This document shows positions 1 through 64,000 of a stretch of DNA of 64,000 nucleotides, piece by piece. Both the position numbers and the translations under genes were made by a program. Numbering within the stretch: the first letter of the stretch is position 1; every line of letters starts with the position of its first letter. This DNA comes from Arcanobacterium haemolyticum (GTDB lineage: Bacteria; Actinomycetota; Actinomycetes; Actinomycetales; Actinomycetaceae). The stretch is taken from the NCBI GenBank assembly GCA_021532125.1, contig JADYUX010000002.1, positions 186,001-250,000 on the forward strand, read 5' to 3'. Under the pieces are notes generated by a model that saw only the letters and a list, made by a program, of their open reading frames with translations, did not search any database and was not told the DNA's origin.

Positions 1-919
1 GTTCCGCTTTGGTTGTCGTATCTGCGGCGAAAAGCGCGTTGTCATCTGTCGTGTCACTTGTCGCAGCCGAGGGAGCTGAATCAAAGGAAGGGGCTATCTC
101 CAATGTGTTCGATGTCCGAGCCGGAAGGCTCAAAATTGTGGCATCTTGCGCTTCCTCAGGCTGAGATGTTGCAGGATGGGCACCGGACAGCTCGGGTTCA
201 GGAGCATCCTCGTCGGCAAACTCCGGCATCGGGCGAGGCTTACCGCGCTGGGCATCAAGTGAAGCAAGGACGTCGTCGATCCGCTCATTCACCCGCGACG
301 GTACTGGCGGTGTGGAAGGAACGGCAACCTCAGGTGTATTCGCCGGACGCCACACGCTCGGCGTAGAAATCTGCGTCTCCGACAGCCACGCGGCTTCGTC
401 GTCCAAAGCTTCAAGCAAACGGCGATCCATATCGACGTTCCATGTTGCCTTGCGTTCGCGATCTGAGGAAAGGAAACGAGCGATGAGCTGCCAGGGAGCC
501 CCGGCCTCACGTACAGCATCCCAGGAGAGAGTGTGAAGCTTCACCCCACGGGAAACAAGGCGGGATGTCACAACTTCCTCAACTGTGGGTGCGCCTACCT
601 CACGCCCGACGGTAAACGAGCGTGCACGCCGAGCGACGAAGTCGCGTTCAACAATGATCGGGTGGGCAAAAGCTGAAACTCGCGCAGCTGGGAGCGCCGA
701 AATCTCGCACACATCTTCAATGCTCTTGCCTTCGCGAATGAGCTTCTGAACCTCTTTAGGGCTCATCTGCTTAACTGGCTCGTTTGGCTTATGGATGTCT
801 TTACGTAGGGAAGCGCGAAGTGAGTCCGTGACTGGAAGCGAGTAGCGGTTTCCACGTGCATCGTTGAGCGTGAGATGTTCCCCATCGGGCGCTAACCCAA
901 GCAACTCAAGTTCGATCAT
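1..919 (-). CDS. sepH: Cell division protein SepH (DUF3071), 3' end cut by window
   Basis: Reads on the minus strand from ATG at 919 to the window edge (306 codons visible, C-terminus missing). The N-terminus MIELELLGLAPDGEHLTL followed by DARGNRYSLP is the typical opening of the actinobacterial DUF3071/SepH domain, and a helix-turn-helix-like stretch (KLIREGKSIEDVCEIS) lies near residues 65-80. From about residue 190 the protein becomes Pro/Ser/Asp-rich and disordered, as in the family. SepH is known to bind FtsZ and stimulate its assembly at the septum in Streptomyces and mycobacteria. A good ribosome site (AAGGGGAG) precedes the ATG. It is divergent from the DUF4193 gene. Confidence 0.88.
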   Translation of the reverse strand, partial: MIELELLGLAPDGEHLTLNDARGNRYSLPVTDSLRASLRKDIHKPNEPVKQMSPKEVQKLIREGKSIEDVCEISALPAARVSAFAHPIIVERDFVARRARSFTVGREVGAPTVEEVVTSRLVSRGVKLHTLSWDAVREAGAPWQLIARFLSSDRERKATWNVDMDRRLLEALDDEAAWLSETQISTPSVWRPANTPEVAVPSTPPVPSRVNERIDDVLASLDAQRGKPRPMPEFADEDAPEPELSGAHPATSQPEEAQDATILSLPARTSNTLEIAPSFDSAPSAATSDTTDDNALFAADTTTKAE

Positions 920-1403
920 GACTCCCCTTAGATACGTGTCCATGATAAGAGTGCCATTTTCCGGGCCATAGGCGTGAGATCGTCGGTTGGCGTGTTCTTC
1001 ATGTGTGGTGAAAATCGTGCTGCGAGAAGCGTATGTGAAGGAAACGCAGGGTAGCGTGAGCTGCCACGTTTGCAAGCTCATCTATAAACCTGGCGAAGAT
1101 CAACGATATATACGGAGTTTTCTAGCCGCGCCATTGATGGCCCTCATATGGTGGCAAGCTGTTTGAACAACCACTCCAACTCTCCAAACGGAGCCTTTCA
1201 TGCCTTCTCCATATGCTCACGGGCAGCGGAGAGATGAATATCTTGACACGATGTGGGCAACAAGCAAATTCTCTGGTACATTATGGGCGCACTCTTGAAT
1301 ATGGGAACAAAATTATTGGCTTTGCGTTTCCTCTACACAAGATGTGTCGGAGCTCTGGAAAAGGGCCCCACAACGGAACGATTAGACGGGAGCGTGAGCG
1401 ACT
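920..1403. other. Intergenic region between sepH and the DUF4193 gene
   Basis: This 484-base stretch separates two divergent genes and must hold both promoters, but I could not pick a convincing -35/-10 pair with normal spacing. The only reading frame worth a note is a 32-codon plus-strand ORF at 1200-1298 (ATG, preceded by GGAG 7 bases upstream; product begins MPSPYAHGQRRDEYLDTM). It resembles nothing I recognise and may be a gene remnant or chance. Confidence 0.4.
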
Positions 1404-1703
1404 ATGGCAACCGATTACGATGCACCGCGTAAGCAAGACGAGGAGCTGCGTGAAGATTCGCTTGAGCAGCTCAAAGCACGCCGTTCGGAACAGCAGTCTG
1501 GGTCGGTAGACGAAGACGAGGTTGAGGCAGCCGAGGGATTTGAGCTCCCCGGAGCTGATCTCTCCAATATTGAGCTGTCGATTAACGTCGTTCCTGCTCA
1601 GGATGACGAATTTACATGTTCGCAGTGCTTCCTTGTCCACCACAGGTCGCAGCTTGCCTACGAAGAAGACGGCCTTCCCGTGTGCACTGAGTGTGCTGCG
1701 TGA
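1404..1703 (+). CDS. DUF4193 family zinc-ribbon-like protein
   Basis: A 99-residue protein that matches the actinobacterial DUF4193 family from end to end. It opens with MATDYDAPRK, has the acidic middle EAAEGFELPGADLSN, and ends in a CxxC...CxxC pattern (Cys-71/74 in FTCSQCF, Cys-95/98 in PVCTECAA), which suggests a bound zinc. The biochemical role of the family is unknown. In many actinobacteria the gene sits immediately upstream of dut and DUF3710; here DUF3710 follows directly and no dut lies between. An upstream GGGAG lies about 12 bases before the ATG. Confidence 0.9.
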   Translation: MATDYDAPRKQDEELREDSLEQLKARRSEQQSGSVDEDEVEAAEGFELPGADLSNIELSINVVPAQDDEFTCSQCFLVHHRSQLAYEEDGLPVCTECAA

Positions 1704-1708
1704 TACCC

Positions 1709-1733
1709 AAGACCTCGCTTCGTGCGAGGTCTT
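1709..1733 (+). terminator. Hairpin terminator after the DUF4193 gene
   Basis: Perfect 10-bp stem AAGACCTCGC / GCGAGGTCTT around a 5-base loop, 6 bases after the stop codon. There is no T-run, as is common for actinobacterial terminators. Confidence 0.7.
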
Positions 1734-1841
1734 GACGTATCGGAGGGTCTCGTCGTTTCCTCCGAAACGACATGCCTGCCTTCATCTCTGACAGGTAGAG
1801 TGGACGGGCCACGATTGACAAAGAATTGGGAGTGAATCCGC

Positions 1842-2519
1842 ATGGGGTTGTTTTCGCGGAAGAAGAAGGCTGTAGCTGAAGAGGCCATCCCTACTCAGGA
1901 AGAGACTGAGCAGAGTGCGGGAATTGGCCCGTGGGATGAAGCTGATGTTGACGGCATCGGCTCGCGCCTTGACGCCGGCGCACTCTGGCTTCCCATTGTT
2001 AAAGACGCCGCGATTCAGTTCTCCGTCGATCAGAATCGCCAGGTCGTGCTCGGAGCTGTCTACATCAAGCAACAGACAGCAGTACAGCTGCAGGTTTTCG
2101 CGGCACCGAAGTCGTCTGAGCTGTGGGACGACGTGCGCGCCGAGGTTATTGAGACCATCGCGAAGCAAGGTGGTTCATCGCGTGATAACGAAGGCGAATA
2201 CGGCACGGAGATTCGTGCTCACATGCCTGTACCAGGAAATGCTCGTGGTGTTCAACCGATCCGTTACCTTGGGATCGATGGCCCACGATGGCTACTCCGC
2301 GTCACGGTGACGGGCTGCGGCGCCGTTGATGAGGAGATCTACACGTCGTTTGTTCACGAAGTGCTTGACGACCTCGTTGTCGTTCGAGGAAACACTCCGC
2401 ACCCGCCGCGCGAGCTTCTCGAACTTCGTGTTCCGCAGGTTGCGAAGACAGACGAATCCCCGAGTCGCCCGAAGATTGAACTCCCGAAGCGTGGACCGGA
2501 GATTCAAGATATTCGATGA
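1842..2519 (+). CDS. DUF3710 family protein
   Basis: A 225-residue protein with the family's usual layout: a basic start (MGLFSRKKKAVAEE), a short acidic linker, then the conserved core beginning GPWDEADVDGIGSRLDAGAL and including VQLQVFAAPKSSELWDDVR and the GPRWLLRV motif near residue 147. DUF3710 is restricted to actinobacteria and has no established function. The gene is the first of three overlapping genes: its stop codon overlaps the start of the OB-fold gene by ATGA, so the three are probably co-translated. A GGGAG ribosome site precedes the ATG. Confidence 0.9.
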   Translation: MGLFSRKKKAVAEEAIPTQEETEQSAGIGPWDEADVDGIGSRLDAGALWLPIVKDAAIQFSVDQNRQVVLGAVYIKQQTAVQLQVFAAPKSSELWDDVRAEVIETIAKQGGSSRDNEGEYGTEIRAHMPVPGNARGVQPIRYLGIDGPRWLLRVTVTGCGAVDEEIYTSFVHEVLDDLVVVRGNTPHPPRELLELRVPQVAKTDESPSRPKIELPKRGPEIQDIR

Positions 2520-2779
2520 GCCTTCGCTCGAAACGTATCAATGTGCGCGGGCGGGTAGATGCTATTACCTACCCCGGGGCAGGCTGTCCGCCTGTCGTCT
2601 CGGTAATGCTGTCTGTGGCAGATACGGTTCTTGTTTTAGCCTTCCTTGGACGCACTGATCTTCACGCAATTGATGTAGGGTCGGTCGTCCATGTGAAGGG
2701 AATCCTCACGTCGGACCACGGCATGCCGACAGTCTTTAATCCGATGTACCAGGTGGAATCGACCGAGGGAGAGATGTGA
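2516..2779 (+). CDS. OB-fold nucleic-acid-binding-like small protein
   Basis: An 87-residue protein lodged between DUF3710 and DUF3159, where many actinobacteria carry a short OB-fold protein. The segments INVRGRVDAITY and VGSVVHVKGILTSDHGMP are consistent with the beta strands of a single OB barrel, and the end (FNPMYQ) matches the local family. It overlaps the previous gene by ATGA and its own stop overlaps the GTG start of DUF3159. Binding of nucleic acid is inferred from the fold only. Confidence 0.75.
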   Translation: MSLRSKRINVRGRVDAITYPGAGCPPVVSVMLSVADTVLVLAFLGRTDLHAIDVGSVVHVKGILTSDHGMPTVFNPMYQVESTEGEM

Positions 2780-3519
2780 CTCCTCACGACAACGACACAA
2801 GTTCGGACGTTACCTCAGCCTTGGAATCCGCACTGGGCGGAGCAGGCAAGACCCCTAAGAGTGGCTGGCTTTCGACCGTGCTCGCGGAAGATTTCGACGT
2901 GTGGAAGGCAGTCGGCGGCGTTCGCGGACTCGCGGAGACGATCCTTCCATCGATCGTGTTCATCGTCGTATACACAGCGACGAAGGAGCTCCTGCCGTCT
3001 GTGATCGCTCCGCTCGCTGTGGCTATTGGTGCGCTTCTTGTCCGTCTTATGCAACGCATCGATATTGTGCCGGCTCTCGGTGGCCTCGTCGGAATCGCAT
3101 TCTCGGTTGTGTGGGCATGGCGTAGTGGGGAAGTTTCCAATTATTTTGCGCTCGGCCTTGTGACCAACGCGGGCTACGCCGTGCTGCTTCTTGTATCTCT
3201 GGCGGTTCGTTGGCCTGCCCTCGGGCTTGTTATTGGGATGCTCCGAGGAGACGCGACAGGTTGGCGACAAGATCCGCTCACTCGCCGCCGTTATACGCAA
3301 GTCACGTGGCTGTGGGTTGCCCTGTTCGTCGCTCGAATTGCTGTCCAAGGCCCGCTGTATCTCGCTGGTGCGACAACGGCGCTGGCGGTTGCCAGGCTTA
3401 TTATGGGGCCATTTATTTATGCTCTCGTTGCGTGGCTGAGTTGGCTCATGGTCCGTGGCTTACCGCCCGTTCGTCGAGGCGAAGACGCCCCGGGAACTAC
3501 AGAAACGCGAGAGGCATAG
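2776..3519 (+). CDS. DUF3159 integral membrane protein
   Basis: A 247-residue protein starting at a GTG that overlaps the preceding stop (GTGA). After about 45 soluble residues there are roughly six hydrophobic segments: near 52-75 (TILPSIVFIVVYTATKELLP), 77-92, 98-113, 122-145, 175-190 and 205-228. The motif LRGDATGWRQDPLTRRRY lies in a loop. This pattern is that of DUF3159, an actinobacterial inner-membrane family of unknown role that is regularly linked to DUF3710 and the TrkA pair. It is the last gene of the three-gene run and is followed by a strong hairpin. Confidence 0.88.
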   Translation: MTPHDNDTSSDVTSALESALGGAGKTPKSGWLSTVLAEDFDVWKAVGGVRGLAETILPSIVFIVVYTATKELLPSVIAPLAVAIGALLVRLMQRIDIVPALGGLVGIAFSVVWAWRSGEVSNYFALGLVTNAGYAVLLLVSLAVRWPALGLVIGMLRGDATGWRQDPLTRRRYTQVTWLWVALFVARIAVQGPLYLAGATTALAVARLIMGPFIYALVAWLSWLMVRGLPPVRRGEDAPGTTETREA

Positions 3520-3541
3520 AAGTACTGAAAATATGAAGAAA

Positions 3542-3564
3542 GGGAGGCTCACTCTGAGCCTCCC
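3542..3564. terminator. Bidirectional terminator between DUF3159 and the MFS gene
   Basis: Perfect 10-bp stem GGGAGGCTCA / TGAGCCTCCC with a 3-base loop. It is followed on the plus strand by CTTCTTGTTGT and preceded by an A-rich run that serves the minus strand. It lies between converging genes ending at 3519 and 3584. Confidence 0.85.
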
Positions 3565-3583
3565 CTTCTTGTTGTAGTGACAC

Positions 3584-5032
3584 CTAAGCCGCCACATCGA
3601 TTTTCTTAGTTTGCTTGTTCGTAAACGAGAGAATAAGGGCGAGGATAACCAGGACGGCGGCGAAGGCGTACCCAAGGCGTGAGCCGTCGACGAATCCTTG
3701 AGCTGGATCGGCGGTCTTGGCCGTGCCAAGGCCGATGAGACAGGTGGCGATCGCTGTGCCGATAGCCCCGCAGACCTGCTGAAGAGTATTGAGGATTGTT
3801 GAGCCGTCGGATGCCTGGTTACGTGGAAGGCTGGAAAGTGCAGCCGACTGCGCCGACTGCTGAATCAACGGAATACCAATCATGATGACGACATGTGCAG
3901 CGACAAAAAACGCGACATGAGTCGAGGTTCCGATGAGGGCGAACATGGCAATGCCCACGAGCGTGACGACGACACCCGTTCGTACGAGCGGCGTGGCTCC
4001 CGTGCGGTCGTAGAGTCGCCCTGCGATGAGGGAGAAGAGAGCATTGATGATTCCGGCAGGGAGCATAAGGATGCCGGCTGTGGAGGAATCGAGTCCAAGG
4101 CCGCGCTGGAGTTCGAGTGGCACGATGTACATGCAGGCCAGGGTGCAGGTGAAAGACAAGGTGACGATGAGTGCCGACGTGCGGAAGTTCGGGTTGCCGA
4201 GGATAGCGACGTCGAGAATCGGGTGGGAGATTCTGAGCTGACGACGTGAATAGAGGGCAATAACGACGATGCCGACGACGATGAGGCCGATGACGAGAGG
4301 GGAGAACCCCTGTTCGCTCAGGAGGCTGACGCCGCAGACAAGGCTACCGAAGCCGACAACCGACGCGATGGCCGAGAGCGCATCGAGGGGATGCTTACTC
4401 TGCGTCATGGGATTGACGAAGAACAACGTTGTGAGTGCGAGTGCGATGAACGCGACGATTGCGAAAACAACGAAGATGGACCGCCATGAGTAGGACGCGA
4501 TGAGGATACCCGCCGCAGTTGGGCCGATAACCGGAGCGAACATAATGACGAGTCCAGCAACGCCATTTGCTGCACCAATGCGCTTGGGCGGAAAGACATG
4601 AATAATGGCCGAGAACAGAGTGGGCAAGATGATGCCTGTTCCAATACCTTGGAGCATTCGACCAGCGAGAAGGATCGGGAAGGATGGGGCGAGTGCGCTC
4701 ACGATTGCCCCAGCGAGGAAGGATGTCAGTGCTGCTTGAGCGAGGATTTTTGCGCTCACCCATTTGAGGAGGATACCGACGAAGGGGAGCACAATTCCGA
4801 TGGCGAGCATGTATCCAACTACCATCCACTGCGCGAGACCTGCGGAGATCGAGAAGTAATCCATGAGGCTCGGCAGGGCTATATTCATCGATGTTTCGGA
4901 GAGCATTCCAAGGAATGCGCCGAGATAGAGTCCGAGCATCACACGATGGGGATGGGTGAAATTCGGGCGGCTTGGAGCGTCCTGGGTGTGTGTCGTCGTT
5001 TGTGGCTGACGTGAAGATGTCGTCGTGGACAA
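3584..5032 (-). CDS. DHA2-type (14-TM) MFS multidrug exporter
   Basis: A 482-residue member of the EmrB/QacA drug:H+ antiporter group. Fourteen hydrophobic segments can be counted from about residue 30 to the C-terminus. TM1 carries the LGMLSETSMNIALPSL pattern typical of DHA2 proteins, and TM5 the GPxxxG element of motif C (APVIGPTAAGIL). An ATG exists at 5179, but I prefer the TTG at 5032: it has AGAGAGG 5-6 bases upstream, and the 49 residues before it are Arg-rich and unlike the family. The C-terminus ends with a few basic residues. The substrate cannot be told from the sequence. It is convergent with DUF3159 and separated by a terminator. Confidence 0.88.
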   Translation of the reverse strand: MSTTTSSRQPQTTTHTQDAPSRPNFTHPHRVMLGLYLGAFLGMLSETSMNIALPSLMDYFSISAGLAQWMVVGYMLAIGIVLPFVGILLKWVSAKILAQAALTSFLAGAIVSALAPSFPILLAGRMLQGIGTGIILPTLFSAIIHVFPPKRIGAANGVAGLVIMFAPVIGPTAAGILIASYSWRSIFVVFAIVAFIALALTTLFFVNPMTQSKHPLDALSAIASVVGFGSLVCGVSLLSEQGFSPLVIGLIVVGIVVIALYSRRQLRISHPILDVAILGNPNFRTSALIVTLSFTCTLACMYIVPLELQRGLGLDSSTAGILMLPAGIINALFSLIAGRLYDRTGATPLVRTGVVVTLVGIAMFALIGTSTHVAFFVAAHVVIMIGIPLIQQSAQSAALSSLPRNQASDGSTILNTLQQVCGAIGTAIATCLIGLGTAKTADPAQGFVDGSRLGYAFAAVLVILALILSFTNKQTKKIDVAA

Positions 5033-5275
5033 GGGTGCCTCTCTGTCGTTCGTCGCGCCGTGTCCCACAAGATCGTCGGGATTGAGTCGGGATTGAGCAC
5101 AGATGTTACTGTGCCGGCGCCGCGTTGCACCGTAGCAATTCCCGCCGAGGCTTCGTAAGCGACGACGATCGAGTGTCAATGTTCGATGAGTCTCGTTTTC
5201 TTATCCATGGCTCGGAGGGGAAACGAGAGGAAATGGCGAGATTGTGCCGAAAATAAGGGGAGCTCTTGACTGTGT

Positions 5276-5980
5276 TTAGCCGAGTGCTGAGTGATCCGTC
5301 ACGTCGTCGCGGCCCACGGATGCGAGGAGCTCTTTGACGAGATCAAAGTCTTCTTGAGCGCCCTCGGCGCACAGGAGGAGGATTTGGTCTCCGCCCTCGA
5401 TGGTGAGGTCGGGATCAGCGGCAAACGGGATTCCGTCGCGAACGATCGCGTTCAAGACGATGGTCGGCGGAAGCATAACTTCCGAGACAGCCATTCCAAC
5501 GATCGGTGCGTCATTGGGCAGGGTTGCTTGTGCAAGAGAGGCGCCGGATCGCTGGAAACTCAGTACTGTCACGAGGTCGCCGTCGGCAACGGCATCTTCG
5601 ACAAGCGACGTCATGATGCGTGGGGTCGAAACGGGGACATCCACACCCCACGTGTCGTTAAAGAGCCATTCATTACGAGGGTTATTGACTCGGGCGATGA
5701 CTCGTTCCACGCCGTATTCCGTCTTGGCGAGAAGTGAGATGACGAGATTCGCTTTGTCGTCGCCCGTGGCTGCGACGACGACGTCGGCATCGCCGGCTCC
5801 TGCGCGTTCGAGGGTTTCGACTTCGCAGGCGTCGCCAAGAATCCAGTCGGCTTCGGGAACGGAAGCAACGCGCATGGCGCCTGGCTCTTTGTCGCACATC
5901 GTGATGTCGTGACGGGAGCGGACGAGCTCGCGGCCGATAGAACGGCCAACCGATCCGGCTCCAAGAATGAGGACCTTCAC
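5276..5980 (-). CDS. RCK (TrkA-type) potassium-transport regulatory subunit, second of pair
   Basis: A 234-residue cytoplasmic protein with an N-terminal RCK_N Rossmann domain (MKVLILGAGSVGRSIGREL, with the GxGxxG nucleotide-binding turn and an acidic residue at the end of strand 2, MCDKE) and a C-terminal RCK_C (TrkA_C) domain from about residue 145. Such proteins bind NAD(H) or ATP and gate potassium transporters. Its ATG overlaps the stop of the upstream RCK gene by 4 bases, so the two are co-translated, as with CeoB/CeoC of mycobacteria. The divergent KimA-like permease is the obvious partner. Confidence 0.88.
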   Translation of the reverse strand: MKVLILGAGSVGRSIGRELVRSRHDITMCDKEPGAMRVASVPEADWILGDACEVETLERAGAGDADVVVAATGDDKANLVISLLAKTEYGVERVIARVNNPRNEWLFNDTWGVDVPVSTPRIMTSLVEDAVADGDLVTVLSFQRSGASLAQATLPNDAPIVGMAVSEVMLPPTIVLNAIVRDGIPFAADPDLTIEGGDQILLLCAEGAQEDFDLVKELLASVGRDDVTDHSALG

Positions 5981-6645
5981 AGGTTCTGCTCCTTTGCCGG
6001 GTAGATGAGGACATGCTGCGCTGAGGCCGCTCGGTTCGTGGGAACGACGAGTCGCAGGCTATCGCCGTCTTGAACGACGAGGTCTGGTGTGGGCAGGAGG
6101 CCCTTGCCGAGTCGCGTAATCCATGCGACTCGGGAGGAACTTGCTTCTTCAATGTCGTTGACTGTTTTCCCGAACCATGACGTGTCGAGATCAACGCTGA
6201 CGATGCTCATTCCTGCACCGGCATCGTTGAATTCGTAGTGAGGTCCGAGGGGGATGAGGTGGCGGAGGACCTGGTCTGCTGTCCATTTCACTGTAGGAAC
6301 AGTGGCGATGCCGAGACGTTCGTAGATGGCAGCACGGGTGGGGTCGTAGATTCGGGTGACGACGTTCGTCAGGCCGAATGTTTCGCGGACGACCCGCGCA
6401 GCGATGATGTTCGAGTTATCGCCCGATGAGACCGCCGCGAAGCCGTGAGCATCTTCGATGCCTGCCTGTACGAGAGCATCGTGATCGAAGCCGACGCCTG
6501 TGACTTGCTGGCCCGAGAAATCCTCGGGCAGACGGCGAAAGGCATCGGGATTCTGGTCGATGATCGATACAGAATGGCCCATACCCGTGAGATTGACTGC
6601 GAGAGCCGATCCAACGCGGCCGCAGCCCATAATGACGAAATGCAC
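5977..6645 (-). CDS. RCK (TrkA-type) potassium-transport regulatory subunit, first of pair
   Basis: A 222-residue protein beginning MHFVIMGCGRVGSALAVNL, an RCK_N Rossmann fold with the GxGxxG turn and the strand-2 acidic residue in IIDQNP. The middle carries VVRETFGLTNVVTRIYDP, typical of TrkA_N, and the C-terminal part (residues about 140-222) fits the RCK_C ligand-binding domain. It is paired with the second RCK gene through a 4-base overlap. Together they should form the cytoplasmic gating ring of a K+ transporter. No Trk/Ktr membrane subunit is in the window; the neighbouring APC permease is KimA-like. Confidence 0.88.
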   Translation of the reverse strand: MHFVIMGCGRVGSALAVNLTGMGHSVSIIDQNPDAFRRLPEDFSGQQVTGVGFDHDALVQAGIEDAHGFAAVSSGDNSNIIAARVVRETFGLTNVVTRIYDPTRAAIYERLGIATVPTVKWTADQVLRHLIPLGPHYEFNDAGAGMSIVSVDLDTSWFGKTVNDIEEASSSRVAWITRLGKGLLPTPDLVVQDGDSLRLVVPTNRAASAQHVLIYPAKEQNL

Positions 6646-6771
6646 AGTTAGACGCTACCGCACAAGTTCGTCTCGCGCACACGCCGGCACGATGAGTGGA
6701 GCTGGGACGGAGAGAAATATCGAGGCTTGGACGATTCTCGTGTCGTAAGAAAGTGAAGTAGCCTTGAAGCG

Positions 6772-8553
6772 ATGTCCTCTACAAATCACTCGCAGTCGCC
6801 TCTAGCACGTGCAACTGTGGCGCTGACGATGATTGCTCTTGCGATTATCGTTGGGCCTCAGCTTCTTCTTGGCGCCCAGAATGAACCGATTGATACGTAT
6901 GTCGTTTTCCTTTCGGAAATCGGCGGCGTCATCCTTGGCGTTCTGGTGATGGGAGTTCTTCACTGGACGAACCAGCTCACTCCGCGAACGACGTCTCAGA
7001 AAATTGTGGCGACGTATTTGGGTACGGCTGCGGGGATCGTCGTGTCGTCGGCGCAATTCCTCGCATACACGGTTCTTTCCGTCCTTGGCGCTTCCCTTGC
7101 GGCATCGGGACTCGCCTCAACTTTGAGCATTGACGCAGCACGTCCGCTCATGACAGTGGGCATCCTCTTCGTGGCGGCTATTCCCGCGCTTCTAGGGAAG
7201 TCGGTGCCGTGGCGAGTTCATATTGGCGCGGTTGCGATTGCGATGATCGTTGTCCTGGCCGTGTTGGGGACAGGCATGGCGCGCGAGGCGATCTCGGCAA
7301 CTCCGTACAACGATGTTGTGAGTGGCGAGTCTCGTACGTGGTCGTCCGCAATCCAGTCGCTCAGCGCAGCAACTTTCCCTGTCGCAGTGATGTTTTTGAC
7401 TGCAGAGCGGCCAATCAAAGATTCGGTGTATCGACGAACGTCGAGCCAGCGGCTTCTTCAACTCATGATCCCGACCTTCGTCGTTATTTCCGTGATGGTC
7501 TACTTCATTGTGACCGTAGGTATGGACGGGCGCTGGCATGATGTTCCACTTCTCATTTTTGCCGAGGTCTTTTTTGGGACGTGGGGAAGCTACGTCGCAA
7601 GTGTTGCACTCCTTCTCACTGGCCTGGCTGCGGCGGCTATAGGATTCTGGTGCCTTCCCCGGCTTTTACGTGAACTTGCGATCGACCATGTGCTCCCGCG
7701 GTCATTTGCCTCCCGAGATGCGCGACGTCCCCGGCAAATCATTGTTGTTGGAACCCTCATCCTCGGGGCGCTTCTCTCGACGTATTCCTCACGGAACGAC
7801 ACGGGTGGGATTATTTTCGTCCACATCACGAACGTCATCTTTGTCTTGTTTTGCTTGGGTATGGCGTTCCGCGGGCACGCGATCCTCGGCGAATCAATGG
7901 ACAAGGAAGATCGCCGTCGCGCCCGCGCCTCACAGTGGGGGTTCTTAGCTTTTGCACTGCTCGGAGCTGCCGGAGGCGTTTCTCTTGCGATTGTGCGGCC
8001 AAGGCTTGCACTGGCGGCACTCATTCTCCTGGCATTTCCTGTGGCCTTCCTGGTGTTCTTTCGGCGCGGGCGAGTGCGTGTTGTCGAACGCTTGGCAGCC
8101 ACAGACCTCACGCACGGGCGAACGCTACCGACACGTGTGCACGGCGTTGTCCTTGTGAGCGCGCTTGATCGCCCGGCGCTGCGAGCCTTGACGTTTGCGC
8201 GTGCTACGCGCCTCACGACGCTGACAGCGGTCACAGTCGATTTTGATGCTGAGGCGACGAGGCAGCTACGCGAAGCCTGGAGAAACGCTGCTATCCCCGT
8301 CAATCTCACGGTTCTTGGGACTCCGCAAGGCGCGAGTACGGTCAATATCGTCGAATATGTACGATCGTTGCGCGCACTTCGTCCAGCCGATATTGTGATG
8401 GTCTTTGTGCCCCGAGTTATCTCGACAGGAATGGGTCAAAGATTCTTCGTGCGCCACTCCACGCCTCGAATTATCAGCGCATTACGCATGGAAACAGGCG
8501 TGGTGATTTCGGAAGTTCCCTTTGCTCTGGAAGCCGGACGGGAGAAAGACTGA
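6772..8553 (+). CDS. Divergent KimA-like APC-superfamily permease (possible K+ transporter)
   Basis: A 593-residue protein with about 12 membrane segments up to residue 428, then a cytoplasmic C-terminal domain resembling universal stress proteins (HGVVLVSALDRPALRALTFARATRL ... ADIVMVFVPRV; cited here in part). Segments such as LLRELAIDHVLPRSFASRD and RNDTGGIIFVHITNVIF align by eye with the actinobacterial homologues of the Bacillus potassium importer KimA. The N-terminal third is shorter than usual, and the ALTGVEA-type and N-terminal ASDALSSVAY-type motifs I expect for KimA are not recognisable, so transport activity is uncertain. It is divergent from two RCK genes and abuts the methyltransferase gene. 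Confidence 0.72.
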   Translation: MSSTNHSQSPLARATVALTMIALAIIVGPQLLLGAQNEPIDTYVVFLSEIGGVILGVLVMGVLHWTNQLTPRTTSQKIVATYLGTAAGIVVSSAQFLAYTVLSVLGASLAASGLASTLSIDAARPLMTVGILFVAAIPALLGKSVPWRVHIGAVAIAMIVVLAVLGTGMAREAISATPYNDVVSGESRTWSSAIQSLSAATFPVAVMFLTAERPIKDSVYRRTSSQRLLQLMIPTFVVISVMVYFIVTVGMDGRWHDVPLLIFAEVFFGTWGSYVASVALLLTGLAAAAIGFWCLPRLLRELAIDHVLPRSFASRDARRPRQIIVVGTLILGALLSTYSSRNDTGGIIFVHITNVIFVLFCLGMAFRGHAILGESMDKEDRRRARASQWGFLAFALLGAAGGVSLAIVRPRLALAALILLAFPVAFLVFFRRGRVRVVERLAATDLTHGRTLPTRVHGVVLVSALDRPALRALTFARATRLTTLTAVTVDFDAEATRQLREAWRNAAIPVNLTVLGTPQGASTVNIVEYVRSLRALRPADIVMVFVPRVISTGMGQRFFVRHSTPRIISALRMETGVVISEVPFALEAGREKD

Positions 8554-8554
8554 C

Positions 8555-9793
8555 ATGAATGATATGCCAACGATTGACGTCGAACTCACCGACATTGCTC
8601 ACGGAGGTGTAGCCGTCGGGCACTACGATGGCCGTGCAGTTTTCGCACGCTGCGGACTTCCAGGTGAAACAGTGAGGGTGGCCGTCACCAAAGAACGATC
8701 AAAGCTTATTCGCGGTGATGTCATCGACGTCCTCGCACATCCGTCGCCTCACCGTGTGGAAAATCGATGGAAGGCCGCTGGGCCACTCGGAGTGGGTGGG
8801 GCCGACCTTGGGCATGTTGCCTTTGATTACCAAGCCGAGTGGAAGACCCATGTGCTCCGGTCAAATCTGCGTCGAGTGGGAGGACAGGACCTCGTCGAAC
8901 ACCTCGAGGCGCGTGGAATCGACGCGCGCGTGACGTCATGCCGGGGCGACGACAAGACGTTGGGCTGGCAACGTCGTACTCGTGTGGAATTTGTGATCGA
9001 TCGTGACGGAAATCCGGCAATGTACCGTGAAGGGAGTCACGAGCTCGTCGCCATTGACGAAAATCCGTTAGCCGTTGACCAGGTTGACGATCTCGATGTG
9101 TTCTCTGGCGCGTGGCGTCGATTCTGGGCCCCGGGCGATCGTGTACGCGCGGTGGTTCCGTCCGGCAGTGATCCTCTCGTTGTCGTTGAACGCCAGACCT
9201 ACGCTTTCCCTGGCATTGAGACTGATCCATATGTTCGCGAGGATGTCGTTGTTGACGGAGAGCTCTATACGTACCGCGTACATGCAACTGGTTTTTGGCA
9301 GGTTCACGAACGAGCAGGCGAGGAACTCATCGCTATGGTCATGCGCGGCGCCGCCGTCGAACCGGGTGATGCTGTTGTCGAATTGTATTCGGGTGCCGGA
9401 CTCCTCACTCAGCCCTTGGCGTTGGCAACGGGCCGGCAGGGATCTGTACGTACGTTTGAAGGTTCGCGCCAAGGCGTCGAGGACGCGCGAGCGAATACGC
9501 GTGATCTTCCATGGGTAACGACGCGCACGCAACGGGTCGATGCCAGGCTCGTCCAATGGGAACCGGGCAATGTGGTGGTTGCTGACCCTCCGCGTTCTGG
9601 TCTCGGTATCGACGTGGCAACAGCTCTAGCGCATAGCCCAGCACGTCGTATTGTCCTCGTCTCGTGTGACCCTGCCGCCATGGCGAGGGACGTAGCGACG
9701 ATGGTCGAATCTGGGCGTCGGGTGACGTCGATCGAGAGTGTCGATCTGTTCCCGATGACCCACCACTTCGAGGTTGTTACAACGCTCGACTAG
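8555..9793 (+). CDS. TrmA/RlmD-type RNA (uracil-5-)-methyltransferase
   Basis: A 412-residue class I RNA m5U methyltransferase. It has an N-terminal TRAM domain (VELTDIAHGGVAVGHYDGRA, residues about 6-65), a central region, and a SAM-binding fold with VVELYSGAGLLTQPLA near residue 272, VVADPPRSGLG near 340, and the catalytic cysteine in LVSCDPAAMARDV near 371. The four-Cys iron-sulfur motif of RlmC/RlmD is absent, as in many actinobacterial members. The exact uridine target (tRNA or rRNA) cannot be told. I chose ATG 8555 because GGGAG lies about 10 bases upstream and the TRAM domain begins just after; an in-frame ATG at 8522 would overlap the permease gene. Confidence 0.85.
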   Translation: MNDMPTIDVELTDIAHGGVAVGHYDGRAVFARCGLPGETVRVAVTKERSKLIRGDVIDVLAHPSPHRVENRWKAAGPLGVGGADLGHVAFDYQAEWKTHVLRSNLRRVGGQDLVEHLEARGIDARVTSCRGDDKTLGWQRRTRVEFVIDRDGNPAMYREGSHELVAIDENPLAVDQVDDLDVFSGAWRRFWAPGDRVRAVVPSGSDPLVVVERQTYAFPGIETDPYVREDVVVDGELYTYRVHATGFWQVHERAGEELIAMVMRGAAVEPGDAVVELYSGAGLLTQPLALATGRQGSVRTFEGSRQGVEDARANTRDLPWVTTRTQRVDARLVQWEPGNVVVADPPRSGLGIDVATALAHSPARRIVLVSCDPAAMARDVATMVESGRRVTSIESVDLFPMTHHFEVVTTLD

Positions 9794-9918
9794 GCCGTGG
9801 TGGCGGCTTCTCAGGCCCTCTACGTTCTGGCTGGTGGCAGGAGTGATAGGGACTGAAGGTGAATACGCGAATGAATACTTGCGTAAATATCGCATAATTC
9901 GGGGCATATTCGTGATAG

Positions 9919-9935
9919 CTTGACGTCAAGATAAT
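9919..9935 (+). promoter_or_regulatory. Palindrome and -10-like element upstream of acnA
   Basis: CTTGACGTCAAG (9919-9930) is a perfect 12-base palindrome that runs directly into GATAAT (9930-9935), 20 bases before the acnA start codon. The arrangement suggests an operator overlapping the acnA promoter or transcription start. The regulator is unknown. Confidence 0.4.
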
Positions 9936-9955
9936 TTTCGACGACGAGGGGAATT

Positions 9956-12613
9956 ATGAGTCTCGATAGCTTCGCATCAAGAGGGAAACTGTCCGTAGGT
10001 GACGATTCATTCGACATCTTCCGTCTCAGTGCAGTGCCGGGTTTCGAGAAACTGCCTTACTCGCTCAAGGTGCTCGCCGAGAATCTTCTGCGCACAGAAG
10101 ACGGCGCAAACGTGACCGCCGATCAGATTAAGGCACTCGCTGCGTGGGACCCGAGCGCCGAACCGAGCCACGAAATCCAGTTCACCCCTGCGCGCGTTGT
10201 CATGCAGGATTTCACCGGCGTTCCCTGCGTCGTCGATCTCGCAACGATGCGTGAAGCCGTTGCAGAGCTTGGCGGTGATCCAGAGCGAATCAATCCGCTC
10301 AACGCGGCCGAGATGGTGATTGACCATTCCGTACAGATCGACTTCTTCGGTTCGAATGATTCCCTCAAGCGCAACATGGACATCGAGTACCAGCGCAACG
10401 GTGAACGCTACCAGTTCCTACGTTGGGGGCAAGGAGCTTTCGAGAACTTCAAGGTTGTTCCGCCGGGTACGGGAATCGTCCACCAGGTCCATATCGAGTA
10501 CCTTGCCCGCGTCACCATGGTCCGCGACGGCATTGCTTATCCCGATACATGTGTCGGTACCGATTCGCACACGACGATGGTCAACGGCCTTGGGGTACTC
10601 GGATGGGGCGTTGGGGGCATCGAAGCTGAGGCCGCCATGCTCGGTCAGCCGGTCTCAATGCTCATTCCCCGTGTCGTGGGTTTCAAGCTCACTGGAGAGA
10701 TCCCTGCAGGAGCAACAGCGACGGATGTCGTGCTCACGATTACGCAAATGCTTCGCGAGCACGGTGTCGTCGGAAAGTTTGTCGAATTCTACGGTGACGG
10801 CGTCGGCCATGTTCCGCTCGCTAATCGCGCAACAATTGGCAACATGTCACCAGAATTTGGTTCGACTGCCGCCATCTTCCCCATTGATGACGTCACGCTC
10901 GATTACCTGCGGCTCACTGGTCGAGACGAGTCTCAGATCGCACTCGTTGAGGCCTACTGCAAGGAGCAGGGACTGTGGCACGACCCGAGCCGGGAGCCCG
11001 TCTACTCTGAATACCTCGAGCTCGACCTATCCACGGTCGTGCCGTCAATTGCTGGCCCGAAGCGGCCGCAAGATCGCATTGTTCTCTCAGAGGCGAAGGA
11101 ATCCTTTGAGAAGACTCTTCCAAGCTACCTCGGGTCGCAAGGAGTCGACGAGGTTCCCGTGACGCTTGCCTCGGGCACGGAGACGAGAGTGCGCAATGGC
11201 GACGTCGTCATCGCGTCAATCACGTCGTGCACCAATACATCGAATCCTTCAGTGATGGTCGCTGCTGGTCTTCTTGCACAGAAGGCTGCTGCGCGAGGAC
11301 TCACCGCAAAGCCGTGGGTCAAGACCTCGCTGGCGCCAGGCTCGAAGGTTGTCACCGACTATTACGATAAGGCAGGGCTCTGGCCCTCCCTCGAAGCGCT
11401 TGGCTTCAACCTCGTCGGGTATGGCTGCGCCACCTGTATTGGAAACTCTGGCCCGCTTCCAGCTGAGGTTTCTGAGGCGGTGAACGAGAACGATCTCACG
11501 GTGGTCTCGGTGCTCTCTGGCAACCGAAACTTCGAAGGCCGTATCAACCCCGACGTCAAGATGAACTACCTAGCTTCGCCGCCGCTTGTGATCGCTTATG
11601 CGTTGGCGGGCACGATGGATTTCGATTTCGAGAACGAGCCGCTCGGCGCCGACGACGAGGGGGATATCTACCTTCGGGATATTTGGCCTGACCCAGCTGA
11701 AGTTCAGGCGACGATCGAGAGCTCAATTGATCGAGAGATGTTCCGTAGCACCTACGCATCGGTTTTCGATGGCGACGAACGCTGGAAGTCGCTCCCAACG
11801 CCGGAGGGCGATCGCTTCGCATGGGATGAGTCGTCGACCTATATCCGCAAGGCGCCATTCTTCGATGGACTTAAAGCCGAGCTCACTCCAGTGAGCGATA
11901 TTGCTGGAGCTCGTGTACTCGCCAAACTTGGCGACTCAGTCACAACCGACCATATTTCCCCGGCTGGCGCGATTAAGGCCGATTCACCAGCGGGCCGTTA
12001 CCTCGCAGAAAATGGAGTTGAGCGTCGAGATTTCAATTCCTACGGATCGCGTCGAGGTAACCACGAAGTTATGGTTCGCGGAACTTTCGCAAACATTCGG
12101 CTGCGTAACCAGCTCCTGGACGGCGTTGAAGGCGGATACACGAAGAACCTTCTCACCGGCCAAACCGAGGCAATCTATGACGCAGCCATGGCCTATCAAG
12201 AGGCAGGAATTCCGCTCGTCGTCCTCGGCGGCAAAGAATACGGCTCAGGCTCATCTCGTGACTGGGCGGCGAAGGGCACGTCGCTACTTGGCGTCAAGGC
12301 TGTTATTGCTGAATCCTTCGAACGTATCCACCGTTCGAACCTCATCGGAATGGGCGTGCTCCCGCTCCAGTTCCCCGAGAATGAGAATGCTGATTCACTC
12401 GGTTTGACCGGTGAGGAAACGTTCTCGATCACTGGTATCACAGCACTGAACGAGGGGAAGACCCCAGCCACAGTTGAGGTTGTCGCCCGCCGAGACAACG
12501 GTGAAACCATCACATTCGATGCCGTCGTGAGAATCGACACTCCCGGAGAAGCCGACTACTTCCGCAACGGAGGCATTCTCCAGTACGTGCTTCGCCAGCT
12601 CGCCAAGAATTAG
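9956..12613 (+). CDS. acnA: Aconitate hydratase A
   Basis: An 885-residue TCA-cycle enzyme that interconverts citrate and isocitrate through cis-aconitate. The three [4Fe-4S] cysteines are in place: one in [12 protein letters not shown] near residue 425 and two in [12 protein letters not shown] near 491 and 494. Other signatures are [20 protein letters not shown] (about 199-218) and, in the C-terminal swivel domain, [14 protein letters not shown] and [19 protein letters not shown]. Length and domain order are those of the AcnA/IRP1 class. A strong ribosome site (GAGGGG) precedes the ATG and a palindrome lies at the likely promoter. It is followed by two hairpins and then dxs. Confidence 0.97.
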
Positions 12614-12629
12614 CGAGTACAGGATGCAT

Positions 12630-12692
12630 CTTCCACCAGCCTCGGCGTGAGGTGGAAGGCACCACTGAGTGGGGGCGAGAGCCCCCACTCAG
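12630..12692 (+). terminator. Tandem hairpins after acnA
   Basis: The first is an 8-bp stem CTTCCACC/GGTGGAAG (12630-12637, 12651-12658). The second, stronger one is a perfect 12-bp stem CTGAGTGGGGGC/GCCCCCACTCAG closed by a GAGA tetraloop (12665-12692). No T-run follows. Confidence 0.75.
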
Positions 12693-12766
12693 CTATCCTG
12701 GACTTCTTGCCTCTCATCTGCGCAGCCTCAGCATTATGAGGGATAAGATGGGCGAGAACAGAAAGG

Positions 12767-14650
12767 ATGAACGTGGGCATTCTTGAGCGAATGAATAAGC
12801 CGTCGGATCTGCGTACTCTCTCAGCGCAGCAACTTGATGAACTTGCACAGGAAATTCGCACGTTCCTCGTCGATAGCGTCTCACGAACGGGCGGGCATCT
12901 CGGCCCTAACCTCGGAGTTGTTGAGCTGACAATCGCTCTCCACAGGGTTTTTTCGTCCCCGACAGATGTCGTCGTCTTTGACACCGGCCACCAAGCCTAC
13001 GTTCATAAAATTCTCACCGGCCGTCATGATTTCTCGAAGCTGCGTTGCGCTGACGGGCTCTCAGGCTACCCGAGCCGGGCAGAATCACCCCACGATGTTG
13101 TTGAGAACTCGCACGCATCGACGGCTCTCTCCTGGGCGGACGGGATTGCCCGAGGGTTCCAGCTTAAGAATGAAGCTGAGCACCGGCGTGCCGTCGCCGT
13201 TATCGGCGACGGAGCAATGACAGGCGGCATGGCGTGGGAAGCGCTCAACAATATCGCTGAAGATCCGGATCGTCCGGTCGTCATTATCTTGAACGACAAC
13301 GGGCGTTCCTACGCCCCGACAGTCGGTGGTGTCGTTCGTCGTTTCGAACCTGTGCGTCTCCTCGATTCGATCCGCGTTAATCGCAATTACGAAAACTTCA
13401 TGGATCGGACAAAGCAGGCTCTCCAAGACGCCGGGACACCTGGGCGCATGGCTTACGGTGCGCTTCACTCGATCAAGCGCGGTGTTAAGGACATTTTTGT
13501 TGATGCCGGGATATTCGATTCGCTTGGGCTGAAATATATCGGTCCGGTTGATGGCCACAAGATCAGTGATCTTGAGGAAGCATTCACGCTTGCGAGGGAG
13601 TACGGTGGCCCCGTCGTTGTGCACGCGATAACGGAAAAAGGGCGCGGCTACACGCCTGCGGAGCAAGATTCAGCCGATCGTTTTCACGCCATTGGAAAGA
13701 TTCACCCCGAGACAGGTCTTCCAGTCCAACCGGCGCGTTTCGGTTGGACATCGATTTTCGCTGAGGAGATCGATCGGGCGGCACATACTCGTGAGGACAT
13801 CGTGGGGATTACGGCGGCGATGCTCCGTCCGGTAGGTCTAGGCCCCCTGAGCGAGTCGTTCCCAGATCGGGTCTTCGACGTAGGCATCGCTGAACAACAC
13901 GCGCTCACGATGGCCGCAGGCCTCGCTTTCGACGGTCTGCACCCGGTTGTGGCGCTCTACGCAACCTTCCTTAACCGTGGCTTTGACCAGCTACTCATGG
14001 ACGTCGCCCTTCATAAGGCGCCTGTGACGATCATGCTTGACCGCGCCGGGATTACGGGGGACGACGGCGCCTCTCACAACGGCATGTGGGACTTGTCGAT
14101 CGCTGCGATTATTCCCGGATTGCAGACTGCCGTTCCTCGAGATGGGGACCAGCTCCGTGAGCTCTTCCACGAAGCGATCACCATTGAGGCACCGACGCTT
14201 GTTCGTTATCCCAAAGGCGACGTACCAGCGTCAATTCCCGCTGTTCGCCGAGAAGGCTCGTACGACATCCTTGTTGAGGGCACAGGCACGATTGCGATTG
14301 TCGCTGTTGGCCCGATGACCGCAATCGCATGCGAGGCGGCTGAGCGGTTGGCGAGTGAAGGCAAGGATGCGACAGTAGTTGATCCACGGTGGGTTCTTCC
14401 CGTCGCTCCCGAGCTCGCATCCTACCTTTCGAGGTTTGCGGGAATTGTGACGATTGAAGATGGGCTTGTCCACGGAGGAGTGGGATCTGAGATCGAGTTC
14501 GCCCTCCAATCGCTCGGAGCATCCATTCCCGTGGAACGGCTCGGTGTATCTCGTACGTTCCTTGCTCACGCGAAGCGTGCGGAAATTCTTGACGACGAGT
14601 CGATGAGCGTCGATGGAGTTATCGACGCGGTCCGGCGCCTGGAGGCATAG
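12767..14650 (+). CDS. dxs: 1-deoxy-D-xylulose-5-phosphate synthase
   Basis: A 627-residue thiamine-diphosphate enzyme that condenses pyruvate and glyceraldehyde 3-phosphate, the first step of the MEP isoprenoid pathway. It shows the N-terminal SRTGGHLGPNLGVVELT (40-56), the ThDP/Mg motif GDGAMTGGMAWEALNN near 147-162, the catalytic glutamate in VGIAEQHALTMAAG near 374, and DRAGITGDDGASHNGMWD near 425. The C-terminal transketolase domain is complete. An AGAAAGG ribosome site precedes the ATG. It is convergent with the RNase D gene, with a short hairpin between. Confidence 0.97.
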   Translation: MNVGILERMNKPSDLRTLSAQQLDELAQEIRTFLVDSVSRTGGHLGPNLGVVELTIALHRVFSSPTDVVVFDTGHQAYVHKILTGRHDFSKLRCADGLSGYPSRAESPHDVVENSHASTALSWADGIARGFQLKNEAEHRRAVAVIGDGAMTGGMAWEALNNIAEDPDRPVVIILNDNGRSYAPTVGGVVRRFEPVRLLDSIRVNRNYENFMDRTKQALQDAGTPGRMAYGALHSIKRGVKDIFVDAGIFDSLGLKYIGPVDGHKISDLEEAFTLAREYGGPVVVHAITEKGRGYTPAEQDSADRFHAIGKIHPETGLPVQPARFGWTSIFAEEIDRAAHTREDIVGITAAMLRPVGLGPLSESFPDRVFDVGIAEQHALTMAAGLAFDGLHPVVALYATFLNRGFDQLLMDVALHKAPVTIMLDRAGITGDDGASHNGMWDLSIAAIIPGLQTAVPRDGDQLRELFHEAITIEAPTLVRYPKGDVPASIPAVRREGSYDILVEGTGTIAIVAVGPMTAIACEAAERLASEGKDATVVDPRWVLPVAPELASYLSRFAGIVTIEDGLVHGGVGSEIEFALQSLGASIPVERLGVSRTFLAHAKRAEILDDESMSVDGVIDAVRRLEA

Positions 14651-14651
14651 G

Positions 14652-14675
14652 GGCGCTCACACTTTGGAGAGCGCC
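14652..14675. terminator. Weak hairpin between dxs and the RNase D gene
   Basis: A 7-bp stem GGCGCTC/GAGCGCC with a 10-base loop, located between the ends of the two converging genes. Confidence 0.45.
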
Positions 14676-14708
14676 GGAGCGGCTGTCGACGCCTGAGTTT
14701 CTCGTGTA

Positions 14709-15920
14709 TCAGATTCCCGCGCGCCTCGCGGCAGCCTGGATGGAAGAACCTGCCACGTCGATTTGCCATTCGCGTGCGCCGTATGAGCGAAGCTTATCGG
14801 CGATGTGCTCCGGTGAATCCCAGCCTTCCCATGCGAGGAGTTTTTGCACGGCTGGTTTGAGAAGGACATCCTGCCGGATACCGATATCGTCGGCTGTGGA
14901 GAGAACAGCGGTTCGGACAAGAGTCCATCGGTCGGCTGCGTCGGAGTGTGAACGCTCCCAGTGTTTGACGGGGGGATACGGATCTTTGTGTTCGACGAAG
15001 CGGCGCTCGAGAAGATCAGGGATCGGGATTGCCCAGACAGGAGCGATAGCTTCCCAATACCCGGCTGCGTCGCGCCGGCGAGCTCGCCGCTGGAACAGTG
15101 GGGATGTCAGGACGTCTTGGCGCGAACGCGGTTTGTGGAGCGCGAGAGTTGCGAGCACCTTGGCGGGAATGACCTTTTCTGGAGCTACGTCGCGTTGACG
15201 AGCAAGGCTGTCGCGGTGATTCCAGAGTGCTTCGAGCATGGCGAGTGACCGGCGGTCGCGAACTCCTTGTTGACGAGCCGCTTTTCGCCAGGGTTGCGCA
15301 GGTTGTGGGCGTGGCGGGCGAAGCCGTACTTCTTCACATTCTTGTTCAAGCCAGGAGAGGCGCCCAGCACGGAGAAGTAGTTTTGTGAGTTCGTCGCGAA
15401 GCTCAAGGAGAAGTTCGACGTCGAGTGCGGCATAGGCGAGTAGCTCGGGCGCGAGTGGCCGTTCGGACCAATCGGAGTTGGAGTGTTCTTTAGCCAAGCC
15501 GTATCCGAGGACTTCCGCAACTTCATTTTGGAGTGATACGCGTTCGAATCCGAGGATGAGTCCGGCAAGCTCGGTATCAAAAAGTGACGGGGGAGTGAGG
15601 CCGATCTCGCGTAGGCAGGGTAGGTCTTGATCTGCTGCGTGGAGGATCCACTGGTCGGATGCGAGAACTTCGGCGAGTGGGGTGAGGCGGTCTTCAATTC
15701 CGACGGGGTCGATGAGGAATGTTCCTGCTCCTTCGCGTCGGATTTGGACGAGGTAGGCGCGGTCGGAGTAGCGGATTCCCATGGCTCTTTCGGTGTCGAC
15801 GGAGAAGGGGCCATGGCCGTTGCTGAGGGCATTTACGGCTTCGTCGATGTCGGTGTTTGTGACGTGGGGGATGCCTTCCCGTGGTTCGTCGAGCCGTGTG
15901 ATATCAACAGATTCGTGCAT
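14709..15920 (-). CDS. rnd: Ribonuclease D (3'-5' exonuclease with HRDC domain)
   Basis: A 403-residue protein. The N-terminal DEDD exonuclease domain shows Exo I (GPFSVDTERAMG, residues about 37-48), Exo II (LHAADQDLPCLREIG) and Exo III (YAALDVELLLELRDEL); an HRDC helical domain follows (RSLAMLEALWNHRDSLARQR, near 215-235). RNase D trims the 3' ends of tRNAs and other small RNAs. I start at the ATG at 15920, which opens MHESVDITRLDEPREG; longer frames upstream overlap DUF3000 and are unlike the family. It lies directly after the DUF3000 gene on the same strand, a pairing common in actinobacteria. Confidence 0.9.
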   Translation of the reverse strand: MHESVDITRLDEPREGIPHVTNTDIDEAVNALSNGHGPFSVDTERAMGIRYSDRAYLVQIRREGAGTFLIDPVGIEDRLTPLAEVLASDQWILHAADQDLPCLREIGLTPPSLFDTELAGLILGFERVSLQNEVAEVLGYGLAKEHSNSDWSERPLAPELLAYAALDVELLLELRDELTKLLLRAGRLSWLEQECEEVRLRPPRPQPAQPWRKAARQQGVRDRRSLAMLEALWNHRDSLARQRDVAPEKVIPAKVLATLALHKPRSRQDVLTSPLFQRRARRRDAAGYWEAIAPVWAIPIPDLLERRFVEHKDPYPPVKHWERSHSDAADRWTLVRTAVLSTADDIGIRQDVLLKPAVQKLLAWEGWDSPEHIADKLRSYGAREWQIDVAGSSIQAAARRAGI

Positions 15921-15922
15921 AC

Positions 15923-16495
15923 CTAGATCTCTCGAAGTCGGAGCGAGCGGACGCCCTCTGGTCCAAGGCCACAAGCAGTCGAAGCGAAAGATGCCCAGGC
16001 TTGGAGGTGGGCAGCCATGTCGGTTGTTGTGGGTGTCCACGAGACGCGTACTTCGAGCTCTGTGCGTGCCGCTCCGAGCTCGCTTCCTGAGAAAGTCTCG
16101 TTGAAGATACGTGTAACGGTGCCCGTGATGTTTCGGTATTCGGCGTCGTGGTCGGAGAGGGCGCCCCGCAGCCATGCCCATGTGACTTCTCCCAGGAGGG
16201 GGTCGGCGCTCATGTCGGCTTCGACCGGGCTGGAGAGGAAGGTGACGATCCGGAAGGTTCCGTCCCACGCCGGCTGACCCTGCGGGTCAAAGAGGAGGAC
16301 GAATTTGGCGTTTCCTCGATAGGTGTCTGGGTCGAGATCAGGGGAGTCGTTGATCTCGGCTTGGAGGGCTACTGCCCAGGGGGCTATCTGTTTCGGGGGA
16401 GGAATTTGGGTTACGTGTACCTCACGGCGGAACTCGTGACCTTTGAGTGATTCCACCGCCTCGAGGAATGGGGCAGGAGCGTGAATGTGCGGCAC
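15923..16495 (-). CDS. DUF3000 family protein
   Basis: A 190-residue soluble protein matching the actinobacterial DUF3000 family: FRREVHVTQIPPPKQIAPWA near residues 22-41, a GTFRIVTFLSSPVEADMSADPLLGEVTW-type core (given here only in part), and a C-terminal LEVRVSWTP segment. Its function is unknown. It lies 2 bases upstream of the RNase D gene and is probably co-transcribed with it. No catalytic motif is visible. Confidence 0.88.
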   Translation of the reverse strand: MPHIHAPAPFLEAVESLKGHEFRREVHVTQIPPPKQIAPWAVALQAEINDSPDLDPDTYRGNAKFVLLFDPQGQPAWDGTFRIVTFLSSPVEADMSADPLLGEVTWAWLRGALSDHDAEYRNITGTVTRIFNETFSGSELGAARTELEVRVSWTPTTTDMAAHLQAWASFASTACGLGPEGVRSLRLREI

Positions 16496-16581
16496 ATCCT
16501 CACCCTAGTGGGAGTATTTCGTCGTTATGGGCTAGGCACGCCGACATTGGTAGCGACGTGACTAAAACTAAAGTCTTTAAC

Positions 16582-18411
16582 CTAAGTGTTCTGTGGGGAC
16601 ATAGTTCCGACAATGACCCCAGGCTCGTCAAAAGTGACGCGAGTCCACGTGGAACCATCCTCCTGCGAGTATGCTCCCCACGCCAGGAGAGGCATGAAAC
16701 GGAGAGTGGGGAGGAGGACCGACGAGTTCTGATAGTCGGGCACATTCAGCCTTGCGTCGGGATCGGGTGCGGTTGTTGCGATGGAAAAGACGACGAAGAA
16801 GTCGCCTCGTCGCACGTAACCGCTTCCTGCGAGGCGGACGAGGTCGTAATCCGATCTGTTCCCCGATCTCAGTTCGGGATTCTCGCGCCGGAGTCTGATC
16901 AGCGCGGATATAAACTCGGAATAGTCGCGGTGGGCTCCGCGTTCGCGCTGGTTCCAGTCGAGGTGAGAGCGCGTAAATGTTGCGGGATCTTCGGGAGAAG
17001 GGACGCGCACGTCGGCATCGTAGATGGACAGCCAGTCCCAGGAATCAAATTCGGCTTGCCGACCAGCTTCGACGAGCTGTCCTAGTTCTCCACCGTGGTT
17101 CGTGAAGAATTGGAACGGGCTGGTTGTCGCCCACTCTTGCCCCATGAAAAGCATCGGAGTGTAGGGGCTTGTGAGAAGGAGGGCGTTTTGAGCTGCGAGC
17201 CGTCCAAGTTCTTCTCGCGTGAGGTCGTCGCCGAGATTGCCTTGGCGGCCTGGACGATCCCCGATAGCTCTGTTGCCCACTTGGTCGTGCGTTTGAGTTG
17301 AGGCGACGAAAAGATGCCCACTCATCGTGTTCGGTACAGGCTTCCCCCATTCCTTTTCCCGGAACGTCGACATGTTGCCGTCGTGCACGAAAACGTGCCG
17401 GAGTGCCTTTTCAAGGGCTCCCGGAGCGGTGAAGTCTGCGTAGTAACCAAAGCTCTCCCCAGTCAGGAAAGTATGGAGGGCATGGTGAATATCGTCGTCC
17501 CACTGGCCGTCCATTCCACGGCCACCAAGGTTCGTCGGAGTCACCATGATCGGATCGTTGAGGTCGGATTCCGCGATAAGGCCGACGATGCGATCGTGCT
17601 CGCGAGCGAACGTATGGACGTAGTCGGAGAGCTCAGCGAGGAAGTGGCGCGGAGAATCGTCTTTGAGGAAGGCGACGGCATCAAGACGGAGGGCATCTAC
17701 GTGATAGTCGCGAATCCATTGGAGGGCGTTGTCGATGAAATAACGACGAACTTCCTGGGAGCCTTCGTCGTCAAGATTTACTCCCTGACCCCACGGAGTC
17801 TCGTGTTTATCTGTGAAATAGGGACCGAAGATCGAGAGGTAGTTTCCTTCTGGGCCGAGGTGGTTGTAGACAACGTCAAGGCAGACTCCGATACCGAGTT
17901 TGTGTGCCTCGTCGACGAATGCGGCGAATTCGTGTGGACCGCCGTAATTCTCAGTGACTGCAAAAAGGCTCACACCATCGTAGCCCCAATTCCATTTCCC
18001 GGGGACAGGAGCAATCGGCATAATTTCAACGATATCGACGCCAAGGTGAGAAAGATAAGGAAGGCGTTCGCGAGCGCTTGAAAAAGTGCCTTCCGGGGTG
18101 AATGTCCCGATATGGAGCTCGTATATGAGGGCACCCTGGACGTTGACGCCTCGCCACTGGTCGTCGCTCCACGAGAAAGAGGTGGGATCGACGACTTCGG
18201 ACCAACCGTGGACACCCTCCGGTTGGCGCCGGCTACGAGGATCTGGGCGTGGTTGGGAACCGTCGAGAGAAAAACCATAACGCGTGCCGGCCTTCAGTTC
18301 TTCGCCTTCCCACCACCCTCCCGAGGACTTGTGCATGACATGGCGACGAGGCTCAGTAGCCTCATCGATGACGAGCTCAACTTGCGAGGCGTAGGGTGCC
18401 CACACACGCAT
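16582..18411 (-). CDS. treZ: Malto-oligosyltrehalose trehalohydrolase TreZ
   Basis: A 609-residue GH13 enzyme that releases trehalose from maltooligosyltrehalose, the last step of the TreX-TreY-TreZ route. It opens with an N-terminal beta domain (MRVWAPYASQVELVID), followed by the TIM barrel with VCLDVVYNHLGPEGNYL, VDALRLDAVAFLKDDS (nucleophile Asp), GLIAESDLNDP (acid Glu) and STQTHDQVGNRAIGDRPG. The TreZ/GBE signature YELHIGTFTPEGTF is near residue 117. I chose the ATG at 18411, which overlaps the treY stop as TGATG with GGAG 8 bases upstream inside treY, so the two are translationally coupled. Confidence 0.93.
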   Translation of the reverse strand: MRVWAPYASQVELVIDEATEPRRHVMHKSSGGWWEGEELKAGTRYGFSLDGSQPRPDPRSRRQPEGVHGWSEVVDPTSFSWSDDQWRGVNVQGALIYELHIGTFTPEGTFSSARERLPYLSHLGVDIVEIMPIAPVPGKWNWGYDGVSLFAVTENYGGPHEFAAFVDEAHKLGIGVCLDVVYNHLGPEGNYLSIFGPYFTDKHETPWGQGVNLDDEGSQEVRRYFIDNALQWIRDYHVDALRLDAVAFLKDDSPRHFLAELSDYVHTFAREHDRIVGLIAESDLNDPIMVTPTNLGGRGMDGQWDDDIHHALHTFLTGESFGYYADFTAPGALEKALRHVFVHDGNMSTFREKEWGKPVPNTMSGHLFVASTQTHDQVGNRAIGDRPGRQGNLGDDLTREELGRLAAQNALLLTSPYTPMLFMGQEWATTSPFQFFTNHGGELGQLVEAGRQAEFDSWDWLSIYDADVRVPSPEDPATFTRSHLDWNQRERGAHRDYSEFISALIRLRRENPELRSGNRSDYDLVRLAGSGYVRRGDFFVVFSIATTAPDPDARLNVPDYQNSSVLLPTLRFMPLLAWGAYSQEDGSTWTRVTFDEPGVIVGTMSPQNT

Positions 18412-20945
18412 CAACATTTCTCCAATACAGCGACGGGTAAGTGGTCGAGGAGGCCGGCAAGCTCCGTTGAACCGCCGGTACACTCGGTTCCGGTGAAGAT
18501 GTCACGCCAGGTACCCTCGGGGAGAACAACCGTGTGATGCCCGAATCCGCCGGCATCGTTCAGCGAACGATGGAGACGTTCTGCAACAACAACGACTTTG
18601 GGGTTTCCCTCGTGAGTGCGAGCGAAAGCGACGGCGTGGCCCGTTGTCACAGGAAGCGGCTGGAAACCAGACCGGGCTGAGGCAAATGCTTCAGGAATCC
18701 TTCGTCGCAGTCGGAGAATCCGCGAAGTCACCCATAGTTTTTCCACGTCCAGTGAAGCTGAGCCCGGGAGAGAGCCACGCGCGTCGAGACGGTCAAGCTC
18801 GTCGCGCCGGACATCGTAATCGACAGGACGGCGATTATCGGGATCGACGAGAGAGTTGGTCGTAAATTCCTCGCCTTGGTAGACATCGGCGACGCCGAGA
18901 AGAGTCAGACTGAGGACCTTTTGGGAGAGAGTCGTGACCCGACGCGTTGAAGCCATCCGTTCGAAAGCCTCGTGAAGGGCTGCACGTGATTCGTCGTCGT
19001 TGAGAATCGCTTTGGCGTATTCGAAGAGTGCCTGTTCACCTTGCTCATCAGGGTTAGTCCAGGTCGTCCATGTTTTCTGTTCCCTGGCCGCTTTGCGGAG
19101 GTAATCGACAAGCCGGACATATTCGATCGGGCCACGATCTGTCCACGTCCCGATAATCGTCTGCCACAAAAGGACCTCGATCTGGCCGTCAAGATCGGCT
19201 GGGCGATCTGCCTCGTGATGTCGGCGTAGAGAATCGACAAGCGAACGCCACTCAGCCGACCACTCCGAGAGAGTGGCAATTGCGGCACGAGTATCTTCGC
19301 CACGCTTGGTGTCGTGCGTTGTGAGTGTGGCCATTTGGACCGGCCAGTGTGCTTGGGTCTTTTCTGTCCACGAGAAAAGATCGTCAACAGTGATTGCCGG
19401 GCGCGAGGGAAGCGAACCGACTTCAGTGGAGCTTGTAAGAGCGGTATAGCGATAAAACGTCGTGTCTTCCACGCCTTTGGCCATGACGGCCCCACAGACC
19501 TGCTGGAAGCGGACGATAGCTTCGGCTCGTTCGGCATCGTAGCGTTGACTTGCCGTACCAATATCGTGGCCGAGGAGAATATCAACGACGAGGTCGAGGG
19601 ACTCCTGTCGCTCAGGCGAAAGCTCATCTCGGGCACGAACCGCGGCCTCCTGGACTGCCTTCTCCGAGGTTGGATGCACAGCCTCCCGCGGAACCACATA
19701 GGCGCGGTAACGATCCATGTGGATAAGAAGGGCTGTGAGTGCTTCCCTCAGCGACCGGGTCGTGTGGTCACGCAATCGGACATCTGCGTGGCATACGTGG
19801 GACATAAGGGCCGTGAGCCGTTCCATCTCTGCCTGCAAGGAGGTGTCGATGATCTGGTGTTTTGAGCGCGCCTCGATCGTCCTGAGAGATTCGGTGCTCC
19901 CGGTGAGCTCGACGTACTGAGAGATCAACGGAGCTATGCCTGCCGGATCGGTGAGGAGAGAACCGATCCGCCACGACGAGTCATAGCCAGTCGTGCCAGC
20001 GCACTTCCAATCGTCGGGCAGATCCTCGTTACCCTCAAGGATCTTTTCCACCGCGATCCAGGCGCCGCGGGTAGCACTGTGGAGGCGCTCAAGGTATTCA
20101 CGAGGAGCGGCGAGGCCATCAGGGTGATCGATCCGGAAGGCATCGATGTATCCCTGATCGAAAAGCTCGAGAAGAAGCGCATGAGACTGGTCAAAAACGC
20201 GCCCATCCTCAACTCGAATCGCGGCAAGAGTATCAACATCAAAGAAGCGTCGATAGTTCAATTCCTCTTCAGCTACTCGCCAATATGCCAAACGGTAGAA
20301 CTGGCGGTCGAGCAGCTCAGTGAGCGGCAAATGCTCCGTCGACGCCCGCACGGGAAAAACGTGGTCGTAATAGCGGATGACGAATTGCTCGCCTTCGTCC
20401 TCAAACCCTGGAATCACCATCGAATCCAAGGTGAGATCGCCCTTGGCCAGAACCGTGCCGATACGTTCGCCAAGAACCGGCATCAAGAGCCCATCGTGAC
20501 TCTCGTCGAGGTCGATATCGAACCACCCCGCATAATCGGATTCTCGGCCACGCCGCAGGACGGACCACAGTGCTTTGTTGAGGTAAAGCGGCGTAGGCAC
20601 AGCCATATGATTGGGGACGACATCAACAACGACCCCCATCCCGGCAGCGTGGGCGGCATCGGCAAGGCGTTGAAAACCGCGGCGACCACCCATCTGTTCC
20701 GACACTTTCGAGTGGTCGACGACATCGTAGCCGTGCGTCGATCCCGGAGCTGCCTGCAGAATCGGTGAACAGTACACATCGGTGATGCCGAGCTTCTTGA
20801 GATACGGGATGATCGCTGTAGCCTCGTCACATGTGAACTGTGGGCCAAGTTGGAGGCGGTAGGTCGAGACAGGCTGGCGGCGATCCGGCGCAGGCGCATG
20901 CGAATGGAGAGGTGGAAACTTCCGCGTATCTGTGACCGTGCTCAT
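18411..20945 (-). CDS. treY: Malto-oligosyltrehalose synthase TreY
   Basis: An 844-residue GH13 enzyme that turns the reducing-end alpha-1,4 bond of a maltodextrin into an alpha-1,1 bond. Signatures: STYRLQLGPQFTCDEA near residue 27, YCSPILQAAPGSTHGYDVVD near 59, VVVDVVPNHMA near 106, YIDAFRIDHPDGLAAP (nucleophile region) and TLTTHDTKRGEDTRAAI. Length is in the family's usual range. The ATG at 20945 directly follows the base of a 15-bp hairpin, and its only Shine-Dalgarno-like bases (GAAGA) are inside that stem. An alternative TTG at 20960 lies within the stem. It is the middle gene of glgX-treY-treZ. Confidence 0.94.
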   Translation of the reverse strand: MSTVTDTRKFPPLHSHAPAPDRRQPVSTYRLQLGPQFTCDEATAIIPYLKKLGITDVYCSPILQAAPGSTHGYDVVDHSKVSEQMGGRRGFQRLADAAHAAGMGVVVDVVPNHMAVPTPLYLNKALWSVLRRGRESDYAGWFDIDLDESHDGLLMPVLGERIGTVLAKGDLTLDSMVIPGFEDEGEQFVIRYYDHVFPVRASTEHLPLTELLDRQFYRLAYWRVAEEELNYRRFFDVDTLAAIRVEDGRVFDQSHALLLELFDQGYIDAFRIDHPDGLAAPREYLERLHSATRGAWIAVEKILEGNEDLPDDWKCAGTTGYDSSWRIGSLLTDPAGIAPLISQYVELTGSTESLRTIEARSKHQIIDTSLQAEMERLTALMSHVCHADVRLRDHTTRSLREALTALLIHMDRYRAYVVPREAVHPTSEKAVQEAAVRARDELSPERQESLDLVVDILLGHDIGTASQRYDAERAEAIVRFQQVCGAVMAKGVEDTTFYRYTALTSSTEVGSLPSRPAITVDDLFSWTEKTQAHWPVQMATLTTHDTKRGEDTRAAIATLSEWSAEWRSLVDSLRRHHEADRPADLDGQIEVLLWQTIIGTWTDRGPIEYVRLVDYLRKAAREQKTWTTWTNPDEQGEQALFEYAKAILNDDESRAALHEAFERMASTRRVTTLSQKVLSLTLLGVADVYQGEEFTTNSLVDPDNRRPVDYDVRRDELDRLDARGSLPGSASLDVEKLWVTSRILRLRRRIPEAFASARSGFQPLPVTTGHAVAFARTHEGNPKVVVVAERLHRSLNDAGGFGHHTVVLPEGTWRDIFTGTECTGGSTELAGLLDHLPVAVLEKC

Positions 20946-20999
20946 TCTTCGAGCATACAAGGACGGCTCGCGAAAGCCGAGACTTTGTATGCTCGAAGA
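20946..20999 (-). promoter_or_regulatory. Long hairpin between glgX and treY, abutting the treY start codon
   Basis: A perfect 15-bp inverted repeat (TCTTCGAGCATACAA with TTGTATGCTCGAAGA; 20946-20960 and 20985-20999) encloses a second 5-bp stem CGGCT/AGCCG with a 6-base loop (20964-20979). It begins 32 bases after the glgX stop, and its last base is adjacent to the treY ATG. It may be an intra-operon terminator or processing site for glgX, or a structure that hides the treY ribosome site. Confidence 0.75.
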
Positions 21000-21031
21000 G
21001 AAAGAACCTGACGTGAATGGAACGACGAAGT

Positions 21032-23248
21032 TTAAGCGGGCGATTCCGAGCTCGGAATTGAACTCAACGTTCGCGAGACGCCAACGTCGGCAACGAAGGC
21101 CGCTGGAGACACACCCTCGTCGTTCTCATCGCTGGGCGCACGCAACGTATGGATAAGAACCCGCATTGAATGGCCTTCAACAGGGAATTCTTCGCCAGGC
21201 ATATATACGTGCTCGCGATTAGCGTGGGGGCCGGTGTCGAGAACATCGTGCCACGAATCGCCATATTCCGATGGTGGAATCGTGAATGGGACAGACTCGG
21301 AACCGGCATTGAACGTGATGAGAATATCGTCGTCAAGAATCTCATTGCCACGCTGATCTGGCTCGCGGATAGCAGAGCCATTGAGGTACACCATGAGCGA
21401 ACGAGCAAAACCGGTAGACCAATCAGAATCCTGCATGAGCGTCGCATCGGGACGAAGCCACTCGATCTCGCCGATGGAGGAACGTCCACCGCGGGTAGAT
21501 TCACCGGAAAGGAAACGGCGCCTGCGGAAAAGTGGATGATCCTTACGGAAGGCGACGAGCTTGCTTGTGAAATCGAGAAGTGCAAGGTCGCTCTTGGAAA
21601 GATCCCAGTCGATCCAGGAGATCTCGTTATCTTGGCAGTACGTATTGTTGTTGCCCTGCTGGGTGCGGCCGATCTCGTCGCCGTGAGCGATCATGGGCAC
21701 GCCCTGGGAGAGAAGCAGGGTGGTGAGGAAATTACGGATCTGGCGTTCACGGAGAGTGACGATCTCTGGGTCATCGGTCGGGCCTTCGGCGCCACAGTTC
21801 CACGAACGGTTTGCCGACTCGCCGTCGGCACCCCCCTCGCCATTAGCTTCGTTGTGCTTCTCGTTGTAGGAGACGAGGTCGCGCATGGTGAAGCCATCGT
21901 GAGCTGTCACGAAGTTGATCGATGCCATCGGGCGACGACCAGAATCTTCGTAGAGATCCGATGAACCTGCAAGACGGAAAGCGAACTCAGAGAGCATCGC
22001 TGGTTCGCCGCGCCAGAAATCGCGAACGGTGTCTCGGTACTTGCCGTTCCACTCCGACCACAGGGGAGGGAACTCGCCGACGTTGTAGCCGCCCTCGCCA
22101 ACATCCCACGGCTCGGCGATCAGCTTCACCTGGGAGATGATCGGGTCCTGCTGAATGATGTCGAAGAAAGACGAGAGCTTATCAACAGCATGGAGTTCGC
22201 GGGCAAGCGTGGATGCGAGATCGAAACGGAAACCATCGACATGCATATCCGTGATCCAATACCGCAGCGAATCCATGATGAGTTGGAGGGTGTGGGGGCT
22301 TCTCATGTTGAGAGAATTGCCGGTGCCCGTCGTATCGAAGTAATGAGCTTCGTCGCCCTCAACAAGCCGGTAATACGAAGGGTTATCGATTCCTTTAAAC
22401 GAGAGGGTAGGCCCAAGATGGTTCCCCTCAGCAGTGTGGTTATACACGACATCCATGATGACCTCGATATCGGCCTCGTGGAAGGCCTTAACCATCTGCT
22501 TAAATTCATGGACCTGGCTAAAAGTATTACCCGACGACATGTATCCGTTGTGAGGGGCAAAGAAGCCAATCGTGTTATAACCCCAGTAATTCGTGAGGCC
22601 CTTTGCTTGGAGTGAAGTGTCATTAACGAACTGATGGCAGGGCATGAGTTCGACGGCCGTAATCCCCAAACTCTTAAGGTAATCGATGATCACCGGGTGA
22701 CACATGCCGAGATAGGTGCCGCGCTGATCCTCGGGAATATCGGGATGACGCATCGTCATGCCCTTAACGTGCGCTTCGTAAATAATTGAATTGGAATAAT
22801 CGTGCGCCGGAGGGCGGTCGTGACCCCAATCAAAGTATGGGTTAATGACGATTCCAATCATCGTGTGCTCAGCAGAATCGATCTCCACATGAGTATCGGG
22901 ATTGTTGAAATCGTAAGAAAAGAGCGCCTGATCGTTGTGAAGCTGGCCTGCAATTGCTTTCGCATAAGGATCGAGCAAGAGCTTCGACGGATCACACCGC
23001 AAGCCACGCTCAGGCTCATACGGCCCATGCACGCGATAACCGTAGCGTTGTCCAGGTTGGATGCCCGGCAGGTAACAGTGCCATACTGAGCCATCAACTT
23101 CCCTGAGCTCAACAACTGTTTCGTTTCCCTCGTCGTCAAGAAGACAAAGATCGACGCGGGTAGCAATCGACGAATAGAGAGCGAAGTTCGTGCCGGTGCC
23201 ATCGAACGTGGCACCGAGCGGATACGCGTTTCCAGGCCAAATCTGCAT
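21032..23248 (-). CDS. glgX: Glycogen debranching enzyme GlgX/TreX (isoamylase type)
   Basis: A 738-residue GH13_11 enzyme that hydrolyses alpha-1,6 branches of glycogen and supplies linear maltodextrins to TreY. It has an N-terminal CBM48-like domain (MQIWPGNAYPLGATFDGTG), then IIYEAHVKGMTMRHPDIP, EVIMDVVYNHTAEGNHLGP, HVDGFRFDLASTLARE (nucleophile Asp), KLIAEPWDVGEGGYNVG (acid Glu) and NFVTAHDGFTMRDLVSYN. I start at the ATG opening MQIWPG, although an in-frame codon 10 residues upstream exists. It is first gene of the glgX-treY-treZ run. The last codons include a perfect 16-base palindrome (ATTCCGAGCTCGGAAT, 21043-21058). Confidence 0.95.
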   Translation of the reverse strand: MQIWPGNAYPLGATFDGTGTNFALYSSIATRVDLCLLDDEGNETVVELREVDGSVWHCYLPGIQPGQRYGYRVHGPYEPERGLRCDPSKLLLDPYAKAIAGQLHNDQALFSYDFNNPDTHVEIDSAEHTMIGIVINPYFDWGHDRPPAHDYSNSIIYEAHVKGMTMRHPDIPEDQRGTYLGMCHPVIIDYLKSLGITAVELMPCHQFVNDTSLQAKGLTNYWGYNTIGFFAPHNGYMSSGNTFSQVHEFKQMVKAFHEADIEVIMDVVYNHTAEGNHLGPTLSFKGIDNPSYYRLVEGDEAHYFDTTGTGNSLNMRSPHTLQLIMDSLRYWITDMHVDGFRFDLASTLARELHAVDKLSSFFDIIQQDPIISQVKLIAEPWDVGEGGYNVGEFPPLWSEWNGKYRDTVRDFWRGEPAMLSEFAFRLAGSSDLYEDSGRRPMASINFVTAHDGFTMRDLVSYNEKHNEANGEGGADGESANRSWNCGAEGPTDDPEIVTLRERQIRNFLTTLLLSQGVPMIAHGDEIGRTQQGNNNTYCQDNEISWIDWDLSKSDLALLDFTSKLVAFRKDHPLFRRRRFLSGESTRGGRSSIGEIEWLRPDATLMQDSDWSTGFARSLMVYLNGSAIREPDQRGNEILDDDILITFNAGSESVPFTIPPSEYGDSWHDVLDTGPHANREHVYMPGEEFPVEGHSMRVLIHTLRAPSDENDEGVSPAAFVADVGVSRTLSSIPSSESPA

Positions 23249-23387
23249 GGCACAAGGATGGCATGAACCGAGCCTCAAAGGGGAGTACCGAAAACGTGAA
23301 GTTTGGCGCTTAATCGGGAAAACGCTTGACGAGAAGGCTGGACATCACTGAATAAAAGGGGATTGGGGTGGTCGTTAAACTACTCGC

Positions 23388-24245
23388 ATGGACGTTCGTA
23401 ACCCTTTCGACACCCCGGCGCCACGCTATTCCTCAGTTCGGCCCGCGTACCCCCACGAAGCCATTGCTGTTATCCGGGAACGCGGCGCGAAGGCGCTCGG
23501 CAGGCAGGTGCGAACGATCGCTGATATTGGTGCAGGAACAGGGAAAATGACGGCGATGCTCGCCGCAAGCGGAGCCTGTGTCACCGCTGTCGAGCCTTCC
23601 GAGACGATGCGTCGCCAGTTCGCCACGGCAATGACTGGGAGCGGTTTCGTCGTTGACGAGATACGTGGCGACGAACGAGGCGTAGATTGCAGTGCCACGG
23701 GAGCCGGACGTGCGCCGACTCGTGGCGGAATGAATGACGACGGAGAGCCGGCGGTGATTCGCCTCGTTCAAGGAAGCGCGGAAGAAACGCATCTCGCTAC
23801 TCATGCCTACGATGTGGCGGTGTTCGCGCAATCATGGCATTGGGTCGATGCTGACCGTGCAGCCGATGAAGCCACCCGAATACTTGCGCCCGGGGGAGTG
23901 ATCGCAGCCGTGTGGAACCAGATGGACGTTACGGTACCGTGGGTCCACCGCCTCTCCCGTATCATGCGTTCGGGAGACGTGCACCGCCCAGACAGGCCGC
24001 CGCGATTCGGTGAGAACTTCGAGGAGCCCCACCTCGATCTCATGACCTGGGAGCAGAACCTCACACCGGCCCGCATCATGGAATTAGGGACGACGAGATC
24101 TTCCTACCTTCGCCAAAACGCAGCCGGGCGCGCGAGAATGCAGGGAAATCTGCAGTGGTATCTCTACGATCATCTCGGATTTGAACCAAGCACCGATGTT
24201 GCCATTCCCTATACGACGCTCGTATGGACCGCAGCTGTGCGTTAG
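23388..24245 (+). CDS. Class I SAM-dependent methyltransferase
   Basis: A 285-residue soluble protein. It has the SAM-binding motif I TIADIGAGTGKMTAML (residues about 44-59), an acidic motif II end (VTAVEPSETMRRQF), and motif IV/post-I features in YDVAVFAQSWHWVD (near 142) and ATRILAPGGVIAAVWNQMD. This is the Methyltransf_11/25 pattern of small-molecule methyltransferases. A loop at residues 90-120, rich in Gly/Arg/Asp (DERGVDCSATGAGRAPTRGG), looks like a lineage-specific insertion. The substrate is unknown. It is divergent from glgX and stands alone. Confidence 0.8.
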   Translation: MDVRNPFDTPAPRYSSVRPAYPHEAIAVIRERGAKALGRQVRTIADIGAGTGKMTAMLAASGACVTAVEPSETMRRQFATAMTGSGFVVDEIRGDERGVDCSATGAGRAPTRGGMNDDGEPAVIRLVQGSAEETHLATHAYDVAVFAQSWHWVDADRAADEATRILAPGGVIAAVWNQMDVTVPWVHRLSRIMRSGDVHRPDRPPRFGENFEEPHLDLMTWEQNLTPARIMELGTTRSSYLRQNAAGRARMQGNLQWYLYDHLGFEPSTDVAIPYTTLVWTAAVR

Positions 24246-24462
24246 TCATGCGCATCCACGTGAGCGGGGGAAAGCGTTCGAGGGTCACTGAAAAAGAGGC
24301 GGGCACGTGGGCGCTTCTTCTCTGCCGACAATCCTTGATTCGAGAGATGGCGACGAAGTCGGAGGGGTGGGGTGGAAAGGCGTGCACGCGGGCGCTTCGT
24401 TCACACCGATACGGTGCCTCACTCAGTAACGACAGGGGTCGTACGTACTGAAGAAAAAGAAA

Positions 24463-24489
24463 AACCCTCAAGCCGCGGGCTTGAGGGTT
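24463..24489 (-). terminator. Rho-independent terminator of tRNA-Val(CAC)
   Basis: Perfect 12-bp stem AACCCTCAAGCC/GGCTTGAGGGTT with a 3-base loop. On the minus strand it is followed by TTTTTCTTTTTC, a canonical terminator. Confidence 0.9.
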
Positions 24490-24494
24490 ACCTG

Positions 24495-24566
24495 TGGGCG
24501 ATACTGGGTTCGAACCAGTGACCTCTTCGGTGTGAACGAAGCGCTCTACCACTGAGCTAATCGCCC
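24495..24566 (-). tRNA. tRNA-Val (anticodon CAC)
   Basis: A 72-base cloverleaf on the minus strand: acceptor GGGCGAT/ATCGCCC, D arm GCTC...GAGC, anticodon stem CTTCG/CGAAG with loop TTCACAC (anticodon CAC), T arm ACTGG/CCAGT with TTCGAAC. The discriminator is A and CCA is not encoded. It reads GUG codons. Confidence 0.96.
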
Positions 24567-24668
24567 GCGTATCTCATATGCATGAGTTACACGTGCCCAA
24601 TGAGGATAGCCCGAGGCTATGCTTGAGTGCAAAACTGAAAAGCGTGGCATGCACCTCACTCGCTCAGT

Positions 24669-24698
24669 TGGACATCTGCCTCCGGGTTTGCCTATAGT
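24669..24698 (+). promoter_or_regulatory. Promoter of the four-gene tRNA cluster
   Basis: TGGACA (24669-24674) and TATAGT (24693-24698) are separated by 18 bases, each one mismatch from the sigma-70 consensus. They lie about 50 bases before the first tRNA-Gly, fitting a strong stable-RNA promoter. Confidence 0.7.
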
Positions 24699-24748
24699 TA
24701 TTGAGCGCCGCCGGGGAGGAAACGAACCGGAGGGAAAAAACTAAACAT

Positions 24749-24821
24749 GCGGATGTGGCTCAGTTGGTAGAGCATCACCTTGCCAAGGTGAGGGTCGCGG
24801 GTTCGAGTCCCGTCATCCGCT
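24749..24821 (+). tRNA. tRNA-Gly (anticodon GCC), first copy
   Basis: A 73-base cloverleaf: acceptor GCGGATG/CATCCGC, anticodon stem TCACC/GGTGA with loop TTGCCAA (anticodon GCC), T loop TTCGAGT, discriminator T. Identical in sequence to the copy at 25074. CCA is not encoded. Confidence 0.96.
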
Positions 24822-24854
24822 CGGAGGAAAGGCAGTCTAACTGTCAATCCGCAC

Positions 24855-24925
24855 GGTGGGTTGGCCGAGAGGCGAGGCAACGGCCTGCAAAGCCGTGTAC
24901 ACGGGTTCGAATCCCGTACCCACCT
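24855..24925 (+). tRNA. tRNA-Cys (anticodon GCA)
   Basis: A 71-base cloverleaf: acceptor GGTGGGT/ACCCACC, anticodon stem ACGGC/GCCGT with loop CTGCAAA (anticodon GCA), T loop TTCGAAT, discriminator T. Confidence 0.96.
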
Positions 24926-24930
24926 CGCAT

Positions 24931-25002
24931 GGGCGATTGGCGCAGCGGGAGCGCGCTTCCCTGACACGGAAGAGGTCACTGGTTCGATCCCAGTATCGCC
25001 CA
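24931..25002 (+). tRNA. tRNA-Val (anticodon GAC)
   Basis: A 72-base cloverleaf: acceptor GGGCGAT/ATCGCCC, anticodon stem CTTCC/GGAAG with loop CTGACAC (anticodon GAC), T loop TTCGATC, discriminator A. It starts 5 bases after tRNA-Cys. Confidence 0.96.
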
Positions 25003-25008
25003 CGAAAG

Positions 25009-25038
25009 CGGAGGCCCTGAAGCTATTCAGGGCCTCCG
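25009..25038 (+). terminator. Terminator after tRNA-Val(GAC)
   Basis: Perfect 13-bp stem CGGAGGCCCTGAA/TTCAGGGCCTCCG with a GCTA loop, followed by GATTTT. It separates the Gly-Cys-Val unit from the last tRNA-Gly. Confidence 0.85.
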
Positions 25039-25073
25039 GATTTTCGAGGCGGGCATGTCGCCTAGCCTCGCAC

Positions 25074-25146
25074 GCGGATGTGGCTCAGTTGGTAGAGCAT
25101 CACCTTGCCAAGGTGAGGGTCGCGGGTTCGAGTCCCGTCATCCGCT
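25074..25146 (+). tRNA. tRNA-Gly (anticodon GCC), second copy
   Basis: A 73-base copy identical to the tRNA-Gly at 24749 in acceptor, D, anticodon and T arms. It stands 36 bases after a terminator, so it either depends on read-through or has its own promoter in that short gap. Confidence 0.96.
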
Positions 25147-25152
25147 CAGATG

Positions 25153-25186
25153 AGGAGGGTCAGCGCTCAGCGCTGACCCTCCTTTT
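25153..25186 (+). terminator. Terminator after the second tRNA-Gly
   Basis: Perfect 14-bp stem AGGAGGGTCAGCGC/GCGCTGACCCTCCT with a TCA loop, running into TTTT. Canonical Rho-independent terminator. Confidence 0.92.
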
Positions 25187-25347
25187 GATATACGAGGCAT
25201 GGTGGCTCCGTCGCGAGCAGAGGTATTGGACCGAACGCCTGCCGTTACCCACCCGATCTCCATGCAGCGGACAAAAAATCCACGGACGTTCGATTCGTAG
25301 AAAACCAACGAATATGCTCCGAGCCGTGAGAATGAAAGGAATCGTGA

Positions 25348-25878
25348 ATACGGAAGATTCTCGTCGCCGGCACTTCGGGTTCAGGGAAAACGACACTGGC
25401 ACGGAATATTCATGTAATTCTCGGGTGCGACTATGTCGAAATTGACTCACTTTTCCACGGGCCAAACTGAAGCGAACGCCCAGAATCTATTGCAGACGTT
25501 GAAGAATTTACGCGCCAAGATGCATGGGTCATTGAGTGGCAATACGATGCTGTGCGAGGCATGCTGCTCGACCGGGCAGACACCCTAATATGGATTGATC
25601 TCCCATTTCCGCTGGTTCTGTGGCAGGTAACTACTCGAACTCTTCGTCGTTCAATCTTTCATGAAGAATTATGGAACGGCGACATTGAGGAACCGTTTTA
25701 TCGGATCTTATGGTCTCGTGACCATATCGTTCGTTGGGCAGTACGGCATCGGCACCAAATACTGCACAAGATGCCGGCTATCCGCACGGAGCATCCACAT
25801 ATTCAGGCGATTCGTCTCGTGTCACGCCGGCAGATTCGTGACTTTCTGCGTGTACTCAAACGTACGCGTGCGCTATGA
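25348..25878 (+). pseudogene. P-loop nucleoside/adenylate-kinase-like gene, broken by lost start and in-frame stop
   Basis: Read in one frame from 25348, the 177 codons encode a small P-loop kinase of the adenylate-kinase-like/topology-modulation type. Walker A is VAGTSGSGKTTLA, then CDYVEIDSLFHGPN, EFTRQDAWVIEWQYDAVRGM, DTLIWIDLPFPLVLWQVT and TLRRSIFHEELWNGDIEEP. Two lesions are visible. Codon 41 is TGA where the family has a tryptophan (HGPNW), a TGG to TGA change at 25468-25470. The expected first codon is ATA, preceded by AAAGGA at a proper distance and with a stop immediately upstream, so no standard start remains. The rest is intact, which suggests recent inactivation. An ATG-led remnant (25552-25878, 108 aa) lacks the P-loop. 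Confidence 0.82.
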
Positions 25879-25952
25879 CACCGTCAGGCACTTCGTCGTC
25901 GTTCATCGAAAAATGTCGAAGCGATAAGAAAATCAATCACGGGTAATAGTTT

Positions 25953-28133
25953 TCAAGATTGATTATTCTGTAGCTCCGGGTCGTAATCTCTCTTGGTCAT
26001 CGACGACGTGACGAGTGCAAGGAAGGCGGGGGCTGCGATATAGAAGCCTTCTTTAATCATGAGCGCACCGGAATCATTAATCGGCACTGCAATGGCGATA
26101 CCTGCGAGCACAGCGAAAATGAGGGGACGAATATATCCTTCGCGAGAAATGTCTCGGAGCGTTGCCAGGTGCTTGCTGCCACGCTGATCAAGCCTGCGTA
26201 GGGCAAGGGTTAGTGCGATGACGGCAACGAAGATAAAGACCAGCGTCGCGATCGTACTTGGCCGAGATGTGAACGACCTCAGTACGTCACGCACCTTGCC
26301 GAGAAGGAGATTGATGTTGTCGTCGGTGCCGATGCTCGTCCAGAAGCGCCCAATATGAGATTCTCCGCCCGAGCGTGAGTCGAGCAGAGCGACAGCGCCC
26401 ATCGAACTCACCGTAAGGACGAGCCACAAAACGCCATGTCTCCACCGCAGGCGGCGTCCCGACAGCAGGACCGCTGCGAGGATGAAGGCTGCGATGATCC
26501 CTGGGGGTCCTCCAAAGTCAGCCCCCCATGCCGGAAGAGCATCAACTAGCAGGACAATAACGCCAACTGCACCGGTGACGAGGGCGATATGCCGTGTCCA
26601 ACGTACAAAAAGAAGAAGTGTGAGCAGACCGGCAATGATGAGTATGAGATATGTGCGGTTAGAGATGCCGTAGAAGCGCCGCGAGGTGAGTACAAGCGAC
26701 CCCATGAAGCCGTTGATTTGATGGCTTGAACCTGCAATGACGTCGATGCAGAGCACGCCAAGAGCTAGCGCCGAGATCGCCCCGAGGGGCGAGGAGGTTT
26801 TGCGTGCAACGACGGTGATCGCAGCGGCAAGCAGAGCAGTGAGGCCGATGGCTGTAGCTGCAGCGCCTGCGCTATGTGATGTCCAGGGGATCCGCCACCA
26901 GGGTAGGAAGTTGAGGACAAGTGCTGCCGGCACGAAGGCGTATGCCCATGTGTTCAAGCCAGCGAGCGCACGCCACCATTGTTGCGGGGCAGCATTTTCA
27001 CGTCCAGCTCTCGTGGGCTTCACGAAGAAAAGGAGGATCGTAGCGAGAGCGACGACGATGACCGTCCAGTTAAATGCCTGATACCACTTCGCTGTAGAAC
27101 GGTAGGCCGTGTAGGTGTGATCGACGAAGTCGTCGACGGTGTGGAGAGCTTCGTCGATGGACGGTGTCGGGCTGCTAGAGAGGATCGTGCGGTCGCCTTG
27201 GAGATAGGAACGTAGATCAGCGATGGTAATGAGGCCCGTGGCGCGTGTCGAGGATGAGTGGATGATAGCTGGACCAGGAGTGAGTTTATCCTCGTGTGAT
27301 AGCCGAGAATCGGATGCACTTGCAGGGGTGATTGCGACGAATTGGAGTGAACCGGTTGCCGACGAGTCCGCAAGAGAGGCGATGATCTGCGTGCGATCGA
27401 GTTCGAGTGCATCGAGGGCCCCAAGCACGCGGGAGAGGCGCCCCATGAGGTCGTCGACCTGCTGCGTATAGGCGGGGGAGTCTGGCTCTGCTCGGACTGT
27501 ACCGAGATCGATAAAGACATCTCCGGAGGCATTCGCGACGAGTTCGGCGAGCTCTGATTCGGGAGACAACGGATACCAGGGTGCGGCGTTGCCAGACGAA
27601 TCAGCAACGGTGAGAGCTGCACCTTCACCAATGGCAAGGGCACCTGGATAAGGGGAGGATTGAGGCCACGATTGTGGCGCGGTGAGTTCGGCAAAACCGT
27701 CGATAGTGGCGAGACCCGACGTATTCCCTGACGCAAGAGAGAGTGGCGTGCACGGGTCCTCCGAATGAGTAGCGCGCTCTCGGCCCTGGTCGTCGATAAC
27801 GTCTCCTGAGGCGACGAGGGACATCCATCCCTCCGAGGGACACGTGAAAGTCGGAACCGATCGGGCAGTCATGCTCGCAACATTGGCCTTCTCAAGTGCG
27901 GCGCGAATTACGGGATCGTGCGTGTTCATTGCGGTGACATCAATGCCCGACATCCCGATGAGAACGAAGGGAGCATGAGCGGATGAATTGCTTTGTGACG
28001 AGCTTTCAACGGCACGCGAATGCGGTACGGCGGGCGATGCCTGAGCCGACGAGAATGCCCCACACGCCAAGAAAAGAAGGACGGCAGCAACAAAGACGAC
28101 GAAAAATCGTCGTGCTGCGTTCGTCGTACTCAT
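25953..28133 (-). CDS. Large membrane protein with degenerate alkaline-phosphatase-like extracytoplasmic domain
   Basis: A 726-residue protein. A signal segment (residues about 8-30, ending SSAQASPA) leads to an extracytoplasmic domain up to about 350. That domain contains VLIGMSGIDVTAM, a TCPSEGWMSLVASG motif, DVFIDLGTVRAEPDS and a LDRTQIIASLADSS segment. The layout resembles the alkaline-phosphatase superfamily (strand, nucleophile loop, late strand) without the usual metal-binding Asp/His set. About 11 membrane segments follow (first near 365). I know similar actinobacterial proteins only as hypothetical. The ATG at 28133 has GAGGAAG upstream; longer starts to 28220 are possible. It is divergent from the coiled-coil protein gene. 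Confidence 0.7.
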   Translation of the reverse strand: MSTTNAARRFFVVFVAAVLLFLACGAFSSAQASPAVPHSRAVESSSQSNSSAHAPFVLIGMSGIDVTAMNTHDPVIRAALEKANVASMTARSVPTFTCPSEGWMSLVASGDVIDDQGRERATHSEDPCTPLSLASGNTSGLATIDGFAELTAPQSWPQSSPYPGALAIGEGAALTVADSSGNAAPWYPLSPESELAELVANASGDVFIDLGTVRAEPDSPAYTQQVDDLMGRLSRVLGALDALELDRTQIIASLADSSATGSLQFVAITPASASDSRLSHEDKLTPGPAIIHSSSTRATGLITIADLRSYLQGDRTILSSSPTPSIDEALHTVDDFVDHTYTAYRSTAKWYQAFNWTVIVVALATILLFFVKPTRAGRENAAPQQWWRALAGLNTWAYAFVPAALVLNFLPWWRIPWTSHSAGAAATAIGLTALLAAAITVVARKTSSPLGAISALALGVLCIDVIAGSSHQINGFMGSLVLTSRRFYGISNRTYLILIIAGLLTLLLFVRWTRHIALVTGAVGVIVLLVDALPAWGADFGGPPGIIAAFILAAVLLSGRRLRWRHGVLWLVLTVSSMGAVALLDSRSGGESHIGRFWTSIGTDDNINLLLGKVRDVLRSFTSRPSTIATLVFIFVAVIALTLALRRLDQRGSKHLATLRDISREGYIRPLIFAVLAGIAIAVPINDSGALMIKEGFYIAAPAFLALVTSSMTKRDYDPELQNNQS

Positions 28134-28486
28134 AGCTTCCTCATCCTCTCTCATACCGTGACACTCTACGTTACCGAAGAATCTGACACCGATGAGAGTC
28201 CTCCCTCGTTGCCTTGACAATCTCCGCGGATGTAGGAAGTGGGGTAGCGGATGATCCTGTGGAAAAGATGCGCAATCTTCTCACCAGGAGAAACGAGTCG
28301 TTAGACGAGGACCTGTGGATAAAGACTTCGCCAAGCAGCGCGATTCATGCATACTCAGGTACACCGCGGCTCTCCGCAGCACGGAAAATGCGACGCTGGG
28401 TAACTCAGCCTTCAACACGACGAATCCGACGAAGATTGAATACTTAACGACAAGCCATCAGAAGACCCACGAAAGTGAGATCGACA
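28134..28486. other. Divergent intergenic region with no convincing gene
   Basis: This 353-base gap separates the membrane protein (minus) from the Gly/Ser-rich protein (plus). A TTGACA at 28216-28221 is a possible -35, but I see no good -10 at 16-18 bases. Short frames here have no recognisable product. Confidence 0.4.
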
Positions 28487-29659
28487 ATGACTGACGAAAC
28501 ACAGATGTTTACGCCGGCCAATAACTCATCCGGCGATCCACGACCAACTGATCATGACGAGGATGCGACTGTCAGAGAGACACGACTGAGGCGCCGTCTC
28601 GTCTATGGCGGTGTTGGTGCGTTGTGTGCTCTGGCTATCGCTGTGGTGGGCGTGACGATTCACTCACGGGCCGAAGCGAGCGCGTTGCGTGAGGCACGCG
28701 GTGAATATGCGAAGGCCGTGAGCGTGGAGGCCGGGGCCAAGAGTGACCTAGAGGCGGCTTTGACTGCTGCTGGGGGCTTGAACGAAGGCTGCACGGACAA
28801 GGTGGCTGACCCGGCTGTGTGCGATACGCTCACTGCCGCGATTAGTGAGGCGCAACCGTTAAACCTCACGGACGCTATCGACGCTAAAACGGCATCCAAG
28901 GATGCGCTGGATAAGGCGTTGAGCGCGGTGAAGGAGAACACGAAGGCACTTCAAGAGGCCTGCGGGAAGCTCAATGACGCCAATAGTGCTGTGCAAGCCT
29001 CGATTGGCGCGAAAGCGTTGGCGGGGGAGCTTGACGCACTAAACGCTGCCATTGCGAACGCTGAGGGTGTGCTTGGCCAGGCTCGTGAGCTCGTCGGGTC
29101 GACAGAAGGCCAGGTGGCGGACGAAGCCACGCGCCATGCTTTGCAGGCGTCAGTTGATGTGCTTCAAGGCGCTGTCGATGCTGGCAAGAACCTTGCGGCT
29201 TCGACGGATACGGCTGCCGTAACAAGCGCGAACGATGCAATCAATACGGCACTGGCGTCAGTCAATGACGGCATAGGGCAGGTGCAAGCATCGCAGGCCG
29301 CATGGGCACAAGCTCAAGCCCCGGCACGTACTGGTGGGCAGGTGTCCACACCGGCGCGTAGTGGGGGCTCCACACGCGGCGGGGCATCCGGTGGTTCGCG
29401 TGGCTCAGGCTCTAGCGGCGGATACGTGGGCGGTTCATCCTCGGGTGGCTCGACCGGCGGCTCTGGTGGTGGTTCCAGCTCAGGCGGATCAACAGGCGGT
29501 TCTAGCTCTGGTGGTGGCTCATCCTCTGGCGGATCAACCGGTGGAGGTTCATCGTCCAGTGACTCCGGCTCCGGCGGCGGCTGGGTCGATAGTGGCTGGG
29601 AGTACGAGGAAGTTTCTGACTGTGGTGACTCGCACGGTAATGCCTGGCTTTGCCCGTGA
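28487..29659 (+). CDS. Single-pass membrane protein with coiled-coil domain and Gly/Ser-rich tail
   Basis: A 390-residue protein. The N-terminal 44 residues are acidic and cytoplasmic, with a basic RLRRRL stretch before one membrane segment (about 47-65, VYGGVGALCALAIAVVGVTI). The external part is alanine-rich helix (70-270) with heptad-like spacing and two Cys (GCTDKVADPAVC). A Gly/Ser-rich tail with repeated SSSGGSTGG units (about 300-365) ends in WVDSGWEYEEVSDCGD. There is no sortase signal. The ATG at 28487 is preferred over the GTG at 28475. The function is unknown. It precedes the surface protein gene on the same strand, but two hairpins separate them. Confidence 0.75.
   Translation: MTDETQMFTPANNSSGDPRPTDHDEDATVRETRLRRRLVYGGVGALCALAIAVVGVTIHSRAEASALREARGEYAKAVSVEAGAKSDLEAALTAAGGLNEGCTDKVADPAVCDTLTAAISEAQPLNLTDAIDAKTASKDALDKALSAVKENTKALQEACGKLNDANSAVQASIGAKALAGELDALNAAIANAEGVLGQARELVGSTEGQVADEATRHALQASVDVLQGAVDAGKNLAASTDTAAVTSANDAINTALASVNDGIGQVQASQAAWAQAQAPARTGGQVSTPARSGGSTRGGASGGSRGSGSSGGYVGGSSSGGSTGGSGGGSSSGGSTGGSSSGGGSSSGGSTGGGSSSSDSGSGGGWVDSGWEYEEVSDCGDSHGNAWLCP
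29390..29578 (+). repeat. Gly/Ser-codon low-complexity repeat tract
   Basis: Imperfect tandem copies of a roughly 27-base unit encoding SSSGGSTGG and variants within the preceding gene. Such tracts are prone to length change. Confidence 0.7.
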
Positions 29660-29668
29660 TTGAGGTTT

Positions 29669-29768
29669 CCAGCACGGTTATCGTGCTGGTGGTGGTCGAC
29701 AAAATAACTCCAGAAAGGGCTGGGTGATAAGGACGGTTGGTGAGCCTGCTGGAACAGGCTCACCAACC
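29669..29768 (+). terminator. Two hairpins between the coiled-coil protein and surface protein genes
   Basis: First stem CCAGCACG/CGTGCTGG (29669-29676, 29682-29689). The second is a perfect 14-bp stem GGTTGGTGAGCCTG/CAGGCTCACCAACC (29735-29748, 29755-29768). No T-run follows. Confidence 0.7.
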
Positions 29769-29867
29769 TGGAACAAACATATTGCTGTGAGCATCTGTGG
29801 GCGTCTGGAAACGCACACGGATGTTTTGGACAACATCAGAACAACATGACTGCTCGTAGGAGTAATT

Positions 29868-32800
29868 TTGTCAGAAAAGACACGAGTATCGGGCGTGAGT
29901 GCCCGAGTGAGAATGATTATTGCCGCTGTGATCGCGGTATTCGTGATTGCTGGCACAGTGTTTGCCCTGCCTAACGGTAAGGCGGACGCGGCGGTGACCT
30001 CGCGTGACCCGAAAGGTCTGGGGCGCGTAGGTTTGTATATCACGGGCCCGACGGGGTGGAGCACGTGGTTGGGTACTGAACCCACTCGTGCTGAATCGAA
30101 TGGTGAGCCGTCCTGGTGTGTGCAGATTATGGCTGACACGCCGTTGCCTTCTCAGCAGGTGAGTGTGTCGACGTTGACGGAATCGACACCGCATATTGCG
30201 GGTTTTGATCTTTCAACCCCGCAAATGGCCCATCTTCTGGGTACTTACGGTAAGACGAGTGACTCGTATACGGCTGCTGCTCTCGCGTTTCTTGTTCATG
30301 CGAACTTTGAGACGGGTGCTGAGAATATCTCGCAGGTGCGTGCAACCCTGACAGATATTCGCTCTGTCGTCTCCAACCTGGAAAACCGTATCCGTGAACT
30401 CCGCACCGAGGCTATTAACTCGGCTGCTGTGGGTTACGAAAAGTGCGCTGCTACTGGTGACATGCAACGCAAAGGCCAAATCAACAATGTTGGTGTAAAG
30501 AATGGCAACGGTGCGTGGATCGCTGGAACGCCGATGACGGTTCAACTAGCGGGTCCAGCTGTATTCGATGCAACTGGAACGGATACCTGGACGGGAACGT
30601 CGGAGGCATCTCCATTTACTCTGACGTGGCGAGCAACCGGCAACGGAGAAGTTACATATCGTTTCACCGCAAAACAGCCGGTTCGTCGGACGTTGACGAA
30701 GTATGGGGCTTCTGGGAAGGTTCAGGATTCAATCTCATATGGCAACCGTGACCTACGGAATGATCCGGAGGAGATTACTGTTCCGGGTGATACGTGGCGT
30801 GTGGTTTATGATTTCCAGCCGGTTGTGTCCTCGCAGGTGGAGGCGCAGTTTGTTGCTGCCGGTGGCGTGTTTAGTGATGAGATCATGATGCAGGCTGACC
30901 CGAATTATGGTTCAGGGCAGTGGCTCACTCTTGATGATGGCTCCTTTGTTCCTGTCTCGTCGGTGACCTCGCTGTATTATGTGGGTCTTGATCCTGTATC
31001 AGTGAGTGATGAGGTTCCGGCGGGTGCTGAGTTGGTTGGGGAAGCCCCACTCACGTTTGCCGGGCCTGGTAGCCAGAAGATTGCTTTTGATGTCACGCGT
31101 CCGGGCTATTACGTAGCGAAAACCTTGGCGGCGAAGGACGCGCAAGGTGAGTACGCCGAGTATGTCCATTCTGATGCGACGTATCAGTTTGGTGTGGAGA
31201 ACGAGACGAGTATTGCTCGTATCAAGCCGACGATTACGACGCAGGCTTCGGATAAGCTCGTCGTGCCTGGCCAGCAGACCTCAGATAAGGTGACGGTTCG
31301 TTTGAATGAGGGTGCTTCGTGGGCTGACGGATTGACGATCAAGGCTCATGGCACGCTCTACGGCCCCTTCGATACCCCACAACCACAAAGTGACTCGGCA
31401 CCTGAGGGTGCTCCTGTAGCGGCCACGGCTGACCTCACGTTTACCTCGGATGGTCAGACGTTGGAGGCACCGTGGATGGTCCCTGATTATGGGTTCTACA
31501 CGTGGGTGTGGGATATCCGCGCTGAGAATCAAGAACACCCGATTGTTTTTGATGGTGATTTCGTTGATGACTTCATGATCACGGTGGAGACTACCTCGGT
31601 GCGTGTCCCAACCTTCGGCCACTATTCGCAGTCGCGTGAGTATAACGTTGATGCGGATGGTCGGGCCTTCGACACCATCACGATTTCCGGTTACATGGAC
31701 TCTCACACTGATTTTGAGGGTCTAGCAGGGTATTGGGCACCCGATGTTGATGAAGCGACTGTGACCGTGTATGACGCGGGTGTGGGCAGGGATTGGAAGA
31801 ACGCCGGCCCCGAAGTTCCCGAGGATGCTGTTGTTCATTGGCAAGGCACCGTCCCTGCCGTGAACGGCCGCTTCGATATCGGGTATGAGGACGGTGACCC
31901 GATTACCGGGTTTACGCCCGGACATGATTACGTGTTTGTCTACCACTTCCCAGGGGATGATCGCGTGGCGCCCTATACGTCGGCGTTTAACGATATTCGT
32001 GAACGCTTCCACGTCCCAGGGGACACCCCAGATAAGCCGGAGGTTGTCACCCAAGCAACCAAACGTGTGCTTGTCGGGCAGGACTTCACGGATACGGCTC
32101 TTGTGACAGGGGACGTGCCTGCCGGTTCGTATCTCGTCTTCGAAGCCTTCGGGCCACATAGTGATGAATCTCGACCGCGTTGTGATGATCCATTTTTCAC
32201 GAGTGAGAAGATCATGGTAGACCGTGCGGATTATCACGAGTCGGGCCCGGCCCGTGTCGATAGTGCTGGGCAGGTGTATTGGATCGAAACCTTGTATGGC
32301 AAGGATGGGACTGTGATCTCGCGCGGTGAGTGCGGCATCCCGTCGGAAACAACTGAGGTTGTGCCCTATGAGCCTGAGATTCACACGAAGGCTCACGCGG
32401 ATAACGAGAACCAGGTCGGCGGGGCGATTTGGGATACGCTCACGGCCACGTGGAAGAAGCCTGTTGGTTTTACCGACACGGCTGACCCGGCCGTGACCCC
32501 GTGGCCATACCCGGCAGGGTCGATCACGACGGTTGATCTCTACTATGCGGCACCCGGCCAGGTTCTTACGTGTGAGACGCCGATCTGGAGTGACACGATC
32601 ACCCTGATCGAAGGCCAGAGCGAGTACGAGACGGGCCGTTACACGGTCGATAAGGCCGGTACGTATGGGTTTGTGGAGACAACACGCGACCCGGACGGCA
32701 CCGTGATCTCTATCGGCCTGTGTGGTGACCCGGATGAAACCGTGACCATCGAAGAACCACCCACTCCACCAACCGAGACACCATCAACCCCACCAAGCGA

Positions 32801-32945
32801 GACGCCTTCGACGCCGCCGGCGGATAGACCTTCGTCGCCCCCACATGAGCTCGCCTATACCGGCAGCAGCACCGCGACGCTCATGCTCGTCGTCGCTCTA
32901 TTCCTCGTCTGCGGAGCAGGGATCGTAATCATACGACACAGGTAG
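29868..32945 (+). CDS. Large sortase-anchored surface protein with repeated beta-type domains
   Basis: A 1025-residue surface protein starting at TTG (GTAGGAG 5 bases upstream). A signal peptide is at residues 1-40 (VRMIIAAVIAVFVIAG...GKADAA). An N-terminal domain begins PSWCVQIMADTPLP and has a second Cys near 192. From about residue 440 there are at least three copies of a beta-type module opening with P-x-[IV]-x-T-[QK]-A and V(x)G (PTITTQASDKLVVPGQ, PEVVTQATKRVLVGQ, PEIHTKAHADNENQVGG). A Pro/Thr/Ser wall-spanning stretch (PPTETPSTPP repeats) precedes the sorting signal LAYTG, a hydrophobic segment and a basic tail (IIRHR). The LAxTG form suggests a class E sortase. An adhesin role is inferred; no ligand-binding motif is recognised. 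Confidence 0.85.
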   Translation: MSEKTRVSGVSARVRMIIAAVIAVFVIAGTVFALPNGKADAAVTSRDPKGLGRVGLYITGPTGWSTWLGTEPTRAESNGEPSWCVQIMADTPLPSQQVSVSTLTESTPHIAGFDLSTPQMAHLLGTYGKTSDSYTAAALAFLVHANFETGAENISQVRATLTDIRSVVSNLENRIRELRTEAINSAAVGYEKCAATGDMQRKGQINNVGVKNGNGAWIAGTPMTVQLAGPAVFDATGTDTWTGTSEASPFTLTWRATGNGEVTYRFTAKQPVRRTLTKYGASGKVQDSISYGNRDLRNDPEEITVPGDTWRVVYDFQPVVSSQVEAQFVAAGGVFSDEIMMQADPNYGSGQWLTLDDGSFVPVSSVTSLYYVGLDPVSVSDEVPAGAELVGEAPLTFAGPGSQKIAFDVTRPGYYVAKTLAAKDAQGEYAEYVHSDATYQFGVENETSIARIKPTITTQASDKLVVPGQQTSDKVTVRLNEGASWADGLTIKAHGTLYGPFDTPQPQSDSAPEGAPVAATADLTFTSDGQTLEAPWMVPDYGFYTWVWDIRAENQEHPIVFDGDFVDDFMITVETTSVRVPTFGHYSQSREYNVDADGRAFDTITISGYMDSHTDFEGLAGYWAPDVDEATVTVYDAGVGRDWKNAGPEVPEDAVVHWQGTVPAVNGRFDIGYEDGDPITGFTPGHDYVFVYHFPGDDRVAPYTSAFNDIRERFHVPGDTPDKPEVVTQATKRVLVGQDFTDTALVTGDVPAGSYLVFEAFGPHSDESRPRCDDPFFTSEKIMVDRADYHESGPARVDSAGQVYWIETLYGKDGTVISRGECGIPSETTEVVPYEPEIHTKAHADNENQVGGAIWDTLTATWKKPVGFTDTADPAVTPWPYPAGSITTVDLYYAAPGQVLTCETPIWSDTITLIEGQSEYETGRYTVDKAGTYGFVETTRDPDGTVISIGLCGDPDETVTIEEPPTPPTETPSTPPSETPSTPPADRPSSPPHELAYTGSSTATLMLVVALFLVCGAGIVIIRHR

Positions 32946-32949
32946 CGTG

Positions 32950-32988
32950 ATCCCGTGCGGCCCTCACTTCGTGGGGGACGCACGGGAT
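32950..32988. terminator. Long hairpin between surface protein and DUF2200 genes
   Basis: Outer stem ATCCCGTGCG/CGCACGGGAT (32950-32959, 32979-32988) with an inner stem CCCTCAC/GTGGGGG (one G-T pair). It lies between converging genes and could serve both. Confidence 0.85.
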
Positions 32989-32996
32989 GACAGGCA

Positions 32997-33353
32997 TCAT
33001 TCCGTTTCACGAAGCACTTTCGTGAGGGGCCGGCCACGCGCGATTTCGTCGACGAGCTTGTCAAGAACTCGTATGCGCCACATAAGTGGGTCGTCAATAT
33101 CAGCAAGTTTGACACCACAGATACTGCCGGTCACGAGGCTCGCGTGCGGATTCAGGTCACAGCCGTCAAAGAATTCCCGGAACGACACACGAGAAGCAAG
33201 GGCCTCGCTTAATTCGTCGTCGGTATATCCAGTGAGCCAACGAAATACAGCATGAAGTTCCTCGCGGCTGCGCCCCTTCTTCTCAACTTTCGTGACATAG
33301 TGGGGATAGACGGATGCAACTGGCATGTCGAAAATTCTGCTCACATACGCCAT
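32997..33353 (-). CDS. DUF2200 domain-containing protein
   Basis: A 118-residue protein that matches the DUF2200 family over its full length: SRIFDMPVASVYPHYVTKVE at the start, HAVFRWLTGYTDDEL, CDLNPHASLVTGSICGVKLA, and IDDPLMWRIRVLDKLVDEIA near the end. The family is small, cytoplasmic and widespread in bacteria, and has no assigned biochemical role. It is convergent with the surface protein gene and lies 46 bases downstream of the small membrane protein gene on the same strand. Confidence 0.9.
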   Translation of the reverse strand: MAYVSRIFDMPVASVYPHYVTKVEKKGRSREELHAVFRWLTGYTDDELSEALASRVSFREFFDGCDLNPHASLVTGSICGVKLADIDDPLMWRIRVLDKLVDEIARGRPLTKVLRETE

Positions 33354-33395
33354 CGTAGAGGAGAATCGAAGATTCTCGGACGGTACTTCCGGGCA

Positions 33396-33899
33396 TTACT
33401 GGGATTCGTCAGAATCAGCAGCGGCATTGCCATCGCTGCCGCGATCCGACAATTCCTCTTGGTTGCTCTTGGCGATATCAGCAGGTTCGCCCGATGCGCT
33501 ATCGTCTGCCGCAGGTGCGGCTTCGCCACGCACGTCGTCGCGTTGCGACGGTTCTGTCGTATCTAATTCGCTGTGAGCATCCTCAGTTTCTGCAAGAAAT
33601 CCTCCCGGAATCGCTACCGATTGCGATCCAAAGCTGCGGATAACTGCAGAGAACAAAACCGTGAGCACGATTGCGAGAATTCCGCATGTGATAAGGCCGG
33701 TACCGAGAGAAACCAAGAGACTGCCTGTCTGGATCTTCCCGTAATAGACACTCGGATCTTTGAGCGCACCAGTATTGGCAGCAATCTGTACCGAAAGTGA
33801 GGTTGAACGGCCAACCACAGCAAGGATAATTCCCGAGATAAGCGACACCAGAGAGATGAGCCAAGAGACAATCAACGACGTACGGGCAGGATTCTTCAC
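33396..33899 (-). CDS. Small two-TM membrane protein with acidic tail
   Basis: A 167-residue protein. Two membrane segments are visible: about 8-30 (TSLIVSWLISLVSLISGIILAVVG) and 58-90 (TGSLLVSLGTGLITCGILAIVLTVLFSAVI; cited from parts). The C-terminal 65 residues are Asp/Glu/Ser/Ala-rich and probably disordered in the cytoplasm. I start at GTG 33899, which has GAAAGG about 6 bases upstream; a farther ATG at 33947 would add 16 residues. Similar small proteins occur in Actinomycetaceae without known function. It may be co-transcribed with DUF2200. Confidence 0.6.
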   Translation of the reverse strand: MKNPARTSLIVSWLISLVSLISGIILAVVGRSTSLSVQIAANTGALKDPSVYYGKIQTGSLLVSLGTGLITCGILAIVLTVLFSAVIRSFGSQSVAIPGGFLAETEDAHSELDTTEPSQRDDVRGEAAPAADDSASGEPADIAKSNQEELSDRGSDGNAAADSDESQ

Positions 33900-33947
33900 A
33901 AGGAACCTTTCACATGAAGTAACAATGACCAGCCAATGAGGCAACAA

Positions 33948-34250
33948 CGCCTCCCAGCCGATTGAGCACTAGTAACACAGCACCCCTCACGAAAATTAAC
34001 GATCGTGGCTGGAGAGCAACGCAAGAACACCTGGTGAAAACCTGAGATACCCTCGCGCGGCATAAAAGTTTTTCGGTCACCCCGACGTGCAGAAGCCCCG
34101 GACGGAAGTGAGGTTCAGTTCACGGGAGGCCCTACTTACGCCATAAAACATCCCTGACTAAGATTCTTCTGGTGTCATAAAGCAGTGCATGGAAGCGCTG
34201 CAAAGCTCCCGTGCACAGCGAAGAACTAAACGGGAAGTAGTGATCTGTTA
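33948..34250. other. Intergenic region upstream of the MATE gene
   Basis: About 300 bases between divergent genes. It contains several short stems, for example GAGGC/GCCTC near 33943-33953, and a CTGAGATACCC string at 34042-34052 that recalls a TPP-aptamer core. The rest of that aptamer is not found. I see no clear promoter or gene. Confidence 0.35.
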
Positions 34251-35729
34251 ATGAACTCGAGTTTGACAACCGGGACACCGTGGAAAGCGATACTGATTTT
34301 CGCTATTCCTCTCCTTGTTGGAAACGCTGTTCAACAGATGTACCAGGTATTCGATGCCATGGTCGTCGGCCAGCACCTCGGTGTGAACTCACTTGCAGCT
34401 GTTGGAACAACAGGCGGCATCTTCTTTCTCCTCATCGGATTCGCCTGGGGAATGACATCCGGATTCGCAATCCCAACCGCCCAGGCATTTGGCGCGGGGG
34501 ATAATGTCCGCCTCCGCCGGACAATCGCGGCGGGAACTGTCCTCACAATGGTGACGAGCGTGATCATTACCATCGGCGGTGTTATCTTCTCCCGCTCACT
34601 TCTGACTGTGCTCCAAACTCCCGCCGAACTTATCGACGAAGCGACAACATTCGCCACGATCAACTTCGCCGGCGCTACCGCCACGATGATGTTTAACTAT
34701 CTTTCGGCCGTCATCCGTGCAATCGGTGATTCACGCACACCGCTCGTCTTTCTCGTTATCTCGTGCGGCATCAACGCTGGCCTCGTCCTCCTCTTCGTCG
34801 GACGAATGGGGACAGGCGTCGGCGGAGCAGCATGCGCAACAATCCTTGCCCAAGTATTCTCAGTACTTCTTTGTTTCCTCTATATCTGGAAGGCATTGCC
34901 AGCCCTTCACGTTCATAAAGACGACTGGATTCCCGGCCTCCGCCACGCCCGCGAGCAAATCAAGATCGGTCTGCCTATGGGATTCCAAATGTCGATCATC
35001 GCGATTGGCACCCTCGTCGTCCAGGTTCGCCTCAATACTCTCGGAGCTGAGTCGGTAGCAGCCTACACAACCGCGGTACGTGTTGACGGCCTTGCTGTTG
35101 CTCTCCTTGAATCCCTGGGAATTGCGGCATCGACCTTCGTTGCGCAGAACTTCGGTGCGGGCCAGCACGAGCGAATCCTTGTGGGTGTACGTCAAGCCGT
35201 ACGCATCTCGGTCGTCAGCTCCATCATCCTGGCAGCCACCCTCATCACTGCTGGGAACACAATTGTTCGCTCATTCGTGGGGGAGGGCAACGATAACGTC
35301 GTCGCTATGGCGCACGAGTACCTCGTCGTCAATGGAGCGATGTACTGGGTGCTGGGAATTCTCTTCATCACACGTGGTTCACTTCAGGGGCTAGGTAAGG
35401 CGATCCCACCAACCATTAGTGGCGTATTCGAGCTGGCCATGCGTGTGGCAACTGCCATCGTCCTTGGAGGCATGTTCGGATTCGCCGGAATCGTGTGGGG
35501 GAACCCGCTGGCGTGGGTCGGCGCGGTCATGGTGCTCATCCCATCGTGGCTACGCGCGCGTCACGCTCTCGATCCGCGGTCGAAGGAACACATGGAGTAT
35601 TCCACAGAGGGCATTGCTACGACCGAATCGGAATCAGGTCCAGTGTTTGCTGCTGACACAACGACGAACACCGGAACTTCCGCACCACCCGAGACGGAAA
35701 ATCTCGTCCCGGCGCCCGTACAAGCCTGA
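34251..35729 (+). CDS. MATE family efflux transporter
   Basis: A 492-residue inner-membrane antiporter with 12 membrane segments in two repeated bundles of six. It opens with WKAILIFAIPLLVGNAVQQM, YQVFDAMVVGQHLGVNSLAA (the conserved MATE region at residues about 25-50) and has GLPMGFQMSIIAIGTLVVQV at the start of the second half. VRVDGLAVALLESLGIAAST and FVAQNFGAGQHERI are also typical. This fits the DinF/MepA-like branch that exports cationic drugs in exchange for Na+ or H+. The C-terminal 45 residues are Thr/Pro/Glu-rich and disordered. No strong Shine-Dalgarno is close to the ATG. Confidence 0.92.
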   Translation: MNSSLTTGTPWKAILIFAIPLLVGNAVQQMYQVFDAMVVGQHLGVNSLAAVGTTGGIFFLLIGFAWGMTSGFAIPTAQAFGAGDNVRLRRTIAAGTVLTMVTSVIITIGGVIFSRSLLTVLQTPAELIDEATTFATINFAGATATMMFNYLSAVIRAIGDSRTPLVFLVISCGINAGLVLLFVGRMGTGVGGAACATILAQVFSVLLCFLYIWKALPALHVHKDDWIPGLRHAREQIKIGLPMGFQMSIIAIGTLVVQVRLNTLGAESVAAYTTAVRVDGLAVALLESLGIAASTFVAQNFGAGQHERILVGVRQAVRISVVSSIILAATLITAGNTIVRSFVGEGNDNVVAMAHEYLVVNGAMYWVLGILFITRGSLQGLGKAIPPTISGVFELAMRVATAIVLGGMFGFAGIVWGNPLAWVGAVMVLIPSWLRARHALDPRSKEHMEYSTEGIATTESESGPVFAADTTTNTGTSAPPETENLVPAPVQA

Positions 35730-35735
35730 AGCGAA

Positions 35736-35776
35736 CAAGGTGGGTTGAGGCGCAGCGTTCTCCTCAACCCACCTTG
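35736..35776. terminator. Bidirectional terminator between MATE gene and metE
   Basis: Perfect 15-bp stem CAAGGTGGGTTGAGG/CCTCAACCCACCTTG with an 11-base loop, located between two converging genes. Confidence 0.85.
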
Positions 35777-35781
35777 ACCAT

Positions 35782-38082
35782 CTACAACGAAGCAGTGGCT
35801 CGTACGTATCTCGCCGCATCAACGAGATTCTGAAGGCTCGCGAGAGTCTCAGGATATGCGCGGGTCTTGAGCCCGCAATCGGGGTTAATCCACAGCCTGT
35901 CTGCGGGGATCGTACGAACAGCAGCGACGATAAGATCTGTCAGCTCGCCAGTGGTGGGAACTCGTGGAGAGTGGATATCCCACACACCTGGCCCAACTCC
36001 GCGCTCAAAGCCGTGCTCCGAGAGTTCAGGAAGAAGTTCCATACGCGAACGTGCGGCCTCAATCGAGGTGACGTCGGCATCGAGGGCCTCAATCGCGTCG
36101 AGAATCTGGCCGAACTCGGAGTAACACAAATGCGTATGGATCTGTGTTTCGGGGCGTACGCCCGATGTTGCTAATCGGAATGACCCAACAGACCAGGCGA
36201 CGTACTCGTCGTGCCGATCTGCATCGAGAGGAAGTAACTCCCGCAGGGCTGGTTCATCCACTTGGATGATCTGAGTTCCGGCGGCTTCAAGGTCGGAAAC
36301 CTCATCACGCAACGCTAGCGCAATTTGATCGGCCGAGGCTGAAAGCGGGAGGTCATTGCGGGGGAACGACCAAGCGAGAATAGTCACGGGGCCAGTGAGC
36401 ATCCCCTTGACGTGCTTCGTCGTTAACGACTGAGCAAATCTCGTCCATTCGACGGTCACTGCTTCGGGGCGGCTCACGTCGCCCCACTGGATTGATGGCC
36501 GGGTGCACCGAGAGCCGTATGACTGTACCCACCCGTGGCGTGTAGCAGCGAAACCGTCAAAGGCCTCAGCGAAATACTGCACCATGTCGTTGCGCTCCGC
36601 CTCGCCGTGGACGAGGACATCAATGCCAAGATCCTCTTGAAGACGAATCACGCGAGTAATTTCCTCTTTAATTCTCGCGGTGTAATCCGCTTTTGAGAGC
36701 GCTTCACGTGAGAATTGCGCGCGAACCTGGCGAATGTCTGGAGTTTGGGGGAAGGAGCCAATGGTTGTGGTGGGCAGCAACGGTAAGTCTAGTTTCTGAT
36801 CCTGGAGAGCTTTTCGCTCGGCGGAGGAGATCCTCAGACGGTCGCCGTCACGGAGTCCTGCAACGCGGGAACGGACGTCGTCGCGCACAACGCCGGGCGA
36901 ACTCTGACGTGAGCGAAGAATCTCGCTGACATGGCGAACGTCGTCGGCAATAGTCTCCCACCCATGAAGGAGTCCTTGACCCAGCGTGACGACCTCGTTC
37001 ACCTTTTGGTCAGCGAAAGCGAGCCACGAATGGAGAAGTGAATCGAGCTCGGGGTCATCCCATGTTTCTAGCGCCGTATCGTGAGGGACATGCTGGAGAG
37101 AATTCGTCGTCGCAACACTAAGTTCTCGTGCCCCTAATACACGTGCCTCATCAACTGTGTGTATTGCCTGCGCGAGATCGCTTCGCCACACATTCCGGCC
37201 ATCGACGATGCCGAGGGTGAGGATCGTAGATTCGAGCCCTGGGATGGGCGTCGCGGGAAGATCACCACGGCCAAGGTCGAGATGAAGCGCCTCAATTGAG
37301 GTCGAGGCAAGCGCCGAGATTCCCGCGCTCCCATCCCCGTAAGGAAGTGTGACAAAGAGAGCCGGGCGATCTTTGAGCTCCGAGAGTTGAGCCCACGCCT
37401 CACGTGCATACGTTGCAAGGCTTTCGCGGCTCACAGCGAGGTTATCCGTGACGAGTGCCGGTTCATCAAATTGAATCCATGAGATTCCGGCGCTTGCCGC
37501 ATCTTTGAGAAGCTCAACGTACGCGTTGAGAACGTCGTCGAGGCGTTCAAGGGGCGACCAGCCTTCGGGCGAGTTGACGCTACCCTTCGAGAGTGCGAGG
37601 TACGTGACCGGGCCGACGAGTACTGGCCGCGTGACATAACCCCATTCTCGAGCCTTCAACCACTTGTCGACGACGGATCGGCATGCGTAAGAAATTGGGG
37701 TATCCGGGCCAATCTCGGGAACAAGGTAGTGGTAATTGGTGTCAAACCACTTCGTCATTTCCAGAGGCGGCGTATCCGATGTGCCACGGGCGAGAGCAAA
37801 ATAGTCGTTCTTTGGGAATCGTGGCGGAATTGCTCCGAGAAGGACTGTGACGTCGAGGACGTGATCGTAGAGCGTCGATGCGTCGGGTATCGACGAGTCA
37901 GTTGCTCCAAGTCCCAATTCGGTCAGCCGGGCAAACGTTGCCCGACGAAGCTGCTCGCTCGCCTCGTCAAGCTCGCGCCTCGTTGTGCGGCCTGCCCAGT
38001 GGGATTCAAGTGCTCGTTTCAGTTCGCGATTTCGGCCAATTCGTGGATAGCCGAGGATCGTGGCGGACGGGAATGATGTCAT
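35782..38082 (-). CDS. metE: Cobalamin-independent methionine synthase
   Basis: A 766-residue enzyme that transfers the methyl group of 5-methyltetrahydropteroyl-polyglutamate to homocysteine. The N-terminal domain opens [20 protein letters not shown]. The C-terminal catalytic domain shows [45 protein letters not shown] and the zinc site: His and Cys in [11 protein letters not shown], the Glu of [10 protein letters not shown], and Cys in [14 protein letters not shown] start at the ATG of [16 protein letters not shown]; upstream ATG codons give a tail unlike the family. It lies 217 bases downstream of metF, which makes its methyl donor. Confidence 0.96.
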
Positions 38083-38299
38083 TGTTTTCTCATTTCTTGT
38101 CTGGTGGGTGAAAAGGTTGGCGACAATGGACGTTGCCACTGATGCGGATTGGGATGAGACTCGTGCTCAGGCACCTGCCCGGCCTTGCGTCGTACGCGCG
38201 TGGGACGTGCGTAAGGTACTCAGCACGATGAACAGAGTCCGAGCACGTACCTCGACGAGCGCGAGTAGGTCTGCCCGAGGACGGTGGAGCGGCAGGTGA

Positions 38300-39232
38300 T
38301 TACGACGAGGCCTGAAGCTCGGAAAAGTCCCTCAGGATATCGAGAGCAGGGCCTGACTTGTTGAAGGTGTAGACGTGGACGCCGGGCGCGCCCGCGTCGA
38401 GGACACGACGGACGATCTGTCTGCCGTGCGCGATCCCTCGGCTGTAGGCATCTTCCTCTGATGACGCTCGCGCAAGATCATCGAGGATATGCCGGGGTGC
38501 GGACACACCCGTGAGGTCAGCGACTCGGTGGAGACGGGTCGGTTCGGTGGGAGGCAAGACCCCAGCCATGATGGGGATTGTGACTCCGTATCGCCGTGCG
38601 TTCTCGACGAACTCGATATACACGTCTGGCTCGTAAAAGAGCTGAGTGATAGCGAAGCTCGCCCCAGCCGCTTGCTTGACGAGGAGGCGCTCAATTTCCT
38701 GTTGAGGGCTCGTGCCGGCGGCGGGATTTCCAGATGGGAAAGCTGCCACTGCTATCGATAAGGGCTTAAACGCTGCCCGTAAGGCTGCGCCGGGTTGGCG
38801 CTCCTTGCGTTGTTCCTCGATGCCGCGGATAAGTGTGACCAGTTCCGTCGCAGATGCCACGTCGTCGCGCCCAGGGGACCACTCCGGTTGGTCAGCGGGT
38901 GGGTCGCCGCGCAAGGCGAGGAACGTGCGGACACCTGCATTGAGGTAATCATCGATCACATGCGCAACCTTGCTACGGTCTTCGCCTACGCACGTGAGAT
39001 GTGCGATCGGCTGAATGGGCGTATCACGGACGAGTTCACGGACGACGTGGCGCGCTGTGGACTTGTCTTTACCGCCAGCTCCGTACGTGACCGAGAGGAA
39101 ATCTGGGTCGGCATCAAGGAGTCTCCTGACCGTATTCCAAAATGCCGGCGCCGCAGTAGGCGAGCGAGGTGGCATAACCTCGAAGGAAAGAGTGCGTAGG
39201 CACCGATTCTGTGACGTGGGGTTAGCTTTCAT
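38300..39232 (-). CDS. metF: Methylenetetrahydrofolate reductase
   Basis: A 310-residue flavoprotein that reduces 5,10-methylene-THF to 5-methyl-THF for MetE. Signatures: LSFEVMPPRSPTAAP near residue 15, DFLSVTYGAGGKDKSTARHV near 43, PIAHLTCVGEDRSKV, FLALRGDPP near 103, AGASFAITQLFYEPDVYIEF near 185 and IMAGVLPPTEPTRLHRVADL. The chosen ATG (39232) lies inside a short upstream ORF that ends 11 bases past it, and no clear Shine-Dalgarno of its own is seen, so translation is probably coupled. Downstream is metE. Confidence 0.94.
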   Translation of the reverse strand: MKANPTSQNRCLRTLSFEVMPPRSPTAAPAFWNTVRRLLDADPDFLSVTYGAGGKDKSTARHVVRELVRDTPIQPIAHLTCVGEDRSKVAHVIDDYLNAGVRTFLALRGDPPADQPEWSPGRDDVASATELVTLIRGIEEQRKERQPGAALRAAFKPLSIAVAAFPSGNPAAGTSPQQEIERLLVKQAAGASFAITQLFYEPDVYIEFVENARRYGVTIPIMAGVLPPTEPTRLHRVADLTGVSAPRHILDDLARASSEEDAYSRGIAHGRQIVRRVLDAGAPGVHVYTFNKSGPALDILRDFSELQASS

Positions 39233-39350
39233 CGCGCACCGCCAGGATGAGCGGTGCGCCCTCCTTGTTGCGCATGTCGGCAATCATCTGGCGCATTCGG
39301 GTTTCCCCTGGAGAGATGAAACGGGCGTGGGGATCAGCGCTGATCAGCAT
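39222..39350 (-). CDS. Short upstream ORF (42 aa) overlapping the metF start
   Basis: A 42-codon frame with an excellent ribosome site (CAGGAGG, 8 bases before the ATG). It opens MLISADPHARFISPGETRMR and contains four Met among 42 residues. Its TAA stop lies within the first codons of metF, giving an 11-base overlap in another frame. Codons 2-6 contain a perfect 14-base palindrome, GATCAGCGCTGATC (39332-39345). It may be a coupling or leader peptide controlling metF, or a genuine small protein; I know no homologue. Confidence 0.6.
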   Translation of the reverse strand: MLISADPHARFISPGETRMRQMIADMRNKEGAPLILAVRDES

Positions 39351-39562
39351 GGGCGTTTCCTCCTGATACATGGGATTGTTGCTATGGATGCGTGGTGGTA
39401 GTGAGGCAGATGTACCTGCCGTGGTTGTCTCTCGTGGGTTGTCGAGCGTACGCGCTCGGATATAGAAGGCTACTTTTATTGCGTTGAGCCCAGCAAGATA
39501 GGGATTGTTTAATCGTGGTGAGTGAACGACGATGTTGGTGAACGCGCGGTGTGGCGTGGTTG

Positions 39563-39594
39563 CTGGGTGGGCGGCTGTGACACCGCCCACCCAG
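39563..39594 (-). terminator. Terminator after metQ
   Basis: Perfect 12-bp stem CTGGGTGGGCGG/CCGCCCACCCAG with an 8-base loop, 6 bases past the metQ stop codon on the minus strand. Confidence 0.8.
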
Positions 39595-39600
39595 ATGTCA

Positions 39601-40437
39601 TCAGAATGCAGGGACGACTGCGCCGTCCGTCCACGTTTCCTTGATGTAGTTGGCGACATCCTCGGAGTGGAGAAGTTCCTCAAGCTTCTTGACAGCGTCA
39701 AGCTTGGCTGAGTCTTCCTTGGTGTTCCATGCGAGGACGTTGGCGTAGGGGTTATCTACGCCCGACTCAAGGTAGAGGGCATCTTTGGAAGGCGTGAGGT
39801 TATTGTCGAGTGCGTAATTTCCGTTGATAATCGCGATATCAACGTCGGGGAGCAGCTTCGGTACCGAAGGAGCGTCGGCTTCCTTGAAGGTGAGGTTCTT
39901 TGTGTTCTCGGTGATGTCGTAGATCGACGGAGATTCCTTATCAGCGAGCTTAATCAGGCCGTTAGCTTCAAGCAGTGCGAGTGCGCGTGCCTGGTTCGAC
40001 GGATCGTTTGTGATTGCCACCGTCGCACCGTCTGCCAGCTCCGAAAGATCCTTGATCTTGTTCGAGTAGATGCCGTATGGCTCGATGTGAATACCTGTGC
40101 CGTGATCGAAGGTGTAGCTCTTCGAAGCTACTTCTTCGTCGAAATACGGAACGTGCTGGAAGTAGTTTGCGTCGATTTCCTTGGCCTGAAGGGCGACGTT
40201 TGGCTGCACGTAGTCTTGGTATTCCTTGATTTCAACGTTGAGGCCGGCATCCTTCGCAAGATTCTCCTGGACGTATTTGAGGATATCCGCGTGAGGAACG
40301 GGGGATGCGCCAACGACGATCGTCGTGAGGCCGTCGGCTGCGGCGGACGAATCCGATGAGGAATCGGAGGAACCACATGCGGAGAGAGCGAGGACGGATG
40401 CGGTTGCAAGTGCTGCAAGTGCGCGGAAGCGCTTCAT
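39601..40437 (-). CDS. metQ: Methionine ABC transporter, substrate-binding lipoprotein MetQ
   Basis: A 278-residue NlpA-family lipoprotein. Its signal peptide MKRFRALAALATASVLALSAC carries the lipobox LSAC (Cys-21), followed by a Ser-rich linker. The binding domain shows IVVGASPVPHADILKYVQ, GLNVEIKEYQDYVQPNVALQ, FQHVPYFDEEVASK, AITNDPSNQARALALLEANG and a final NYIKETWTDGAVVPAF, all typical of MetQ. It captures methionine outside the membrane for MetI/MetN. The gene is third in metN-metI-metQ. I chose the ATG at 40437; another at 40446 is three codons upstream and closer to AAGGA. Confidence 0.93.
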   Translation of the reverse strand: MKRFRALAALATASVLALSACGSSDSSSDSSAAADGLTTIVVGASPVPHADILKYVQENLAKDAGLNVEIKEYQDYVQPNVALQAKEIDANYFQHVPYFDEEVASKSYTFDHGTGIHIEPYGIYSNKIKDLSELADGATVAITNDPSNQARALALLEANGLIKLADKESPSIYDITENTKNLTFKEADAPSVPKLLPDVDIAIINGNYALDNNLTPSKDALYLESGVDNPYANVLAWNTKEDSAKLDAVKKLEELLHSEDVANYIKETWTDGAVVPAF

Positions 40438-40523
40438 AATAATCATTTTCCTTAGTGTCGTGCGTGAAAAGGGTGTGCCTAAGGCATAGAGCTGCATGGA
40501 GCTTCATCCCGGCTGATAGAGCC

Positions 40524-41207
40524 TTAGCGGTGATCTACCAACCGGCTAAGCATGTCGCCGATCATTTGGACGAGCATGACGATAGCGACAATGACGACAA
40601 GGACGATGATGAGAACGTCTGGTGCCCAGCGGTTATAGCCATAGCTGATGGCAAGAGCGCCAAGACCGCCAGCACCGACTGCGCCAGCCATCGCCGAGTA
40701 GCCGATGAGCGTAATGACGAGGATCGTGATCGACTGGATGATCGTTGGCATCGCTTCGCGGACCATGACACCACCGAGGATACGGCTACGCGACGCGCCC
40801 ATCATCTGCGCCGCTTCGATCTTTCCTTGCTCAACGCCGGAAAGATTCGATTCGACCAAACGAGCGAAATAGGGAATCGCTGAGACCGTCAGGGGAACTG
40901 TAGCTCCGATCCATCCTGTTGCTGTTCCAACAATCGCACGGGTTGTGGGGATGAGGACGAACATGAGGATGATGAAGGGGGCTGCTCGCCCAACGTTGAC
41001 GATGAAACCGAGCACCGAATTGAGAACACGGTTCGGGAACAAACCGCCTGGCTTCGTCGCAGTGACGATAATGCCGACGAGGAGGCCGACAATCGTCGAA
41101 ATCAGGCTCGACCAGGCAACCATGAGAAGCGTCTCGCCCAGGGCGGGTAAGAGCGACTCTTGGATAACGGGATTTGAGAACCAGGTGCCATCAGCGAGGA
41201 GTGTCAT
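40524..41207 (-). CDS. metI: Methionine ABC transporter permease MetI
   Basis: A 227-residue integral membrane protein with about five hydrophobic segments. The N-terminus ALGETLLMVAWSSLISTIVG and the EAA-type loop QGKIEAAQMMGASRSRILGG near residues 127-146 (the MetN coupling helix) identify it as a MetI permease, as does the late IGYSAMAGAVGAGGLGALAI. Its ATG overlaps the metN stop by 4 bases, so the two are co-translated. It forms the transmembrane channel of the MetNIQ importer. Confidence 0.94.
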   Translation of the reverse strand: MTLLADGTWFSNPVIQESLLPALGETLLMVAWSSLISTIVGLLVGIIVTATKPGGLFPNRVLNSVLGFIVNVGRAAPFIILMFVLIPTTRAIVGTATGWIGATVPLTVSAIPYFARLVESNLSGVEQGKIEAAQMMGASRSRILGGVMVREAMPTIIQSITILVITLIGYSAMAGAVGAGGLGALAISYGYNRWAPDVLIIVLVVIVAIVMLVQMIGDMLSRLVDHR

Positions 41208-42193
41208 GCGTTGCGCACCTCCGAAGCGACGCCCGCGTTCGCAAGCTGTGCAAGAGCGTCAGGAACTGTGGCTGGATCAAGTGTGAGGGCAAGGCGAGCA
41301 ACTTGCACGTCGCCGAGCGTTTCGAAAGTTCCAGCACCGATGTCGGCGCCAAGGCTTGCGGCGAGCGCCATAACCCGTGAACCTGTAGGTTCACCTGGGC
41401 GAGATGTGAAGGCAATATCGATAATTGCTTTGCCTTTGACGTCGCGAGGATCGAGAGACGGTGGCGGGACGATTTGATGCGCGAGCGGACTTGCAACATC
41501 GGAGACAACGTTGCCGACCGTATCGCTCGACACGATACGACCGTGATCAAGGAGCGTCACCGAATCACAGATCCGGCGCACGACTCCCATCTCATGCGTA
41601 ATGATGAGGACCGTAACGCCGTAGGTATCTCGTACTGACTGGAGAAGTTCGAGAATCTGGTCCGTCGTTTCCGTATCCAGGGCAGACGTTGGCTCGTCGC
41701 ACAACAACACAGAAGGCGAGTCAGCCATTGCTCTGGCGATCCCGACTCGCTGGCGCTGGCCGCCCGAAAGTTGGGACGGAAATGAGCTGGCGCGATCAGA
41801 AAGACCGACGAGGCCGAGCATCTCGGTGACACGTGCGCGAACCTCGTCGCGGGCAAGTCCTGATAAACGAAGCGGATACGCAATGTTTCCTGCAGCGGTG
41901 CGCGAATCTAAGAGATTAGCGCCCTGGAAAACCATTCCGATGGAACGACGAGCGTTACGCAACTCTTTGGCTGAGAGGCTCGATAGATCGCGTCCATCGA
42001 CGAGAATCTGCCCCGAGGTTGGACGTTCAAGTGCCGTGAGGCACCGGATGAGTGTTGATTTTCCAGCACCTGATTCGCCGACAATTCCGTGAATTTCACC
42101 GGAAGGCACCGTGAGGGAGATGTTATCGAGAGCGATGACGTCGTCCTCGCCGCGGCGCGGATAAACCTTCCGCACATTCTTGAGCTCGATCAT
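41204..42193 (-). CDS. metN: Methionine ABC transporter ATP-binding protein MetN
   Basis: A 329-residue ATPase. Walker A GESGAGKST is near residues 38-46, the Q-loop is GMVFQGANLL, the signature LSGGQRQRVGIARAMA is near 135-150, Walker B is VLLCDEPTSALD, and the switch His is in VLIITHEMGVV. A C-terminal NIL domain (about 250-329) is the regulatory site where MetN binds methionine for trans-inhibition. I start at the ATG at 42193, which follows GGAGGAG at good spacing. That ribosome site overlaps the 3' strand of an upstream SAM-I riboswitch. First gene of metN-metI-metQ. Confidence 0.94.
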   Translation of the reverse strand: MIELKNVRKVYPRRGEDDVIALDNISLTVPSGEIHGIVGESGAGKSTLIRCLTALERPTSGQILVDGRDLSSLSAKELRNARRSIGMVFQGANLLDSRTAAGNIAYPLRLSGLARDEVRARVTEMLGLVGLSDRASSFPSQLSGGQRQRVGIARAMADSPSVLLCDEPTSALDTETTDQILELLQSVRDTYGVTVLIITHEMGVVRRICDSVTLLDHGRIVSSDTVGNVVSDVASPLAHQIVPPPSLDPRDVKGKAIIDIAFTSRPGEPTGSRVMALAASLGADIGAGTFETLGDVQVARLALTLDPATVPDALAQLANAGVASEVRNA

Positions 42194-42201
42194 GTCTCTC
42201 C

Positions 42202-42282
42202 TCCATCGATCGTGGCGGTAGCACCCGGGAACCTGGTTGCTGCAGCTTCGACGAGCCACGTCTCTCTGCTGCTCTAGATGAA
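42202..42282 (-). promoter_or_regulatory. SAM-I (S-box) riboswitch of metNIQ
   Basis: On the minus strand, P1 UUCAUC (42282-42277) pairs with GAUGGA (42207-42202). Then come the S-box elements in order: AGAG, P2 strand GCAGC, the kink-turn-like GAGAGACGUGGCUCGUCGAA, P2 strand GCUGC, AGCAACC and the P3/P4 block GGUGCUACC. UGG of the P2 loop can form the pseudoknot with CCA after AGCAACC. The 3' side of P1 overlaps the metN Shine-Dalgarno (GGAGGAG), so SAM binding would block translation. This is established S-box logic; the assignment was made by eye. Confidence 0.8.
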
Positions 42283-42766
42283 CAGCCCTAGCAAACCACG
42301 AATCGGGTAGGTATTCCAAGTTGACCGGAGTGTGAGATGGCACCCGATTTCCTGTCAGTCATGTGGGGTGGGGGCGTGGGTTGGCGCCAACGGGTGTCTT
42401 ATGCAGCTCATTTGGCGCTCTATGGCGTCCAATGAGCCGTAGAGCGAATCGGCACGAGAAGATGAGGTGCCGTGAGGATATCTCAAGGAATGAGATGTTG
42501 TGTGACCTGCACCACCGTCCCCAATCTGTCGCCCACCGCCGTTTAAATGAGCCTATCGAACAAAATTGCGATGTGGAGGAATGACATGGAGTGCAACGTT
42601 GTGTTCTTGCGGGATGTCCACGCCGTTGTTCTTGATGAACCTGCGGCCCTCGAGGAGGAACTCGGATCGACGGAATGGTGATCGCGTAGCCTACGCCAAG
42701 ATACCGAGCATGGAGATTCAACTGTGATAGGTGGTGGTCATTGCTGTCAGCGGCCTGATCATTCGT
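42283..42766. other. Gap between metN leader and the DtxR-type gene, no firm gene
   Basis: About 480 bases. A plus-strand 44-codon frame at 42547-42681 (start MSLSNKIAMWRND) and a minus-strand fragment reading FLLEGRRFIKNNGVDIPQEH up to a stop are the only notable frames. Neither matches a family I know; they may be remnants. The metN promoter must lie at the left part, just above 42282. Confidence 0.35.
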
Positions 42767-43435
42767 TTATAGGCGTACCGAGACTAAGACGCGCCGGGCA
42801 GCTGCTAGAGCGACGTGGGCATCGGTAGATTCGATGCGGATCTTCATGAGGCCGATGCCCCGTTGTACCTCAGTGATCACGAGATCTGTACCTGGCACTA
42901 GGCCGAGATCTTTGAGGTAGATAAGCACCTCAGAGTCTTTATCCGAAACTCTTTCGATACGTACCGCTGTACCGGCATCAAGGTTCGCTAGGACTGCCAA
43001 TTCATCGGGTGATTCCGCGAGGGGGGAATCGGCTGGCGGAATCACATCGCCGTGCGGATCGCGGGTTGGATGGCCGAGAACGGCATCGAGGCGTTCTATA
43101 AACAGGTCAGATACTGCATGTTCAAGATGCTCGGCTTCCTCATGTACCTCGTCCCAGGTATAACCGAAAATCTTGACCAAACCGGTTTCGAGAAGTCGAT
43201 GGATACGGACCATCCGCGAAGCCTGAACACGGCCCTCGTCCGTGAGAGTAATCGCCCCGTAGGGAGCATGCCGAACCAAGCCGCGAGTCACGAGCTTAGA
43301 GACACCTTCAGAGACAGTCGAAGGTGAGAGGCCAAGTGTGCGCGCAAGCTCGCCGGAAGTCACGGGATGGTCTTGCCATTCGCCGAGCTTCCAGATTGCG
43401 CGAAGATAGTCCTCATTAGATGTCGAGAGGGCCAC
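42767..43435 (-). CDS. DtxR/MntR-family metal-dependent transcriptional regulator
   Basis: A 222-residue regulator. An N-terminal winged helix (SNEDYLRAIWKLGE, VTSGELARTLGLSPSTVSEGV, LVRHAPYGAITLTDEG) is followed by the metal-binding and dimerisation domain with EVHEEAEHLEHAVSDLFIERL and LGHPTRDPHGDVIP, and a C-terminal SH3-like FeoA domain from about residue 150 (VLIYLKDLGLVPGTDLVITE). These are the hallmarks of DtxR/IdeR/MntR repressors responding to Fe2+ or Mn2+. I prefer GTG 43435, which has AAGGAG 5 bases upstream; 43441 (GTG) and 43534 (ATG) are alternatives. Targets are not visible here. Confidence 0.9.
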   Translation of the reverse strand: MALSTSNEDYLRAIWKLGEWQDHPVTSGELARTLGLSPSTVSEGVSKLVTRGLVRHAPYGAITLTDEGRVQASRMVRIHRLLETGLVKIFGYTWDEVHEEAEHLEHAVSDLFIERLDAVLGHPTRDPHGDVIPPADSPLAESPDELAVLANLDAGTAVRIERVSDKDSEVLIYLKDLGLVPGTDLVITEVQRGIGLMKIRIESTDAHVALAAARRVLVSVRL

Positions 43436-43626
43436 GTGCACTCCTTGCTGAAGTTCGTCACAGGTGAGCAGAGAATTGATCGCCGCGCGACAGAAACGAT
43501 ACGCAGCGCGCGATTCTCCGACCGTTGGTTCCATCGTAACGCTTCAGTCATGAGGCACAGACATGTGGCGGACGAGCATCGGTGTGGGTTTGCCCGTTCG
43601 CCACATATCTCGCTTCGATGTGGGAA

Positions 43627-44334
43627 CTAGCTAAGCGCAGCTGCTACAGCGAGTTCTAGAGCCTTATGGAACTTCGTTTCACGTTCCTCTGCCGACATAT
43701 CCTGGCTTGAATCGAAAAGGTGGTCGGAGACAGTGAGAACGGCGAGAGCTTCCTTACCGAGATCGGCCGCTATGCCGTAGAGAGCGGCAGCCTCCATCTC
43801 GACGCCGAGAGTCCCAAGGGCGGCGAGGCGTTCGGATTGCTCGATGGGATTGCCATAGAACTTGTCCCGAGATACGACGGGTCCAACCTTGACTGTGGGG
43901 TCGTTGCCTGCGGCAGCGACGGCAGCGGAGAGCAAGCTCCATGAGGCGGTTGCCGAGAATGCGATACCGGGGCAGAGCGTGCTGTTGATCGCAGAATCTG
44001 TGTGTGCACCGATTGCTACAACGACGTCACCAGCCTGGACGTTTGACGATAGACCTCCGCATGTTCCAACGCGAATAATGCGTTCAACGCCATAGAAGGA
44101 GAACAGCTCGGTTGCGTAGATGGAAAGTGAGGGCTGACCCATTCCAGAGGCCATAACTGAGAGGGGCCTGCCGTTGTGTGTGCCGGTGTAGCCGCCGATG
44201 CCACGTACGTCGGAGACTTTCACCGCGTCGGGCATAAGGAGCTCAGCGATGCGCTCTGCTCGTTTGGGATCTCCTGGCATGAGGACTGCCGGAGCGAAAT
44301 CTCCCGGCTTGGCAGTGATATGAGGTGTTGCCAC
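43627..44334 (-). CDS. deoD: Purine-nucleoside phosphorylase, DeoD type
   Basis: A 235-residue enzyme that cleaves purine (deoxy)nucleosides with phosphate, feeding the purine salvage pathway. It opens MATPHITAKPGDFAPAVLMP, then GDPKRAERIA, GMGQPSLSIYATELFSFYGV, the phosphate and ribose site RVGTCGGL, the EMEAAALYGIAADLGKEAL segment (active-site Met-Glu) near residue 177, and TVSDHLF with the catalytic Asp near 201. This is the hexameric DeoD class, not the trimeric PunA class usual in mycobacteria. Lies upstream of the DtxR-type gene on the same strand. Confidence 0.95.
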   Translation of the reverse strand: MATPHITAKPGDFAPAVLMPGDPKRAERIAELLMPDAVKVSDVRGIGGYTGTHNGRPLSVMASGMGQPSLSIYATELFSFYGVERIIRVGTCGGLSSNVQAGDVVVAIGAHTDSAINSTLCPGIAFSATASWSLLSAAVAAAGNDPTVKVGPVVSRDKFYGNPIEQSERLAALGTLGVEMEAAALYGIAADLGKEALAVLTVSDHLFDSSQDMSAEERETKFHKALELAVAAALS

Positions 44335-44625
44335 GTTCTATCTCCTTTGACATTTTCTAACGGGATGCCAACCGCCGTATTCTAACGCTTAAGCTTGATA
44401 GCAACCGCTAATCGCTGGGGATAAAAGCAAGGAAACCGCTTCTATCCGCGCATTGAAGCCCGCGCACGCCAGGCGCAACACATTGGTGGGGCACCGCAAC
44501 GATGACGCGTATGTCACATGGTACAGTGCTCGGCAGTGGGCTGTGCCATCAACGTTGCGTCGATATTTCGGTAGTGTTGAGCCGGAGAAAATCTATTGCC
44601 GGTGAGATCAGGAGCTCGGAACAAT

Positions 44626-45390
44626 ATGGCGTCCACGTACAAACTTGTTGCCTTTGATTTGGACGATACGCTCGCCCCATCTAAGTCGCCTTTGCCAGCA
44701 CGAATGGCGAAAGCCTTGCGTTCTTTGCTTTCGGTAAGTGAGGTCTGTGTAATTTCGGGTGGACAGTTCGGCCAGTTCGAGTCTCAACTGTTGGCGGGCT
44801 TGGAAGCGAGCGACGATCAGCTTGGGCGCCTTCACCTTATGCCGACATGTGGAACGCGATACCTCCTTTTCCGAGATGGCCGGTGGAGCGACGTGTATGC
44901 CCGTAACCTCACCGAGGACGAGCGTCGCGGAGCGATGGCAGCCGTGGAGGAGGAAGCTCGTCGGCTCGGTCTGTGGGAGGAGAAGACGTGGGGCCCGATT
45001 CTTGAGGATCGCGGTTCGCAGGTGACGTTCTCTGCCCTTGGACAGGAGGCTCCGCTTGAGGCAAAGAAAGCGTGGGACCCTGATGGGTCAAAGAAAGAGC
45101 TTCTCCGTGAGGCCGTGGCGGGACGTTTGCCTGAACTCGAGGTTCGCTCCGGGGGATCGACGTCTGTTGATATCACACGTAAGGGTATTGATAAGGCATA
45201 CGGAATTGAGGAGTTAGCCAAGCAGACTGGCTACTCCATTGTGGACATGTTGTTCGTAGGTGATCGCCTCGATGAGGGCGGAAACGATTACCCTGTCTTG
45301 CGCCTGGGAATTGACACTCATCCTGTTACCGGCTGGGAAGATACTGCAGACTTCATTGAGGACTACTGCCGTCGTGCGGAAGTGAAGTAG
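44626..45390 (+). CDS. HAD-superfamily (IIB, phosphomannomutase-like) hydrolase
   Basis: A 254-residue protein with HAD motif I FDLDDTLAPSKSPL (residues about 9-22), motif II VISGGQFGQF near 44, a Lys (motif III) in the cap-to-core region near KGIDKAYGIEEL, and motif IV FVGDRLDEGGNDYPV near 208. The IIB cap and SVDITRKGIDK motif match eukaryotic-type phosphomannomutase or sucrose-phosphatase relatives. Phosphosugar phosphatase activity is likely, with the substrate unknown. The ATG 44626 follows AGGAG by 12 bases; a TTG at 44596 is also in frame. Overlaps the VKOR gene by one base. Confidence 0.82.
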   Translation: MASTYKLVAFDLDDTLAPSKSPLPARMAKALRSLLSVSEVCVISGGQFGQFESQLLAGLEASDDQLGRLHLMPTCGTRYLLFRDGRWSDVYARNLTEDERRGAMAAVEEEARRLGLWEEKTWGPILEDRGSQVTFSALGQEAPLEAKKAWDPDGSKKELLREAVAGRLPELEVRSGGSTSVDITRKGIDKAYGIEELAKQTGYSIVDMLFVGDRLDEGGNDYPVLRLGIDTHPVTGWEDTADFIEDYCRRAEVK

Positions 45391-46088
45391 TGATGATGAC
45401 TCACCAAGGTATGAGTATCGATGGGATGAGCGACGAAGATCTTTCCTCCTACCTCGCAAGCGTGGAAGATCGTCGGGAAGCCCGCCCAACTGAGGCACAG
45501 CGTGAGGGCGGAGCGCCGCGCGAACTCGCGATCCTTATGATCTTCTCAGGGATCGTCGGAATGTTTGCGTCTCTCGAGCTTATTTTGGCGGAGAAGCAGA
45601 TTCTCACGAATCCAACGGCTGAGCTGTCATGTGACCTCAACCCCTTGATCGGATGCGGTAAGTTCCTCACCTCAGATTTCAATACGTTGTTTTTCGGGGT
45701 GACGAACGCACTGTTCGGGTTGGCATTTTTTGCGGGGGTCACGGCCTTGGGGCTGGTCCTCGTGACTGGTGGTCGTTTCGGAGTCTGGTTGTGGCGTGCA
45801 CTTGATGCCGCAATGGTGCTTGCTGCGGCGTGGCTTGTGTGGTTCCAGTACACGTCGTTCGTTGAAGAACGCGCGCTATGCCCCTATTGCTTGCTGACAT
45901 GGTTCGTCACAATCCCATTGATTGTCAATGTTCTAGCGCGCTCAGTTCAGGCAGGTCACATCCCTTCGCCTGATGGTTTGCGGCGGTTCCTTGTCCATGG
46001 CCGTTGGTACATCGTGATGGGGATATACGCGGTGATTATCGTGGCGGCTGTCGTGTGGTTCTGGGATATGTGGCAGTTCGTTTTCTAA
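45390..46088 (+). CDS. Vitamin K epoxide reductase (VKOR) family membrane protein
   Basis: A 232-residue protein with five likely membrane segments. The VKOR redox features are present: a loop Cys pair in LSCDLNPLIGCGKF (residues about 79-92) and the active-site CPYC near 165-168. Bacterial VKORs reoxidise a DsbA-like partner with quinone and thus drive disulfide formation in exported proteins, a known feature of actinobacteria lacking DsbB. Start options are GTG 45390 (overlapping the HAD stop) and ATG at 45393 or 45396. The 30 N-terminal residues are acidic and cytoplasmic. Confidence 0.9.
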   Translation: MMMTHQGMSIDGMSDEDLSSYLASVEDRREARPTEAQREGGAPRELAILMIFSGIVGMFASLELILAEKQILTNPTAELSCDLNPLIGCGKFLTSDFNTLFFGVTNALFGLAFFAGVTALGLVLVTGGRFGVWLWRALDAAMVLAAAWLVWFQYTSFVEERALCPYCLLTWFVTIPLIVNVLARSVQAGHIPSPDGLRRFLVHGRWYIVMGIYAVIIVAAVVWFWDMWQFVF

Positions 46089-46094
46089 GACACT

Positions 46095-46124
46095 CGTGGG
46101 GCTCCGGTGAATCGGGGCCCCACG
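46095..46124. terminator. Terminator between VKOR and HIT genes
   Basis: 8-bp stem CGTGGGGC/GCCCCACG with inner CCG/CGG pairs, followed on the plus strand by TTTATC. Converging genes flank it. Just downstream is a short direct repeat, GTATAGACCGC at 46133-46143 and 46151-46161. Confidence 0.75.
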
Positions 46125-46211
46125 TTTATCTTGTATAGACCGCTTGTCTCGTATAGACCGCCGGTGCGAGCTGCTCGAGTCGCACCGAGTTGGCCGCTTA
46201 GTTGGATGTTG

Positions 46212-46652
46212 TCACGCGAGCTTGTGGAGGTTCTTAGGCACGAACTCCCCAAATCCAAGATCGACGAGCGCGGAGCGTACGGCCTTGACGTCGCTATCGA
46301 GGACGTCACCTGGGAGGTCATGCATAGCGTTCGCAAAATTGAGGTCGGATTCGCTTTGGGCAGGAATGACGTGAATATGTGTGTGAGGAACACCTAGTCC
46401 GGCGACGACGTACATGGCCCTACGGCCAGGAAATGCTCGCTCTTGGGCACGGCCAATCCTATGGGCAACCCGCATGAGGTGCCCGACGAGTTCCTCGGGT
46501 AGATCGGTAATCTTGTCTACTTCCTGTCGCGGAACGACGAGGAGGTGGCCATGTGCGTGGGGCTCGATCGTCGCGAATACGGCACATCGCTCGTCTGCGT
46601 ATGCGAAGCGGCCTGAGAACTCGCCACTAATGATTTTGGAAAAGACACTCAT
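46212..46652 (-). CDS. HIT-family (histidine triad) nucleotide-binding protein
   Basis: A 146-residue protein that starts SVFSKIISGEFSGRFAYADE, contains IEPHAHGHLLVVPRQEVDKI near residues 29-48, and has the catalytic histidine triad PHTHIHVIP near 88-96. The family hydrolyses AMP-lysine or adenylated substrates and other dinucleotides. Length fits a Hint/Fhit-like single-domain protein with a 45-residue C-terminal extension. Convergent with the VKOR gene, divergent from leuS. Confidence 0.92.
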   Translation of the reverse strand: MSVFSKIISGEFSGRFAYADERCAVFATIEPHAHGHLLVVPRQEVDKITDLPEELVGHLMRVAHRIGRAQERAFPGRRAMYVVAGLGVPHTHIHVIPAQSESDLNFANAMHDLPGDVLDSDVKAVRSALVDLGFGEFVPKNLHKLA

Positions 46653-46812
46653 GCGCTCATTCTAGGGCGACAAGGCTTGGCGCGAGCATTCTCTCGTCGC
46701 CCCTGGTTTCGTTTGTACAAACCGTGAGGCGCCCAACAATGGGCAGAATCGGGGCTAGATGAAGCACTGCGATACCCTTGGAATCAGATCAACAGAATGT
46801 CAAAGGAGAGCA

Positions 46813-49755
46813 ATGAGCACGCAGGCGGCCGAACCAACTCAGTTCCGCTATACGGCTGAGCTGGCCAACAGCATTGAGGCAAGCTGGCAGCAACGCTGGG
46901 AGGATGAGGGCACATTCCATGCTCCGAACCCTGTTGGCGATTTGGCGGGTGAGGTCAGTGCGGAAAAGTTCTACATTCTGGACATGTTCCCCTACCCGTC
47001 TGGCAAGGGCCTGCATGTGGGGCATCCTCTTGGCTACATTGCAACAGATACGGTTGCTCGCTACCAGCGTATGAAGGGCAAGAATGTCCTTTATACGATG
47101 GGCTACGACGCCTTTGGTCTACCTGCCGAACAATACGCAGTTCAGACTGGTCAGCACCCGCGCATTACAACGGAGCAGAATGTCGCGAACATGCGTCATC
47201 AGCTTCGTATCATTGGTCTTTCCCACGATAGTCGTCGTTCCTTCTCGACAACCGATGTCGAGTATGTGAAGTGGACGCAGTGGATTTTCCTGCAGGTGTT
47301 TAATTCGTGGTTCGATCCAGAAGCGATCCGGCGGGACGGCCGTGGCAAAGGTGCCGCTCGGCCGATTTCGGAGCTTCGGTCGAAGCTCGAATCAGGTGAG
47401 GTAGCTGTTCCGGGTGGCAGGGAATGGTCGAGCCTGTCGGCAAAAGAACGAGCCGAGGTCGTCGATTCCTTCCGTCTTGCCTACGTCTCGGAGGCTCCTG
47501 TCAATTGGTGCCCGGGCCTTGGCACCGTGTTGGCTAATGAGGAAGTAACATCGGAAGGCCGTTCGGAGCGAGGAAACTACCCCGTATTTAAACGGAATCT
47601 CCGTCAGTGGATGATGAGGATTACGGCGTACGCTGACCGCCTGTCTGAGGATCTTGACACGATTGATTGGCCCGAGAAAGTGCGCCTTATGCAGCGCAAC
47701 TGGATTGGACGTTCTGAGGGTGCATCAGTTCTTTTTGATGTACCGGAGGCTCCGAAGGACGGCGACGAAAACGCCCAGCTCGAGGTCTATACGACCCGGC
47801 CCGACACTCTCTTTGGTGCGACATTTATGGTCGTCGCTCCTGAGCATCCGATCCTCGGCGGAACGGTTCCCGGTGGTAGCGACGATGAATCTAATCTGAC
47901 GGTTCCAGCCATCTGGCCAGAGGGTACGAAGGATGCCTGGACCGGGGGAGCTGCTACTCCTCGGGAGGCTGTGGCTCGTTACCGTAGCGAAGCAGCACAC
48001 AAGTCTGAAGTCGAACGCGCAGATGAAGGACGCGTTAAGACGGGTGTGTTCTCCGGCTTCTTCGGTATCAACCCTGTGAACGGGCGCGAGGTACCGATCT
48101 TCGTCGCCGATTACGTACTTATGGGCTATGGCACTGGTGCAATCATGGCTGTTCCCGCCCACGACGATCGCGACTGGGCTTTCGCTAAGAAGTACGAGCT
48201 CGATATCATCCGGACAATTGGTCCTGCTGAGGACCCTTATGCTCCCAACCTTGACGAGGCTGCGTACACGGATGATGGCGTTGCTGTCGATTCGCAAAAC
48301 GACGCAATTTCACTCAACGGCCTGGGGAAGGACGAAGCTAAGGCAAAGATGACGGCCTGGCTCGAGGAGATTGGTAAGGGCACATTTACGGTGACGCACC
48401 GTTTGCGTGACTGGCTCTTCTCTCGCCAACGTTATTGGGGTGAACCATTCCCGATCGTTTGGGACGACGAAGGCAACGTCCACGCTTTGCCTGAATCAGC
48501 GTTGCCTGTCGAGCTTCCGGAAATTAACGATTACTCGCCGAAGTCCTACGATCCGGATGATGCTGACTCGATGCCCGAGCCACCGCTCTCGCGGGCACAA
48601 GAATGGGTTGATGTCGAGCTCGATCTTGGCGATGGGCTCAAGACGTACCACCGTGATACCAACACGATGCCGCAGTGGGCAGGCTCGTGCTGGTACGAAT
48701 TGCGCTACGCTGATCCAACGAATCCTGACGCATTTTGTGCTCCCGAGAACGAGGCCTATTGGATGGGTCCGCGCCCGGAAAACGGCAACGTGTCGGGAGG
48801 TACAGATCTCTATGTCGGCGGTGTTGAGCACGCTGTGCTGCACTTGCTCTACGCGCGGTTCTGGCACAAGGTTCTTTTCGATCTTGGCTACGTCTCCTCA
48901 TTCGAACCTTTCCACAAGCTCTTCAATCAGGGATATGTGCAGGCTTACGCTTACACGGATGCGCGTGGGCAGTACGTCCCTGCCGACGAGGTTGTTGAAA
49001 GTGGCACTGATGAATCGGGTGAACCGACGTTCACATGGAATGGTGAACCGGTCAACCGTGAGTACGGCAAGATGGGCAAGTCCTTGAAGAATATCGTCAC
49101 TCCTGACGATATGTGTGCCGAGTACGGTGCGGACACATTCCGACTTTATGAGATGTCGATGGGGCCGCTCGACGTGTCCCGTCCGTGGGAGACGCGCGCT
49201 GTTGTGGGATCGCAGCGATTCCTGCAGCGGCTGTGGCGTAATGTCATTGACGAGTCGACTGGTGAGGTCACAGTCGTCGACGGCGATCTTGACACTGAAA
49301 CGGCGAAACTTCTCGCGCGTACGGTCGCGGATGTGACAGCTGAGTACGACGCTATGCGCGTCAATACGGCAATCGCCAAAATGATTATTCTCAACAACCA
49401 TCTCACGAGCCTTCCGAAGGTTCCGCGCAAGGCGGTTGAAGATCTCATCCTTATGGTCGCACCGGTGGCACCGCACATTGCTGAGGAGTTGTGGTCAAGG
49501 CTTGGGCATCCGCAGTCGTTGGCACGCGAACCATTCCCTGTTGTGAGCGATGAAGCCTTGCTCGTTGATGACACTGTGACGTGCGTGGTGCAGGTTAAGG
49601 GCAAGGTTCGTGATCGCCTTGAGGTCCCTGCCGATATTTCCGATGAGGATCTTACAGCTCGCGCACTGGCTTCGGATCGTGTCCAGAAGTTCCTTGAGGG
49701 TGAGCCGCGTAAAGTTATCGTTCGTGCGCCTGGCCTCGTCAATATTGTTCCGTGA
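46813..49755 (+). CDS. leuS: Leucine--tRNA ligase
   Basis: A 980-residue class Ia synthetase charging tRNA-Leu. The HIGH motif HVGHPLGY is near residue 70 after PYPSGKGL; a CP1 editing domain has [20 protein letters not shown] near 332; the KMSKS loop appears as KMGKSLKN near 753; and a C-terminal anticodon domain ends APGLVNIVP. The protein is longer than E. coli LeuRS (about 860) through actinobacterial-type insertions, for example around residues 170-230. I start at the ATG with AAGGAG 8 bases upstream. No T-box leader is present in the short upstream region. Confidence 0.96.
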
Positions 49756-49765
49756 TCTCTGGGTG

Positions 49766-49790
49766 GGTGAGGTGGTGAGATTGCCTCACC
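49766..49790 (+). terminator. Hairpin after leuS
   Basis: 7-bp stem GGTGAGG/CCTCACC with an 11-base loop, 11 bases after the leuS stop. No T-run. Confidence 0.5.
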
Positions 49791-49935
49791 TGCCCTTGAG
49801 ATCTTCAGTAATATCCAAGAGACGACGATGCGTATTGCTGGGGCGTTCATCGGCTGCGAGATACTCAGAGTCGATGATGCTTGGTTCGTCGCGTGCCATG
49901 GTTGGCGCGAGAAATGTAGGTAAAGGAAGGAACAC

Positions 49936-50901
49936 ATGGTCGCTTTTGTCACCTCAATTACTGAGGAGGACTTCGATGGTCTCAAGGCCTGGCGCCTGAG
50001 TGTTCCTGATGGTCCCTCGGCCCTCGTCGCCGAGCATGGTGCCACGCTCATTTCGTGGCAGCCTGCTCCTGGAGCTGAGGTCATTGAGGGCTATACCAGT
50101 GCTGCCGAGTTACGTGCTCATGCGGGCGGTCGTTCGGCGATCATGGCACCATGGGCCGGGCATATCTCTGGCGATTCGTACCAGTTTGGCGGTGTGAAGG
50201 TTCCTGTTGATGCGTCGACGATGGGTCTTGTAGCTTCATCTGAATTTGAACGCGTTTACGCGGGTGATGCCTTGTGTTTGACCACGCGGATCGCCGCTTG
50301 CGAAAGCTACCCGTGGGATCTCGATATCTCGGTGATTTTCTCGCTAGAGGGCGGCGCGCAAGGTTTCGAGCACCTTTCTATCACGATCGATGCGACGAAT
50401 ACGTCAGATAAGCCTGCGCCTGTGAGCTTGAGTTGGCAGCCGTATGTCAAGCTTCCTGAACTTGAGGGAATTTCTAATTTGTCGCTCCAGATCCCGGCCC
50501 GGACGAAAGTGCTTTACGGCGGCAACGCGGTGCCGCTGACGGGAGATGCCGCTTTCGCGGGTGTCGCTTCGCCGGTTCGTGTTGATTATCTCGGTGCGCT
50601 TCGGATCGAGGAGTCTTTTACCAACCTCGTACCCAACGAGGATGGGGTTGTCGTTACGTCGTTGACGAATCCCGCGCGTGGCACACAGGTTCTCCTTACC
50701 CAGGAACCGAGCGAGGCGCCCGTTGTTCGTGTCTATACGGGCGACGAAAACGCGCGCAATCCGCGTGAGGCTATCGCTGTGTCTCCGCGTTCAGCTTTGG
50801 ACAATGCGTTCAATCGTGCGGATGTCGCTGCGCGTCTTCCTCTCGAGCCAGGACAGACGCGGTCGCTTACTGCCACGCTGAGCTATCGTGGCGCGAAGTA
50901 G
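49936..50901 (+). CDS. D-hexose-6-phosphate mutarotase / aldose 1-epimerase-like protein
   Basis: A 321-residue soluble beta-sandwich protein. Segments FDGLKAWRLSVPDGPSALVA, EHGATLISWQPAPGAEVIEG, GGRSAIMAPWAGHISGDSYQ and the late VVRVYTGDENARNPREAIAV follow the galactose-mutarotase-like fold of the YeaD group, which interconverts alpha and beta glucose 6-phosphate. The catalytic His and Glu pair of aldose epimerases is not clear-cut here, so the exact substrate is unsure. An AAGGAAGG ribosome site precedes the ATG. It stands between leuS and comEA without overlap. Confidence 0.78.
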   Translation: MVAFVTSITEEDFDGLKAWRLSVPDGPSALVAEHGATLISWQPAPGAEVIEGYTSAAELRAHAGGRSAIMAPWAGHISGDSYQFGGVKVPVDASTMGLVASSEFERVYAGDALCLTTRIAACESYPWDLDISVIFSLEGGAQGFEHLSITIDATNTSDKPAPVSLSWQPYVKLPELEGISNLSLQIPARTKVLYGGNAVPLTGDAAFAGVASPVRVDYLGALRIEESFTNLVPNEDGVVVTSLTNPARGTQVLLTQEPSEAPVVRVYTGDENARNPREAIAVSPRSALDNAFNRADVAARLPLEPGQTRSLTATLSYRGAK

Positions 50902-51001
50902 GAAGACGAGTTGTTCTCCACAGGGGGATAGGACCCTTTAGTTTTCCACAGGTCGCGGTAGAGGGCAGCGACGAGAGCCATATATCGCTCATAGTTGCGT
51001 T

Positions 51002-52054
51002 ATGCAGCATCCTCCACCTCGACGTTCGTCGCTGATTTCTCCCACGAGCACGGCAGATCCAGCAGCCAGTTCACAGGGCGGATATGGTCATGGTTCCTCC
51101 CACCCTCGTGCTGGCGAACGTGCGCCGTGGCGCCGCCGGCTCCCTGAGAAAGCTTCTCAGGATGCTGGCACCGATTTTCCTCATTCGGAGCAAGAGTCGG
51201 AGCGGTCAAACGACGAGCGCCGCGGAGCATCTCGATCTGAGTCGAGAAGGCGACGAGCTCGCGAAACGCACAGCGCCGAATGTCGCGATGATACCGGCGC
51301 CATGCGGATGTTTGAGAGTGCTGAGGCACCATGTCGAGATCGTCCGCATGACTCAGGCAAGAAGCGAGGTGCGCCGCCATTTCTCCTCGCGACAGGGACC
51401 GGCGAGGACGTCGCTGCATTCGGCACACGCCATGCTCGATGGCGGTGGCTTCTCACCGGGGATCCTCTGCGGATTCTGTCACTCATACTCGGCCTAGCGC
51501 TCAGCGCGACGTGGATTTGGATTGTCGTCGATAGCCGCGATGTATCCACTCGGGCAGTGTCGGATTCGCTACCAAGCTCATCCGTCACCGAGGCATACAC
51601 ACCTGAAAGCTCCGAAGAAACGGCAAGCGACATCGTCGTGTACGTCTCTGGTGAAGTTCAGCGGCCAGGACTGTATCATGTGCCCGCCTTATCTCGTGTT
51701 GGAGACGCCGTTACGCACGCCGGTGGGCTCACTGACGAAGCTGATCTCGCCGCTATCAACCTCGCTTCGGCACTCGACGATGGCGTGCACGTCCACATTC
51801 CAGGAGTAGGTGAATCCTTGCCCGCGTCTGGTGGAGCGGGAGGTGCCACGAGCACGACTGCCGCTAAGGTGCATTTGAATTCGGCTGATGCTGCTCAGCT
51901 CGAAACCCTCCCAGGTATCGGCCCCTCGCTCGCACAGAGCATCCTTGACTGGCGCAATGAGCATGGGAAATTTGCAGCAGTAGAAGATCTCCTCAGCGTC
52001 TCAGGAATCGGCTCGGCAACCTTCGACAAGCTTAAAGACAAGGTCGATGTCTAA
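51002..52054 (+). CDS. comEA: Competence protein ComEA (SLBB plus helix-hairpin-helix)
   Basis: A 350-residue DNA-uptake protein. A long Arg/Ser-rich, disordered N-terminal part (1-150) precedes one membrane anchor near residues 155-180 (ILSLILGLALSATWIWIVVD). An SLBB-like domain follows (VVYVSGEVQRPGLYHVPALS, near 204), then twin HhH motifs at the C-terminus (VHLNSADAAQLETLPGIGPS and VEDLLSVSGIGSATFDKLKD). It should sit outside the membrane and hand double-stranded DNA to ComEC. No Shine-Dalgarno is seen before the ATG, so a leaderless transcript or a later start is possible. Overlaps comEC by 8 bases. Confidence 0.88.
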   Translation: MQHPPPRRSSLISPTSTADPAASSQGGYGHGSSHPRAGERAPWRRRLPEKASQDAGTDFPHSEQESERSNDERRGASRSESRRRRARETHSAECRDDTGAMRMFESAEAPCRDRPHDSGKKRGAPPFLLATGTGEDVAAFGTRHARWRWLLTGDPLRILSLILGLALSATWIWIVVDSRDVSTRAVSDSLPSSSVTEAYTPESSEETASDIVVYVSGEVQRPGLYHVPALSRVGDAVTHAGGLTDEADLAAINLASALDDGVHVHIPGVGESLPASGGAGGATSTTAAKVHLNSADAAQLETLPGIGPSLAQSILDWRNEHGKFAAVEDLLSVSGIGSATFDKLKDKVDV

Positions 52055-54542
52055 GAAGCACGCACACGATATGCGCCTCGTACCCCTAGCATGTGCGAGC
52101 CTCGGTGGAGCGTGTCTCGGAACGTCGGTGGCGCTCAAGCCAGGGCATGTCACAATCATGGTGGGTGCGAGCATCGCACTTCTGGCAGGTCTAGCTTGGC
52201 TCCGGAGGCCTGGTGCGCTCGTCATGGTTCTGCTCGTCGTGGCAACCTTCTCCGGTATAGCGGGGCTCGCTGCTTTACGTATCTCACTAGCTGTACCTGT
52301 CGAACTCGTCGAGGCAGCTCGGTCGCGTGCTCATGTTGAGCTAGACGGGGTGATTGAGGGCAAAGCATCACGGATGTCAGGAAGCAACGCTCAGCAATGT
52401 CGGGTCGACGTACGGGTGAGTCACCTGACTGCGCGCAGACCTCTGCCGTGGTCCTCATTGACACGCCTTAACGTCGTCGGTGTGCCTTGTGAGGTAAAGA
52501 TGGGGCAAGCGGTACACGTTGAGGGATACCTCGGCCCTGCATCTCCAGGTCAGATTGCCCCGAAACTAAGGCCGAGGAGGATGACAGTTTCGGGCCGTGG
52601 TTCGCTGTCCGGACAGATCATTTACCAGATAGAACGTTCATTTGCCGACCAAGTTGACGATGTGCCGGACCATGCTCGGGGTCTCTTACCTGGCGTGGTA
52701 CTTGGCGACGATTCGGAGGTACCTGAGGGGTTGGAGAGCGCCATGAAAACGGTGTCTCTTACGCACCTCATGGCAGTCTCTGGGGGCCATCTCTCACTGA
52801 TCACTGGGGTCTGTATCGTCCTTATTGGGCGCCGGCACAGTCGTACTACCGCAATAGCTGCGGGAACTATTGCTGGCGGACTCGTCGCTCTGGTTGGCCC
52901 GGAACCGTCAGTCATTCGGGCTCTCGGTATGAACATAGTCGTTCTCCTTGGGGTCGCGCTCAGAAGGCCAAGCAACGCTATGACTAGTTTGTCGCTAGCC
53001 ATCGTCGGCGTAGCCGTTGTCGACCCCTGGGTGGTGTCGTCGCTCGGTTTCCACTTATCGGTGGCCGCGACAGCGGGAATTGTTCTGGGAGGACGGCCTT
53101 TGGCAGATCGACTTTCCCGCGTACTACCACCGATCGCCGCCGATCTTATTGCGATACCTCTGACCGCACAGGTGGCATGTTCACCCGTCCTTATGGCTAT
53201 CACACAGGCAAGCTCCGCGTGGTCAGTTTTTGCTAACGCGGCCGTCGCCCCCGTCATTGCCCCGTTGACTTTCCTCGGGCTGTGTGGCGCGGTTCTCTCG
53301 CCGCTATGGGAGAGCGGCGCGCATGTTTGCGTGCAGCTCTCGTCGTTTCTCACGTGGTGGATCGATGTGGTCGCACGCACTGTTGCGCGATGGCCCGGTT
53401 CGAATCTGCCTCAGGTCATGGTGACGGTGCTCCTCATCGCGTCGGTGTTCCTGGCGTGGCACGCGAATATACGAGTCATGTCGATCGTAGGTGTCATCAG
53501 TATCGTCATTATCGCGATGGGCCGGACCGCGGCGGAGATTCCACACGACTGGGTGATTATCCAATGCGACGTGGGGCAAGGCAGCGCCTCGCTTGTCAGA
53601 CTCCATGGGAAGACCATCATGATTGATGTCGGCCCTGACGATGGGGCCAGCTCCTGCCTAGCTCATGCAGGAGTGGAGAGAATTGACCTTCTCGTTCTCA
53701 GCCATGAACATGCTGATCATGTGGGTGGTCTACAGGCTGTACTCGACGAGGTTGACGTAGAAGAGGTCTGGCGCTCTCCAGCCCGCATACCGCGAGAAAA
53801 TGCGGGCATCGTTGACCGACAGTTGCAACAAGTGGGCATCTCGTGGAAGAACGTGGAGCGATCGCCCCATGGCGAGGTTCTCGATGCACGAACAGGGGAG
53901 CGAGTGGCGGTCCCTCCCGGCCTGGCTATGCTCTGGCCAATTGAGGGTCACACAATGCTCTCCGATCCCAACGCGGCATCTATCGTTGTCCACCTGGATA
54001 CTGCAGGCGGAGTGCTCGTAGCAGGAGATATCGGAGAAAACGAGCAACGACGGCTTCGGAACTCTCTCGAGCCCACCAACATCGTCGTCGTCCCACACCA
54101 TGGAAGTTCCGATCAATCCGAATCCTTCGCGCGAGCTCTGCAACCAAGTGTTGCGCTCATCTCAGTGGGGGAGAACTCCTACGGGCATCCGAGCCAACGA
54201 GCACGCGACACCTACGCTTCGGCAAGGATTCTCGACACACAAACGTGTGGCACGATTAGCATTACTGAAAGTGGCGCGGTTGTCTCACGATGCCGCGACC
54301 GTCACGAGCCGAAAGGACAAGATGGCCGGGAAACAGCCTCAAGGACCCGACTGGGATACGTTGGAATTGGCACCGGTCATTCTTATCAGCGATGCCGAGG
54401 AGGTCATTGGCGATTGGGCCGAAGAACGCCTCATCGAGCTTGCACGGCAAGCCCATCCGGAAACCGAAGTCTCGAAAATCGATGCGAGAACATACCAGAG
54501 TGGCCACCTAGATTTGCTAGCTGGCCCGTCGTTGTTCGGTGA
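52047..54542 (+). CDS. comEC: DNA-uptake channel ComEC/Rec2 with anomalous C-terminal extension
   Basis: An 831-residue polytopic protein. An N-terminal DUF4131-like region (1-180) leads to the competence domain with LLPGVVLGDDSEVPEGLESA, then SLTHLMAVSGGHLSLITGV near 233. A C-terminal metallo-beta-lactamase domain carries the metal motif LSHEHADHVGG near 550 and VVPHHGSSDQSES near 683. ComEC forms the single-strand DNA channel. The family's usual end is near residue 752 (GTISITESGAVVSR); here the frame stays open for about 80 more residues across the start of holA, with a sequence lacking any domain character. A lost stop codon is likely. Confidence 0.88.
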   Translation: MSKKHAHDMRLVPLACASLGGACLGTSVALKPGHVTIMVGASIALLAGLAWLRRPGALVMVLLVVATFSGIAGLAALRISLAVPVELVEAARSRAHVELDGVIEGKASRMSGSNAQQCRVDVRVSHLTARRPLPWSSLTRLNVVGVPCEVKMGQAVHVEGYLGPASPGQIAPKLRPRRMTVSGRGSLSGQIIYQIERSFADQVDDVPDHARGLLPGVVLGDDSEVPEGLESAMKTVSLTHLMAVSGGHLSLITGVCIVLIGRRHSRTTAIAAGTIAGGLVALVGPEPSVIRALGMNIVVLLGVALRRPSNAMTSLSLAIVGVAVVDPWVVSSLGFHLSVAATAGIVLGGRPLADRLSRVLPPIAADLIAIPLTAQVACSPVLMAITQASSAWSVFANAAVAPVIAPLTFLGLCGAVLSPLWESGAHVCVQLSSFLTWWIDVVARTVARWPGSNLPQVMVTVLLIASVFLAWHANIRVMSIVGVISIVIIAMGRTAAEIPHDWVIIQCDVGQGSASLVRLHGKTIMIDVGPDDGASSCLAHAGVERIDLLVLSHEHADHVGGLQAVLDEVDVEEVWRSPARIPRENAGIVDRQLQQVGISWKNVERSPHGEVLDARTGERVAVPPGLAMLWPIEGHTMLSDPNAASIVVHLDTAGGVLVAGDIGENEQRRLRNSLEPTNIVVVPHHGSSDQSESFARALQPSVALISVGENSYGHPSQRARDTYASARILDTQTCGTISITESGAVVSRCRDRHEPKGQDGRETASRTRLGYVGIGTGHSYQRCRGGHWRLGRRTPHRACTASPSGNRSLENRCENIPEWPPRFASWPVVVR

Positions 54543-55308
54543 ACCGAGGCTCATCCTTGTTCGCCACGCTGAAAAGATGAGCGATCCTTTCCTCACCGAT
54601 GCACTTGCCTATATTGCGGCACCTGCCGAGGATGTCGTCGTTGTCATCCGGCACAGTGGCGGAACCCGTGGATCTAAGCTGCTCACGGGTATCGACAAAG
54701 CAGGTTTCCAACACGCACGCATAGCCAAAGTCACGAAGCCGGCCGATAAAGTCAATCTCGTCGCATCTCTGTCTAAGCGCTACCACCGAAAAATCACGCA
54801 AGGCGCGATACAGGAATTAGTCGATGCTCTTGGAAATGATGTGCGTGAGCTTGCGAGCGCCGTCGGCCAGTTGTGTGACGACATCGACGGAACGATCGAC
54901 GAGGCCGCAGTTCGGTCATATTATTCCGGGCGACGTGAAGCCACAGGATTTGCCGTTGCAGATGCGGCTATCGAAGGTCGCACAGGCCAAGCTATTGCAC
55001 TTGCGCGGCACGCGATCGCCACTGGCTCAAACCCCGTTCCGCTCATCGGTGCGATAGCAATGAAACTGCGTCAGCTGGCGTTAGTTGTGGGGGCACGTAG
55101 TCGTGGAGCTGAACGGGAACTCGGGATAGCACCGTGGATTATCGAGCGTTCCAAGCGTGAACTTCGCGCATGGAGCGGCGAAGGTCTCTCTCAGGCGATC
55201 CTGGCAATTGCACAGGCAGATGCCGATGCCAAGGGCGGTTCCCGTGATCCGCAGTTTGCCCTCGAACGGGCTATTGTGCGGATCGGACGTGCCCGAAAGA
55301 TGGCGTAG
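54322..55308 (+). CDS. holA: DNA polymerase III subunit delta
   Basis: A 328-residue clamp-loader subunit. Segments PVILISDAEEVIGDWAEERL, IDARTYQSGHLDLLAGPSLF, GEPRLILVRHAEKMSD, VVVVIRHSGGTRGSKLL and the C-terminal ALARHAIATGSNPVPLIGAI and KLRQLALVVGARSRG match the HolA family. It opens the sliding clamp ring for loading. I start at the ATG with GAAAGGA 4 bases upstream; an in-frame ATG at 54100 would lie inside comEC. The first 221 bases overlap the comEC frame. The comEA-comEC-holA order is widely conserved. Confidence 0.93.
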   Translation: MAGKQPQGPDWDTLELAPVILISDAEEVIGDWAEERLIELARQAHPETEVSKIDARTYQSGHLDLLAGPSLFGEPRLILVRHAEKMSDPFLTDALAYIAAPAEDVVVVIRHSGGTRGSKLLTGIDKAGFQHARIAKVTKPADKVNLVASLSKRYHRKITQGAIQELVDALGNDVRELASAVGQLCDDIDGTIDEAAVRSYYSGRREATGFAVADAAIEGRTGQAIALARHAIATGSNPVPLIGAIAMKLRQLALVVGARSRGAERELGIAPWIIERSKRELRAWSGEGLSQAILAIAQADADAKGGSRDPQFALERAIVRIGRARKMA

Positions 55309-55474
55309 GGCCTCGCGCTCAGACTGCCTACCGGCCCATGATGAGCACCTTTCAGCGATTTCGGCCCAGGCATTTGTGCGTTTCGTAGGCCCCAAAGCCC
55401 ACGCTCCCGCTAAACTCGGTAAATGGTGACTGCTCGCACAGTGAGCGCACCCACATCGACCACAAGGAGTAAAG

Positions 55475-56998
55475 GTGCTTATTGGTGTGCCGAAAGAACC
55501 CCGATCGGGGGAGACGCTCGTCGCAGCGACACCTGACACCGTGGGCAAGCTCATCGCATTGGGTTATGAGGTCTGCGTCGAGGCCGGCGCTGGCGATCAG
55601 GCCAGCTATCCCGATGAGCTTTTCCACAGTGCTGGAGCGACGATTGTTAACGACGAGCGCGTGTGGGCGGCGGATATCGTCACCTGCTTGGATGGGCCAG
55701 ACGACGAACATATCGCTAAAATGCGGCCCGGAGCCACGCTCATTTCGCGATTGAATCCTGGTGGCAATAAGGAGCTCGTTGAGAAGCTCTCACAGGCCGG
55801 CCTCACGGCTCTCGCGATGGACGCAGTGCCGCGAATTTCCCGCGCACAATCGATGGACGTGCGTTCGTCGATGGCGAATATCGCCGGATACCGCGCTGTT
55901 ATCGAAGCCGCAAATGCTTTTGGCCGAGTTTTCACAGGCCAGGTGACTGCTGCCGGCAAGGTACCGCCCGCATCAATCTATGTCATCGGCGCTGGCGTTG
56001 CTGGCCTTGCCGCGATCGGAACTGCAAGCTCGATGGGCGCCATTGTTCATGCGACGGATGTTCGCCCAGAAGTTGCCGAACAAGTGGAATCGATGGGCGG
56101 CCAATTTGTCGAAATTCCGGTGAAGCAAGAATCGAGTGACGGCTACGCGAAGGCTATGACGGCCGATCAGGAGAAACTTGCTCTCGAGGTCTATTCCAAG
56201 CAAGCGGCTTCGTCGGACATCGTCATCACGACTGCGCTCATCCCTGGACGTCCGGCGCCACTCCTCATCACGAAGGAAGCCGTGGCAGCAATGAAGCCAG
56301 GTTCGGTCATCGTCGATCTCGGGGCATCCAACGGCGGTAACTGTGAACTGACCGAGCCTGGGAAGGTCATTACTACCGACAACGGTGTGACGATCATCGG
56401 GTATCTTGACCTATCTCGTCGACTTCCTGGTCAAGCATCCCAGCTATTCGGCCAGAACATCGTCAATTTCTTCAAGCTCACGACGCCAGGAAAAGATGGA
56501 ACCCTTGTGCTCGACATGGACGACGAAGTCGTCCGGGGAGTTACTGTCGCACTCTCGGGTCAAATTATGTGGCCCCCGCCGCCCGTGAAGGTGTCTGCGG
56601 CACCGAAGGTTGCTCCTCCGCCTCCAGCTCCTGAGCCCGAGGCAACGCCGACACCTGCATGGAAACGTCTCTGGTGTAAAGTGGCTGCAGCGGTGCTCGC
56701 AGTCTGGCTCATTTTGACAGCACCAGCAGGGATGCAAGGACATTTCTTCGTTTTCGCCCTGGCTGTCGTTGTCGGATTCTATGTGATTACGAGCGTGACC
56801 CACGCGCTTCACACACCTCTCATGTCGGTAACGAACGCAATTTCAGGAATCATCGTCGTGGGCGCGCTCTTACAGATCGCTCACGATAATGTGGCGATTT
56901 GGATTATGGCTGCAATTGCGACAGTCGTCGCGTCAATCAATATTTTCGGTGGCTTCACGGTGACACACCGGATGCTCAACATGTTCAGAAGGAGCTAA
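55475..56998 (+). CDS. pntA: NAD(P) transhydrogenase subunit alpha (full-length PntA)
   Basis: A 507-residue membrane enzyme subunit starting at GTG (AGGAG 7 bases upstream). The N-terminal NAD(H)-binding domain I shows [20 protein letters not shown], the Rossmann motif [20 protein letters not shown] near residue 169, and [14 protein letters not shown] near 285. A Pro-rich linker ([14 protein letters not shown]) at about 375-400 leads to four membrane segments. This is the fused E. coli-type PntA, where many bacteria have split PntAA/PntAB. With PntB it couples proton entry to hydride transfer from NADH to NADP+, supplying NADPH. Confidence 0.95.
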
Positions 56999-57001
56999 GC
57001 C

Positions 57002-58450
57002 ATGGTGAAAATGACTCTCCTGGAATTTACGACGACATCGACGCTGACGGATCGATTCCAGTCGTTGGCCTATATTCTTGCGGCGTTGCTTTTCATTCTC
57101 GCCTTGGCGGGTTTGTCGAAGCAAGAGACTGCGCGGCGGGGAAATATTCTTGGCGCAATTGGTATGGCTTTTGCCCTCTGCGCGACAGTTTGGGCGGTTA
57201 TCGCGCGCGACGAAAAAGGCGCGGCGCTCACTATCGTCCTCATTCTCGTCACGCTCACGGCGGGCGCAGGCATCGGCATCTGGAAGGCCCGTAAGGTTGA
57301 GATGACGGGCATGCCCGAGCTCATCGCCCAGCTTCATTCATTTGTGGGTCTCGCCGCGGTGCTTGTTGGGTACAACTCGTTTATCGAGCAACCCGGTTCG
57401 GATTCGCCAACGAATGCGTTTCATATGGGCGAGCTTGGCCTCGCCGTCTTCATCGGTGCCGTGACATTTACGGGTTCCATCGTGGCGTACCTCAAGCTTT
57501 CGGCCAAGATCTCAGGCAAGCCCCTAACCTTGCCTGGGCGCAACTACCTGAATCTCGCGGCCATCCTCGTGTCCATTGCCCTCATTATCTGGATGGCACA
57601 CACGCGCAGTGTCGGTGCGGGGATTATTCCCCTCATCTTGCTGACCTTGATCGCTCTGGCTCTCGGCGCACACCTCGTATTGGCGATTGGCGGAGGTGAT
57701 ATGCCGGTCGTCGTATCGATGCTGAACTCGTATTCCGGTTGGGCCGCGGCGATGGCGGGCTTTACTCTGGGGAACGACTTGCTCATCATTACAGGCGCAC
57801 TCGTCGGCTCGTCTGGTGCATATCTGAGCTACATCATGTGTCAGGCGATGAACCGATCGTTTGTATCGGTGATTCTGGGCGGTTTCGGCTCTGACGGTGC
57901 AGCGGCTCAAGAGGACCGCGATTACGGCGAGCACCATGAGATCTCCGCTGCCGACACGGCTCAGCTCCTCGCAGGGGCAAAATCGGTCATCATCACACCG
58001 GGATACGGCATGGCGATTGCTCAGGCCCAATACCCTGTGGCGGAACTGACGAGTAAGCTCCGGGCTCAGGGAGTCGATGTTCGCTTCGGTATCCACCCGG
58101 TGGCAGGCCGCCTTCCAGGGCACATGAATGTTCTGCTCGCTGAAGCGAAGGTTCCTTACGACATCGTCATGGAGATGGACGAGATTAACGACGATTTCGC
58201 TTCAACCGACGTTGTTCTCGTCATCGGGGCGAATGATACGGTCAATCCGGCAGCTCAGGAGCCAGGTTCGCCGATCGCAGGTATGCCAGTACTCCATGTG
58301 TGGGATGCAGCCAACGTGGTGGTATTCAAACGTTCCATGGGTAATGCAGGCTATGCAGGCGTTCAGAATCCGCTGTTCTTCAAAGAAAATACGCAGATGC
58401 TTCTCGGCGACGCAAAGAAGTCCGTTGAAGAGATTGTGTCTCACCTGTAA
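57002..58450 (+). CDS. pntB: NAD(P) transhydrogenase subunit beta (PntB)
   Basis: A 482-residue partner of PntA. About nine membrane segments occupy residues 18-285, including [20 protein letters not shown] near 102 and [20 protein letters not shown] near 242. The NADP(H)-binding domain III follows (about 310-482), with [60 protein letters not shown] and [17 protein letters not shown]. It starts 3 bases after the pntA stop with AGAAGGAG upstream, so the two form an operon, closed by a hairpin. Confidence 0.95.
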
Positions 58451-58475
58451 GAGGTCTAGCTGGATGTGCGCATGA

Positions 58476-58510
58476 GCTGGCGGTGGCACTAATCGGGTGC
58501 TGCCGCCAGC
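58476..58510 (+). terminator. Terminator after pntB
   Basis: 14-bp stem GCTGGCGGTGGCAC/GTGCTGCCGCCAGC (one G-T pair, one mismatch) with a 7-base loop, followed by ATCATTTCTT. Confidence 0.75.
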
Positions 58511-58653
58511 ATCATTTCTTGGCTACGACGTTGTTTCGGTGAGCGCAGGCATTGCTCTGCGTGAGCACCGCGCAATGACACGCGCGCTGTGTCGATGGCC
58601 ACGTGGGGAGTATCGTTCTTGGAGCTGCGGCTGATATCGGTAAGGATAATGCT

Positions 58654-59259
58654 ATGAGTATTAATGGTTCTGACAATACGTCGGGTTCGGCGTGGTCAAA
58701 TAATCCAGGATGGTCCGCTGATTCGTCGTACGGATCGACGAATTACGGAGCCAGCTACGCCCAGCCAGACCCGAGCCAGGGCTATGAGGCTCCATATGGC
58801 TCCCAGACCTACGCCTATGGATATGACGGGGGATATGGAGCATACCCCGGCCAGGGATACGACCAGGCTTACGGCGAACCTCGACCAGGCCAAGGACAAA
58901 TCGCTCCGGACGACGAACGTACCTTCGCGATTATTGCGCACTTGTCTGGTATCGCCGGCATGATTGTGAGCGCCGGCTGGCTGGGGTTTGTCGGGCCGCT
59001 CGTCGTGTGGGGGCTGTATAAAGACCGCAGCCCATACGTACGTGAAGCTGCTGCAAGGTCATTCAACTTCTACCTCGGGATGACAATCGCCTCGATTGTC
59101 GCGTGGGTATGTGTCTTCACGATCATTTTGGTCCCAGTAGCGATCGTCATCTTCATCGTCGCTGGAATCATGTCGATCGTCTGTCCAATTTTGGCTGCGA
59201 TTGCGGCATCGAAGTACGAGCTCGGAGACTATCCCTTCCAGATCAGAGTTCTCAAGTAA
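58654..59259 (+). CDS. DUF4870 domain-containing membrane protein with Tyr/Gly-rich N-terminus
   Basis: A 201-residue protein. The first 90 residues are a low-complexity Ser/Gly/Tyr/Gln tract (YGSTNYGASYAQPDPSQGYE, GYGAYPGQGYDQAYG) without charge. The DUF4870 domain follows: DERTFAIIAHLSGIAGMIVS, GFVGPLVVWGLYKDRSPYVR, EAAARSFNFYLGMTIASIVA and a final SKYELGDYPFQIRVLK, with three or four membrane segments. The function of the family is unknown. The ATG at 58654 has AAGGA 9 bases upstream. It stands alone between pntB and the next small gene. Confidence 0.88.
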   Translation: MSINGSDNTSGSAWSNNPGWSADSSYGSTNYGASYAQPDPSQGYEAPYGSQTYAYGYDGGYGAYPGQGYDQAYGEPRPGQGQIAPDDERTFAIIAHLSGIAGMIVSAGWLGFVGPLVVWGLYKDRSPYVREAAARSFNFYLGMTIASIVAWVCVFTIILVPVAIVIFIVAGIMSIVCPILAAIAASKYELGDYPFQIRVLK

Positions 59260-59390
59260 GGGTGTGTGGCGTGCTGGACTTGCCGGCGCGCCACGGCTCG
59301 TCGCTTGGCGGCTAATATTGCAGGCGTCTAGCTCATGCAGATGCGTAACCTCATTCACGAATGTGTAGTGACAATGGAAATGGAGCCCCG

Positions 59391-59774
59391 GTGAGTAGTC
59401 ACGACGAAGAATCGGCACGATCGGAGAATCTGCCGGTACAGGCTGAGGATGCGCCTAGCGTTGACGTCAATAGTGCGAACGATTGTAGCCCAGCAGTGGG
59501 GGATTCACCCCGCACAATAGCGTTCTCGCCAGAGGCACTTCGAGGCAAGCTGAGCGACGAGGACATGGAGCAGCTCAAGAGGACTACCCGGCGCCGTTTG
59601 ATCTTTGCTGCGATTGCTGGTGTTCTCGTATTGATTCTCGGCTTCTTTGCGGGGAAGAATCTCGCTGAACAGCGAAATTCGATGCCAGAATTTGGGAACC
59701 ATCCGTATGTTCTTGTACTCGAATCTGACGGCGACGAAGCCAGCGGATTCGTCGTCGAATACAAAGGGGCATAA
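59391..59774 (+). CDS. Small single-pass membrane protein, hypothetical
   Basis: A 127-residue protein starting at GTG (GGAG 6 bases upstream). An acidic cytoplasmic segment (about 1-68) leads to RTTRRRLIFAAIAGVLVLIL and one membrane helix near residues 72-88, then an external part of about 35 residues. I do not recognise the family. It overlaps the next gene as TAATG, so both are probably translated together and may work together. Confidence 0.65.
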   Translation: MSSHDEESARSENLPVQAEDAPSVDVNSANDCSPAVGDSPRTIAFSPEALRGKLSDEDMEQLKRTTRRRLIFAAIAGVLVLILGFFAGKNLAEQRNSMPEFGNHPYVLVLESDGDEASGFVVEYKGA

Positions 59775-60244
59775 TGTTCCGAAAAATTCCTCGTGACCTG
59801 CAGAAGCTTGATGAAAAACCACTTGAATGGTGCAGCCTAGATGGTGAGCCAGGGTGGGTTGCTGCCGGGGTGGAAACTCTAGCCATCGTTCACGGCACGA
59901 GCGTACGTTCGTATGAATGGGCGGAATTCGAAGGCGCGACATGGAGCGAAGAAAAGCGAACAATTGTCGCGCAATTCGTCGATCACCGAGAACCACTCGT
60001 TATCGTCATGGCGCCTGGGAAGAAGCAGCGGATTGCCTACGTTGTTCGTGAGCGGATCCAACGGTCAATCGTGTATCAGGAGCATGCAGATTTGCCGTCA
60101 GGGGCGCAAGCCCGGGGAATGGTACGCCGTGGCCGTGGTGACGCCCTCTTTACGCAAGTGCTCATCGATGGCGCAACAGGTTCGATCGATGAGCGACGCC
60201 TGGAGCAGCTTGAAGAGTCGATGCGTGACGTGACGGGTATATGA
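59774..60244 (+). CDS. Conserved actinobacterial hypothetical protein
   Basis: A 156-residue soluble protein. It resembles a short actinobacterial family with MFRKIPRDLQKLDEKPLEWC, VAAGVETLAIVHGTSVRSYE, WAEFEGATWSEEKRTIVAQF and IAYVVRERIQRSIVYQEHAD, probably a beta-rich fold with two helices at the C-terminus. No catalytic residues are apparent. Its ATG overlaps the stop of the preceding membrane protein gene. Function unknown. Confidence 0.75.
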   Translation: MFRKIPRDLQKLDEKPLEWCSLDGEPGWVAAGVETLAIVHGTSVRSYEWAEFEGATWSEEKRTIVAQFVDHREPLVIVMAPGKKQRIAYVVRERIQRSIVYQEHADLPSGAQARGMVRRGRGDALFTQVLIDGATGSIDERRLEQLEESMRDVTGI

Positions 60245-60325
60245 CCGTGTCACGATGTCCGACGAGGGCACCGCACTGCTACCGGTGGTTTAACGTTTCT
60301 TGTCTCGAACTCGGCAGCCTTTTCG

Positions 60326-61354
60326 TCAATGAGCAAGAAACTCCGCGTATTTTGCCTCATCGTAGACAAAATCTAGTTCACCTAAGAACTCACGCTGCCC
60401 ATTTTCGCCGCAGTACTTCAATTTGTAGAGGTAAAGATGATCCTCTATATCGAAGTCGAAGACTCCGCCGAAATTAAATTCCGTCATTCCACATTCAATC
60501 GCCTGACGGATCGTACACATAATCATTTGGACGCTTGGTTGCAGATGCGACTTCCGGTCTGCACTTGCCGCATAAAGATAGTGCCACTGCCTCTGGAATG
60601 GCACCGAGATCGCAGCGGAGAGAATATCGCCAGTCTCGTCTTTCGTCGATGACATGTATGTATGGGGGAATGCGCGAAGTAACCGAGCAAAATATTCTTT
60701 CGGTCGGTATGAAATTCCTTGGCGCGTAGCCATTTCAATTGTCAGACTGTGAAAAACAGACAACAGGTCGGAGTAGTCTTTTTGATCGACTCGAAAAACT
60801 TCGGTAGTCAATCCATCTTTCTCAGTACGACGGATAGCGTATCGGAGCTTCTTCTTATAGCTGGCAATGAGGCTGTCGTATGTATGGTTTTCAAGGTCAA
60901 GTACCATATTCAGGCGTGGATTAGAAAAACTGTGCTCTCCTCCCGGTGTTCCTCGGGTGCGCAGTCGTACACCGGGAATACGTTGGTAGCGATCCACCAT
61001 CGTGGGTGAGTAGAGAATCGCTGGATCCATTCGTAAGAGAAAGGCATTGCGACGTTCGATAACCGGTGCAGCTTCATCGAGCAAACGCCGTATGACGTCG
61101 GTATCACTGGCATCGGCAACGGGGCCGCGCGGTATGTAGAGGAATGAACTCTCCCCATCATTACTTATCGAAAGGATCGACATAGATGCGCAGATGTCAC
61201 CGTTCGCATCTTCGAGGTAGACGTAATCGCTCTCCCAATTCGGCTTGACCCGTGCCCACCAGGGGGACTGCATAAACGAGCCGGACGGATGCGTGCTAAC
61301 GAACTCGTCGAGCCGCTTCATCTCGTCGGGATTCCGTTTGTCAATCTCCGGCAT
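60326..61354 (-). CDS. FemX/FemAB-family peptidoglycan bridge aminoacyltransferase
   Basis: A 342-residue enzyme with the double GNAT-like fold of Fem proteins. Signatures: the N-terminal PSGSFMQSPWWARVKPNW near residue 23, SSFLYIPRGPVADASDTDVI near 70, PRLNMVLDLENHTYDSLIAS near 145, KKKLRYAIRRTEKDG, and the C-terminal HYLYAASADRKSHLQPSVQM and FNFGGVFDFDIEDHLYLYKL. Such enzymes transfer an amino acid from aminoacyl-tRNA onto the stem-peptide lysine of lipid II. The ATG has GGAGG 6 bases upstream. It is divergent from murJ and near an ATP-grasp ligase; see findings. Confidence 0.88.
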   Translation of the reverse strand: MPEIDKRNPDEMKRLDEFVSTHPSGSFMQSPWWARVKPNWESDYVYLEDANGDICASMSILSISNDGESSFLYIPRGPVADASDTDVIRRLLDEAAPVIERRNAFLLRMDPAILYSPTMVDRYQRIPGVRLRTRGTPGGEHSFSNPRLNMVLDLENHTYDSLIASYKKKLRYAIRRTEKDGLTTEVFRVDQKDYSDLLSVFHSLTIEMATRQGISYRPKEYFARLLRAFPHTYMSSTKDETGDILSAAISVPFQRQWHYLYAASADRKSHLQPSVQMIMCTIRQAIECGMTEFNFGGVFDFDIEDHLYLYKLKYCGENGQREFLGELDFVYDEAKYAEFLAH

Positions 61355-61700
61355 TCATATCCTCCCCGAAGGTAATCTCGGCCTACGTCCGTTCTTTCAG
61401 CCTTCATTATAGGTAGGCCGGGTATCTATCAAGGTCGGGCGGTTGAGGCCGGTGTGTCACTCAGCTCAGATGTTTCCTTGTGTAGCTCAGAGGAGGGTTT
61501 TCGATAGTTCGGTATCTCACGTTTTTGCTGAAGGATCGTGGGCGGTGCGTCCTGGATTCGTGCGGTGTATATCGTGCTCCCATTTCACGAGCTGTGAGTG
61601 TTATGGACGGTGATAGCCTCTCCGCTGCCACGCGACAGATGTCTTGAAGGGGTATGCCAGCTTCGCCAAAGCGACGCAAAGAACGGGATACGATCGACTC
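61355..61700. other. Divergent intergenic region between femX-like gene and murJ
   Basis: About 345 bases. A TACGAT at 61689-61694 lies 6 bases before the murJ ATG, where a -10 box for a leaderless transcript would be, and no Shine-Dalgarno precedes that ATG. I see no gene, RNA or repeat in the remainder. Confidence 0.4.
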
Positions 61701-63518
61701 ATGTCATTTCGTCCGAAGCGTCCCCTTGGGCGCCATATTGCAACGAGTCGGCAGGTTGGCCAACAGATCGCTGAACCTGCCCTCGGCGATACAGGCGTCA
61801 TTCCTGTGATTCACGAACCGGATTCGAGTTCGTCATCTACAAAGTCTGGCGAACGCACTCAGACTGCAAGTGTGGCACGGTCGTCATTCATCATGTTCCT
61901 AGGGACTCTCACATCGCGTTTTCTCGGACTTGTGCGATCGCCCATCCTTCTGGGCGCTGTCGTGGGTATGACGTCGCCGGTGGCAAACTCGTTCGACGTA
62001 GCAAATAAAATTCCAAATCTTATTTACATGCTCGTTGTTGGCGGCCTTGTGAATGCAGTGCTCGTCCCAGCGATTGTCAAAGCAACAAAACAATCTGACG
62101 ACGATGGACAGGCATTTATAAATAAGCTCCTGACGTTAGCGATAACTTTCCTGGGTGCGATAACGCTTGTGCTCACTGTTGCCTCGCCCTGGATCGTTAA
62201 GCTTTTTGCTGCGACGATGCAGGAGGATTGGTACAAAATTACGGTAGCTTTTGCCTACTGGTGTTTACCGCAGATCTTTTTTTACGGGATGTACACAATC
62301 ATCGGCCAGGTTCTCAATGCGAAAGAGAATTTCGGCCCGTACATGTGGGCACCGGCGCTCAATAATGTCGTCGCGGTTGCAGGTTTGCTCGTTATTCTCG
62401 CAATTTTTGGCCCTATCAATGCCGATGTTGCAACGGACCCGACGGCCTGGGCAGGGTCCAGGGTAGCGCTCTTAGGCGGGTTCTCGACTCTGGGCATCAT
62501 TATGCAGGCGCTCATCCTGCTGTGGCCGCTCAAGCGCTTGGGAATTCATTTCCGTTTCGATTTTAAGTGGCGCGGATCAGGTTTAGGTGACGCTGGACGT
62601 GCGTCGTGGTGGATGCTTCTCATGATGCTCTCCGGCATGATCCCGACAATGGTTCAATCAAATGTTGCCGCTTCCGCGACGGCTCGGGCAGAAGCCGGGG
62701 GCTTGGTTCTGAACACCGTCGCAGGAAACTATGCCTATACGACGGCCTACACGATCTATTCGTTACCTACGTCGCTCATTGTTGTTTCGATCGCTACGGC
62801 CATGTTTACGCGTATGTCCCGAGCCGCGGTTGAAAAGAATTTCGACAACATGCGCCGAGACACGTCAAAGACCCTCCGAACGGTGTCGTCGCTGATGTTC
62901 CTCTCATCAGTTGGTCTTATCGTCTTAGCTGTCCCGGTTTCTCGGCTGCTTGCTACCACTATTTCCTCCGAGGAAGTCCTTACGCTTTCACGTGTAGTTG
63001 TAGCGCTGTCGCTCGGCCTCGTTGGCATTGGTGCCGTAAATATCCTCGATCGCGTGTACTATGCATTCGAAGATACGAGGGGAGCGTTTCTTATCAATCT
63101 GACATTCCAAGTGCTTGGCATTATAGGGTTCTTACTTTCGTCGTTGCTGCCTCCGCAATGGGTTGTTGTTGGGATCGGTGTAACAATGTCGGTGACGAAT
63201 ATACTTTCTGCTTTCGTTATGCTTGCCCGAGTTCGTCGTCGACTAGGAAGAATTGATGGCAAGCGTCTAGCAACATCGCACCTCAAGCTTCTATGCATCA
63301 GCATTATTTCTGGAATGGTAGGTGCTGCTGTTCTCCGAGTACTCAATGGTCTACACCCTGAAGCAAACCTCCTCGGAGCTTTCGTCGTTCTGGCTGCAGG
63401 TGGGCTGGCGATCATTCTCGTTTACGTTGGCCTAATGGCACTATTCAGAATGGAAGAACTACGGCTATTCGCTAGTCCGGTTCGTGGAATGCTCCGGAAA
63501 ATTGGAATTGGAAAGTGA
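61701..63518 (+). CDS. murJ: Lipid II flippase MurJ
   Basis: A 605-residue MOP-superfamily transporter that moves lipid II across the membrane. After about 65 cytoplasmic residues, 14-15 membrane segments follow, starting SSFIMFLGTLTSRFLGLVRS. TM1-2 carries the conserved Arg pattern (TSRFLGLVRSPILLGAVVG), and ANSFDVANKIPNLIYMLVVG is the typical A/S-x-x-F-x-x-A-x-x-I-P-N-x element near residue 97. It lacks the large kinase-like C-terminal domain of mycobacterial MviN. A TTG at 61644 would add 19 residues; I prefer the ATG 61701. It is followed after 2 bases by an ATP-grasp gene. Confidence 0.93.
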   Translation: MSFRPKRPLGRHIATSRQVGQQIAEPALGDTGVIPVIHEPDSSSSSTKSGERTQTASVARSSFIMFLGTLTSRFLGLVRSPILLGAVVGMTSPVANSFDVANKIPNLIYMLVVGGLVNAVLVPAIVKATKQSDDDGQAFINKLLTLAITFLGAITLVLTVASPWIVKLFAATMQEDWYKITVAFAYWCLPQIFFYGMYTIIGQVLNAKENFGPYMWAPALNNVVAVAGLLVILAIFGPINADVATDPTAWAGSRVALLGGFSTLGIIMQALILLWPLKRLGIHFRFDFKWRGSGLGDAGRASWWMLLMMLSGMIPTMVQSNVAASATARAEAGGLVLNTVAGNYAYTTAYTIYSLPTSLIVVSIATAMFTRMSRAAVEKNFDNMRRDTSKTLRTVSSLMFLSSVGLIVLAVPVSRLLATTISSEEVLTLSRVVVALSLGLVGIGAVNILDRVYYAFEDTRGAFLINLTFQVLGIIGFLLSSLLPPQWVVVGIGVTMSVTNILSAFVMLARVRRRLGRIDGKRLATSHLKLLCISIISGMVGAAVLRVLNGLHPEANLLGAFVVLAAGGLAIILVYVGLMALFRMEELRLFASPVRGMLRKIGIGK

Positions 63519-63520
63519 TC

Positions 63521-64000
63521 ATGACGAAAATCCTCCCAGTCATAGTTGGCTTTGACACAGCTGATTATGCGTTTGCCCGCATCTTCCACGAAAACTGTGG
63601 AGTAGATTCAGTAGTTATCTCAGAAATCGAGCGTGGATCGATCAATAACTCGTCTATTTTGACGAAGCATATTGTCCCCAAAGGAACTATCGTCGATGAT
63701 GCGAAGCTTCTCGGAGTACTCGATGATGTCGCTCAGGCGCATCCATCACGACGTCCGATACTGCTCTTGAATTCGGATGAAGGCGTGGAATTTGCTGCCC
63801 GGTACCGTGAGCGTCTTGAGCCTCGATGGTTTCTACCCTATGCCAGTACAGAATCCGTAGCGACGGCAAATTCCAAGGACGCATTTGCACGTGTGTGTGA
63901 GGAACTCGGCTTACTCGTCCCGAGGCGACATGTACTTGACCTCACCGCTCCTCAGGAGTGGGAAACTGCCCTAGAAGAGCTCTCTTTCCCGATCATTGCA
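63521..64000 (+). CDS. ATP-grasp ligase, D-aspartate-ligase-like, 5' part only
   Basis: 160 codons from ATG at 63521 to the window edge. The N-terminal pre-ATP-grasp domain begins MTKILPVIVGFDTADYAFAR, then IFHENCGVDSVVISE, RRPILLLNSDEGVEFAARYR, FLPYASTESVATANSKDAFA and RVCEELGLLVPRRHVL. This order (PVIVGxD, ARxFHExxG, then a KxxFxxxC/EELG element) resembles the carboxylate-amine ligases that add D-Asp to the stem-peptide lysine (AslA/Aslfm type). The ATP-binding core lies beyond the window, so the substrate is not settled. It starts 2 bases after murJ and is probably in one operon with it. Confidence 0.7.
   Translation, partial: MTKILPVIVGFDTADYAFARIFHENCGVDSVVISEIERGSINNSSILTKHIVPKGTIVDDAKLLGVLDDVAQAHPSRRPILLLNSDEGVEFAARYRERLEPRWFLPYASTESVATANSKDAFARVCEELGLLVPRRHVLDLTAPQEWETALEELSFPIIA

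Follow-up and report, generated by a model that had tools for sequence, protein, structure and literature searches.

Comparison of the regions upstream of metF across a bacterial family points to a conserved leader peptide in front of the methionine genes metF and metE. In the stretch of DNA that was analysed here (64,000 nucleotides, hereafter the window), an upstream open reading frame (uORF) encoding a leader peptide of 42 aa was found on the minus strand at 39222..39350, where it overlaps metF by 11 nt. With a probability of about 0.5, this uORF is the local form of a leader peptide that would control metF-metE in cis and sense the methionine supply; the position at which ribosomes pause on it probably adjusts how much methionine is made. 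As judged from sequence, the Arg-Met leader of metF is a feature of nine genera of the family. The comparison brings out its conservation, an invariant codon and its gene context, from which we infer that methionine would be sensed through ribosome pausing.

Arg-Met leaders upstream of metF

The metF gene was located in 130 of the 213 genomes of the window's family, and the upstream regions of 69 metF loci were read, namely the 47 best by MetF score (L011-L057) and 22 from the remaining 83 genomes, this divergent set being L058-L080 without L070, in which metF was not found. All 47 loci most similar in MetF to the window, representing nine genera, carry a short upstream ORF with a CGA-AUG unit that encodes Arg-Met. 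The leader typically ends in R-A-R-M-C-S-stop, as exemplified by MNARTNTTRRMCGSIRARMCS, MLERMSGLGGLVGSIRSRMCS, MTIKRAPSTAKRGSARARMPR and MKTSAHDVHPVQGFALRARMRMRMCN, and in 43 of the 47 loci the stop codon lies at most six residues past the Arg-Met unit. The leaders were found by a search for CGAATG, and as every one of the 47 loci was positive, none was lost through use of another codon. The same leader was found in none of the 22 more divergent metF loci of the family and in none of the 23 loci of the sister family f8; a stray CGAATG does stand in an open frame in L078, which lacks an ATG and runs on for 13 codons to its stop.

In 27 of the 45 distinct leaders, the first CGA-AUG unit places its Met at residue 19; a single unit is present in 38 and two or three units in the other seven, and Cys follows the last Arg-Met in 27, the residues that precede Arg-Met varying widely between genera. 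Ahead of the chosen ATG, 42 of 47 leaders have a -10-like box of A and T whose end is 6-7 nt away, against 8.5% at other positions, with the qualification that some leaders have several possible ATGs and that the choice among them was guided partly by length and by the box itself; this pattern is suggestive, and only suggestive, of a leaderless mRNA for most leaders. The core of the peptide is constant within one sub-group of g27, a genus in which two codons vary silently and four change the residue, and insertions or deletions are confined to the region past the coding part. The g27 leader is thus not simply under synonymous change.

Additionally, an extended pattern, CGNGCNCGAATGTGC, was listed at 60 places in the 213 genomes, 30 of which were read as loci: in five of them the frame ends four codons on, in every case before metF, and in 25 it ends at least nine codons later. 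Around position 1500 of L142, an ORF ending in VRARMCARFAPS overlaps a downstream ORF by 4 nt and is possibly a further leader, possibly a chance occurrence. In L148 and L149, a 12-residue open frame, HRARMCVRNGRD, stands 28 nt before the largest downstream open frame found. When a leader profile (A4) was applied across the order, 8 of 396 genomes matched at E <=0.01, all of them from the same family, the match in G128 (L257) being no more than a candidate leader; this profile misses the window's own uORF, so its empty answers are weak.

Gene context and the SAM riboswitch

The gene next after metF is metE in all 54 loci checked (L011-L040 and L081-L104), which comprise 30 leader loci and 24 others, L102 among the latter being one more leader genome. 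None of the 47 leader loci carries a SAM riboswitch before metF above the Rfam gathering score. Such a riboswitch precedes metF in 10 of the 22 divergent loci of the family and in all 10 that were scanned of the 23 sister-family loci, which gives 20 of 32 scanned loci without the leader. On the evidence of these scans, the leader is located in the place where relatives carry a SAM riboswitch on metF.

On the minus strand of the window, the order is a SAM-I riboswitch, metN-, metI- and metQ-like ORFs, the uORF, metF and metE. Among these genes only metF was identified by a library scan, metN, metI, metQ and metE being named from sequence. The metF gene (38300..39232, minus strand), which codes for methylenetetrahydrofolate reductase, matches PF02219 with E 2.8e-66 and also TIGR00676, the latter under the curated cut-off of the model. 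Its start at 39232 is supported by the MetF N-termini of the three nearest relatives with a uORF (G094, G093 and G059), which begin at about the same place. Its downstream partner metE occupies 35782..38082 on the minus strand, with a start chosen by the analyst. The SAM-I riboswitch (42200..42284, minus strand; RF00162, 50.7 bits) is the sole match to this model found in the genome. It precedes the metNIQ-like genes and not metF, so that adjacent operons may each be served by a methionine sensor of a different kind. Directly after metQ, an inverted repeat, CTGGGTGGGCGG...CCGCCCACCCAG, was observed at 39563-39594 without a T run; it could be a terminator that separates metNIQ from the uORF-metF unit.

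The CGA-AUG unit and the proposed sensing step

The last Arg-Met is written CGA-AUG in all 45 distinct leaders. CGA accounts for 14 of the 102 Arg codons in leaders that do not stand before Met, and for 68 of the 740 Arg codons of metF; other Arg codons occur in 14 of the 69 Arg-Met pairs within leaders, all of them upstream of the last pair. The first CGA is constant, whereas the Ala codon that it follows is not (GCG 18, GCC 11, GCA 3, GCT 1). In the window genome, the tRNA-Arg anticodons are ACG, CCG, CCT and TCT, and TCG is absent among all 47 tRNAs above the Rfam cut-off; with no TCG anticodon among them, the reading of CGA should depend on inosine wobble (I34). The I34-A pairing is described as inefficient in the accessible part of one report (PMC3711424), so that an AUG that follows CGA could be sensitive.

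According to the mechanism that we favour, a shortage of Met-tRNA would cause ribosomes on the leader to slow or stop at the AUG of the Arg-Met unit, this AUG being sensitive since the preceding CGA is read by inosine wobble, and the paused ribosome would alter the accessibility of the downstream gene or its transcription. For most genera, the leader concerned is a short ORF of ~19-26 codons, apparently leaderless, with its end directly behind the Arg-Met unit. A more specific version can be offered only tentatively: CGA-AUG would be a hungry codon pair, in which acceptance of the next tRNA is delayed by an inosine-adenine wobble pair in the P site, so that one AUG suffices to sense charged Met-tRNA, and the leader would have replaced the SAM riboswitch on metFE in a bacterial family and, in one genus, would also serve a regulator gene. 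Two features argue against an attenuator reading: 38 of 45 leaders have a single unit, where classical attenuators have Trp or Cys codons in runs, and the 14 upstream Arg-Met pairs mentioned above do without CGA.

The single unit would be in keeping with a sensor that is the peptide rather than tRNA charging, in which case a nascent chain ending in R-x-R-M would stall the ribosome with SAM or methionine. Such an arrest peptide would also agree with the near-fixed distance from the start to Arg-Met (Met19 in 27 of 45), with the R-A-R-M-C core that many leaders retain through varied Ala codons, and with the presence of the leader where relatives keep a SAM sensor. However, a peptide-level sensor leaves the strict use of CGA unexplained, and the residues before Arg-Met differ widely among genera, which makes this explanation unlikely, if still the best placed of the alternatives to pausing for want of Met-tRNA.

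The uORF of the window and its nearest relatives

The product of the window uORF, as given by the ORF translation, is MLISADPHARFISPGETRMRQMIADMRNKEGAPLILAVRDES, with TAA as stop codon. The preliminary description of this DNA was accurate in reporting a 42-codon ORF (minus strand, 39350..39222) with a strong ribosome site, AGGAGG at 39359..39364 (minus strand), 8 nt 5' of its ATG, with four Met codons (residues 1, 19, 22 and 26) and with an end 11 nt inside metF, whose ATG is at 39232. The codon pair conserved in 47 of 47 leader loci corresponds to Arg18-Met19 (39294..39299, minus strand); it stands 23 residues before the end of the peptide and is followed by Arg (R-M-R). The codons from Met22 to Met26 occupy 39273..39287 on the minus strand. 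Pfam and NCBIfam profile scans gave no match for the window uORF, an NCBIfam scan gave none for seven other leaders, and an Rfam scan at the uORF revealed no riboswitch or other RNA, permissive settings included.

Within the genus, metF was found in three of four genomes. The uORF is kept in two genomes of the same genus, G094 (MSNNTFTDSIRFTIAGDCRMSSPMISMRTQEGAPPCSAVRSEQ, overlapping metF by 11 nt) and G093 (MNICGTFWSGLPLAIQPGTRMPFTMMAKEGTAACEAVVR, overlap of 4 nt), and in one of a neighbouring genus, G059 (MIIENASRPRPDRVGTQLAARMHMMMQEVAPLKAVRR, overlap of 4 nt). All three retain CGAATG and have further Met codons at about the place of Met22 to Met26. The uORFs of the window and G094 are 47% identical over 32 residues, and the corresponding MetF proteins 75%. 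At the place of the ribosome site, G094 has AAGGAGGAAACGCAC, and G093 and G059 have none there; the window and G094 uORFs, with their AGGAGG, show no -10-like box at the ATG. Weak uORF matches in L002-L004 and L006-L010 (E 0.007-0.09) do not adjoin metF and were set aside as chance.

Because it is conserved in relatives, the ORF is more than a chance reading frame, and because the three nearest relatives keep it before metF together with its Met codons and the overlap, the earlier suggestion that metF is coupled to the uORF and that methionine is sensed is a reasonable one. No sign of the folate-linked signal that was also suggested came to light in these comparisons. Two points of that suggestion had to be modified. 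The Met codons are indeed kept in the relatives, but the key feature appears to be, rather than these four codons, one CGA-AUG unit, which is shared with the non-overlapping leaders of seven further genera. The 14-base palindrome at the start of the uORF does exist (39332-39345), but it is missing at this place from the three relatives, and the window contains five perfect 14-bp palindromes against ~4 expected by simple arithmetic (64000/4^7), which leads us to regard it as a chance occurrence with no role. Overlap of the leader with metF was found in only four of the 47 loci, which form the window lineage, and on this distribution it is a local elaboration of the wider leader class.

Ribosome site and RNA folding ahead of metF

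It had been stated that metF lacks a ribosome site of its own. A complete lack was not borne out, since AAGGAGG is found inside the uORF at 39260..39266 (minus strand), 27 nt from the metF ATG, as a candidate distant ribosome site, and AGGAGG is present 25-28 nt before metF in all four lineage members (the window, G094, G093 and G059). Between this site and the ATG, a 10-bp hairpin is predicted at 39234..39259 on the minus strand (-20.9 kcal/mol, z -2.8), filling nearly all of the 27 nt spacer; a strong hairpin is also predicted in G094 and G059 and is absent from the predicted structure of G093. In this lineage, the leader may have been lengthened, through the internal AGGAGG and the hairpin, into the metF start. 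Ribosomes could then arrive at metF in either of two ways, by terminating on the uORF and reinitiating or by binding the internal AGGAGG directly, in which case the hairpin would bring AGGAGG near the metF AUG.

These features could also be read as plain translational coupling, in which the uORF has no sensing function and serves solely to bring ribosomes to a metF start that is hard to access. The overlaps of 11, 11, 4 and 4 nt in the four lineage members and the distant ribosome site of metF agree with such an arrangement, and folding predicts the metF start codon to be mostly paired in the window and G059 (unpaired 0.05 and 0.24) and partly so in G094 and G093 (0.64 and 0.50). Yet 43 of the 47 leaders do not overlap metF and keep the Arg-Met unit all the same, and coupling without sensing is for this reason improbable.

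Folding was also considered as a route by which a ribosome on the leader could act. In the minimum-energy structure of the window, UUUCAUCUCUCC (39310..39321, minus strand) is the predicted partner both of the internal AGGAGG and of GAUGAAA at the metF start, a pairing that is one of many near-equal structures and does not occur in those of G093 and G059. In the free RNA, the internal AGGAGG is predicted to be mostly paired (unpaired 0.24, 0.32, 0.03 and 0.14 in the four lineage members). The idea that ribosomes at the Met codons free this site was rejected: the first high values came largely from mask overlap, those at the last Met codons and at the uORF stop reflecting partly or wholly a mask that covers the site itself. 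With the mask off AGGAGG, ribosomes at Met codons free it no more than ribosomes at other codons, the unpaired values being 0.70 and 0.49 against a mean of 0.50 at other codons in the window, 0.32 and 0.65 against 0.36 in G094, 0.02 against 0.22 in G093, and 0.63 against 0.39 in G059.

Across 42 of the 47 loci, a ribosome placed at Arg-Met had no general effect in freeing the metF start (unpaired 0.46 in free RNA, 0.47 masked and 0.50 with a control mask); no general anti-ribosome-site switch at the metF leader emerged from this folding. A test of 42 loci for a general hairpin where the metF leaders end was not significant (p = 0.19). The least probable explanation is that CGAATG acts as a nucleotide motif, either a binding site in RNA or DNA or part of an RNA structure, with an incidental reading frame, since its invariance and its repetition, as two or three exact copies in tandem in seven of 45 leaders, must be set against an upstream ATG that shares its frame in all 47 loci, the stop within six residues in 43, the variable Ala codon before it, the lack of a common structure in the folding tests of 42 loci, and the finding that the five of 30 CGNGCNCGAATGTGC loci with an end four codons on all precede metF, the other 25 running on for at least nine codons.

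A second Arg-Met-Cys leader in front of a regulator gene

A second type of leader, MTAFVNDMCRPMCGDMRARMCM and its relatives, was found with the leader profile in genus g27 (L172-L175, L177-L179, L216, L217, L219-L223, L225, L226, L233 and L235). It precedes a stand-alone winged-helix regulator (Trans_reg_C, PF00486; two scanned), and its coordinates often put it 3.4-4.7 kb past the metF start, compatible with a position directly behind metE. In the window, inspection of the ORFs of at least 100 aa, rather than a profile scan, revealed no regulator of the Trans_reg_C type near metE. Two leaders of the second type stand in tandem before one regulator gene in G166 (L172:327-594), the second copy being ...QCRPVCGDERARMCM.

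A 9-bp hairpin begins right at the stop codon of this second leader. Its covariation was assessed in 14 of the 18 regulator-leader rows, cut by hand with near-identical ones omitted: 95.0% of cells are paired, against 87.2% in shuffles, and four pairs changed on both sides. On four of five measures, 0 of 500 shuffles scored as high, and on the fifth, the number of pair types, 7 did. Slid versions of the hairpin reached at most 53.8% paired, a comparison in which the tested hairpin is favoured because it was read off the same 14 sequences. A ribosome paused on Arg-Met would cover the 5' arm of this hairpin, and, within what sequence comparison can offer, the stop-codon hairpin is the best structural evidence that the leader class may work via ribosome position.

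Comparison with known systems

Riboswitches, T-boxes or repressors are the usual explanation for the control of methionine genes in bacteria. Work by Canestrari from 2020 is said to have described leaderless polycysteine short ORFs in mycobacteria, the regulatory codons of which control a sulfur amino acid operon. These mycobacterial ORFs contain runs of Cys, whereas the metF leaders mostly have one Arg-Met pair and no shared alternative structure was found among them. As for what would be looked for in an attenuator, a conserved short ORF precedes metF in 47 of 47 loci, metE comes next in 54 of 54 checked, and the Met after the last CGA is invariant and at most six residues from the stop in 43 of 47.

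The nearest printed relative of the metF leader, within the accessible portions of the literature, is metL of Streptomyces lividans, a leaderless leader peptide before metNIQ, MSTTSDRTPATEATTTPGARCMCRRMCAF, that ends in RRMCAF (PMC8079986, Table 4). As far as that portion of the paper goes, metL is a leaderless short ORF before a methionine gene, with Arg-Met-Cys near the stop and no typical terminator reported (PMC8079986), and most metF leaders, apparently leaderless, resemble it. They differ in that metL serves an import gene and is described there for a single species, with no conserved Arg-Met unit or CGA stated in the same portion (PMC8079986). When the metF leaders are compared with the metL type, Cys follows the last R-M in 27 of 45, and the window uORF has R-M-R and a ribosome site with no -10-like box. 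Because of the metL leader, Met-Cys leader peptides are not wholly new (PMC8079986). The literature search found no earlier report of the metF Arg-Met leader, most subscription papers being outside its coverage, and the accessible part of a survey by Seliverstov in 2005 gives no conserved RNA element before the methionine operons of Actinobacteria (PMC1262725).

In Corynebacterium, a conserved uORF enriched in codons for the end product precedes the amino acid biosynthesis gene ilvB-II, according to the sections available of PMC10272879. It resembles the metF leader in its conservation among actinobacteria and in its place ahead of a gene for amino acid biosynthesis, and it differs, in those sections, in its proposed transcription attenuation, its branched-chain codons and its pathway (PMC10272879). 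The SAM-I riboswitch (RF00162), in turn, shares gene and place with the metF leader in 10 of 10 scanned sister-family loci, but the metF leader is instead an ORF. If the reading proposed here is true, these genes would be a clear case in which one sensor, the SAM riboswitch, has given way to another, a leader peptide, and the constant CGA codon would provide a direct handle on whether codon context tunes a ribosome-based sensor.
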